From Candidatus Obscuribacterales bacterium (lineage in GTDB: Bacteria; Cyanobacteriota; Vampirovibrionia; Obscuribacterales; Obscuribacteraceae), in contig JAGVKB010000079.1 of the NCBI GenBank assembly GCA_020050835.1, positions 1 to 41,060 of the forward strand: DNA of 41,060 nt, read 5' to 3'. The notes below the pieces were generated by a model, which was given only the letters and a program-made list of their open reading frames with translations, was not told the DNA's origin and did no database searches. The position numbers and the translations under genes are program-made. This document shows positions 1 to 41,060 of the stretch, piece after piece. The number at the start of each line of letters is the position of its first letter. Within the stretch, counting starts at the first letter, position 1.

Positions 1-60
1 AACCGCGCCCAATATGCCGCCGACCGGGCAGCAGCCAATGCCAACGGGGGCGGCTGGTAA
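1..60 (+). CDS. C-terminal end of an upstream gene (partial)
   Basis: Frame 1 is open from the first base to a TAA at 58-60 and encodes a short tail ending in Asn-Gly-Gly-Gly-Trp after an Ala/Arg-rich stretch. The start lies outside the window. No domain can be recognised in 19 residues. The only support is the open frame and protein-like composition, so it could be chance. Confidence 0.4.
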   Translation, partial: NRAQYAADRAAANANGGGW

Positions 61-414
61 ATCGGCTTGGATTGGACCGATTGTCCCCCAAATCGGCTGC
101 CTCGGCTTGGCAGCCGGACGCTCTGGAACCACCGGTGGTTGCGCTCGCCGTTTTGTGAGATTGCCGCCGGCAACGCCCGTAACAGCTGACACTGCCGGCA
201 GTGGCAAGCATCAAATTGAACGGCGGACATTTACGGCAGATTGCAACTTGAGGTCCACCCGCCCGCAACGCTTTCTTAAAAAGATATATACACTCGGCAA
301 GGGTCCAAAAGCTGCCAACGGTTGTCAATCGGCGCTCCAGGAGATATCCTTACGCCATCACAGTTATCTATATAGGGAATGCTCGCATTGCGACATTCCA
401 CGGAGGAACAGGTA
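61..414. other. Intergenic region upstream of mmsA
   Basis: No convincing gene is seen. A 7-bp hairpin (GGCTGCC at 95-101, GGCAGCC at 109-115) lies 35 bases after the upstream stop but lacks a T-run. A perfect 14-base palindrome AACCACCGGTGGTT sits at 127-140. The downstream part is more AT-rich (about 272-290) and could carry the mmsA promoter, but no clear -35/-10 pair stands out. Confidence 0.4.
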
Positions 415-1938
415 ATGCCCGTGACGCAAAGCAAAGTAGCGACCACTTGCAAGCTGTTAGTCGGTGGAGAGTGGATTGAGGCAAAAGCAAAGGAATTCGG
501 TGACATCACAAATCCTTCCACCGGTGAGGTAATCGCGCGCGTTCCGCTCTGCGGAGGAGATGATGTCGATGCCGCCGTGCAATCGGCGCAGAGCGCCTTT
601 CTCGAATGGCGAGACACGCCGGTGGTCGAGCGCGCCAAAATCATGTTTAAGTTCAAGAATGCGCTGGAAGCTCACTATGAAGAGATAGCGCGCACTGTCA
701 GCCGCGAACACGGCAAAACGCTGCCGGAAGCGAGAGCCTCCGTCATGAGAGGCATCGAGGTCGTGGAGTTTGCCTGCGGCATTCCGAGTTTAATCATGGG
801 CGAAGCGATTGAAAACATCGCGCGCAACGTCGATTGCGAAACAATTCGGCATCCGCTGGGAGTCTGTGCCGGGATTACGCCATTCAATTTTCCGGCGATG
901 GTTCCCCTGTGGATGTATCCGATCGCCATTACCTGTGGCAACACTTTCGTGCTCAAGCCGTCAGAGAAGGTTCCGCTTTCGAGCATCTTGATCGCCGAAT
1001 TGTTGATGGAAGCCGGTCTGCCCAAGGGAGTGCTCAACGTCGTGCATGGCGGCAAAGAGAGCGTCGATGCGCTGCTTACGCATCCTTTGGTCAAAGCAAT
1101 CTCGTTCGTCGGCTCCACTCCTGTTGCTCGTTACATTTATGAAAAGGGCACGGCCAACGGCAAACGAGTACAATCTGCCGGCGGCGCCAAGAATCACATC
1201 ATCATCATGCCGGATGCCGATATGAAACAAACGGTGCAGGCCTTGCAAGCATCCGCCTTCGGTTGTGCCGGCGAGCGCTGCATGGCTGGCAGCCTGGCTG
1301 TGCCGGTCGGAGAAGCCGGAGAGATGCTGGTTCCCGCCCTGGTGGAAAGCGCCGGGGCAATGAAGGTAGGGCGAACAGACACCGAGCAGAATCCGGACAT
1401 GGGTCCGCTCATCACCGCCGATCATCTCCAACGCGTCAAAGCCTTGATCGGCAAAGGCGAAAGCGAAGGCGCCGAGCTGGTGCTCGACGGCCGCAAGATA
1501 CAGGTAGAAGATGCACCGAAAGGATTTTTCCTCGGACCGACAATCTTCGATCGCGCCCGGCCGACCATGTCAATCGTCAAGGACGAGATCTTCGGTCCGG
1601 TATTATCGGTGGTGCGAGTCAAAACGATTGAAGAAGCGATTCAACTCGGCAAGGACTGCCCATATGGCAATGGTGCCGTGATCTTCACGAGCAGCGGCAG
1701 AACTGCCAGAGAGTTTAAGCGCAACTTCAATGCCGGCATGATCGGAGTAAACGTCGGCGTGCCGGCCTCAATGGCCTGGTTCCCCTTTACTGGCTGGAAC
1801 AGTTCGTTCTACGGAGACCTGCATATTCAAGGTAAAGAAGCGATTCAGTTCTACACGCAGCAGAAAATGACGATGACTCGTTGGTTCGAACCGACCAATG
1901 AAAGTTTCCAGGATCCGGTCTGGAAAACCAAGAGCTGA
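415..1938 (+). CDS. mmsA: Methylmalonate-semialdehyde dehydrogenase (CoA-acylating)
   Basis: This 507-residue protein is an aldehyde dehydrogenase of the MmsA/IolA type. The family oxidises methylmalonate or malonate semialdehyde with NAD and CoA to propionyl-CoA or acetyl-CoA, in valine, thymine or inositol breakdown. The family signature is clear: ITPFNFPAMVP in the Rossmann part, and GCAGERCMA with catalytic Cys near residue 289. The C-terminal part carries the usual conserved GAVIFTSSG and FTGW segments. I chose ATG 415 because GGAGG lies about 8 bases upstream; an in-frame ATG at 379 would add 12 residues without such a site. No mmsB, iol or other valine-pathway gene is adjacent, so the exact substrate is inferred from the family. 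A strong terminator follows, suggesting a single-gene unit. Confidence 0.93.
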   Translation: MPVTQSKVATTCKLLVGGEWIEAKAKEFGDITNPSTGEVIARVPLCGGDDVDAAVQSAQSAFLEWRDTPVVERAKIMFKFKNALEAHYEEIARTVSREHGKTLPEARASVMRGIEVVEFACGIPSLIMGEAIENIARNVDCETIRHPLGVCAGITPFNFPAMVPLWMYPIAITCGNTFVLKPSEKVPLSSILIAELLMEAGLPKGVLNVVHGGKESVDALLTHPLVKAISFVGSTPVARYIYEKGTANGKRVQSAGGAKNHIIIMPDADMKQTVQALQASAFGCAGERCMAGSLAVPVGEAGEMLVPALVESAGAMKVGRTDTEQNPDMGPLITADHLQRVKALIGKGESEGAELVLDGRKIQVEDAPKGFFLGPTIFDRARPTMSIVKDEIFGPVLSVVRVKTIEEAIQLGKDCPYGNGAVIFTSSGRTAREFKRNFNAGMIGVNVGVPASMAWFPFTGWNSSFYGDLHIQGKEAIQFYTQQKMTMTRWFEPTNESFQDPVWKTKS

Positions 1939-1960
1939 TCACCGATTGGAGCCGTTCTAA

Positions 1961-2000
1961 AGAGAATGCTTGAGCAACCGGTGCTCAAGCATTCTCTTTT
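1961..2000 (+). terminator. Rho-independent terminator after mmsA, possibly bidirectional
   Basis: A perfect 16-bp stem (1961-1976 with 1982-1997) encloses a 5-base ACCGG loop and is followed by TTT. It lies 22 bases after the mmsA stop. It also lies 28 bases beyond the stop of the convergent desaturase gene, and the minus-strand copy is followed by a few T residues, so it may serve both. Confidence 0.88.
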
Positions 2001-2027
2001 CTGCCATCATTTGACTGAGTGAACGTA

Positions 2028-2825
2028 CTAGACCGAGACCGGCTCGTTCTTTTTGCTATCCAGCAACTTCTCACTGGGACGAATGACATTCTTAGCCAGA
2101 CCGAGCTTTTCAAAGAGAAGCGTGAAATACCAGGTGAGATCGAATTCAAACCATTGCATGCCATGACGCGCAGACGTCGGCATCGCGTGATGATTGTTGT
2201 GCCAGCCTTCGCCCAGAGCCATGAGGCCTACCCACCAGACATTGCGGCTTTGATCCTTTGTTTCGAAGGTGCGATAGCCCTCGCTGGGCATATGGCAGAC
2301 GGTATTGACGAGCTGCGGGCTCCAGAAGACAACCAGCGTGGCGATCATATTAGCGATCAAACAAGGCCAGCCAAATGCCAGCGTCAGACCGATCCGCCAG
2401 ATAATGCAGATCGCCAGGCAGATCATCGCCGGCTTGCTTTCGTGCTCTACCCCCAACATCCGGAAGAGCGGATCTTTCATGAGATCGCGGCACTGATTTT
2501 GCAACTCTTCGGTCGATTGCACCCCTTCCATCTTAGACATCCAGCCGACCAGAGCATGGTAGAAGCCATCCCGCGGAGAATGCGGATCACCCGGCAAGTC
2601 GGACTTCTGGTGGTGAAGGCGGTGCACACCTACCCAGACAATCGGACCGTTCATCAAGCAGAGATATCCGCCCGAGACGATCAGATACATGAACCAGCGG
2701 GGAACTTGCAGAGACTTATGTGTAAGCAGGCGATGATAGCCGAGCGTAATGCCCAAGCCGTGATAACAGTAAAAGAAAGCCAACCAACCCACAAATGCAA
2801 GTGCTGTGGTTACAGCCGGCGACAT
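2028..2825 (-). CDS. Membrane fatty-acid desaturase (acyl-CoA/acyl-lipid delta-9 type)
   Basis: An integral membrane di-iron desaturase that would introduce a cis double bond into acyl chains. All three histidine boxes are present in order: HRLLTH (HxxxxH), HRLHH (HxxHH) and HNNHH near the C terminus. Hydrophobic segments lie near the N terminus and between boxes two and three. The length (265 residues from ATG 2825) fits the compact bacterial delta-9 class. The start is uncertain: an in-frame TTG at 2837 has a purine-rich AGGGGG about 8 bases upstream, and the frame stays open to a TTG at 2894. The gene is convergent with mmsA and divergent from the TPR/patatin pair. Substrate form (CoA, ACP or lipid) cannot be read from sequence. 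Confidence 0.9.
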   Translation of the reverse strand: MSPAVTTALAFVGWLAFFYCYHGLGITLGYHRLLTHKSLQVPRWFMYLIVSGGYLCLMNGPIVWVGVHRLHHQKSDLPGDPHSPRDGFYHALVGWMSKMEGVQSTEELQNQCRDLMKDPLFRMLGVEHESKPAMICLAICIIWRIGLTLAFGWPCLIANMIATLVVFWSPQLVNTVCHMPSEGYRTFETKDQSRNVWWVGLMALGEGWHNNHHAMPTSARHGMQWFEFDLTWYFTLLFEKLGLAKNVIRPSEKLLDSKKNEPVSV

Positions 2826-3201
2826 TGCAGTTTCCAAATGAACTACCCCCTGACGACCCCACCGGACGGAGGTGAGTGCACTCCTCCGGAACAAGTAACT
2901 TTATAGCACGAGGATGACAACAGCGCTTTCTTACTGGGGAAGACAGTAATTATCTTCATTACACACTGCCTCGGGCTCTCCCAGACCGCGCCGGCTGAGC
3001 CTTGGAAGGGCCGCACAGTGAGCCGTCCTGGATTGAAAGTGATACGGTGCGGCGGCCGTTGAGATTGAACTTGCCAAATGTTTATCTAATAATTTGCAAA
3101 GTGAATTAAGCTTCAGACTGACAGAACCAAGAGCTTACCTGATGCGTCGTGGATGATAGGATTTCGTCCAAGGGCTTATGGCTAGAAGTGATGGGGGAAA
3201 G
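2826..3201. other. Divergent intergenic region between desaturase and TPR lipoprotein
   Basis: No convincing gene. It separates two divergent transcription units and should contain promoters for both. The right half is AT-rich and holds the plus-strand promoter candidate listed separately. No operator-like palindrome was noticed. Confidence 0.5.
3065..3092 (+). promoter_or_regulatory. Candidate promoter for the TPR/patatin operon
   Basis: TTGAAC (3065-3070) and TAATAA (3087-3092) are separated by 16 bases in an AT-rich patch. They lie about 110 bases before the chosen start of the TPR lipoprotein. The match is imperfect and unsupported by other evidence. Confidence 0.35.
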
Positions 3202-3780
3202 ATGAGGAGCATTTCAACAATTGCAACTTTGATCGCACTAACAGGGATCCTCTCGAGCTGCAGCAAAGAGCTGCACGAAGACATGGCAAAGCGCCTTGAA
3301 GGTGAAGGAGACATGGATGGAGCGATTCGCGAGTATCAAGAGTTGATCAAGGATGCACCAACCTCTCGCTCGCATATGCTATTGGCTCAAGCGATGCTGC
3401 GCAAGAATGACGCGAAAGGTGCAGTTTCGGAGTTTCGCGAGGCGGTGAAACTTCAACTCAATTCACCCGATGCTCACACCGCACTCGGCGAAGCCTTAGT
3501 AAAAGCCGGCGATGCGGCCGAAGCAAAGTCGGAATTTGAAGCAGCTTTGATTTATGCTCCCCAAGCAGCCGCACCGGTGCGCGGGCTGGGAATGGTATTG
3601 GAGAAGAACGGCGACTTGAAAGGGGCGATTGAAAAGTATCGCCAGGCGATCGCCATCGATGATTCCTACGCCGATGCGCACGAAAGCCTCGGCATTGCGC
3701 TCGGCAAGAGCGATGATACCAAAGGTGGCCGGGAGGAGTTGGACAAAGCACAGGCGATCAGAGCGAAGGCGAAAAAATGA
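3202..3780 (+). CDS. TPR-repeat lipoprotein
   Basis: A 192-residue protein with a lipoprotein signal peptide: Met-Arg start, hydrophobic stretch and lipobox LSSC with Cys near residue 20, predicting a membrane-anchored, exported protein. The rest is a run of tetratricopeptide repeats (A-x-x-x-Y/F-x-x-A-I patterns such as GDMDGAIREYQEL and GDLKGAIEKYRQAI), typical of protein-binding scaffolds. I chose ATG 3202 because it puts the signal peptide at the N terminus and follows GGGGGAAAG; ATG 3178 would add 8 residues. Its last codon overlaps the patatin-like gene by 4 bases (ATGA), so the two are almost certainly co-translated. Its binding partner is not known. Confidence 0.85.
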   Translation: MRSISTIATLIALTGILSSCSKELHEDMAKRLEGEGDMDGAIREYQELIKDAPTSRSHMLLAQAMLRKNDAKGAVSEFREAVKLQLNSPDAHTALGEALVKAGDAAEAKSEFEAALIYAPQAAAPVRGLGMVLEKNGDLKGAIEKYRQAIAIDDSYADAHESLGIALGKSDDTKGGREELDKAQAIRAKAKK

Positions 3781-4739
3781 AAAAGCTGGGTTTAATTCTG
3801 CTACTGACGCTGTTGATTAGCCCGCGGCAAGCGCTGGCTGAGGACACCAGCAGCAAGTCCGGACACCCGAAAGTGACTGTGGCCCTGGGCGGCGGCGGCG
3901 GTGCCCGCGGAGCAGCACACATCGGCGTACTCCGGGTGCTCGAGCAGGAGAAGATACCGATCGATCACATCGTGGGAACCAGCATGGGGGCGATCGTCGG
4001 CGGTCTCTACGCGGCGGGAGTATCAACCGACAAGATCTCGCTCATGTTGCACAACAAGACGCTCATGCATGCCTTCGACACGGTTCCGATTCCGGTCCGA
4101 GTGGCAATTGAACCGTTCTTCCTGTTAGTACACGCCTTAGGCGTCCACCCTTATGACGGACTTTATCGCGGCAACCGTTTCGCAAAATTCATCAACAAGT
4201 CTGTGCCACCGGAGGCTCGCCAGATTGAAAGCCTGAAACTGCCATTCTGGGCGGTCGCTTCCGATCTGCTTACCGGTAAGCCGGTGGTCATCAAGAGCGG
4301 CGACTTCGGCCGGGCGATTCAAGCGAGCTCTGCTATTCCATTCCTTCGCCGGCCGGTGGTAATGGACGACACACTGCTGGTCGACGGCGGCGTCCTGGCT
4401 AACATCCCAACCTTCGAGGCGCGCGATACCAATGCCGACATCATCATCGCAGTCAGCGTAGATGAAGAGATGAAGCCGTTGCCGAAGAAGAAGTTCAAGG
4501 AGTTCGCCAGCGTCCCCAACCGCTCCCTGAGCATGGTTCTAGACAGCATGGACAAGGAGAGATTGAAAGCAGCCGACGTCGTGATTCGTCCCGACGTTTC
4601 CGGCATGTCCTTGTTGTCTACCGATGTCCGTTCGGCAGACCGGGCGATCGCGCAAGGCGAACTGACCGCGCGCGAAGCTTTGCCGAAGATTCGTGAATTG
4701 ATGGCCCGACATCACACCGCCAGCCTGGCTCAACACTGA
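3777..4739 (+). CDS. Patatin-like phospholipase, exported
   Basis: A patatin-family serine hydrolase (RssA/YchK-like), 320 residues. After a signal peptide ending in QALAE it has the glycine-rich oxyanion loop GGGGGARG, the nucleophile elbow GTSMG (Ser near residue 69) and the catalytic Asp motif DGG (Asp near 203), so the Ser-Asp dyad is complete. The family hydrolyses acyl esters of phospholipids or other lipids. The signal peptide suggests action outside the cytoplasm, unlike the usual cytosolic RssA. It overlaps the TPR lipoprotein upstream by ATGA, which suggests that protein may anchor or regulate it. It is convergent with the large secreted protein downstream. Confidence 0.9.
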   Translation: MKKLGLILLLTLLISPRQALAEDTSSKSGHPKVTVALGGGGGARGAAHIGVLRVLEQEKIPIDHIVGTSMGAIVGGLYAAGVSTDKISLMLHNKTLMHAFDTVPIPVRVAIEPFFLLVHALGVHPYDGLYRGNRFAKFINKSVPPEARQIESLKLPFWAVASDLLTGKPVVIKSGDFGRAIQASSAIPFLRRPVVMDDTLLVDGGVLANIPTFEARDTNADIIIAVSVDEEMKPLPKKKFKEFASVPNRSLSMVLDSMDKERLKAADVVIRPDVSGMSLLSTDVRSADRAIAQGELTAREALPKIRELMARHHTASLAQH

Positions 4740-4809
4740 CAGTCAAACCTGAGCCAACAGCAAAACCGAAACCAGAATCAGAACTGATAGATTGGCTACC
4801 TACTTGACG

Positions 4810-7461
4810 TTACTTGGCAAGGGACTTGTTAGTCTCGGCCAGAGTCAATTCTGCGGCCGAAAGTATTAGCTGTGCAAACTGCCGTACTTTCTGCATTTGT
4901 TCAGCCGTGAGTTTCTTCTGAGAGTCCTTTCCTGAGTCAAGCAGATCATCTTTCAGACTGTCCGGAGTAATACACTCCGATTTGCGTCCTGATTGTTTGC
5001 CCAAATGCATCCAAATAGCGGTCTGCGCTATCTTGTTGGCACGTCTAGCGGGCGCAACTGGCACATTGTCAAAACGTCCTTCCTTGTTTAAACGCTGTGC
5101 TTGTTGTGCAATGCCCACAAGCATTTTGTAGACTTGTGGATCCGGATACTTTCCAACCGTATATTTAAGACCAGCAGCCGGGGGCGGCTTGATCGATTTA
5201 GTTGAAATGCAATATGTTTCGATCGGCAGCACCTCAGTCTTTCCCGCAGCTACAGTAGTTACTGGATCAGTTGCTTCCATGAGATTCTGGGCTGCGCTCG
5301 AATCGGACGAGAGGAAACATACTTTCTCAGCAATCTGGACCGTAAACGCTCCTTGGGCTACGTTGCTAATCACTACCTCACAGTAGTTGGGATTATTATT
5401 GGAACGGATGGAAACATCGCATAATCCCGCTTTCTGGGCAAGTTCCAGTGGTAAAGCCGGGTTCGCGACAGGCGATTTAGGCGGATTACTCAGCACTTCT
5501 GGCGCCGGTGGTGTTCCATCAGGCGTGTACCAGTGTGTTACGCCGCTGAACTTATTTGTAAAACCAGCCACTGACCCATTAGTGAAATAATATACTTGAG
5601 AAACTACACTGTTCCCATCATCAATGGCACAGGCATACTTGTTGAGAGGCTTGAATGAGTATTCTGAGCCTGGAGTTGCCGAAGATAACAATTCAGTCTT
5701 TCGTGGATCACTCTTTTCTTTCTCAACTTTTCCCTCAATCAATTCTCCTTTCCTGAGTGAGGCGGTGGTCCATCCGCCGATTACCGGTTCTGTGCCGTCC
5801 ACCAGATAGCTTATTGGCACCTCCAGTATTACTGACGTTACGTCAAATTTGCCGGCATTAGGCTGATTCGGATCAAGGGGCTCGATCGGTGGAGTTGGGT
5901 CGTCTGGTGTTCCGGTTTTTGGTACGTAAGAGTTCTTAGGAAGCAGCGAGTCCTGCAACGGAGGTTTCGGCTTCTTCCCTTCCTCAGTATCGTCGGGTCC
6001 GTAATAAGGCGGTGGGCATCCATCATTGTGCACAAATCCCCCCGTCGGCACCTTATCCTCGGGAGGTGTTCCGATTTTTGGCACGTAAGAGTTCTTTGGA
6101 AGCTGCGAGTCCTGCAACGGAGGTTTCGGCTTCTTCCCTTCCCCAGTATCGTCGGGTCCGTAATAGGGCGGTGGGCATCCATCATTGTGCACAAATCCCC
6201 CCGTCGGCACCTTATCCTCGGGAGGTGTTCCGGTTTTCGGCACGTAAGAGTTCTTTGGAAGCAGCGAGTCCTGCAACGGAGGTTTCGGCTTCTTCCCTTC
6301 CTCAACATCCTTTTCGCCCCAAGGGAACGAGGAAAGGTACCCAGTTCCCAAGAGACCGCTCCCGGAGAGAAATGTATGAGTCTTGACCTCATCGTGCACA
6401 AATGGTACGTAACCCGGAACACCAATAGAGTCCTTTGGCAGTACAACCACCTGAGGCTTCGGCTTCTTCCGCTCTACATCATTTGGGTCTTTTGGGGAAC
6501 CCTTCAACGGTGTCGGTGGTTTCTTTATTTCTGCATCTTTGGGATCGCCCGGCGGCTTCAAGTCCTCCGGCTTGACTCCAATCTTTACGCTACTTTCCCT
6601 TTTCTTCTGAGGCGTAAATTCGCCTAGTGTTGCCAGATCTTCGGCCGAAATAGTTCCTGCCGGTACTACAAAATTTGCTTTTATGGAATCGGCAGAATCA
6701 CAAGCTTTAGTAGATGTGAAAAACGCATTCTCCCGTTTCAAACTTGGGTCAGTCCAGACAAACTGGCCCGTTACCAAAGTCTTTCGGTTCACCTGTGCGA
6801 CTATTTCAGGGTCGACCAAGCGGGTGATCAGTTCGGCTGACTCACCTTTCTCATTGGTAAGCTCAACTTTCACATCGGCACTTTTGTAGATATCGCCACA
6901 ACCAGCAAAGATGACCTTCACGTTCATTGGCCAGGGAGAGCCAGCAATTCGCTCAGGACAGACAGCATAAATGTAAGCCCAGTGCGGAGAACTGACTTTT
7001 TCCACCTCTGCCCAAGACCAGCGGGTGCTGGTCATCGTATGCGGAACCGACTCTTCTGCCCACTCAGAAAGAGTAATTCCACCGGCGTCGCAGCTCCGCA
7101 CCTTACCGCTTACGATTTGGTTGTTTTTTAACTTCAGCTTGGTCGGAGCATCCTTCATGTTGCCCGAGAAATCTGGCAGCTTGTCACCATCGGTGAAAAA
7201 ACATTTGATGTAGGCGCGCCCGGATTTGTCCACGACTTTGTTCACCACAGTACCGCTTAAAACATTTCTTGAGCTCTGGTCGCGTCCACCCTTGTCTTTG
7301 ACAGTAATTTGGCCGGAATCATTGATAAACGCCATCAAATCATCTCCAAGTACTCGGCTGACCTTGGTAGTTCGCGCAGTAGTGGCAGCCACGATCGGTT
7401 GCCACCAAGACACCATCTGAGCAGTCAACAAAGCAACTACAAGCAGATCAAAGACCTTCAT
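4810..7461 (-). CDS. Large secreted Pro/Lys-rich protein with internal tandem repeat
   Basis: An 883-residue protein of unknown function. The N terminus is a likely signal peptide (MKVFDLLVVALLTAQMVSWW, then IVAA). Residues about 30-290 look like a folded region with several Cys. About 290-540 is a low-complexity linker rich in Pro, Lys, Gly and Asp. The C-terminal third again looks folded, with scattered Cys and a QTAIWMHLG segment. The linker contains more than two copies of a 53-residue unit built around GKKPKPPLQDS, PKNSYVP and HNDGCPPPYYGP. GAGG lies upstream of ATG 7461. By eye the gene is AT-richer than its neighbours. The features fit a surface or extracellular protein with an extended stalk, but no domain was recognised. 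Confidence 0.8.
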   Translation of the reverse strand: MKVFDLLVVALLTAQMVSWWQPIVAATTARTTKVSRVLGDDLMAFINDSGQITVKDKGGRDQSSRNVLSGTVVNKVVDKSGRAYIKCFFTDGDKLPDFSGNMKDAPTKLKLKNNQIVSGKVRSCDAGGITLSEWAEESVPHTMTSTRWSWAEVEKVSSPHWAYIYAVCPERIAGSPWPMNVKVIFAGCGDIYKSADVKVELTNEKGESAELITRLVDPEIVAQVNRKTLVTGQFVWTDPSLKRENAFFTSTKACDSADSIKANFVVPAGTISAEDLATLGEFTPQKKRESSVKIGVKPEDLKPPGDPKDAEIKKPPTPLKGSPKDPNDVERKKPKPQVVVLPKDSIGVPGYVPFVHDEVKTHTFLSGSGLLGTGYLSSFPWGEKDVEEGKKPKPPLQDSLLPKNSYVPKTGTPPEDKVPTGGFVHNDGCPPPYYGPDDTGEGKKPKPPLQDSQLPKNSYVPKIGTPPEDKVPTGGFVHNDGCPPPYYGPDDTEEGKKPKPPLQDSLLPKNSYVPKTGTPDDPTPPIEPLDPNQPNAGKFDVTSVILEVPISYLVDGTEPVIGGWTTASLRKGELIEGKVEKEKSDPRKTELLSSATPGSEYSFKPLNKYACAIDDGNSVVSQVYYFTNGSVAGFTNKFSGVTHWYTPDGTPPAPEVLSNPPKSPVANPALPLELAQKAGLCDVSIRSNNNPNYCEVVISNVAQGAFTVQIAEKVCFLSSDSSAAQNLMEATDPVTTVAAGKTEVLPIETYCISTKSIKPPPAAGLKYTVGKYPDPQVYKMLVGIAQQAQRLNKEGRFDNVPVAPARRANKIAQTAIWMHLGKQSGRKSECITPDSLKDDLLDSGKDSQKKLTAEQMQKVRQFAQLILSAAELTLAETNKSLAK
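5911..6308 (-). repeat. 159-bp in-frame tandem repeat (about 2.5 copies)
   Basis: The same 159-base unit recurs with phase 5911, 6070 and 6229; for example CAGTATCGTCGGGTCCGTAAT recurs at 5985 and 6144. Copies differ by only a few bases, and the third diverges after about 6305. The period is a multiple of three, so each unit adds 53 residues to the secreted protein. The two best-matching copies imply recent duplication or ongoing homogenisation. Confidence 0.93.
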
Positions 7462-7795
7462 GCCTAAACCTCACATTACCCCCCACAGATATCGGACAAG
7501 TATATCCAACAATTGTGTCTACCCCACTAACAACAGTATGAACCAACAGCCAAACTACAATCAGGGCTCATATCAAGAATCGAACTCAAACCCAGTTACA
7601 ACTGCAAACTTACGGATCACGTAATCGTATTCTTCCTGTGCTACAGCCAAACTAAGTCGAGAGTAAATCTCCAAAGACTGCCTGTTAGATCTTAAAAAGA
7701 ATTTCGCCGGTAATGGGGGTTTATCCCAGACACTGGGCTTGCGCCCGACCGCTAAATTCCTTAGATTGATGAAGTAGCAAGCTCCAGTGTAATCC
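7462..7795. other. Divergent intergenic region, mostly AT-rich
   Basis: This lies between the large secreted gene (minus) and the P-loop ATPase (plus). Apart from a doubtful minus-strand small reading frame (listed separately) I see nothing coding. It should carry promoters for both flanking genes, but no convincing hexamer pair was found. Confidence 0.4.
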
Positions 7796-7797
7796 AT
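7573..7797 (-). CDS. Doubtful small hypothetical protein
   Basis: A 74-codon frame from ATG 7797 (extendable to a TTG at 7833), with protein-like composition and an aromatic/charged mix (for example RSNRQSLEIYSRLSLAVA). Its ATG shares the bases CATG with the start of the divergent ATPase, so the two starts overlap head to head. There is no clear ribosome-binding site and no recognised domain. It may be a chance frame in an intergenic region. Confidence 0.2.
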   Translation of the reverse strand: MDYTGACYFINLRNLAVGRKPSVWDKPPLPAKFFLRSNRQSLEIYSRLSLAVAQEEYDYVIRKFAVVTGFEFDS

Positions 7798-8383
7798 GCG
7801 AATCGTAATCACAGGCGGTCCATCAGTCGGCAAGACGACGATTGTTTCAATGCTTGCATCACGCGGTTATCCGGTGGTGCACGAGCAGGCCACACAGATT
7901 ATCAAAGAAGGTGAATTCCTGCCCTGGGTCGACCGGTCGTCCTTTCAAGAAGAGGTGCTCAGACGCCAGCTAGCCGCTGAAGCAGCGGTAAGCGACCTAT
8001 CGGGACCGGTCTTTTTCGATCGCGGGCTTTTCGACGGCGAAGCATATTACATTTACGATCAGCTGGAGATTCCTAAACCGTTTTCGACTTTCGATGCAAC
8101 CCGATATTCACTGGCTCTTTTGATTGAAGAGCTGCCGTTTTTCGATGCCACTGAAGTTCGCCGCGAGAATCTTGAGTTCACTCACAAGATCAGCAAGGTA
8201 ATCGAGCAATGTTATGCCGGCCGTGGCGTCAAAGTCGTGCGAGTGCCAGCGATGCCACCGTCCGAGCGCCTCGAATTCGTGCTCGGCGCGGTAGACCAGA
8301 TGGCGAGCCAGCTGGCTACCCGCATTTCATTGATCGAAAGCTGGCTTGAGACAAGCAGCTCGCTTGCGGTGCGAGCGTATTAG
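7796..8383 (+). CDS. P-loop ATPase/kinase of the AAA_28 (NadR-like) type
   Basis: A 195-residue P-loop NTPase. The Walker A motif GGPSVGKTT is at residues 7-15, directly after the first beta strand (MRIVITGG), so ATG 7796 is the natural start although no Shine-Dalgarno is obvious. FFDRGLFD (about residues 73-80) resembles the Walker B/DRG segment of small-molecule kinases in this family. A leucine/glutamate-rich helix follows, ending in VVRVPAMPPSERLEFVL. Members are often annotated as predicted ATPases or NadR/Ttd14-like; the substrate is unknown. It stands alone, 166 bases before the glutamate dehydrogenase gene. Confidence 0.8.
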   Translation: MRIVITGGPSVGKTTIVSMLASRGYPVVHEQATQIIKEGEFLPWVDRSSFQEEVLRRQLAAEAAVSDLSGPVFFDRGLFDGEAYYIYDQLEIPKPFSTFDATRYSLALLIEELPFFDATEVRRENLEFTHKISKVIEQCYAGRGVKVVRVPAMPPSERLEFVLGAVDQMASQLATRISLIESWLETSSSLAVRAY

Positions 8384-8465
8384 GCTCGGCATTTGCCAAT
8401 TTGTCTGCCAGATCAGGCTGTCGCTGGGTTTAGAAGCGTTGCCAGATTGGTAACCTATAAGATAA

Positions 8466-9818
<1,353 letters not shown>

Positions 9819-10023
9819 TTCAGCGAAACCGTGAGCCCAGCGAAGTATAAATCGACTTCAGAGGCCGAGCGACAGCAGCGCTCGCCTCAGCTGCCGGCAA
9901 CTGCCGGCGCCTTTGTCAACAATCAGGTATTAGTTGCACTCTGATACTATATGCAACGGGTAGGCTGTCGCTCAATTGCTGGACTGCCACTAAATTGCCA
10001 GTTAAATATCAGGTCATTCTGCA

Positions 10024-10893
10024 ATGACAATTGCATGGGCAAATTGGAACGGACAGGAGATGCCTCTGGATGAGGTCCGGGTTCCAGCTCTCGACAGAGC
10101 ATTTTTGTTTGGCGATGCGATTTATGAGGTGGTGCGAGTCTACAGCGGGCGTCCCTGGCGATGGCAGGAGCATTTGAGCAGGCTGGAATCCAGCCTGGCT
10201 GGCATCGGTATCGCCGGAGTCGACGGAGCGACCGTCGCCGCCCGAGCGCTCAACACTTTGCAGAACAGCGGAATCGCAGAGGGTCTGCTTTACCTCCAAA
10301 TCACGCGCGGGGAAGCCCGACGTACTCATCATTTTCCGGCTGCCTGCATGCCTAATGTACTCATCTATGTCGACGAGTTTCCCGACTCATTACGGACATC
10401 CCGGGAAACCGGCGTGGCAGCGATTACCTATCCGGACCAGCGCTGGGCGCGCAACGAGCTGAAGACGACCAGTCTTATGGCAAACTGCCTGGCGGCACAG
10501 GCGGCAACCGAGGCCGGTTGTTACGAGGCTATCTTGATAGATACGCAAAATCGTGTGACGGAAGGCAGCCACACCAGTGTCTTTGGGGTGCGCGACGGTA
10601 AGGTGATAGTGTCACCGGCAGCACCAAACATCTTGCCGGGCATTACCAAACAGCAAGTGCTGAGCTTGTGCCAGCAAGCCGAGATCGCCACTCAAGAGGG
10701 CAAGCTCACGGTCCAGGACCTGGCTACGCTTCAAGAGCTTTTCTTGACCGGCACGCCCGAAGAGATTCTGCCGGTCACAATGGTGGACGGACGCAAGATT
10801 GCCGACGGCTTTCCCGGACCGGTAACGAGAAAATTGCAGGAGACCTTTCAAAGGACATTAGCCTTATGGTTGCAAGCACCGGTGACACAATGA
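10024..10893 (+). CDS. Class IV PLP aminotransferase, D-amino-acid transaminase-like
   Basis: A 289-residue fold-type IV aminotransferase. The PLP lysine is in NELKTTSLMANCLAAQ (Lys near 147), followed by GCYEAI and the phosphate-binding Glu/Ser region VTEGSHTSVFGV. The pattern ELKTTSL-x-N-x-LA-x-Q followed by GCYEAI resembles D-alanine transaminase more than branched-chain transaminase; an aminodeoxychorismate-lyase-like role is less likely. The family moves an amino group between D-alanine/D-glutamate and 2-oxo acids, feeding peptidoglycan synthesis or D-amino-acid breakdown. Its stop overlaps the start of the OPT transporter by ATGA, so the two are translationally coupled. Stereospecificity cannot be proved from sequence. 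Confidence 0.82.
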   Translation: MTIAWANWNGQEMPLDEVRVPALDRAFLFGDAIYEVVRVYSGRPWRWQEHLSRLESSLAGIGIAGVDGATVAARALNTLQNSGIAEGLLYLQITRGEARRTHHFPAACMPNVLIYVDEFPDSLRTSRETGVAAITYPDQRWARNELKTTSLMANCLAAQAATEAGCYEAILIDTQNRVTEGSHTSVFGVRDGKVIVSPAAPNILPGITKQQVLSLCQQAEIATQEGKLTVQDLATLQELFLTGTPEEILPVTMVDGRKIADGFPGPVTRKLQETFQRTLALWLQAPVTQ

Positions 10894-12734
10894 CTGAGTC
10901 GACAATCGACAACGGCGCGAGCGCCTCCGACAAGATAGCGGCAGCCGAAGAGCACTGGCTGAAAAACGTCTATCAAGGCGACAAAATGCCGCAGCTGACT
11001 ATGCGAGCGATATTGATCGGCGGCGTGCTGGGCTCATTGATGTCGGTATCAAACCTGTACACCACCTTAAAAGTAGGCTGGTCGTTCGGTGTGGCGATCA
11101 CCGCTTGCGTTATGTCTTACGTAATTTGGAAAGTCGTTCGACTCGTGCTTCCGAAGTCTTCCGACATGACGATTCTGGAAAACAACTGCATGCAATCGAC
11201 GGCATCGGCAGCCGGATACTCAACCGGCGCCACGCTTGGCACCGCCTTTGGTGCACTCCTTTTGATTACCGGCCAGCACATGAATTGGCAAACCGTCTTG
11301 ATTTGGACGCTGGTGACAGCATTGCTCGGGGTATTTCTGGCTGTGCCGATGAAACGTCAGATGATCAATGTCGAGCAGCTACCGTTTCCGAGCGGCATTG
11401 CGGCCGCCGAGACGCTCAGGAGCCTTCATGGCGCCTGCGTAGAGGCCGTACAGCAAGCATACGCACTGGTGGCGGCGCTGGCCGGTGGAGCAGTGGTCGG
11501 ACTGCTCGGCAAGGGCAATTTCGCCTGGCAGCAAAAGCTCGGATTGAAGCTGCCGGAGCTGCTTCCATTCGAAATGAAGCTACAGGGGGTGCAAGGCAGC
11601 GCGCTGCCGGGATTTGGATTTGAGCCTTCCGTGCTGTTGATTGGAGCCGGGATGATAGTTGGAATGCGCGTCTCGATTTCGATGCTCATTGGCTCGGCAA
11701 TCCTCTACTTTCTGGTTGGGCCGGCCATGATCAACGCCGGACAGATTGAAGCTCCCGCCAAATTGATTCGCTGGGCCCTCTGGACAGGCACAGCCATGAT
11801 GGTTACATCCGGGCTGACCGCTTTTGCGGTGCAATGGAAGGTGATCGCCCGCTCATTTTCATCGCTCAGAGGCGGCAACCAGTCGAAGCCAGCCAGCTCA
11901 GATATCAGCAAGATTGAGGTGCCGCTCTCCTGGTTTATCGCCGGAATGGTGCCTTTAACTATCGCGATGATTGCACTTGAATATGTCGCTTTCTCCATCT
12001 CGATACCGCTTGGTTTATTGTCAATCATCATGAGCTTTCTCTTGGCGCTGGTCGCCTGCCGCACGACCGGCGAGACGGACACCACTCCGATCGGCGCGAT
12101 GGGAAAGATAACTCAACTTACCTATGCGGCGCTGGCACCGTCGAATATAACGACCAATCTAATGGCGGCTTCCGTCACCGCCAACACGGTCAGCTCGGCG
12201 GCCGATCTGCTAACCGATCTGAAAAGCGGCTACCTGCTTGGCGCAAATGCCAGGCAGCAGTTCATCGCACAGTTTATCGGGGTTTTCTTTGGAACAGTCG
12301 CCGTCGTGCCGGCCTGGTATTTGATGGTGCCAAACAAGGCTACGCTCGAGGCGTTCAACCCACCGGCGGCAAATATGTGGAGAGCAGTAGCAGAAGCGCT
12401 TTCTCAGGGCATACAGTATGTTCCGATTTCGGCTCGCTGGGGCATTTTGATCGGCGGAACTGTCGGCATATTGCTAGCACTACTCGACCATTTTGCGCCG
12501 AAGCTGAGACAATTCACACCATCGGCGATGGGACTCGGCTTATCTTGGGTGGTCCCGTTCCAGAATTCTTTTTCGTTTTTTATCGGCGCATTGATCGCAT
12601 CGCTCTGGTCCAAGCGATCGCATCGCAATGCCACACTATTCATGATACCAGTGGCCTCCGGCGCGATCGCTGGAGAATCACTGGCATGCGCAATAATCGC
12701 GATGATCAATGCTTTATCTGCGCTCGGCAAGTAA
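10890..12734 (+). CDS. OPT-family oligopeptide transporter
   Basis: A 614-residue polytopic membrane protein of the oligopeptide transporter (OPT) superfamily, which imports peptides or metal chelates, usually driven by protons. Family hallmarks include the first helix region GGVLGSLMSVSNLYTTLK, the NNCMQSTASAAG segment, and PFPSGIAAAETLRSLHG after the first helices. Many hydrophobic segments extend to the C terminus. The frame is open further upstream inside the aminotransferase gene, but the true start is ATG 10890, overlapping the previous stop by four bases; ATG 10866 is an alternative. Coupling to a D-amino-acid-type transaminase suggests uptake and use of peptides, perhaps containing D-residues, which is inference. 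Confidence 0.92.
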   Translation: MTESTIDNGASASDKIAAAEEHWLKNVYQGDKMPQLTMRAILIGGVLGSLMSVSNLYTTLKVGWSFGVAITACVMSYVIWKVVRLVLPKSSDMTILENNCMQSTASAAGYSTGATLGTAFGALLLITGQHMNWQTVLIWTLVTALLGVFLAVPMKRQMINVEQLPFPSGIAAAETLRSLHGACVEAVQQAYALVAALAGGAVVGLLGKGNFAWQQKLGLKLPELLPFEMKLQGVQGSALPGFGFEPSVLLIGAGMIVGMRVSISMLIGSAILYFLVGPAMINAGQIEAPAKLIRWALWTGTAMMVTSGLTAFAVQWKVIARSFSSLRGGNQSKPASSDISKIEVPLSWFIAGMVPLTIAMIALEYVAFSISIPLGLLSIIMSFLLALVACRTTGETDTTPIGAMGKITQLTYAALAPSNITTNLMAASVTANTVSSAADLLTDLKSGYLLGANARQQFIAQFIGVFFGTVAVVPAWYLMVPNKATLEAFNPPAANMWRAVAEALSQGIQYVPISARWGILIGGTVGILLALLDHFAPKLRQFTPSAMGLGLSWVVPFQNSFSFFIGALIASLWSKRSHRNATLFMIPVASGAIAGESLACAIIAMINALSALGK

Positions 12735-12877
12735 CAGCGCCGAAAACGCCCGTGCGTTGCCGCGCTGAAGTGGTTTGGTCAATTCAGCAACATTGCTTAA
12801 AAGAGCGCCGAGCGCAAACTCGTCGTCTGATATAAACGATGCTACGTTCGTTTTTTTACTAGGCACCATATATAGTG

Positions 12878-12916
12878 GTTCGTTCCTGATAAGAGTTTTA
12901 CTTCGCCGGAACGAAC
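12878..12916. promoter_or_regulatory. Inverted repeat GTTCGTTCC/GGAACGAAC upstream of coiled-coil gene
   Basis: A perfect 9-base inverted repeat (12878-12886 and 12908-12916) is separated by 21 bases. Just upstream lies CCATATATAGTGG, containing a possible -10 (TATAGT, 12871-12876). A transcript from there would begin near the first arm, so the repeat could be a 5' leader hairpin or an operator. The gene start is 38 bases downstream. No T-run follows, which argues against a terminator. Confidence 0.4.
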
Positions 12917-12954
12917 TCTCGCGAAACCCCCAAATCGAGCTGCAGGAGTACAAG

Positions 12955-13614
12955 ATGAGGAGTGCGGAACCACAGCCGGCAATCCACCAGACAATTCAGG
13001 AGCTGGAAAAGGTCTTTTCCGCATCGCCCGGAGGCGTGGCCGGTCCAACTCCGATTAGATGCACGCCGGATATCAAAGAAGTGAATGCTGAAGGCTATTG
13101 CGTAGGGTCTGTGGATGAAGAATCGGAAGAGCTCGATCAGAGCCTTCTGAAACAGATTCAACAGATCACTCAGCTCGGAGTGAAAATTGAAGGGCAACAT
13201 CTTTCGCGCGGCGATCTTGCCGGCATTCTGGAAGGCTTCGCAAAGGTTGTCAGAGGAGATCAGACCGCTGCCAACGCCAACGAACGGCAAGGAGAAAATG
13301 AAGAGTTGCGCAAACTCCTGGTCAATGCGCAAGAGACGATTATCAAACTGTTGAGCGAGCAGGTCACGGACAAATCTCGACTTGCCACCGTGGAGGCTCA
13401 GCTCAAATTTCTTCCGGATTTGCAAGCGCAGGCCGACAGAGCTCTAGCCGTGGCAGATGAAGCCGAGTACTTCCGCCGCGAGCTGAAAAGCGTGCGATTC
13501 GAATTGGATACATTTCGCCGAACCAGACTGAAGACCGATTACTTCAAGCCGCGCCGAATCCGCTCCTGGTGGTCCTGGGTGACTGGTCGTGTGCTCTCTG
13601 CCGATCAAGAGTGA
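12955..13614 (+). CDS. Coiled-coil protein, paralogous in its C-terminal half to the HTH protein at 14432
   Basis: A 219-residue protein of unknown function. Residues 1-60 are Pro/Gly-rich and loosely structured. About 60-190 are strongly helical, rich in Glu, Leu and Gln, and probably form a coiled coil. The end is basic and tryptophan-rich ([13 protein letters not shown]). The [19 protein letters not shown] stretch followed by an E/L/R-rich helix and a WW tail resembles the C-terminal half of the protein at 14432-15112. I chose ATG 12955 because GCAGGAG lies about 8 bases upstream; the frame is open back to 12775. There is no signal peptide. The following msrB gene starts 71 bases after the stop. 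Confidence 0.7.
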
Positions 13615-13685
13615 ATCGACCCGGCATTTCGAATCAGGATCACTGTCATGGTATCGTAGTCGCGCAAACAGGAGGCGTGGCGGCG

Positions 13686-14084
13686 ATGACAGACAAGTTT
13701 GAAAAGACTGATGCAGAATGGCAAAAGCAGTTGACACCAGAACAATTTCAGGTCGCCAGAAAGAAAGGCACTGAAAGAGCGTTCAGCGGGAAGTACTGGA
13801 ATTGCTGGCAAGACGGCGAGTACAAATGCATTTGTTGCGGCAGCAAATTGTTCAGCTCGTCGACGAAATTCGACGCAGGCTGTGGGTGGCCGAGCTTCTG
13901 GGCACCGTCGGATCAGTCCAATATTGAGACGCACGATGATTACAGCCACGGCATGCACCGAATAGAGGTGCTCTGCAAGACTTGTGGTGCCCATCTCGGA
14001 CATGTCTTCGAGGACGGACTGCAACCGACCAATCTGCGCTATTGCATCAATTCGGCCTCAATCGACCTCGATGAAAGTCCGTGA
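13686..14084 (+). CDS. msrB: Peptide-methionine (R)-S-oxide reductase
   Basis: A 132-residue MsrB that reduces methionine-R-sulfoxide in proteins. The two zinc-binding CxxC pairs are visible (CICCGSKLF and [12 protein letters not shown]), as are the signature GCGWPSFW and the catalytic Cys in RYCINS (Cys near 120). No signal peptide, so cytoplasmic. The frame extends upstream to 13569, but ATG 13686 is chosen because AGGAGG lies about 10 bases before it and the length then matches the family. No msrA is in the window. Confidence 0.95.
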
Positions 14085-14175
14085 GGTTTAGGAATGGTCC
14101 TTCCGGGTATGGAGGGATTGAAGGCTGCTCGCAGTTGCCATGAGACAGCTCTTCCGACTGCCCGGAGAGATCGCC

Positions 14176-14331
14176 ATGAGCCAGCAGGACTTCAAAAGGT
14201 TGAGCACCGCGATTGCGCTGGTAGCGCTGGTGTTGACTGCGCCCAACTGGTTGAACGGCAAACAACCAGCCGTATCCGGGTACGATGCGCCCTGGATTTA
14301 TCCTTCATTGTCCGCCGCGACCAGGCACTGA
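14176..14331 (+). CDS. Small hypothetical membrane or exported peptide
   Basis: A 51-residue frame: a basic start (MSQQDFKRL), one hydrophobic stretch (STAIALVALVLTAPNWL) and a short polar tail. GGAGAG lies about 7 bases before ATG 14176; an upstream ATG at 14140 would add 12 residues. It fits a small single-pass membrane protein or a signal peptide with a short mature part. No family was recognised, and it sits between msrB and the HTH gene on the same strand. A real gene is plausible but unproven. Confidence 0.4.
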   Translation: MSQQDFKRLSTAIALVALVLTAPNWLNGKQPAVSGYDAPWIYPSLSAATRH

Positions 14332-14431
14332 ACAGCGCGCACCCAGGCGATATCCGCCGGATATCGCGGCTAGACAATCGATCTGCCTGCCGACATAATT
14401 CTTTCTGACTGGCAGTCTGGGGAGAACGGCA

Positions 14432-15112
14432 ATGAAAAGCATCGATCCGCTTGTTGATGTAGAACGGGTAGCATCGGAAGGTCTGGATCACGTCTTTGCA
14501 CACGGCAGTTCTGCACCGGATCTGCTGGAGGAAGAGCAGGGCGAAGACGATTTAAGCGACAGCGGTGCGCCGGGAGTCGACGGATTGACACTGGCTCAAG
14601 CAGCCACGCTGCTGGGATTCGATCAGCGCTCGGTCAAGCGGCTGATTAAAGAGCGCAAGATTTGCGGCAGACGTCAAGGACCAAACCGCAATTGGATAGT
14701 CGATCTCGATTGTGTTCAAACCTGGCTCCAGAAGCTCGGAATGGGTCCAGACGATCAGGCTGCCACCACGGCAGAAGTCGAGAGCGGGAGCCACCGGCTG
14801 GCAGTCGCGGCGGAAATCGACGAAAACATCAGCGTAAGGACGCTCTGGCTCAAGCTCGATTTGGCTGGACAACAATTGCGAGCAGCCACTTACCGGGTAG
14901 GTTATCTCGAGTCGCAGGTAGATCTCTACCGGCAACAAGTCGCCCTTCTGCCCGGCTATCAGGCCGATGCCGCCCGCACCACAATGGCGGAGCAGGAAGT
15001 AGGAGATCTCCAGCGGCAGCTAAGCGAAGCAGCGGCCGAGCTCGAGCGCTTGCGCCGCCCGTGGTGGCAACGCTGGTTTGCTTGCTCCGCCCAATCTCCC
15101 GACAAAATATGA
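14432..15112 (+). CDS. Helix-turn-helix (excisionase/MerR-type) protein with C-terminal coiled coil
   Basis: A 226-residue protein. Residues about 52-100 form a DNA-binding-type winged helix (LTLAQAATLLGFDQRSVKRLIKE, then a basic turn, then VDLDCVQTWLQK), as in MerR/excisionase domain-17 proteins. Residues 120-220 are a long Leu/Gln/Glu-rich helix, probably a dimerising coiled coil, ending in LRRPWWQRWF. An acidic N-terminal arm precedes the HTH. GGGGAGAA lies about 6 bases before ATG 14432. No recombinase or phage gene is nearby, so excision activity is unlikely; a transcription regulator or nucleoid-type role is an inference. The C-terminal half resembles the protein at 12955-13614. Confidence 0.75.
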   Translation: MKSIDPLVDVERVASEGLDHVFAHGSSAPDLLEEEQGEDDLSDSGAPGVDGLTLAQAATLLGFDQRSVKRLIKERKICGRRQGPNRNWIVDLDCVQTWLQKLGMGPDDQAATTAEVESGSHRLAVAAEIDENISVRTLWLKLDLAGQQLRAATYRVGYLESQVDLYRQQVALLPGYQADAARTTMAEQEVGDLQRQLSEAAAELERLRRPWWQRWFACSAQSPDKI

Positions 15113-15336
15113 GAATTCTCTGATTTTTCACCCTGAGAGCGCTTTCCATTAGGCACTTCTAATTTCGCAAGCCGGTCAAGAACGTGATCTCAGTCAGGGG
15201 GCTGGGCATGATCTGATTGTTACTAGAGCGCATTTTGATTTCGAGAGCGGCAGGGGAAGTTGTTTATTACACGCAGGCAAAGCCTCTCTCTCAGGACCTG
15301 ATGATGCGCCCCGAATCTGCAAGAGGGACATCGGTC

Positions 15337-15540
15337 ATGAGTATCACAAGAAAACGGCGCCAAAGAAGAGCCTCGGGACAGGCGCTGACCGAGTACGGAA
15401 GCACGATTGCCTTCGTCGCCGCAATTACAGCCATGGTATTTTCAATGCCCCGCGCCAGCTTGGCTGGCGCAATCAGCAACGCTTACCAGACAGTCTCAAC
15501 ACAGTTTGCTCTTTTACTGGCAGCTGCAAACCAACACTAA
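15337..15540 (+). CDS. Flp-type pilin-like small protein
   Basis: A 67-residue protein with a basic leader (MSITRKRRQRRASG), then QALTEYGSTIAFVAAITAMVFSM. This is the class III signal of Flp and TadE prepilins: Gly at -1, Glu at +5 and Tyr at +6, followed directly by a hydrophobic helix. Cleavage by a TadV/PilD-type peptidase is predicted between Gly14 and Gln15. The short C-terminal remainder fits Flp pilins. ATG 15337 is preferred because AGAGGG lies about 9 bases upstream; the frame is open back to 15217. No Tad machinery is adjacent, but two Tad-like modules lie 7-16 kb downstream. Confidence 0.7.
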   Translation: MSITRKRRQRRASGQALTEYGSTIAFVAAITAMVFSMPRASLAGAISNAYQTVSTQFALLLAAANQH

Positions 15541-15564
15541 GCAGCTTTCAAAGATACTAATGAC

Positions 15565-15599
15565 AACCTGAACGGATTCTAATGAGATTCGTTCAGGTT
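15565..15599. promoter_or_regulatory. 35-base imperfect palindrome touching a -10 box (putative operator)
   Basis: AACCTGAACG at 15565-15574 pairs with CGTTCAGGTT at 15590-15599, and the inner bases continue the symmetry with mismatches. It ends at a perfect TATAAT (15599-15604), which lies 6 bases before the ATG of the next gene. An operator overlapping the promoter is the favoured reading. A terminator for the upstream pilin-like gene is possible, but there is no T-run. Confidence 0.5.
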
Positions 15600-15604
15600 A
15601 TAAT
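15599..15604 (+). promoter_or_regulatory. TATAAT -10 element, implies a leaderless mRNA
   Basis: A consensus TATAAT ends six bases before ATG 15611. A transcription start at the usual spacing would fall on or next to the A of the start codon. No Shine-Dalgarno is present upstream, and no strong -35 is seen. Confidence 0.45.
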
Positions 15605-15610
15605 GCTCTC

Positions 15611-16897
15611 ATGAATGTCAAGGAGAAAGATCAAGTTTTGGTGGCTATCAGCGCGCTCGGCAGGCGCGTAACGGCCGCTGATGTCGCAACCAAGACCGGA
15701 CTTCCGCTGACGATTACCACAAAGCAGTTGAACACGATTGCATCCGAAACCGGAGGCGACCTTCAGGTAGCCACCACCGGCGATATCGCCTACTGTTTTA
15801 GGCCTGGTTTCCAGAGCGCCTATCTCGCCAAAGGTTTTAAGCGCATTCTCGGGCAGGTAGCCTCGAGCCTGTTCAAAGTCGGCTTCTATATCCTGAGAAT
15901 CTCCTTCGGCGTGATGCTGGTGGTCTCGTTGATCACGATTGTCATCCTGTTCTTCATTGTAATGTCGACACTCCAGCGCGGCGGCAACGACGATGACGAC
16001 CGCGGTCCGTCTTTTCATTTCGGCTTCTTTGATTATCTGATTTTGCGAGACATCTTCTGGTGGGGCTCAATGACTACGCAGCCCGACCGCTATCGGCTTG
16101 ACGAATCGGCTTACCGCCAACGCCCGAAAAGCAATTTCTTTCTCAACTGCTTTTCTTTTCTGTTTGGTGACGGCGATCCCAACGCTCACCTGGAAGACAG
16201 GCGCTGGCGCTCGATTGCTGAGGTGATCAAGCGACAGAAGGGTGTCGTGACGGCCGAACAACTTGCACCATATACGGGGGTAAATCCCCGCAATGAAAAT
16301 GGCGTTCTGCCGGTCTTAGTCCGCTTCGACGGACGGCCGGAGGTGACCGACAGCGGCAATATCGTCTATGTCTTTCCTTCCCTGCAAGTCTCCGCCGGCG
16401 GACAGCTGGCAGCGAAGCATGACGAGGACCGAGCAACGAGCTTTCGTTTTGTCGGCACCGCCAGCGAGACGCAACCATTTCTCTACGAATTTCCCTGGAA
16501 GTTCAGCAACACTGCGCCCGATGCACTGGTGCCGGTAGGTATATTGGCCGCGGTTAACTTCCTGGGCGCGTGGTGGCTCTACTTTCAGCTCAACAATCCG
16601 CTTGCCACCGGGCTGCAATCGCTGGCTCCGCTCATCTATGCGCTGGTCCTCTACGGCACATTGTTCGTAGCGTTGCCGGCAGTCAGATGGCTCGTCCAGC
16701 AAGTTTTCAACTCGCGCATTCAGATGCGCAATGAAAGAGCAAGTCAATTTGCCGAAACGCTCGTGAATCCTCCGGCGGAGCTTCAAACGAAGTTAGAGGA
16801 GGCCGAAAGCTTCAAGCAAAAGGAGCAGCTAATCAGTCCGGATTCAGTTGTTTACACAACCGAGAAAGATGCTCTCGAACAGGAGTTCGATCGTTAG
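15611..16897 (+). CDS. Conserved membrane protein of the cyanobacterial/plastid At5g03900-type family
   Basis: A 428-residue protein. The N-terminal 75 residues look like a winged-helix or small alpha/beta domain (VTAADVATKTGLPLTITTK). A hydrophobic segment follows at about 85-120, then an Asp-rich stretch. Next comes a conserved block, FLFGDGDPNAHLEDRRW, then GVVTAEQLAPY and LPVLVRFDGRPEV. Two more membrane segments lie at about 300-365, and the C terminus is charged (VVYTTEKDALEQEFDR). From memory these blocks match the chloroplast protein At5g03900 and its cyanobacterial homologues, which are annotated as iron-sulfur-related on weak grounds. The biochemical role is unknown. ATG 15611 has no ribosome site; translation is probably leaderless. 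Confidence 0.8.
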   Translation: MNVKEKDQVLVAISALGRRVTAADVATKTGLPLTITTKQLNTIASETGGDLQVATTGDIAYCFRPGFQSAYLAKGFKRILGQVASSLFKVGFYILRISFGVMLVVSLITIVILFFIVMSTLQRGGNDDDDRGPSFHFGFFDYLILRDIFWWGSMTTQPDRYRLDESAYRQRPKSNFFLNCFSFLFGDGDPNAHLEDRRWRSIAEVIKRQKGVVTAEQLAPYTGVNPRNENGVLPVLVRFDGRPEVTDSGNIVYVFPSLQVSAGGQLAAKHDEDRATSFRFVGTASETQPFLYEFPWKFSNTAPDALVPVGILAAVNFLGAWWLYFQLNNPLATGLQSLAPLIYALVLYGTLFVALPAVRWLVQQVFNSRIQMRNERASQFAETLVNPPAELQTKLEEAESFKQKEQLISPDSVVYTTEKDALEQEFDR

Positions 16898-16987
16898 CCA
16901 TATGCGGTAAGATATCAACCGCATCCGCAAGGTATACCTATTGACTAGCGCGGACAGGAAAGTAGTTTCACTCCGGAGCATGAAAAG

Positions 16988-17533
16988 ATGACACGACTGC
17001 AAGCAGTTAATCCAGACGCAGCGACCGGCCACGCCAAAGCGGTGCTCGAAGCTGTTAAGCAAAAGATGGGCCGCGTACCGAACATCTTTTCGTTGATGGC
17101 CAATTCACCGGCTGCCGTCGAAGGCTATCTCAGCTTCAGCGATGCTCTGGCAAAAGGCGTGCTGAGTCCGGAATTGCGCGAGCAGATCGCCATCACCTGC
17201 GCCGAAGTAAACATGTGCGAATATTGCCTGTCGGCCCACGTTGCGATCGCCAAGTCGATCGGCATGCCGGATGCTGAAATCGAAAAGGCGAGAACCGAAA
17301 AGGCGAGCGATCCCAAGTCGGACGCGATTTTGACCTTCGTCAGAGCGGTAGTTGTGCGGCGGGCAGACATCACGGACGCTTACGTCGAGCAGCTGCGCGC
17401 CGCCGAAGTAAGCGATGCGGAGATTGCCGAGATAGTAGCCAACATCGCGCTCAACGTCTTCACCAATTATTTCAACGTAATCGCCAAGACCGAAAACGAC
17501 TTTCCGAAAGTCAAGCTGGCATTCCCGGTCTAG
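16988..17533 (+). CDS. AhpD-like / carboxymuconolactone decarboxylase-family peroxidase-related protein
   Basis: A 181-residue all-helical protein of the AhpD/CMD superfamily. The redox signature E-x6-CxxC-x3-H is present in EVNMCEYCLSAH (Cys near 77 and 80), as in alkylhydroperoxidase D and uncharacterised peroxidase-related proteins. The N-terminal MGRVPNIFSLMANSP is typical of the single-domain branch. Activity against peroxides is inferred only from the CxxC motif. GGAG lies about 11 bases before ATG 16988. Expression seems independent, with a 90-base gap upstream and a convergent gene downstream. Confidence 0.85.
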   Translation: MTRLQAVNPDAATGHAKAVLEAVKQKMGRVPNIFSLMANSPAAVEGYLSFSDALAKGVLSPELREQIAITCAEVNMCEYCLSAHVAIAKSIGMPDAEIEKARTEKASDPKSDAILTFVRAVVVRRADITDAYVEQLRAAEVSDAEIAEIVANIALNVFTNYFNVIAKTENDFPKVKLAFPV

Positions 17534-17591
17534 GACCGGATACCGCTTTCATTGATCCGACCGTTCTTTTTCGGTTTGCCGGCCAGAGCAG

Positions 17592-18830
17592 TCAGGCGAG
17601 TTTTTGTAGATCGGCCTTCAGCTCGGCCATGGTGGCGTGCCTGTCCGCCGGGTTCTTCTCCATCGCTTTGAAAACGACTGCCTCGTAAGCCGGTGGCAGA
17701 GCAAGATGCGGGTTCACCGTTGCCAGCGGTTTTGGCTTGTCGTTGAGATGCATCAAAACTGTATGCAGTACCGTTTGCCCCTCAAAAGGCTTGAGGCCGG
17801 TTAGCGCCTCGTACATGATGCAGCCGATTGAATAAATATCGGATCGACCGTCCAACTCGAGCGCTTGCGACTGCTCCGGACTCATATACAGCGGGCTGCC
17901 GAAAAACTCTCCCGGTCTGGTTAGCTTCTCGACTGCGCCTTCCGGCGCGACGATTTTGACGATTCCAAAGTCAAACACTTTCACCACATCTTGCGAATTG
18001 TCGTCTTTGAGCAACATGATATTGCTTGGCTTCAAGTCCCGGTGAATAATCCCCTTACCGTGAGCGTGCGTCAGACCGTCGCAGATCTGCGAAAATATAT
18101 CGACGAAACGCTTTCCAGATAAAACACCTTGATCGGCCAACACTCTGTCCAAGCCGCTTCCTTGCAGATAATCCATTACCAGGAAAGGCTGTCCGGATGC
18201 CGTGACGCCGAAATCATAGACTGATACCAGATTGCCATGCGAAAGCAGACTGGCGGCTTTCGCCTCTCGCTCGAAGCGCTTGATGCTGATTGGATCGGAT
18301 AACTGCTGAGCATTTAAAACCTTCACGGCATAAAGGCGATCCAATGTCGTGTGTTTGGCCAGAAAGACATTTCCCATGCCTCCTTTGCCTAATTCTGAGA
18401 CAATTTCATAACGATCTGCCAGCACAAGCCCGATCGACCCGCAGGCGGTACCGCCTGCTTTTTCTCTATTTGCAGCCCGCTTGAAGATCGACTTGATCCG
18501 GTTCGACAGCTCCTGCAATTCGAACGGCTTGGCCAGATAATCATCGGCCCCGGAGCCAAGAATCTCCTCCTGTTCGCCCACTAATTTACTGCCGGCCGTT
18601 ACGAGGACCGGCGAATGCCGGCCAGCCGCGCGAAATCTCTTGCAAAGCTCCAAACCACTGATGCCCGGGAGATCCCAGTCCATGATCACCAGGTCGTACT
18701 CCTTAAGCGACAGGCGCTCGCGAGCGTCCCATCCGTTACCCACCGCCTCAACTGTGTAAGACTGAGAAGACAACCATTCAATTACTGGCACAGACCATTT
18801 CTGGTCGCTTTCCACATAGAGTATCTTCAT
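17592..18830 (-). CDS. Receiver domain-Ser/Thr protein kinase fusion
   Basis: A 412-residue soluble signalling protein. Residues 1-115 are a response-regulator receiver: acidic residues in YVESD, the phospho-acceptor in IMDWDLPG, Thr in LVTAGS and Lys in YLAKPF. After a short linker, residues about 137-410 are a Hanks-type kinase: glycine loop GKGGMGNVF, AVK lysine, catalytic HRDLKPSN, DFG and SPEQ. All key residues of both parts are present, so a histidine kinase could switch Ser/Thr phosphorylation. No transmembrane helix or PASTA domain is visible, unlike many bacterial kinases. GGAG lies 9 bases before ATG 18830. No histidine kinase or phosphatase is adjacent. Confidence 0.92.
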   Translation of the reverse strand: MKILYVESDQKWSVPVIEWLSSQSYTVEAVGNGWDARERLSLKEYDLVIMDWDLPGISGLELCKRFRAAGRHSPVLVTAGSKLVGEQEEILGSGADDYLAKPFELQELSNRIKSIFKRAANREKAGGTACGSIGLVLADRYEIVSELGKGGMGNVFLAKHTTLDRLYAVKVLNAQQLSDPISIKRFEREAKAASLLSHGNLVSVYDFGVTASGQPFLVMDYLQGSGLDRVLADQGVLSGKRFVDIFSQICDGLTHAHGKGIIHRDLKPSNIMLLKDDNSQDVVKVFDFGIVKIVAPEGAVEKLTRPGEFFGSPLYMSPEQSQALELDGRSDIYSIGCIMYEALTGLKPFEGQTVLHTVLMHLNDKPKPLATVNPHLALPPAYEAVVFKAMEKNPADRHATMAELKADLQKLA

Positions 18831-18955
18831 CCGCTAGCGCTCCCCGGGAAGCCCAATCCCTAGCTGAATTTACCCCCGGTCAGCAAGTTTCAACCAATTT
18901 CGACCGGCTCAATCTCCCCGCTGTCGGCCGGCTAAACATTCATTTCATCGCCAGA

Positions 18956-21900
18956 TCAAGCTCCGGATAAGTAGCGCTCGAGCCGCCTCAAAGCCACCTC
19001 AAATCGCTCCGGAGTCAAACTGAAGCAAAGCCTTACCCAACCGGAAGTGCGCCCCCATGCAGGCGGATTGACCAGTAAATTCTCCCGCCGCAAAAGGTCG
19101 TCGGCCCGCTCCGCAAGCTTTGCCAGAACGAACAAGCCACCGCGCTCTCCGGTCGACTGTCCGTCATCCAGTTCATATCTTCTAAGGAGATTCATCAGCC
19201 TTTCGCGCTGTTCGCTCAGCTGCCTGCGAGCTGCCAACAAGTAAGAACTAACGCTCTCCTTCTCACGGTCGATATCCATCAATTGATGAGCAGGCTGTTC
19301 GAGAAAGGCAGAATAAATAGCGTCCCAGGTGCGCAGCGTTGACTTAGGCGGCAGCTGCACGAAACTCTGCAAGCGCCGCGCCAAGCCGGCATCAGGTGCC
19401 AGGAGAAATCCACAGCGCAATCCGCCGGCGGCAAACGCTTTCGACAAACCGTCGGTCAAGAAGAGATGCGATGCCGCCGAGGACGAAGCGAAGCTGAGCG
19501 CAGGATCGGTCCAATCGCCTTGCTTGGAATCGCTAAGTAGGAAGAAGACCTCATCGGCCAATATGTAAATACCGCTTTGTTGGCAATACTGCCCGAGCGC
19601 CCGCACCGTCTCCGGCGCGTAAAAAAGTCCGCTTGGATTGTTGGGTTGGGTCAACCAGAGTAGATCCGGCTGGCTGTCCATGCGCCTTAAATCTTCCAGG
19701 CTCATTAGAAATCCGCCGGAAGGCTCAGTCGGAATTCGCTCGACCAGCCCGCCATGCTCGAGCACCAGCGGATAGCACGGTCCGTACGAGCCGTCCGGTA
19801 AGGCCACTTTTGGCTTCCGTCCGAGCATCTCCTTGAGCAGCCGGACCACTGCACCCAACAGAGGAAAGACGCCCTGACCAAGCACCAGGCGCTCTGGGCT
19901 TACTTCGACCGCTCGCGTCGACTGCAGATAGGCAGAGATCCGAGCGGCCATGAGGGCCGGCAAACCGTCCATCGGCGCCTCGAGAAAACCCTTGATCAAT
20001 CCTTTGACGAGCAGGTCGGGAAGTGGATACTCAAACTCTCCGTAGTCCAAGCGGATCAAGTCGGGCTCCAGCAAAGAAACCGGTTTGGCGTCAAAAACCG
20101 GATCGCTGGCAGTAAGCATAAAGGTCGCTGACAATTCAGGAGTTTCAGCCGGTCCTGAAATTGGAGCGCTCACCTCCTCTTCTGGAAATGCGAAGTCCAA
20201 AAGCCCATCGAACAGCCACTCATAATAAAGCTGGGTCGGTCTGGCAATGCGCGAATAGGTGAGCTCGGCGCCTACCTCCAATCCTGGCGACCACTTTTCC
20301 GGCGCATTCAGCAGAAAGGACAGCTCGAGATCGGGAAAGACAGTGTTTCGAATCAGCCCGTAGAGCAAAACCAGGTTGGCGGGCAACCTTTGTTGAGAGG
20401 CCAGGCGGACGAAAGCGTTGGAGTTCAACTGCGAACCTATGTCAAAGTGAGCGGAGTCATCGATCAGATACCAACGATCGCCGTGCTTGCCTGCTTGAGC
20501 CGACAGAGCGCTCAAGAGTGTCGGTGAGGGATTATCGAGCTGGCGGGGAGAGATTAGCACCAGCGCTGGTGACAACAAGTCGTCCAGTTGCATCAGTTCG
20601 GACAGATCATCGTTGCCGACGATGATTTCCAACCCGTGGCCAGACAGAACATCATGATAGACAGGCAACAAGCAATGCGAAACAAGCACCTTGCTGCCTG
20701 CGGTCGTCACCATCGACAGTATCATCTTTAGCAATTGAGCCCGTTCGGGAGCGGCAAACAACCGCTCCGGCTCGACAAACCAGTGACAATAAACCTTGAG
20801 GAAGCGAGACAACCGCTCCCGCAATTCGAGGTCACCGCGTTCGTGCGGATAGGAAAGCGTGCGGGTCCGGAGCAGATCGCTCGACAGGCGCTCCAGGAAA
20901 CTGATCTGCTCTTCGTTCACCCTTGAGAGGTCCAGCTCTTGCCGCAAAGTGTCCAATTGCAACAGATGCAGATGCTTGATCAATCCAAAAGTCGGCATCT
21001 CCCAGCGAGTCGACGCCTGATAGACCAGCAGATCGTGATAGATGAATTCACCTCTTGCCAGCAAATTAACGGCAGTTGATGCCGATATCGGTAAACCAGA
21101 ATCACGCGACATGAAAAAATTGAACTCAATTCCATGCTGCCTCTCCAGAGCGACCAGCGATGCCAGATCTGTGTCGTCAGCCTGGCGAATACGGCGGCTC
21201 CAAAGCAGCGCTGGCTCGAAGCCCCGCCGCCGAAACATGGATTCAATCGCTACCGGTCCGGGCCGGCCACCGAGGACTAGGGTTACCTTACCGCCCGGTT
21301 TCAAGCACAATTGCGCCTGCTCGAGCGTTCTGGCAATGAGCGGCAGACCAAAGCGGTCCTCCAAGATTCCTTGCTGAAAGCAATAATTACTGAGATCGTA
21401 TAGGTCCCGGTCAGACAACCGCTCCGGCTTGCGCTCGCCGGCTTCGGGGTTCGGATGGAGCACTTGCGGAATGCAACCGATAACATGCTCGAACTGAGCC
21501 TCGTCTGACAGCGGTTTAGACAGCAAGTCGGAGACGGATGCTGAAAACGCCTTGGTGATAGCAATGCCAAACTGGCTGAGGATCAGTGTTCCATCGGGCT
21601 CGGAACCGTTCAGCCAGGCATTGAACCGGGACAAAACCACTGCCACCCGATTGATATCCAGCCCGACTATCTCCTTCACCCTGGTTCTCAGGAGCAACAG
21701 CAGGCTGATCCAGCCGGAGCCGCAGCCCAGTTCGACCACACGCGAGCCGGCGAATCGCTCCGGGTCCTTCAACAGCCCTTCGGCAAACGTTTTCCCCCAG
21801 TGTTCCGGAGAGAAGACAGCCGGATGCAAAAGCAGCTTGATCGGGCGCTGCGAACCCGGCACGGAAACTTCTTTCAGACTGAGCGAACCATGCTGCCTGG

Positions 21901-22042
21901 CAGCGACGGCTGAAGCAAGCTGATGCACAAAGGCAATCGCGTCCAGGTCGGCGGGCAGACGGTCGAGCCGGTCGACTAACGCTTCGAGACGGTCGACAAT
22001 CGTCTGCTCGTTGGCTAGCAACTCCTCAACCGTGGAAATCAT
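18956..22042 (-). CDS. Plant-type methionine S-methyltransferase (methyltransferase plus aminotransferase-fold fusion)
   Basis: This 1028-residue protein has the full architecture of plant methionine S-methyltransferase (EC 2.1.1.12), which makes S-methylmethionine from methionine and SAM. A SAM methyltransferase domain comes first (VVELGCGSGW near 102-111; GCIPQVLHPNPEA near 188). LSNYC, GILEDRFGLPLIAR and a GGRPGP block follow, all close to my memory of the plant enzyme. Residues about 355-620 look like a degenerate aminotransferase fold with no PLP lysine. Residues about 655-1028 are a class I/II aminotransferase-like domain (WLTQPNNPSGLFY, YILADEVFF, LSKAF with Lys near 868). AAAGGG lies about 8 bases before ATG 22042; the frame opens 11 codons earlier. 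It is probably monocistronic. Substrate is inferred from homology. Confidence 0.85.
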   Translation of the reverse strand: MISTVEELLANEQTIVDRLEALVDRLDRLPADLDAIAFVHQLASAVAARQHGSLSLKEVSVPGSQRPIKLLLHPAVFSPEHWGKTFAEGLLKDPERFAGSRVVELGCGSGWISLLLLLRTRVKEIVGLDINRVAVVLSRFNAWLNGSEPDGTLILSQFGIAITKAFSASVSDLLSKPLSDEAQFEHVIGCIPQVLHPNPEAGERKPERLSDRDLYDLSNYCFQQGILEDRFGLPLIARTLEQAQLCLKPGGKVTLVLGGRPGPVAIESMFRRRGFEPALLWSRRIRQADDTDLASLVALERQHGIEFNFFMSRDSGLPISASTAVNLLARGEFIYHDLLVYQASTRWEMPTFGLIKHLHLLQLDTLRQELDLSRVNEEQISFLERLSSDLLRTRTLSYPHERGDLELRERLSRFLKVYCHWFVEPERLFAAPERAQLLKMILSMVTTAGSKVLVSHCLLPVYHDVLSGHGLEIIVGNDDLSELMQLDDLLSPALVLISPRQLDNPSPTLLSALSAQAGKHGDRWYLIDDSAHFDIGSQLNSNAFVRLASQQRLPANLVLLYGLIRNTVFPDLELSFLLNAPEKWSPGLEVGAELTYSRIARPTQLYYEWLFDGLLDFAFPEEEVSAPISGPAETPELSATFMLTASDPVFDAKPVSLLEPDLIRLDYGEFEYPLPDLLVKGLIKGFLEAPMDGLPALMAARISAYLQSTRAVEVSPERLVLGQGVFPLLGAVVRLLKEMLGRKPKVALPDGSYGPCYPLVLEHGGLVERIPTEPSGGFLMSLEDLRRMDSQPDLLWLTQPNNPSGLFYAPETVRALGQYCQQSGIYILADEVFFLLSDSKQGDWTDPALSFASSSAASHLFLTDGLSKAFAAGGLRCGFLLAPDAGLARRLQSFVQLPPKSTLRTWDAIYSAFLEQPAHQLMDIDREKESVSSYLLAARRQLSEQRERLMNLLRRYELDDGQSTGERGGLFVLAKLAERADDLLRRENLLVNPPAWGRTSGWVRLCFSLTPERFEVALRRLERYLSGA

Positions 22043-22368
22043 CGAATACCCTTTCTGGAATCGTCTAAACCTCACAGTCAGCAGACTAACTGGAAATTGT
22101 CTCAGATGAGAGTCGAGCTTGAATCGCTAAATACCACTTGAAAACCATGCGCCCACTGAGTCCTGCCGAGTTCGGACGAGAGACTGCCACCGCCTTCGAT
22201 TAACTAAACCTAAGCCTGGCGCCCCCAAAGGAGAATTTACTCATATTATCCTTCGCTAAGGAGAGACCCAAAACCGTTATAGAGACCGGGCTAGCGGGTA
22301 TTCAAGAGTGAGAGCCGATTGACGGCCGCAAGCAGTTTCAGACCCAGATTGAACCCAGGCAAAACGAC

Positions 22369-22962
22369 ATGCGCAGTTTCGACCGAACTCTGAAATACCG
22401 AAGCAACCGCGCCTTTGCACTTGCAGCGATGCTGGTCTTGCTGTTGGGTCTACCGGCCCAAGCCGGAGCAGTCGACAGCAACTCCTTGATTCGCACCGGC
22501 TATCAACAGATTTGCCATGGTAACAACGAACAGGCGATCGAAACGCTCAGCGCCGCCCTCCGGGTCGACCCCAATAGTGTGTATGCCCGGCGGTACTTGG
22601 CCTATGCCTTGTTGCAGTCCGGACTGGCTGTCCAAGCGGCAACTCAGTTCGAAGCAGTCGGCAAGCTTTCGCCAGAGACATCTTCGGACTTAGCTCTACT
22701 GGGGGACGCTTACTTCTACTCCGGTCAATATCACAAGGCCTTGAAGAGCTACCACCGAGCCTTGAGCATGGACGCTGCCCTGGACCAGGCTCGCACCGGA
22801 TTGGTGCACACTTATGTGGCGCTCGGTGACACCACTCACGCTACATCAATTTGCCACCAAGCGCTGCAACAGACCAAGGCTGCCTCGGCACACAAACAAT
22901 ACGTAGAGCTGTTGCGAGACATAACTGAAAGCCAGAAGGCTCCGGAATTTCGTACCGAGTGA
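22369..22962 (+). CDS. Exported TPR protein, TadD-like (module A)
   Basis: A 197-residue protein with a basic N-terminus, a long hydrophobic stretch (FALAAMLVLLLGLPAQAGA) that reads as a signal peptide, and four to five tetratricopeptide repeats (NNEQAIETLSAALRVDPNSVYARRYLAYALL, then GQYHKALKSYHRAL). It opens a four-gene module of the same order as the tadD-E-G end of Tad loci, where TadD is a TPR lipoprotein needed for pilus assembly. No lipobox Cys is visible here. It is a clear paralogue of the protein at 28227-28865 (shared ARRYLA, LRSGLAVQAA-like and GDAYFY segments). The next gene starts 5 bases after the stop. Confidence 0.8.
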   Translation: MRSFDRTLKYRSNRAFALAAMLVLLLGLPAQAGAVDSNSLIRTGYQQICHGNNEQAIETLSAALRVDPNSVYARRYLAYALLQSGLAVQAATQFEAVGKLSPETSSDLALLGDAYFYSGQYHKALKSYHRALSMDAALDQARTGLVHTYVALGDTTHATSICHQALQQTKAASAHKQYVELLRDITESQKAPEFRTE

Positions 22963-22967
22963 AAGAA

Positions 22968-23495
22968 ATGCGTAGACTAGTAAAGCAAAGAGGTTCAACC
23001 ATGGCCGAGCTCCCACTGGCCATCTGGGTGCTGTTCATCGCAATCACTATGCCGATGGTAGACTTGGCTACAATCAGCCTGCGCTCCACCTTCCTGGTCG
23101 CAGCCGCTCATGAAGCAGCACACGCCGCCGCCCGCGCCAAAACATTCAAAGTGTCGATCGATGAAAGCACGCCGTCGGCAGAAAGTCTCGCTCTCGATAC
23201 GGTGACCAGCAGCCTCCAAAGATTTAGTGAGGTAAAGGCCACCTCCACTGTCACACGGATAGTGACGACGAACATCGCCGACGGAACCACTGCTCGCCGG
23301 ACTGCACCTTTGACCCAGCCGGCTGATACTGACAGTAATACCTACTCAATCGAAGTGGTCGTGACCGGGCAGGTCAATCCACTATTCACTTTCAACAACG
23401 CCCTGTTCGGACAGCTCCCTGGTCTGACGGGCCCGATCACTATATCCTGCGCTGCTGAGCAGCTCTCTGAATATCCGCAAGGATTGAATCAATAA
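22968..23495 (+). CDS. TadE-like pseudopilin (module A, first copy)
   Basis: A 175-residue protein with a short basic leader followed by G-STMAELPLAIWVLFIAITMP. Gly at -1 and Glu at +5 form the prepilin-peptidase motif of TadE/TadF minor pilins. The helix is followed by ALHAAA-type sequence (AAAHEAAHAAARAKTF), also typical of TadE. The remainder is a Thr/Ser/Val-rich beta-type domain with few Cys. ATG 22968 is chosen because it gives the same 14-residue distance to the motif Glu as in the paralogue at 28869; a GTG at 22959 overlapping the previous stop is possible. Confidence 0.82.
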   Translation: MRRLVKQRGSTMAELPLAIWVLFIAITMPMVDLATISLRSTFLVAAAHEAAHAAARAKTFKVSIDESTPSAESLALDTVTSSLQRFSEVKATSTVTRIVTTNIADGTTARRTAPLTQPADTDSNTYSIEVVVTGQVNPLFTFNNALFGQLPGLTGPITISCAAEQLSEYPQGLNQ

Positions 23496-23552
23496 GTTAG
23501 CCGCTTGGCGGGGACTCAGCCTGAATGTCGAAGGGCAAGGAGAACATAAATC

Positions 23553-25331
23553 ATGTTTAGAAACGCTCTCCGGACGAAGTCCGGTCAAACCATGATAGTC
23601 CTCGGTCTGGTTATCTCCGTGTTCTTGCTGCTTCCGATCGGCTTATTCGGATTCGAAGTCAACCGAATGGAGATCGCTCGCCAACAACTGAGAGTGGCTT
23701 GCGATGCAGCAAGCCTGGCAGCGGCTGCCACTCTAGCCAGCTCGGACATTCTCGATCCGGCCGAAGCCCAGACCAAGGCGATCGAAACTGCCTTGACGAC
23801 CTTTCAACAAAACGCAGTAGTCGGCACCAGGTTGAGCGAAACAGTAATTGCAGCCACCGGCGACGATGTACCGACCGCCAATCAAGCACTCATCTTTCTA
23901 GAATTTCTCGATCCGCACAACGACAACTCGCCGGTGAGCCTGGGAGACCCCAAAGGCAAGATCATCAGAGTAAACGGCATCTTCGGCCTGGAGCCGGCCT
24001 TTGGCAAGTTTCTCGGGCTGACATCGGTGCCGGTCAGAACCACTTCATCCGGCGGAGTGCCGATGCTCGATGTCGCTCTCTGCTTCGATGTCTCGGCCTC
24101 AATCGACGATCAAACGCCGGTCACTTTCGTGCGCAGACGATGGAACCCAACGACCGGCAGAATAGTCTACAACACAGCATCGACTGCGTCTGGCTCGCCG
24201 GCCGGAACGCTGGCGCAGGGCAAAATATTCGACATTCTCGGACCGCCCCCGACCGGCTCCTCAGTGGACGGCATCTTCCCGCAACACCTGTCATCCACCA
24301 ACAGCAGCCAGAGCACGTACGACCTTTACTTCAGTGAAGTGAGCGGGGCCTCCGGCTCTGCAGTCGGACTGCGAGGCACCACCAATGCCGGCTCACCACC
24401 GGGCAACTGTCCTCCCGGCAAGGCCGGCATAGGCAATTCGCGAACATTTACCGACTTAGTAGTAAATATCGACGGAAAGAACCAGTTCGCCGGCTTGACG
24501 ACCTCGGATGGATACAGCTTTCCAGACACAGCTACGCTAGTTGAAGCGGCCCGCGGCAATCTCGAGAACAACACCGTCTTCAGCAACAGCAAGGCCGGCA
24601 CCGGCCTGCCGGTCAACATCCAGCCGAGAGCAGGCTATCAAGCCACCTACTTCAAGTTGGCTAGCGCCAATGAACATCCGCTTCAAGACGCCAAAGACGC
24701 ATCGGAAGTCTTCTTCACCATCATGAATACCAATACGGACGCTCACTTTTCTCTAGTCGGATTCAGCAACACCGCCGGGACTTCAGCTACTTCCTACGAC
24801 ACTGAGTACAATGTCGATAGTTCTTATACCAAAGCAGGCCAAATCAACTGTCCGGTGCCGTTGATCACGCTCGATGCCACCAAGGGAGTGACAAAGTTTG
24901 ACGAGGTAGTAGCAGCAATGGCACCGACAGTTCCGGTCAGTGGCACCAATATCGGTGACGCCGTCAATACGGCAGTCAATCAGCTGAAAACGAGGTCCCG
25001 ATCGGGAGCCAAGAAGGCGATAGTGGTTTTCACCGACGGTCAACCGACCTCCGGCGGACCGTTGAACGACGACCCCTGGACCAATGCCCGTAAAGCCGCA
25101 GTCAACGCCAAGAACGCCGGAATTGCCATTTACACTATTGGTCTGGCGCAAACTCCGGCGATTATTCCCGGCGAAACCGCAATTCTAAACGACACCAACC
25201 CAAACCAGAGCACGGGCGGCATCGCGGCGATCGCCGGCAATGGTGGAAAGTTCTTCCTGGTGACCAGAGTAGAAGATTTGCGCCTTACCTTCGAAAACAT
25301 CGCACGACAACTCGTGCAACTGGTGAAATGA
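23553..25331 (+). CDS. TadG-like von Willebrand factor A protein (module A)
   Basis: A 592-residue surface protein. It starts with SGQTMIVLGLVISVFLLLPIGLFGFEVNRMEIARQ-type TadG N-terminal sequence: a single hydrophobic anchor followed by an Ala-rich helix (ACDAASLAAAATLA). The prepilin position +5 is Val rather than Glu, so it is probably not processed. A vWA domain begins near residue 170, with the metal-binding DVSAS (near 179). A roughly 195-residue insertion then separates it from the rest (NTNTDAHFSLVGF near 390; VVFTDGQPTSGG near 490). The C-terminal end, ENIARQLVQLVK, is nearly identical in the paralogue at 29396. AAGGAG lies 9 bases before ATG 23553. Confidence 0.85.
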   Translation: MFRNALRTKSGQTMIVLGLVISVFLLLPIGLFGFEVNRMEIARQQLRVACDAASLAAAATLASSDILDPAEAQTKAIETALTTFQQNAVVGTRLSETVIAATGDDVPTANQALIFLEFLDPHNDNSPVSLGDPKGKIIRVNGIFGLEPAFGKFLGLTSVPVRTTSSGGVPMLDVALCFDVSASIDDQTPVTFVRRRWNPTTGRIVYNTASTASGSPAGTLAQGKIFDILGPPPTGSSVDGIFPQHLSSTNSSQSTYDLYFSEVSGASGSAVGLRGTTNAGSPPGNCPPGKAGIGNSRTFTDLVVNIDGKNQFAGLTTSDGYSFPDTATLVEAARGNLENNTVFSNSKAGTGLPVNIQPRAGYQATYFKLASANEHPLQDAKDASEVFFTIMNTNTDAHFSLVGFSNTAGTSATSYDTEYNVDSSYTKAGQINCPVPLITLDATKGVTKFDEVVAAMAPTVPVSGTNIGDAVNTAVNQLKTRSRSGAKKAIVVFTDGQPTSGGPLNDDPWTNARKAAVNAKNAGIAIYTIGLAQTPAIIPGETAILNDTNPNQSTGGIAAIAGNGGKFFLVTRVEDLRLTFENIARQLVQLVK

Positions 25332-25343
25332 GGTAAGAAGACC

Positions 25344-25871
25344 ATGTACGTGTCAACAGCCGGCTGTTTGCCACTACCAAACAACTTCCGCATCAGTCGA
25401 AAAACGGCTGCTGGAGGAAAGCTGCGGCGGAGGCTCGGACATGTCCTGGTAGAGCTTTCAATGATAATAATGTTGTTGGCGGTTGTGGCGGTGCTGTGCG
25501 CTAATGTAGGAATCATGTCACTGGCCTCATCAATGAACGACTCGGCTTGCCGCGATGCAGCTCGAGCAGCCGCGCAAGCGAGCAACCGCACCACGGCGAT
25601 CAGCATGGCACAAGCTGCGCTCAAGGCTCATAGTACAGACGGTTATTTTGTATCCCAGCCGACCATCGATACTTCCGACTTCGTCTATGAAGACTACTCG
25701 GGCAGCCCGCCAGACAACACCAGTCCATATGTGCAGGTCACCACCTCTTCGACCGTAAGAGTGCCGGCACCAATTTTGTTTTTCGGGGCGAAATTTGGTA
25801 AGGACGGCACAATGACCTTCAATCGAACATACACCTTCCCAATCGTAAGAACGACCCTCTATCTAAACTAG
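25344..25871 (+). CDS. TadE/TadF-like pseudopilin (module A, second copy)
   Basis: A 175-residue protein that begins 12 bases after the vWA gene with GAGG upstream. A 31-residue basic leader is followed by G-HVLVELSMIIMLLAVVAVLCANVG; Gly at -1 and Glu at +5 again match TadE-family pseudopilins. RDAARAAAQASN and a beta-rich tail (VRVPAPILFFGAKFGKDG) follow. It is distinct from the first TadE-like protein but closely matches 31227-31700. The leader is about 17 residues longer than in that paralogue, so a downstream start is conceivable. In Tad loci a second TadE-like protein (TadF) sits in the same position. Confidence 0.8.
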   Translation: MYVSTAGCLPLPNNFRISRKTAAGGKLRRRLGHVLVELSMIIMLLAVVAVLCANVGIMSLASSMNDSACRDAARAAAQASNRTTAISMAQAALKAHSTDGYFVSQPTIDTSDFVYEDYSGSPPDNTSPYVQVTTSSTVRVPAPILFFGAKFGKDGTMTFNRTYTFPIVRTTLYLN

Positions 25872-25887
25872 AAGACCCTAAATGACA

Positions 25888-25922
25888 AAAGTCAGGTCGC
25901 CAGCTCCAGGCAACCTGACTTT
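25888..25922. terminator. Bidirectional terminator between module A and the Spy-like gene
   Basis: AAAGTCAGGT (25888-25897) pairs with ACCTGACTTT (25913-25922) and an inner GCC/GGC extends the stem after a mismatch. A and T runs flank the arms, best on the minus strand (TTTTG). It lies 16 bases after the plus-strand stop and 60 bases beyond the minus-strand stop at 25982. Confidence 0.78.
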
Positions 25923-25981
25923 CCACTTGGTCCGCTAGCAGCGTCAGAGCGCCTGTCGCGTGCCGGCTTACATTCAGGCGC

Positions 25982-26551
25982 TTACCCCCTATGATGATGC
26001 TTGCGAGCTCCGCCCTCTTTTGCCCCCATGCACCCTTTGAGCATCTGCAGGCGGATCTCCTTGCGCTGCTCGTTAGTCAAGACGTCGAGGCCGGAGAGCT
26101 TTTTGTCGAGCTTGAGATTGGCCAGTTCTGCCTTTTGATCGTTTACCCTGCTCTGTAGATCTTTCACCTTTTGTTTGTCCAGGGACGGCTGACTGAGAAG
26201 ATCGCGCAAGTCTCGCTCACTCGATTTCAAGGCGAGCATCTTTGGTCCGGCGTCATTCAAAAATTGCTTCTTGATACTGAACAGCTTTTCATACTGCTCG
26301 TCAGTGAGCGCAAGTTCGCCTTGAAGCGCGGCCAAAGGGGAGCCTGCTCTGCCCATACCACGCCCGACAGCGCCGGGTCCACCCGGCATCGGCGGCAGCG
26401 AGGCCACCAGGTTGGAGTCTTCCGTCTGAACTAGATCGCCATCGAGCGCCACGTCAGTATCTGGTATCTCAAGCTGCGCAAATGCCGGTAAAAGGCCGGA
26501 GATAATGGCGGACAGCACAACGGCAACGATTGCTTTGTTCTTTATAGTCAT
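25982..26551 (-). CDS. Spy/CpxP-like periplasmic protein
   Basis: A 189-residue exported protein. The signal peptide runs through VVLSAIISGLLPAFAQ. A Gly/Pro/Met-rich segment (PGGPGAVGRGMGRAG) precedes a long helical part. The LTxxQ family motif appears as LTDEQYEKL and LTNEQRKEI, typical of Spy/CpxP proteins, which act as envelope chaperones or stress and metal sensors. The tail ends in a His cluster (KHHHRG), which could bind metal. GGAG lies 10 bases before ATG 26551. Its position between the two Tad-like modules suggests a possible role in folding envelope proteins, but this is inference. No Cpx two-component genes are near. Confidence 0.8.
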   Translation of the reverse strand: MTIKNKAIVAVVLSAIISGLLPAFAQLEIPDTDVALDGDLVQTEDSNLVASLPPMPGGPGAVGRGMGRAGSPLAALQGELALTDEQYEKLFSIKKQFLNDAGPKMLALKSSERDLRDLLSQPSLDKQKVKDLQSRVNDQKAELANLKLDKKLSGLDVLTNEQRKEIRLQMLKGCMGAKEGGARKHHHRG

Positions 26552-26592
26552 GTCGAATCTACTCCTGAAGGCTCTAATTGCGTATCTATGTA

Positions 26593-26617
26593 CTGGGTAC
26601 TGGGTGCTGGGTACTGG
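26593..26617. repeat. Heptanucleotide tandem repeat (CTGGGTA)
   Basis: Three consecutive seven-base units (CTGGGTA, CTGGGTG, CTGGGTA) and a partial fourth (CTGG) lie in the non-coding stretch between the Spy-like and MFS genes. Heptamer short tandem repeats (STRR type) are known from filamentous cyanobacteria; the relationship is only suggestive. Confidence 0.7.
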
Positions 26618-26815
26618 TCGCCTCTCTTCTTCTGCCAGCGCTCGAGAGGCCGTTACATGTATAGACGTAATCCGCCCTCAAAAAGTTCAAACTTGAAATT
26701 CGCGCCGGTCTGATCGATGATTGCCACTGCCGCAGTGAGTTTTTAGATTTTGCTTCGCGAGAGGCAAGTCTGCTTGTCAAGCAAGGACTGGACTATCGTG
26801 GAGCAGAGCTCGCAG

Positions 26816-28150
26816 ATGACTGAAGCAATCCCGGTCAAGACGACCATTGGCAAGCGCAGCTCGCAATTCCGGTGGACCGTCATGGCCCTGGCTTTCGTCA
26901 TAACCATCATTAATTACCTGGACCGGACGGCTCTTTCTTACGCAATCGGGCCGCTCAAAAGAGAATTCGGCTTCAATGACGCCCAATTCGGTTTTATCGC
27001 CTCGGCTTTCGGCATCGGCTATATGGTCATGACTCTAGGCGGCGGCATTCTGGTCGACAGGTTCGGAGCTCGCCGCATGTGGGCTCTGTCCGCCATCGTC
27101 TGGTCGGGCATGACAGCGCTGATGGGAGTTGCGAGCAGCTTCTGGATGCTCTTTAGTTTCCGGACATTGCTCGGAATAGCTGAAGGACCAAGTTTCCCGG
27201 CGCTCAGTCGAACCGTAACCGACTGGCTACCGATGTCCGAACGGGCGCGAGCCACGGCGATTGGTCTGGCGGCGGTTCCGCTCGCCTCCGTCATCGGCGC
27301 TCCGCTCATCTCCCATCTGATCGTCTACACCGGCTGGAAGATGATGTTTGTAATCCTCGGCTCCCTGGGAATTGGCTGGGCCTTTATCTGGCTCTGGCTT
27401 TTCCGGGACTATCCTGAGAACTCCCAGCATGTCAGCCAACAGGAGCTCAGTCTGATTCGAGAGGGCGCCGTGGTCAACAGAGAGCTCAGCGAAGACCAGC
27501 GGCGCAAAAGCGAGATGGCTTCAGGCAAGACCACCTGGAAATTCATGCTGTTCAATCCGGCCCTCATGTCCAATAACTATGCCTTTTTCGCCTTCGGCTA
27601 CATGCTTTTCTTTGCAGTCACCTGGCTGCCTGGATATCTCGAAACGACTTATAACGTTCAGCTCAAGGAGATTGGACTTTTCTTGATCGCGCCCTGGCTG
27701 ACCGGGGCAGTTCTAGTTGTATTGGCCGGATACTTGTCCGATTGGCTGTGGATGAAGACAGGCAGCACCCGTATCGCACGCTCTCACTTGATTTGGGTTT
27801 GCCAATTGCTCTCCGGACTTTGCTTCTTGCCGGTAGTATTCGTACATTCGCTGCCGGTCGCGTTGACTTTGCTGTCGCTGGGTATCGGGCTTGGACTGAT
27901 GCCGAATGCCGCCTTCTACGCACTAAACTCCGACCTGGCACGGGATCGCGCGGCGACCAGCCTCGGTCTGATGGACTGTTTCTTCGCCGCCGCCGGCATC
28001 GCTGCTCCGGCGATAACCGGCATGCTGGCCCAATCAACCGGCAACTTCAACGCCGCAATTCTGCTTCTAGTGGCGTTTACACTTACTTCAGTCTGCGGAA
28101 TTATATTATTCCAACACTGCGATCCCAACATTCAAAAAGCTGATGGTTAA
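26816..28150 (+). CDS. MFS transporter, anion:cation symporter (ACS)-like
   Basis: A 444-residue transporter with about twelve hydrophobic segments. The first helix carries NYLDRTALSYA, and the loop between helices 2 and 3 has GGGILVDRFGARRMW, a version of the major facilitator signature. The sequence around FRTLLGIAEGPSFPALSRTVTDWLP is typical of the ACS branch, which imports hexuronates, glucarate and other organic anions. The substrate is not readable. ATG 26816 is preferred, giving a short polar N-terminus; a TTG at 26750 would extend it. GGAG lies about 14 bases upstream, so the ribosome site is weak. The gene lies between the two Tad-like modules without obvious functional link. Confidence 0.9.
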   Translation: MTEAIPVKTTIGKRSSQFRWTVMALAFVITIINYLDRTALSYAIGPLKREFGFNDAQFGFIASAFGIGYMVMTLGGGILVDRFGARRMWALSAIVWSGMTALMGVASSFWMLFSFRTLLGIAEGPSFPALSRTVTDWLPMSERARATAIGLAAVPLASVIGAPLISHLIVYTGWKMMFVILGSLGIGWAFIWLWLFRDYPENSQHVSQQELSLIREGAVVNRELSEDQRRKSEMASGKTTWKFMLFNPALMSNNYAFFAFGYMLFFAVTWLPGYLETTYNVQLKEIGLFLIAPWLTGAVLVVLAGYLSDWLWMKTGSTRIARSHLIWVCQLLSGLCFLPVVFVHSLPVALTLLSLGIGLGLMPNAAFYALNSDLARDRAATSLGLMDCFFAAAGIAAPAITGMLAQSTGNFNAAILLLVAFTLTSVCGIILFQHCDPNIQKADG

Positions 28151-28165
28151 CGCCGTCTCGGCGTT
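28149..28165 (+). terminator. Short hairpin at the MFS stop codon
   Basis: A 7-bp stem (AACGCCG/CGGCGTT) with a 3-base loop overlaps the TAA stop. It is followed by CGTATTATCC rather than a T-run, so termination is weakly supported. Confidence 0.35.
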
Positions 28166-28226
28166 CGTATTATCCCCCCGTCGCTCGTTTACACCGTCTG
28201 GACATACATTGTTGATTTAAACAATA

Positions 28227-28865
28227 ATGTACCAAGCCGGGGGGCGTCTTTTGGTGGGACCAGTTTTGATTCGGGTAGCTCGTTTGATACCAGCACGAAT
28301 AAGAATGCAAGCAGGCATGCTCGCCGCAGCCTTGCTGTTTTTCGCGCCAGCCGGTGGGGCTTTCACTCAAGAGCTCTACAACAAGCTGGTTGTAGGCTAT
28401 CAGCAGCTGGTTGTAGGGGACAACGAGGCAGCGACCGCTACATTCATCGCCTGCCTCAAAATGAGCCCAGGCAACATCGAAGCCAGAAGATACCTGGCCC
28501 ACGCTTACTTACGGTCAGGGCTGGCGGTACAAGCGGCTGTTCAGTTCGACATCGTGCTCAAAATGGCACCGGGAGCCGCCCATGATCTCTCCTCATTGGG
28601 TGATGCTTACTTTTACACCGGCAATTACGATTGGGCTTTGCAGTGTTATAACGCCGCGCTCGAAAAGGACGAGAAGCTGGACATCGCACGCACCGGCATG
28701 GTTCACACTTATGTAGCGCTCGGCGACAACTACAGAGCAGGGGCGATCTGCCTGCAAGAGATCAGTAAAAAGGACAATCAGAACAATCGGGCGGTATACG
28801 AGCAGATCTTGAAAAACCTTCAAGAAGACCCGGAAAAGGCGCCGCCAGTAAAATTGGGTGAATGA
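28227..28865 (+). CDS. Exported TPR protein, TadD-like (module B)
   Basis: A 212-residue TPR protein, paralogue of 22369-22962. After a basic start comes a hydrophobic signal segment (MLAAALLFFAPAGGAFTQ) and then TPR units (NEAATATFIACLKMSPGNIEARRYLAHAYLR; GNYDWALQCYNAALEKD). The shared segments ARTGMVHTYVALGD and GDAYFYTG make the paralogy certain. The start is uncertain: ATG 28227 has no Shine-Dalgarno and sits beside ATTGTT/AACAAT arms, while an in-frame TTG nine codons in (28251) follows GGGGGG, and Met 27 would also give a good signal peptide. The next gene starts 3 bases after its stop. Confidence 0.8.
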   Translation: MYQAGGRLLVGPVLIRVARLIPARIRMQAGMLAAALLFFAPAGGAFTQELYNKLVVGYQQLVVGDNEAATATFIACLKMSPGNIEARRYLAHAYLRSGLAVQAAVQFDIVLKMAPGAAHDLSSLGDAYFYTGNYDWALQCYNAALEKDEKLDIARTGMVHTYVALGDNYRAGAICLQEISKKDNQNNRAVYEQILKNLQEDPEKAPPVKLGE

Positions 28866-28868
28866 GAA

Positions 28869-29396
28869 ATGAAAAGAACACGTACTAAATCAGGCACAAT
28901 GATGGCTGAGTTTCCGCTAACCATGTGGGTCTTGTTCATTTTGATTACATTGCCGATGATCAACCTGGCGATTGTCAGCCTGCGCACAACCTTCATCCTT
29001 GCCGCCGCTCACGATGCGGCGCACGCGGCCTCCCGCTGCAAGACTTTCAAGACCGCATTAAACGGCAGCAATCCCTCGGCGACTGAAGCCGCCACCAGCA
29101 AAGTTTCAGATGTGGTCAGCCACTTCACCGGAGTCAAAGTCAGCACAGTGGTGACGAAAATCGTCGTCACCAACATCAACTCAGCCTCGACCACTCGCTC
29201 GGCTGATCCGCTCAAAACCACTCCTGACACCGACTCCAACACATACAGCACCGAGGTAGTGGTGACAGGAACGATCGATCCATTGCTCTATTATCAAGGA
29301 GATCTGCTTGGGAGCGTACCGGGCTTATCAGCGCCGATCACCATGTCCTGCGCCGCCCAAGAATTTTGCGAGTATCCGCAAGGTCTTACCCAATAA
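28869..29396 (+). CDS. TadE-like pseudopilin (module B, first copy)
   Basis: A 175-residue protein equal in length to its paralogue at 22968 and similar along its whole length. MKRTRTKSG is the basic leader; the cleavage motif is G-TMMAEFPLTMWVLF, with Glu at +5. Then come the hydrophobic helix and AAAHDAAHAASRCKTF. The C-terminal domain ends in APITMSCAAQEFCEYPQGL, closely matching APITISCAAEQLSEYPQGL-like sequence in module A. Its TAA overlaps the ATG of the vWA gene (TAATG), so coupling is tight. A structural or assembly role in a Tad-type fibre is inferred. Confidence 0.82.
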   Translation: MKRTRTKSGTMMAEFPLTMWVLFILITLPMINLAIVSLRTTFILAAAHDAAHAASRCKTFKTALNGSNPSATEAATSKVSDVVSHFTGVKVSTVVTKIVVTNINSASTTRSADPLKTTPDTDSNTYSTEVVVTGTIDPLLYYQGDLLGSVPGLSAPITMSCAAQEFCEYPQGLTQ

Positions 29397-31216
29397 TGAA
29401 CTCCGACGGAGGGATTCACCAACTAATGCTCCATCAGCCCCAACCCAAGCTCAGGAAACAGGCTCGCCGCCAGACCGGACAAGCGATGGTCGTTCTTGGT
29501 CTGGTCCTGTCCGTCTTCCTGGTTTTGGTTCTGGGACTTTTCGGATTTGAGATTCACAGAATCGAACTTGCCAGAGAGCAGCTCCGGGCAGCCTGCGATG
29601 CGGCCAGTCTTTCGGCGGCAGCAACCTTGGCCAGCTCGGACAACCTCAACCCGACACTGGCACACACGACGGCGATCAACACCGCACTAACCACCTTCCG
29701 TGAGAATCTTGTGATCGGCACTGCCCTTTCGGCAGCCAGCCAAGCCGCAAGCACCAACGATGTTCCGTCCGCCGATCAGGCGCTTCTTTTCTTCGAATTC
29801 CTCGATCCGCACAACAACAATGCAGTCGTTCCACTCGGCGACTCGCGCGGAAAGATCATCAAAGTAGACGGCACTTTCGGACTGGTGCCGGCCTTTGGAA
29901 AGTTTCTCGGAATCAACTCGACGCCGGTCAGAACGACCTCCTGGGGTGGCGTGCCGAATCTCGACGTCGTGCTGTGCTTTGACGTGTCTGCATCAATCGA
30001 CGATCAGACACCGGTAACCTTCGTCAAAAGACAGTGGGATGCCGGCAACGGCAAAGTGATTTACACGGTGGTCTCTACCTCCGCCGGGGCTCCAGCCGGA
30101 GCGCTTGCGCAAGGAAAGATTTTCGATATCCTTGGCCCGCCCGCGACAGGCTCATCGGTCAATGCGCTGCCACCGCAGCAACTGACAGCGTCAAACAACG
30201 GACAGAGCACCTATCCGCTCACCTTCAGCGAGCGCTCCCTGGCTTCAGCTGGTCTGCGAGGAGCCACCAATGCCGGTTCTCCGCCGGGCAATTATCCCCC
30301 AGGCACAGCTGGCACCGGCACGGCTCGCACTTACACAGACCTGGTCGTAAATCTGGACGGCAAAGACATTTTCGCCGGCGTCACCACCGCAGACGGCTTT
30401 GCCTTTCCGGACCTGGCTACCGTTGTCGAAGCGGCGCGCGGCAATCTCGAGGATGATACCGTTTTCACTAACAGCAAGGCCAACACCGGTGTTCCGGTGA
30501 CAATCACTGCCAAAGCCGGTTACAAGGCGGCATATCTCAAACTTGCAGCAGCCAATGTCCACCCACTCAGCGATGCTCAGTTTGCTGGCCAGGACTTTTT
30601 GACGATTATGAACACCAATACGGACGCGCATTTCTCGATCGTGACTTTTACGACCGATGCCGGTACATCGGCCACCGACACATACAATACAAACAACGTC
30701 GATTCTACTTATGGGGCTGGCGGCAACGGCAGTTTCCCGACCCCGATGATTGCGCTCAACTCGACCGACGGTCAAACCAATTACAGCACCTGCTCTCAAG
30801 CTTTGCCGACGACAGTGGCGATCAGCAGCACCAACATCGGCGACGCGGTCAACACGGCGGTAGCCCAGTTGAAGAACAACAGCAGAGCAGGCTCAAAGAA
30901 GGCAATCGTGGTCTTCACAGATGGTCAACCAACGGCTGGTGGTCCGCTCGATTCAGACCCCTGGACGAACGCACGCAAAGCAGCTTCAAAAGCCAAGACG
31001 GAAGGAATTCCAATCTACAGTATCGGCTTGGCGCAGAACGCTGCAATCATCCCCGGTGAAACAGCAATTCTCAACGACACGAATCCAGACGCAACTAGCG
31101 GCGGCATCTCTGCAATAGCCGGAAATGGCGGTAAGTTCTTCCTGGTAACGAAAGTAGAAGACTTGCGATTCACCTTCGAAAACATCGCGCGCCAGCTTGT
31201 TCAGCTGGTCAAGTAA
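29396..31216 (+). CDS. TadG-like von Willebrand factor A protein (module B)
   Basis: A 606-residue paralogue of 23553-25331. It has the TadG N-terminal anchor (RRQTGQAMVVLGLVLSVF; Val at +5, so no processing expected), an Ala-rich helix, a MIDAS DVSAS near residue 197, and the same long insertion before NTNTDAHFSIVTF. VVFTDGQPTAGG and the terminal FENIARQLVQLVK also match. Identity looks high by eye in the insertion and tail. Start choice: ATG 29396 overlaps the upstream TAA; ATG 29426 would remove 10 residues, and GGAGGG lies about 14 bases before it. The vWA fold usually binds ligands through a metal ion, so an adhesin-like tip role is plausible. Confidence 0.83.
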   Translation: MNSDGGIHQLMLHQPQPKLRKQARRQTGQAMVVLGLVLSVFLVLVLGLFGFEIHRIELAREQLRAACDAASLSAAATLASSDNLNPTLAHTTAINTALTTFRENLVIGTALSAASQAASTNDVPSADQALLFFEFLDPHNNNAVVPLGDSRGKIIKVDGTFGLVPAFGKFLGINSTPVRTTSWGGVPNLDVVLCFDVSASIDDQTPVTFVKRQWDAGNGKVIYTVVSTSAGAPAGALAQGKIFDILGPPATGSSVNALPPQQLTASNNGQSTYPLTFSERSLASAGLRGATNAGSPPGNYPPGTAGTGTARTYTDLVVNLDGKDIFAGVTTADGFAFPDLATVVEAARGNLEDDTVFTNSKANTGVPVTITAKAGYKAAYLKLAAANVHPLSDAQFAGQDFLTIMNTNTDAHFSIVTFTTDAGTSATDTYNTNNVDSTYGAGGNGSFPTPMIALNSTDGQTNYSTCSQALPTTVAISSTNIGDAVNTAVAQLKNNSRAGSKKAIVVFTDGQPTAGGPLDSDPWTNARKAASKAKTEGIPIYSIGLAQNAAIIPGETAILNDTNPDATSGGISAIAGNGGKFFLVTKVEDLRFTFENIARQLVQLVK

Positions 31217-31226
31217 GAGGTAAAGG

Positions 31227-31700
31227 ATGAAAGGACGGACAACGAACCGAAGCCGGCGCAGCGTTCTAGGTCACCTGGTGATCGAGCTTTCCATGATTTC
31301 CTTTTTGATCGTAGTGGTTTCGGTGCTTTGCGCCAATATCGGCATCGTATCACTGGCGACATCGCTCAATGATGCGGCCTGCAGAGACGCCGCACGCGCC
31401 GCGGCCCAAGCGAGCAACTCCGCCTCCGCTCTTAAGCTGGCGCAAGCGGCGATCAAAGCCCACACGACAGACGGCTACTACATCACCGTTCCAACCGTTG
31501 ATTCCAGCAGCTTTGAATACGAGGATTATGCCGGCAGCCCGCCGGCCAATACGAGCCCCTACGTCAAGGTGACCACCACCGCTCAGGTGCGCATACCGGC
31601 GCCGATCTTGTTCTTCGGCGCAGAATTCAGCAAGACGGGCACAATTACCTTCACGAGAACGTACAATTTCCCGATCGTAAAGACTCAGCTCTACTTGTAA
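31227..31700 (+). CDS. TadE/TadF-like pseudopilin (module B, second copy)
   Basis: A 157-residue paralogue of 25344-25871. A basic leader (MKGRTTNRSRRSVLG) precedes the cleavage site G-HLVIELSMISFLIVVVSVLCANIG, with Glu at +5. RDAARAAAQASN, DGYYITVPTVDSS and PAPILFFGAEFSKTG follow the module A protein nearly residue for residue. GAGGTAAAGG lies about 6 bases before ATG 31227. It closes module B; a roughly 180-base non-coding stretch follows before a convergent TPR gene. Confidence 0.82.
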   Translation: MKGRTTNRSRRSVLGHLVIELSMISFLIVVVSVLCANIGIVSLATSLNDAACRDAARAAAQASNSASALKLAQAAIKAHTTDGYYITVPTVDSSSFEYEDYAGSPPANTSPYVKVTTTAQVRIPAPILFFGAEFSKTGTITFTRTYNFPIVKTQLYL

Positions 31701-31769
31701 GAGTTAGCGGCGAGAGAAGGCGCTGCAATCAGAGCCGAGCGATGCGAGCTAAGTACCGACTGGCAATAA

Positions 31770-31803
31770 AAAACGCGGCGGGGAGATGCCATGCATCTCC
31801 CGC
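31770..31803 (-). terminator. Terminator of the minus-strand TPR/asnS unit
   Basis: Read on the minus strand, GCGGGAGATGC and GCATCTCCCCG form a stem of about 10 bp with a 3-base loop and one bulge, followed by CGCG and then TTTTTTATT. It lies about 80 bases beyond the stop at 31881. It coincides with a dispersed repeat copy (31780-31819). Confidence 0.6.
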
Positions 31804-31819
31804 GGGCTGGGCGTGGCCC
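31780..31819 (+). repeat. Dispersed short repeat, copy 1
   Basis: Shares GCCATGCATC, CCC and GGGCTGGGC in the same order and spacing (within two bases) with the reverse complement of 36763-36800. It lies between two convergent genes and doubles as the terminator hairpin. Confidence 0.55.
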
Positions 31820-31880
31820 TTAACCTACGGACGTACGTGAATTTAGGCCTGTCGGTACTAGGCACGAAGGGTCGGAGCGA

Positions 31881-32832
31881 TCACGGTTTTGAAGTAAGCG
31901 AGAGCAGTCGGTCGTGATTCGACAACGTCTTGACCGACAGCCCAATCCGGTCACGCAGATAAGCGGCATCATCATATTTCGGATCTAGCTTGAGCGCCTC
32001 ACTAAAGTACTTGGCCGCGGCGCTGGTATCGCCTCTGGTGACAGAGACGGCGGCCAGTCCATACAAGTCCGCTGGATTTGGCGTCTTAACCAGCGAGATC
32101 GCTTTCTGGAAATTTCCGGCCGCGCCGGAAACATCGCCTTGATCAAACAAGATAGAGGCAAGCGTATTGACGAACTCGGGATCATTCGGTTTTAGGCGCA
32201 ACGCTTCCCGCACTTCAAAGAGCCCTTCGTCAAGCTTGCCCATGCGATAGAGCGTCCAGGCTAAAGAGTTGTGCGCGGTGGCATCTTTTGCATCCACCTT
32301 AAGCGCAACTCGATAACCGGCCAGTGCGCGCTTCAACTCACCGGAAGCATAGAATCGATTGCCGCGAGCGACGAGATCGGCCGCGCTACTGTTGCGACGC
32401 TCAATTGCGTCATCCAGGCGTGACTGACAGACCTTGAAGTTGGGGTCAACGCCCAGCGCGGTGACGAACTCGGAGATGGCACCATCGAGATCACCTTTCT
32501 CGTCCAGAAGCAAGATGCCCAATTGCATATGAGCATCAGCATCATCACTCCTGAGGGAAAGACCCTTGCGATACTGATCGATCGCTCCCTCGCTCTCGCC
32601 CCGGAATCTGAGCTCAATTGCATTTTGAAAATGCTTGTCGGCAGACGCTGCGTGGCAGGCTGTGCCCGGCTGGTAAATCAGCAGGGACAACACTAAGACT
32701 GCGCGTAGCTTCAAGTGCTTTGGCACTTTCAAATCAGCCCGAATAACGCCACCTTCTACAATTTTAGCCCGAAAGCTCGCTTTTGCAGACAACTGTAAAC
32801 CACTCTGCCCCAAGCCATTTGCCGGCCCTCGC

Positions 32833-32846
<14 letters not shown>
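31881..32846 (-). CDS. Exported TPR-repeat protein
   Basis: A 321-residue frame. Residues 70-310 are six to seven tetratricopeptide repeats ([47 protein letters not shown], and others). A signal-peptide-like stretch occurs at about 43-67 ([24 protein letters not shown]), too far inside if ATG 32846 is used. The true start may be a TTG near residue 39 (32732). From ATG 32846 it would overlap the asnS stop by 14 bases, so both are likely on one transcript. Unlike the module TPR proteins, it shows no close similarity to them and is not next to Tad-like genes on its own strand. The partner is unknown. Confidence 0.8.
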
Positions 32847-34251
<1,405 letters not shown>

Positions 34252-34304
34252 GACTGTACTTTCTCTTTATCCTCTAGTTGTTACTGCTGAAGGTCGAATC
34301 CACT

Positions 34305-34940
34305 TCAGCGCTTGCGAACGACTGAAATGCCGTCTCGAATCGGCAGCATGACACACGTTACCCGCTGATCGCCGGCTATTTTGTCGTTAAGCTTAGCAAT
34401 CGCCGTCGGGTTCTCTGTCAGGGGATTGAGCACTTCGCCGCCGTACAAAACATTGTCCAGGACTATCAAGCCACCAGCTCTAACGAGCGGCAGAACCGCT
34501 TCATAGTAATGAGGGTAGTTGACCTTGTCGGCATCAATGAACACAAAATCGAACGAACCGCTCAGCTGCTTGACAGACTCGAGCGCCGGCCCTTCCATAA
34601 CGGTAATCTTCTTGCCATGCTCGCTTTGAGCAAAATACTTTTTAGCCACCGCAATCGTTTTTGGATCGATTTCGCAGGTGACAAGCTCGCCATCCGGCGG
34701 CAGCGCTTCCGCCATCGAGAGAGCGGAGTAACCAGTAAACATCCCGATCTCCAGAACTCGCTTGCTGCCAGCTAACTGAACCAACAATTTGAGCAATCGG
34801 CCTTCAAGCGCTCCGCACAGCATGATTGCCATCGGCACCGATGCGTTCGTTTCGCGCTCGAGCGCCTCCAAAAGAGCCGGAACCGGCTCGGACTTCAAAA
34901 TTGCATATTGATCGATTTCAGGCTTGGTCAGCGTCAGCAT
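34305..34940 (-). CDS. Class I SAM-dependent O-methyltransferase (caffeoyl-CoA OMT-like)
   Basis: A 211-residue methyltransferase of the methyltransferase-3/24 family. The SAM motif is VLEIGMFTGYSALSMA, with the acidic ribose-binding residue in CEIDPKT; FVFIDADKVNYPHYYE contains the metal-binding Asp and the family DADK signature, and GGLIVLDNVLYGG completes it. Family members methylate catechol-type hydroxyls with a divalent metal, but the natural substrate of bacterial copies is usually unknown. GGGGAGAAG lies about 5 bases before ATG 34940. It precedes asnS on the same strand (53-base gap), so it could share its transcript. Confidence 0.9.
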   Translation of the reverse strand: MLTLTKPEIDQYAILKSEPVPALLEALERETNASVPMAIMLCGALEGRLLKLLVQLAGSKRVLEIGMFTGYSALSMAEALPPDGELVTCEIDPKTIAVAKKYFAQSEHGKKITVMEGPALESVKQLSGSFDFVFIDADKVNYPHYYEAVLPLVRAGGLIVLDNVLYGGEVLNPLTENPTAIAKLNDKIAGDQRVTCVMLPIRDGISVVRKR

Positions 34941-35100
34941 TACTTCTTCTCCCCACTTGCCAGCTCATGATTTATATCAGAAATCACCTCGGCGAATCCT
35001 CTTAAATGTAATACACTCATGCCGGCGTCGATTGGTAGTAATATCCGAATTGTGAGCGTACTTCATGCTTGCTCCTGCATCAGCCATCCCTTTGAGCGTT

Positions 35101-36498
35101 ATGAACCCGCTGCGCGCAGACCATATCAGTCCTTTGGACATGTTTAAGATCGGTGTCGGGCCGTCAAGTTCTCACACCGTCGGCCCGATGGTTGCGGCCC
35201 TGGAGTTTCGCAAACAGGTGTTGTCATCCGGCGCGGCAAGAGCCGGTGGAGCGCTGCGATTCCAAGTAGAGCTTTATGGCAGCCTCTCGGCAACCGGCAA
35301 GGGACACCGCACAGATGGTGCTATCTGCGCCGGATTAGCCGGGCACCATCCCAAAACATCGGCGCCGCAAGAAGTCTGGTCGGTCATGCCCGCGCTCCTG
35401 CTTACACCGCAGATAGAGCTCGATGGCTATCCAGCCAGCTTTCAGCCGGAAGAAGACATCTGTTGGCAGAGTTGGTTGCTAGACGGCAATGGCTTACCGC
35501 ATCCAAACACGATGCGCTTCCGGCTCTGGCAATCAGAGCATCTCTTGTGCGAGGAGATTATCCTGTCGGTCGGCGGCGGTTTCGTCGAAAGGCTGGATCA
35601 AAAGACCGGCTTGCGGCAAGCCGCCAGAGATCGCGATGCAAGCGTTGCAGTGCCTTACCCGTACAATTCGGCCGCCGAGTTTATCGAGCAATGCGCGAAA
35701 GCTAAGCTGGAGCCCTGGCAAATTGTCGTTGCCAATGAGAGCGCCAGAGGCCAGAGCGAGACTGATTTGAAAGCAGGACTGACCGCCGTGCTGGAAACGA
35801 TGGAGAGCTCAATCGAGCGCGGCCTGACAACTGACGGCATTCTCCCGGGCGGACTAAATGTCAGACGGAGAGCCAAGAGCCTCTATCAACAGATGCTGTC
35901 CGGAAAGTCTCCGGCCTGGGCCGGCAATGATTTAAGGCCCTCTGTTTTTGCAATGGCGGTCAACGAAGAGAACGCCGCCGGCGGTCGTGTCGTTACTGCA
36001 CCCACCAACGGTTCATCCGGGATCATTCCGGCTGTCTGGCGTTTTCTGCGCGAGACGCAGGGATTGAGCCAGGAGGCGCTCGTGAACGGGCTAATCACAG
36101 CCTCAGTTGTAGGAGCGCTGGTAAAAGTACACGCTTCAATCTCGGGAGCGGAGGTCGGCTGCCAGGGTGAAGTCGGCACCTCCTGCGCGATGGCTGCAGC
36201 CGGTGCTACCCAGATGCTGAACGGCACGCCGGAGCAGATTGAACAGGCTGCCGAAATCGGCATCGAGCATCATTTGGGAATGACTTGCGATCCAATTATG
36301 GGGCTGGTGCAGGTACCCTGCATCGAACGAAACGCCATGGGTGCTGTCAAAGCGCTCAATGCCGCAGCGCTGTCGCTGGCATCGGACGGGCAACATCTGG
36401 TAAGCCTGGACCGCGCCTTGCAAGTGATGAAAGAGACCGGGCTGGACATGAACCAGAAGTACAAAGAGACTTCGACCGGCGGTCTGGCGCTGGGCTAG
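35101..36498 (+). CDS. sdaA: L-serine ammonia-lyase (iron-sulfur, single chain)
   Basis: A 465-residue one-chain L-serine dehydratase that converts serine to pyruvate and ammonia. The beta-domain start SPLDMFKIGVGPSSSHTVGPM is diagnostic. The alpha domain has NEENAAGGRVVTAPTNGSSGIIPA, GCQGEVGTSCAMAAAG and CDPIMGLVQVPCIERNAMGA. The Cys residues in the last two motifs are those expected to hold the 4Fe-4S cluster. The length matches E. coli SdaA closely if ATG 35101 is used; ATG 35065 would add 12 residues. It is divergent from the O-methyltransferase gene. It fits the amino-acid catabolism theme of the window. Confidence 0.95.
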   Translation: MNPLRADHISPLDMFKIGVGPSSSHTVGPMVAALEFRKQVLSSGAARAGGALRFQVELYGSLSATGKGHRTDGAICAGLAGHHPKTSAPQEVWSVMPALLLTPQIELDGYPASFQPEEDICWQSWLLDGNGLPHPNTMRFRLWQSEHLLCEEIILSVGGGFVERLDQKTGLRQAARDRDASVAVPYPYNSAAEFIEQCAKAKLEPWQIVVANESARGQSETDLKAGLTAVLETMESSIERGLTTDGILPGGLNVRRRAKSLYQQMLSGKSPAWAGNDLRPSVFAMAVNEENAAGGRVVTAPTNGSSGIIPAVWRFLRETQGLSQEALVNGLITASVVGALVKVHASISGAEVGCQGEVGTSCAMAAAGATQMLNGTPEQIEQAAEIGIEHHLGMTCDPIMGLVQVPCIERNAMGAVKALNAAALSLASDGQHLVSLDRALQVMKETGLDMNQKYKETSTGGLALG

Positions 36499-36873
36499 AA
36501 ATTAAACTTGACAACAAACCGAGACGGTATTACTCTTTTCTCACTTTCAGTGTCTTTTTGTTCTCGTACTATTTTCTACCGCTGCTATTCACAATCCAGA
36601 TAATCTCGCGTCACGAGAGTGACCTTGATTGTTAATGCGCTGCTGGAATCTGCACCACCGGCAATGGCATCTAGGCTCTAGTTCAGAGCTGCCCATTCGG
36701 ACTGCCAGCGCCAAGCCTCAACTGGTTTCTCGCCTCGGAAATGACGCGCCACCGCAGGGGGCGGGTCATGCCCAGCCCGGGCGATGCATGGCCCAGCCCC
36801 TACCGATCGTTACTTCGGAATCGCTGTACTAGAGTTGGAAGCGGAGATGCGCGCAGCTGCCCAGGGAGAGTCA
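36499..36873 (+). other. Intergenic region after sdaA
   Basis: No convincing gene. A consensus TTGACA at 36508-36513 is followed after 17 bases by the poor hexamer TACTCT, so a promoter is possible. A T/C-rich stretch follows (36531-36600). The right part is GC-rich and contains copy 2 of the dispersed repeat. A 67-codon frame at 36629-36832 has improbable composition and was rejected. Confidence 0.4.
36763..36800 (-). repeat. Dispersed short repeat, copy 2
   Basis: The reverse complement matches copy 1 at 31780-31819 in its GCCATGCATC and GGGCTGGGC blocks, with single-base changes and a two-base gap. A 13-base piece of the same sequence (GGGCTGGGCATGA) also occurs at 15199-15211 in another intergenic region. 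Confidence 0.55.
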
Positions 36874-37116
36874 ATGACAAACAATAACCATCGTTCTGCC
36901 CAAGCCGGCGACTGCCAGCTTGGCGGCGCACAGAATTATCTTTCAACTACCTTCTGGGCAAACAAGTCACCCGAGCAGGAAGAGCTCGAGCGCCTGCGCA
37001 GAAAAGAGGAGATTGAGTCGCTGGAAAACCGCTGGCGGCTGATCTGCCAGTCTGCGAGATGTCCGGCTGAACTGCGTAAAACCGCCGCTGCTAGTACGGT
37101 TCACCGCAATCGATAA
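36874..37116 (+). CDS. Small hypothetical charged protein
   Basis: An 80-residue protein with a polar N-terminal half and a helical, highly charged middle (SPEQEELERLRRKEEIESLENRWRLICQ) that may form a coiled coil. AGGGAGAG lies just before ATG 36874; ATG 36847, nine codons upstream, also has GCGGAG before it. No signal peptide, membrane segment or known domain. It is followed by a strong promoter for the next gene, so it is probably a separate unit. Confidence 0.5.
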   Translation: MTNNNHRSAQAGDCQLGGAQNYLSTTFWANKSPEQEELERLRRKEEIESLENRWRLICQSARCPAELRKTAAASTVHRNR

Positions 37117-37141
37117 CTCACTAGAGGTACACGAAATCGGC

Positions 37142-37170
37142 TTGACAAGAGCATCCGCCTACATTATGCT
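37142..37170 (+). promoter_or_regulatory. Sigma-70-type promoter upstream of 37294
   Basis: Consensus TTGACA (37142-37147), an exact 17-base spacer and TATGCT (37165-37170, 4 of 6 to consensus) lie upstream of the gene at 37294. The start would be near 37177, giving a leader of about 117 bases. This is the best promoter match noticed in the window. Confidence 0.62.
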
Positions 37171-37293
37171 TTTCTCACACTAGATTTACTATTGCTCTCT
37201 TACTAGTCGAAATCACCTTGCGCGGCGAAAGCTGCTTGTTCTTGCCCGGCTTCTATGCCGTTAAGTGCGCTCATTTGTCAGGAAACCCACACT

Positions 37294-38160
37294 ATGTCTC
37301 GCCTAACAGATTTCATCACTGCCAGAGTCCAGCCCTGGGCGGACTGCGCGGAGCAAAGCCAGCAACTCCGCCTGGAAACACGCATAGATAAAGGCGGCGT
37401 GCTCACATACCATTCAGTCTCCCATGATACCGGCGGTGGTGTACTTGAGAAGATTTACGACAAGGAGAATCGACTCGTAAGAGTGATAAAGCGTGCCGGT
37501 TCAAGCCGCTCGGAAACTTTCCTCTGTCCGGACTCGGGGCTGCGCCAGCGAGTCAACGAGCTGTCCAGCATGCCGGATGGCAATTTGATCAGCTCGGATG
37601 TCATTTTCATGGACCAGAAGCGATCCAGCCAGGTCGTCACGATCTTCCGTCAAAACGGGTTGCTTGTAAGGATAATAGAGCGCGAGACGCGCGGCTCGAT
37701 GATCTGCTTTCAGGGACAGACCGACTATGACGTATATGGCTCGCCGGCCTCCACCATCAACCAGCACATCGACACCGAGACGGGATTGTTGATGCACAGA
37801 GAGCAGATCCACTGGCTGGGTGAAGGCAAGCGGGCAATGACCGAACACTTCTATTTCGATGTATCAGGCAACACTGCTCGCTATGCCAAGACGCTACACC
37901 ACTTCGACGGCGGAGTATTCTCCCAAGAGGTTCAAGAGTTCGACCCGGACACCAGAAAGTTAGCCAGGCGAGAGATGTCCGCATTCGACCCGGCCGGACG
38001 CCAAACTTGCCTCGACGTTCTCAGCTACAACAGCCAGGGAGAAGTCCGTGAAAGATTGTCCACCTTTTTCGACTCTTGCGGCAATCCAATTATCACACGC
38101 AAGTCCAAGCGCCAAGAGCAGTCCGCCGGGCCGCTGTTCACCCAGGGAAGGCCGGTCTGA
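37294..38160 (+). CDS. Hypothetical protein with YD/RHS-like beta repeats
   Basis: A 288-residue protein without signal peptide or membrane segment. Most of it is made of loosely repeated units with the pattern [Y/F]-D-x-x-[G/N]-x-[L/V]-[V/A]-R (YDKENRLVRVIK, FDVSGNTARYAK, FDPAGRQTCLDVLSYNSQGEVRER, FDSCGNPIITRK). This resembles YD/RHS or MORN-type beta hairpins, though no toxin tip or RHS core box is present. ATG 37294 is preferred (CAGGAAA about 9 bases upstream); ATG 37255 would add 13 residues. Function unknown; a ligand-binding or structural role is a guess. Confidence 0.65.
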   Translation: MSRLTDFITARVQPWADCAEQSQQLRLETRIDKGGVLTYHSVSHDTGGGVLEKIYDKENRLVRVIKRAGSSRSETFLCPDSGLRQRVNELSSMPDGNLISSDVIFMDQKRSSQVVTIFRQNGLLVRIIERETRGSMICFQGQTDYDVYGSPASTINQHIDTETGLLMHREQIHWLGEGKRAMTEHFYFDVSGNTARYAKTLHHFDGGVFSQEVQEFDPDTRKLARREMSAFDPAGRQTCLDVLSYNSQGEVRERLSTFFDSCGNPIITRKSKRQEQSAGPLFTQGRPV

Positions 38161-38259
38161 GCTCGCTCATGCCAGTCTGTCTCATGCCACTACTAGCGGT
38201 TGCAAGCGCCCGGCAGGCAGAGCGGTGTCCGTGCCTGGACCGAGATGCGCCAATTAAGT

Positions 38260-39642
38260 CTAGAGCGCGCCTGGTTCTCGGCTGGCCTTCTGCTGGCGAT
38301 TTTCGCCGCTGGAGATTGCCGGAGCGGACTCGGAATCACCTTTGCTTGGAGTGTTGCTTGAGCCGGGTCCATGCGCGACGGCGTCACCACCAAGCACCGC
38401 GCTCATTGTCTCTTCTCCGCTCATCTGCCGCACCATCGATTTGGTGACGTTGTAAAGCAGCGCGTTATCCATCAGGACAGCCAGCTGATAGTTATTCATG
38501 GCCATTTGAGCCTTCTCGTTAATGAGCTTGAGACGGCTTTCCATGCGCTTCGAAAAATAAAGTTCGCGCAGGAGCTTATCTTGCTCCGGACCACCGGTCG
38601 CCATCATCAAAACGAAAGTCGAAGTGCCTGCCACTGGTGCCACAATCGTGGGACTGAACGAAGCGATATTGAGCGCAGTCTGCAAAACGCCGGTTGCGCG
38701 CTCGACAAATTTACTATGGCTGTTGTACTTGTGCAGTCCGTCCTTTACTTCTTGAACTACCGGATCGGTGCTAACTGCTGACTGGACTATGCGTTTTACC
38801 CTTTCGTCCTTTTCATTTAGATCCAACAGCTCTTGCCCGGCCAACGTGTTGGCTTGAGTCAAACGGCTGGACTGCTGTTGCAACGCTGCTAATATCTCGG
38901 CACTCCGGCTATCGCCTACTAATTCCCTCAGGGAGCTCAAACTATTGGCAGTCAACTTCTTTCCGCGCGCCGTATCACGCAAACCTAAACCCATAGCCAA
39001 CTGCAATATGCAAGCCGAGGTTTTGATCTGCCTTTCGTCCTGCTCGCGTTGCGTGTAATAAAGCTTTGCGTCGAGGCTGGAAGATTGCTTGTGCTCGCCC
39101 AGGATCAGATCGGCCGCTTCAGTCGAAGGACCGAAAGCTCGATAGTCAAGGATATTGTTGAGCAAGCCTTTACCCTTATAAGTCAGCTTATGGAGGTTGG
39201 CTTGAAACGGCGATTTCACCTTGACAGCCCGGTCGGCTTCTTGTTCCGGCGCGGTGAAGGTAAAAAGCCGGTCGACCGACTGGCTTCCAGCCGCTGTCGG
39301 TGGCGAGATAATGCCATGCGCTGTGGCTTTCGTCGGCGTACCGACCAAATCACCGGAACCGGGAGCGACCGGTTGAGAGCTTACTTGAGCGGTTGCACTT
39401 TGCTGTCCGGCCACTGTTGGAGCCGGCGTAGTTTGAACCTGAACGGCTCCGCGCAAGAGAGTCTGGCGCCGGTCTCCGGCTGCAGTCTTGCTATCAGCCC
39501 AGTCAAAGTGCGGGCTAACCCCGCCCGTCGATAACGGCGCCCCGGAATCGGCTTGTGCCAGAGCTTGCTCCAGGCTTCCAAACGAGAGGAAGCCGAGAAG
39601 TAAAGCTAGCATCACAATGCGAGTTTGTTGCGGTCGTGGCAC
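38260..39642 (-). CDS. Secreted hypothetical protein, helical
   Basis: A 460-residue protein beginning with GTG (AGAGGA a few bases upstream). A signal peptide (VMLALLLGFLSFGSLEQALAQA) is followed by a low-complexity Ala/Pro/Thr/Gln region to about residue 125. The rest is alpha-helical, with one hydrophobic stretch near 330-350 (IASFSPTIVAPVAGTSTFVLMM) that may be a membrane segment. The C-terminal tail is Ser/Gly-rich. No domain is recognised. It is convergent with 37294 and divergent from the last gene. An envelope or exported role follows only from the signal peptide. Confidence 0.7.
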   Translation of the reverse strand: MPRPQQTRIVMLALLLGFLSFGSLEQALAQADSGAPLSTGGVSPHFDWADSKTAAGDRRQTLLRGAVQVQTTPAPTVAGQQSATAQVSSQPVAPGSGDLVGTPTKATAHGIISPPTAAGSQSVDRLFTFTAPEQEADRAVKVKSPFQANLHKLTYKGKGLLNNILDYRAFGPSTEAADLILGEHKQSSSLDAKLYYTQREQDERQIKTSACILQLAMGLGLRDTARGKKLTANSLSSLRELVGDSRSAEILAALQQQSSRLTQANTLAGQELLDLNEKDERVKRIVQSAVSTDPVVQEVKDGLHKYNSHSKFVERATGVLQTALNIASFSPTIVAPVAGTSTFVLMMATGGPEQDKLLRELYFSKRMESRLKLINEKAQMAMNNYQLAVLMDNALLYNVTKSMVRQMSGEETMSAVLGGDAVAHGPGSSNTPSKGDSESAPAISSGENRQQKASREPGAL

Positions 39643-40019
39643 CTGGTCCTCTCAAGCCGCCCCGATTGCGAGCCGACCAAACAGTCGGCGATGCCGCTGG
39701 CAGCCTTATGATTTTAGACGCTATGTCCAGGCCGAACCCGTTTATAAATGAAGAATACACGTGCCATCTTGCCAACCCGGAAATCGGCGAAACCGGCATC
39801 CTGACATCAAGCCAGGCTGTTAATTATGGTCTAGCAGAGGCACCCCTTACACTGATCTCAACTAAAAAAGCAGTAAGCAGAGAGATTTTCATCTGTTTTT
39901 CTCTGTCTCTGCCGGACCGAGCCGAGCAGGGGAATACCCCCATTGATTACCAGGCGATCCGGTCTTATAGTCTCGAGCAGGGAGAGTCAAATTGGCAACT
40001 GTAATCGGGTGTCGAGCCG
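39643..40019. other. Divergent intergenic region with one doubtful reading frame
   Basis: This lies between the secreted protein (minus) and the right-edge gene (plus). A 93-codon frame from ATG 39723 to a stop at 40004 fits entirely inside. Its composition is not absurd and it would end 16 bases before the next gene, but there is no ribosome site or recognisable domain; I rate it near 0.2. TTTATAAA near 39739-39746 could be a -10 region. Confidence 0.35.
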
Positions 40020-41060
40020 ATGGCATCTCCCTTCGAACTAACTCAATCTGAAAGAAATTCTGCTGCCAGTCCGGCGGCCGGTCTTGACGTCGAGCTTAAG
40101 CTTTTGTCTTACGAGACCACCAGCCTAAGCAAGTCTGCCGGCGGTAAGAGCATATTGAGCGCGGCGGTGGACTGGTTGAGTCCGCTGGAAGCATCGGCCA
40201 GGTTTATCTTGCAGGATGAATGCCGAAAGGCATCCGCAACTCTGCATAAGAATCCTAATCTCTCAAAAGATGCAGAAGCAGAAGCGAAGCTGGCGCAGGA
40301 GATCAACGCTGCCAGAACGAAAGCAGATCAGCTGTCTCATCTACACAGTCAAATTGAGCCGTATGTGACGGAAGGACTGAAAACAACAGCGCTGTTCGCC
40401 CGCGGTCGCAGCGGTGTCTTCTGGACCGTCGCTGCGACCGCTCTGGATGAATGCAAAACCGGCCAGAAAGCTCCGGAGCAATTGACAGACATCCTGCTCG
40501 GCTCGCTCAAAGGAGCAGGCACAAAATTGATTTTCAGTCGTGCTGGAGAGCTCGATCCGGTCATGAAGCTGATCCCGAAGAAGTACGACCTGCCGCTTAA
40601 GGCCGTCTCGATGGGAATCGCGACAAGAGCACTCAATGTCAGCTTGACACGTTCTACCTGGGTCGATCAATTGCACGGCAGATTCGACGCTGCTCGCACA
40701 ATCGAAACTGTCGGCTCCCAACTTCTCAATCCAGCCGCACTCGGCACCGATGTAATGGCATTTGGTTTATCACACGGATTGGTAAGAGGTGCGAGCCGAC
40801 TGACAAACCGCAATCTCGAACAAAGCCCGCTTATATCCACCGTTCTGCTCGGAGCCGGTTATGGTGTATCGGCCGGTGGAAGCTCCGAAATACTGCGACA
40901 GCAACAGGTGGGCGAACAGCTCGATCTCGGTAAGGTTTTTACTCATGCGTTGACGCAAGGAGCAGTCGATTCACTGGCGGCATATGTCGGCGGCAAACAA
41001 GCCGACAATGCGGCAAACCGAATCTTTCAAAGCCTTTCTATCGCTGAGCCAGGCTCCACC
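40020..41060 (+). CDS. Hypothetical protein, truncated by the window edge
   Basis: From ATG 40020 the frame stays open for 347 codons to the last base; an in-frame TAA at 40002-40004 closes it upstream. The length alone makes it a real gene. The N-terminal 110 residues are polar and helical (AEAEAKLAQEINAARTKADQL). About 115-345 are helical with alternating Gly/Ala-rich, weakly hydrophobic stretches (VFWTVAATALDE, LLGSLKGAGTKLIFSR, TVLLGAGYGVSAGGSSEIL, ALTQGAVDSLAAYVGGK). There is no signal peptide. No family was recognised; the repeated Gly-rich helices could belong to a large scaffold or membrane-associated protein. The ribosome site is weak (GGGTG). Confidence 0.8.
   Translation, partial: MASPFELTQSERNSAASPAAGLDVELKLLSYETTSLSKSAGGKSILSAAVDWLSPLEASARFILQDECRKASATLHKNPNLSKDAEAEAKLAQEINAARTKADQLSHLHSQIEPYVTEGLKTTALFARGRSGVFWTVAATALDECKTGQKAPEQLTDILLGSLKGAGTKLIFSRAGELDPVMKLIPKKYDLPLKAVSMGIATRALNVSLTRSTWVDQLHGRFDAARTIETVGSQLLNPAALGTDVMAFGLSHGLVRGASRLTNRNLEQSPLISTVLLGAGYGVSAGGSSEILRQQQVGEQLDLGKVFTHALTQGAVDSLAAYVGGKQADNAANRIFQSLSIAEPGST

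Follow-up and report, generated by a model that had tools for sequence, protein, structure and literature searches.

A probable full-length, plant-like methionine S-methyltransferase of Candidatus Obscuribacterales with an aminotransferase domain that looks PLP-competent

What the aminotransferase-like half of plant methionine S-methyltransferase (MMT) does has, to our knowledge, never been settled. The locus described here encodes a probable full-length version of this enzyme in a bacterium. The gene lies in a 41,060-nucleotide stretch of DNA (the window; contig JAGVKB010000079.1) from a 7.0-Mb genome of Candidatus Obscuribacterales (Melainabacteria), which belongs to the cyanobacterial lineage but is non-photosynthetic. 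This bears out the bacterial host assumed in an earlier sequence-only reading. Translation of the open reading frame gives 1028 residues with no internal stop, and a Shine-Dalgarno-like AGAAAGG precedes the start codon (ATG, 22042) at a normal distance. No Rfam match was found in the window. All plant comparisons below use a provisional Arabidopsis MMT sequence and are themselves provisional.

The sequence-only reading had proposed a methyltransferase followed by a degenerate aminotransferase fold and a class I/II aminotransferase-like domain, and profiles and fold matches agree on this three-part architecture (Table 1). The motifs that it quoted are found at residues 189-201 (GCIPQVLHPNPEA), 228-238 (EDRFGLPLIAR) and 258-263 (GGRPGP). 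The AlphaFold model of the whole protein, made with an alignment of 31 sequences, has a mean pLDDT of 87.9. With a profile of homologues, residues ~65-345 match the MmtN structure 7vvv over the whole N-terminal domain (E 1.2e-17). At the other end, Aminotran_1_2 (PF00155) matches residues 690-1021 with E 1.2e-28, and residues 636-1028 align with prephenate (6f5v) and aspartate aminotransferases at Z 41.7 and rmsd 2.4 over 364 residues. The region between (residues 346 to ~635) has no Pfam match; modelled alone with AlphaFold it reaches a pLDDT of 88.6 and aligns with the large domain of prephenate and aspartate aminotransferases at Z 19.3 and rmsd 2.9 over 210 residues (VIA-align). Its PLP-lysine position is Lys, Arg, His or Tyr among 37 bacterial sequences, so this half looks dead. 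With one aminotransferase half that looks live and another that looks dead joined in a single chain, the two may form an in-chain pseudo-dimer.

Table 1. Coordinates in the window of the MMT gene, its domains and site residues, and two neighbouring genes.
Feature	Position	Strand	Remarks
MMT gene	18956..22042	-	1028 aa from an ATG; stop codon 18956-18958
Residues 1-345	21008..22042	-	SAM-dependent methyltransferase domain, MmtN/MMT family; profile match to MmtN 7vvv
Residues 346-632	20147..21007	-	Degenerate fold-type-I aminotransferase large domain; AlphaFold, VIA-align
Residues 633-1028	18956..20146	-	Complete class I/II aminotransferase domain; Pfam PF00155 1.2e-28, fold match
GCGSG, residues 106-110	21713..21727	-	SAM motif I (GxGxG); glycines invariant
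GCIPQV, residues 189-194	21461..21478	-	C190 aligned to MmtN Cys121 (SAM carboxylate contact)
GGRPG motif, residues 258-262	21257..21271	-	Alignment
N802	19637..19639	-	PLP-site asparagine; invariant
D830	19553..19555	-	PLP pyridine-nitrogen aspartate; invariant
K868	19439..19441	-	Putative PLP Schiff-base lysine; invariant in 37/37 bacterial homologues
R876	19415..19417	-	PLP phosphate arginine; invariant
R1004	19031..19033	-	Substrate alpha-carboxylate arginine; invariant
Response regulator + Ser/Thr kinase gene	17592..18830	-	Directly downstream of MMT, same strand
Spy/CpxP-like (LTXXQ/Metal_resist) gene	25982..26551	-	Commonest MMT neighbour

The sequence-only reading had also held that bacterial MMTs are much shorter and have no aminotransferase part, and here it was mistaken, for full-length plant-like MMTs with a dual-domain structure have been published as Group III from some Deltaproteobacteria and Oligoflexia (Peng et al. 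2022, PMC9135737, citing Williams 2019). The Group III genes are not linked to related genes, and their purpose is unexplained according to the same authors (PMC9135737). The protein of the window has an MmtN-type methyltransferase with GxGxG, a C-terminal aminotransferase domain and, at 1028 aa, the class size of about 115 kDa, and, as in Group III, genes for DMSP, NRPS or methionine functions are not linked to it. It differs in its host, since Melainabacteria are not named among the Group III hosts in the main text of PMC9135737, and in its clade, which is separate (100/100) and 27-31% identical to a second bacterial clade. Because Peng et al. already describe Group III, the Obscuribacterales MMT is a new, deeply split branch of the known full-length bacterial MMTs. 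In the methyltransferase tree the full-length proteins stand together, with the single MmtN that was included on a very long branch, and the architecture agrees. MmtN from Roseovarius indicus (7vvv), which has been solved and assayed (PMC9135737), is alike in its methyltransferase domain, motif I and Asp69/Cys121 equivalents, but it has 305 aa and no aminotransferase half, uses other methionine-contact residues and sits in DMSP gene clusters. The single-domain MmtN proteins of Groups I and II (about 300 aa) are ruled out by the length and the aminotransferase half, and Group I also by the lack of DMSP synthesis or NRPS genes among the neighbours.

MMT is present in 37 of 53 Obscuribacterales genomes, nearly always full-length and at one locus each (two were reported in two pieces), so the reading frame is no product of chance; the carriers include a second Obscuribacterales family, whose proteins are about 42% identical. 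Samples of other genomes from across the phylum gave none (0/291; 0/385 in a profile search). A MAG labelled as Proteobacteria (L071) led to a second phylum, and there 13 of 58 genomes encode versions some 1050-1100 aa long; this phylum probably corresponds to the Oligoflexia-type group of Peng et al. A single-sequence scan of the genome contigs gave no MMT match, but an alignment-based scan did; its main pattern, GCIPQV[LI]H, favours Obscuribacterales, so there may be more carriers outside the order than were counted. Among plasmids and phages the searches returned only unrelated aminotransferases.

The reading that we prefer, and consider probable, is that of a full-length Group III MMT whose three domains have distinct roles. 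By homology and its conserved site, the N-terminal domain would bind SAM and methylate methionine on its sulfur, with S-methylmethionine and SAH as products. The middle domain would have lost its own PLP site and, judging from its fold, probably serves as a built-in dimer partner of the C-terminal domain. In the latter the PLP-site residues are all retained, and PLP together with an amino acid is its most likely ligand, while in plants the PLP site would have been lost and the scaffold left. More tentatively, S-methylmethionine in the host would most likely be a sulfur or methyl store or a stress solute rather than part of a plant-like cycle.

The candidate PLP lysine placed near residue 868 by the sequence-only reading is there, and in the alignment K868 falls on the PLP lysine of the Thermus aspartate aminotransferase. 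All five PLP and substrate residues (N802, D830, K868, R876 and R1004) show no variation among the 37 sequences, which come from two phyla, and if positions are taken as exchangeable the chance of finding all five among the 25 invariant positions of the 396-residue domain is 7e-7. PLP binding by the C-terminal domain is thus likely. Within the order, mean identity is 59% for the methyltransferase, 52% for the middle and 51% for the aminotransferase domain, indicating similar constraint. The provisional Arabidopsis sequence keeps 13 of the 25 invariant positions and has Ser, Asp, Leu, Lys and Arg at the five site positions, so that three, the lysine included, are lost: Leu replaces K868, Ser N802 and Lys R876. 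The domain therefore looks PLP-competent in bacteria and, on the provisional sequence, dead in plants; within limited coverage of the literature we found no description of this intact bacterial versus broken plant site. Two loci depart from the common form. At L036:7066-9018 (Obscuribacteraceae), a 651-aa MMT keeps the methyltransferase and a diverged middle domain but has no aminotransferase domain, and this relative can therefore do without the C-terminal part; at L038:6277-9777 an insertion of ~47 residues follows right behind the PLP-site motif DEIFFLLSD.

As to the reaction of the C-terminal domain, no single PLP reaction class stood out among the families listed by the fold searches. Fold and PLP site are like those of prephenate aminotransferase (6f5v) and Thermus aspartate aminotransferase (1gck), but the domain is fused behind a degenerate partner and has Phe where class I/II aminotransferases have the Tyr that touches PLP O3'. 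This residue, F833, is invariant in bacteria and also present in the provisional plant sequence, and by replacing the usual Tyr it may make the domain a poor transaminase. ACC synthases catalyse a gamma-elimination on SAM. The protein could be bifunctional, with the PLP domain acting on S-methylmethionine by gamma-elimination with loss of dimethyl sulfide or by transamination towards DMSP precursors, a possibility that we regard as unlikely but worth weighing. It would fit the intact PLP and alpha-carboxylate residues, the presence of ACC synthases among the profile and fold matches (Z about 37-38), the rank of GntC, a PLP cyclodehydratase (NF041364), as best NCBIfam model, and an SDR reductase (dehydrogenase) gene, present in several genera and at most of its loci immediately adjoining or overlapping the stop of MMT. 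However, ordinary aminotransferases are at least as near in fold and sequence (Z ~41), the GntC score of 97 bits is far under the 415-bit cut-off, which rules out GntC identity itself, the host genome has no SDR orthologue (best match 30%), and the domain is lost in L036. A fuller version, in which bacterial MMTs work in two steps, the N-terminal domain making S-methylmethionine and the PLP domain with its in-chain dead half converting it (e.g., to dimethyl sulfide and a C4 amino or keto acid) while plants retained only step one and the second domain became a scaffold in them, seems doubtful to us. GabR-type regulators have an aminotransferase fold, and the C-terminal domain might likewise bind PLP or an amino acid only to regulate the methyltransferase. 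The tethering to a biosynthetic enzyme and the invariant Phe833, which would slow transamination, are in line with such a sensor, but a pure sensor would not require a strictly invariant catalytic lysine, and we consider this, too, unlikely.

A plant-like S-methylmethionine cycle, in which MMT and a homocysteine S-methyltransferase would buffer SAM and methionine, appears improbable. PF02574 does occur twice in the host genome, once in a frame of 1183 aa, the size of cobalamin methionine synthase, and once in a frame of 686 aa. However, a stand-alone homocysteine S-methyltransferase was looked for in the host genome and none was found, nor is one linked to MMT, and in family f41 (L033-L035, G292-G294) MMT is present while PF02574 and PF01717 were not detected, so that the cycle seems impossible there with known enzymes unless these three incomplete genomes all miss them.

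The neighbourhood offers a loose context for the gene. No homocysteine S-methyltransferase, methionine-recycling, DMSP or NRPS genes were found near MMT, and what recurs across 36 MMT loci, part of which shared descent can explain, is a Spy/CpxP-like LTXXQ protein (24 loci in two families; in f41 it lies 30-129 bp upstream of the MMT gene), a TPR-caspase gene (17 loci in 7 genera, in five of which it lies 18-133 bp upstream), a Ser/Thr kinase family (14 loci in 8 genera, including the window) and the SDR gene mentioned above. The window retains the kinase and the LTXXQ gene. At L048:2290-5838, in an arrangement repeated in several genera, Ser/Thr kinase and TPR-caspase (EACC1-type) genes lie directly upstream of MMT. 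Two paralogous four-gene cassettes in the window (22369-25871 and 28227-31700, both on the plus strand; TPR, an uncharacterised protein of ~177 aa, Tad-like/VWA of ~600 aa, and an uncharacterised protein of ~165 aa; 48-69% identity) flank an LTXXQ-MFS pair, and the first separates MMT from its usual LTXXQ neighbour. In one genus (L044, L046, L054 and L072) MMT is followed directly by weak vWA-like, PP2C-like phosphatase and ~580-aa genes, an order reminiscent of TerY-P stress triads. A 428-aa family without a Pfam match, near MMT in 12 loci, usually adjoins an OPT oligopeptide transporter (15611-16897 and 10668-12734 in the window).

To return to the methyltransferase of the proposed Group III enzyme, 60 of its 345 positions are invariant in the 37 bacterial sequences of both clades, and the provisional Arabidopsis MMT has the identical residue at 59 of them. 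Because of this, synthesis of S-methylmethionine by the Obscuribacterales protein is likely. In MmtN, Asp69 and Cys121 are SAM ligands and Glu127 and Arg132 contact methionine (PMC9135737). The SAM ligands align with D129 and C190, whereas H196 and approximately A201 stand opposite the methionine contacts, and methionine must therefore be bound in another way than in MmtN. The established plant MMT, in the provisional sequence, also lacks Glu127, so methionine may still be the substrate. That the methyltransferase acts on another small thioether or amino acid, the protein being a distant MMT relative, is quite improbable: the unconserved MmtN contacts and the deep split from the plant-containing clade (a branch of about 2.9 changes per site in the methyltransferase tree) would allow it, but the 59 shared positions, among them the motifs GCIPQ, LSNY, ED-FGL-LI, GGRPG and QAxDT common to bacterial and provisional plant MMT, argue against it.

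Homology to the plant enzyme is co-linear and full-length, with an end-to-end alignment of the provisional Arabidopsis MMT over residues 65-1026 (E 7e-85). The closeness to plants claimed by the sequence-only reading stands for the motifs, which agree, and not overall, where identity to the provisional Arabidopsis sequence is 27% for the whole protein and about 34% for the methyltransferase. By domain (methyltransferase, middle, aminotransferase), the provisional plant sequence is 34, 22 and 19% identical to Obscuribacterales and 50, 34 and 29% to the second clade. The methyltransferase tree and the tree of the rest of the protein give the same split (100/100), Obscuribacterales against the second clade plus the plant. 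The link that had been raised between the cyanobacterial lineage and the plant gene is therefore unsupported, because plants join the second clade in both trees. Algae are reported to lack MMT, which occurs from the early land plants onwards (PMC6284425), and a bacterial source of the land-plant gene is therefore worth testing.

With these results the Obscuribacterales, an uncultivated lineage met in metagenomes of soil, groundwater and sludge, join the organisms that are likely to make S-methylmethionine, from which dimethyl sulfide can arise. Judged by the provisional sequence, the plant enzyme is nearer to another bacterial group than to the Obscuribacterales. The bacterial set suggests that the aminotransferase half began as a working PLP domain whose site plants have lost, and with the PLP site intact in bacteria, the job of the second half of MMT is open to direct experiment.
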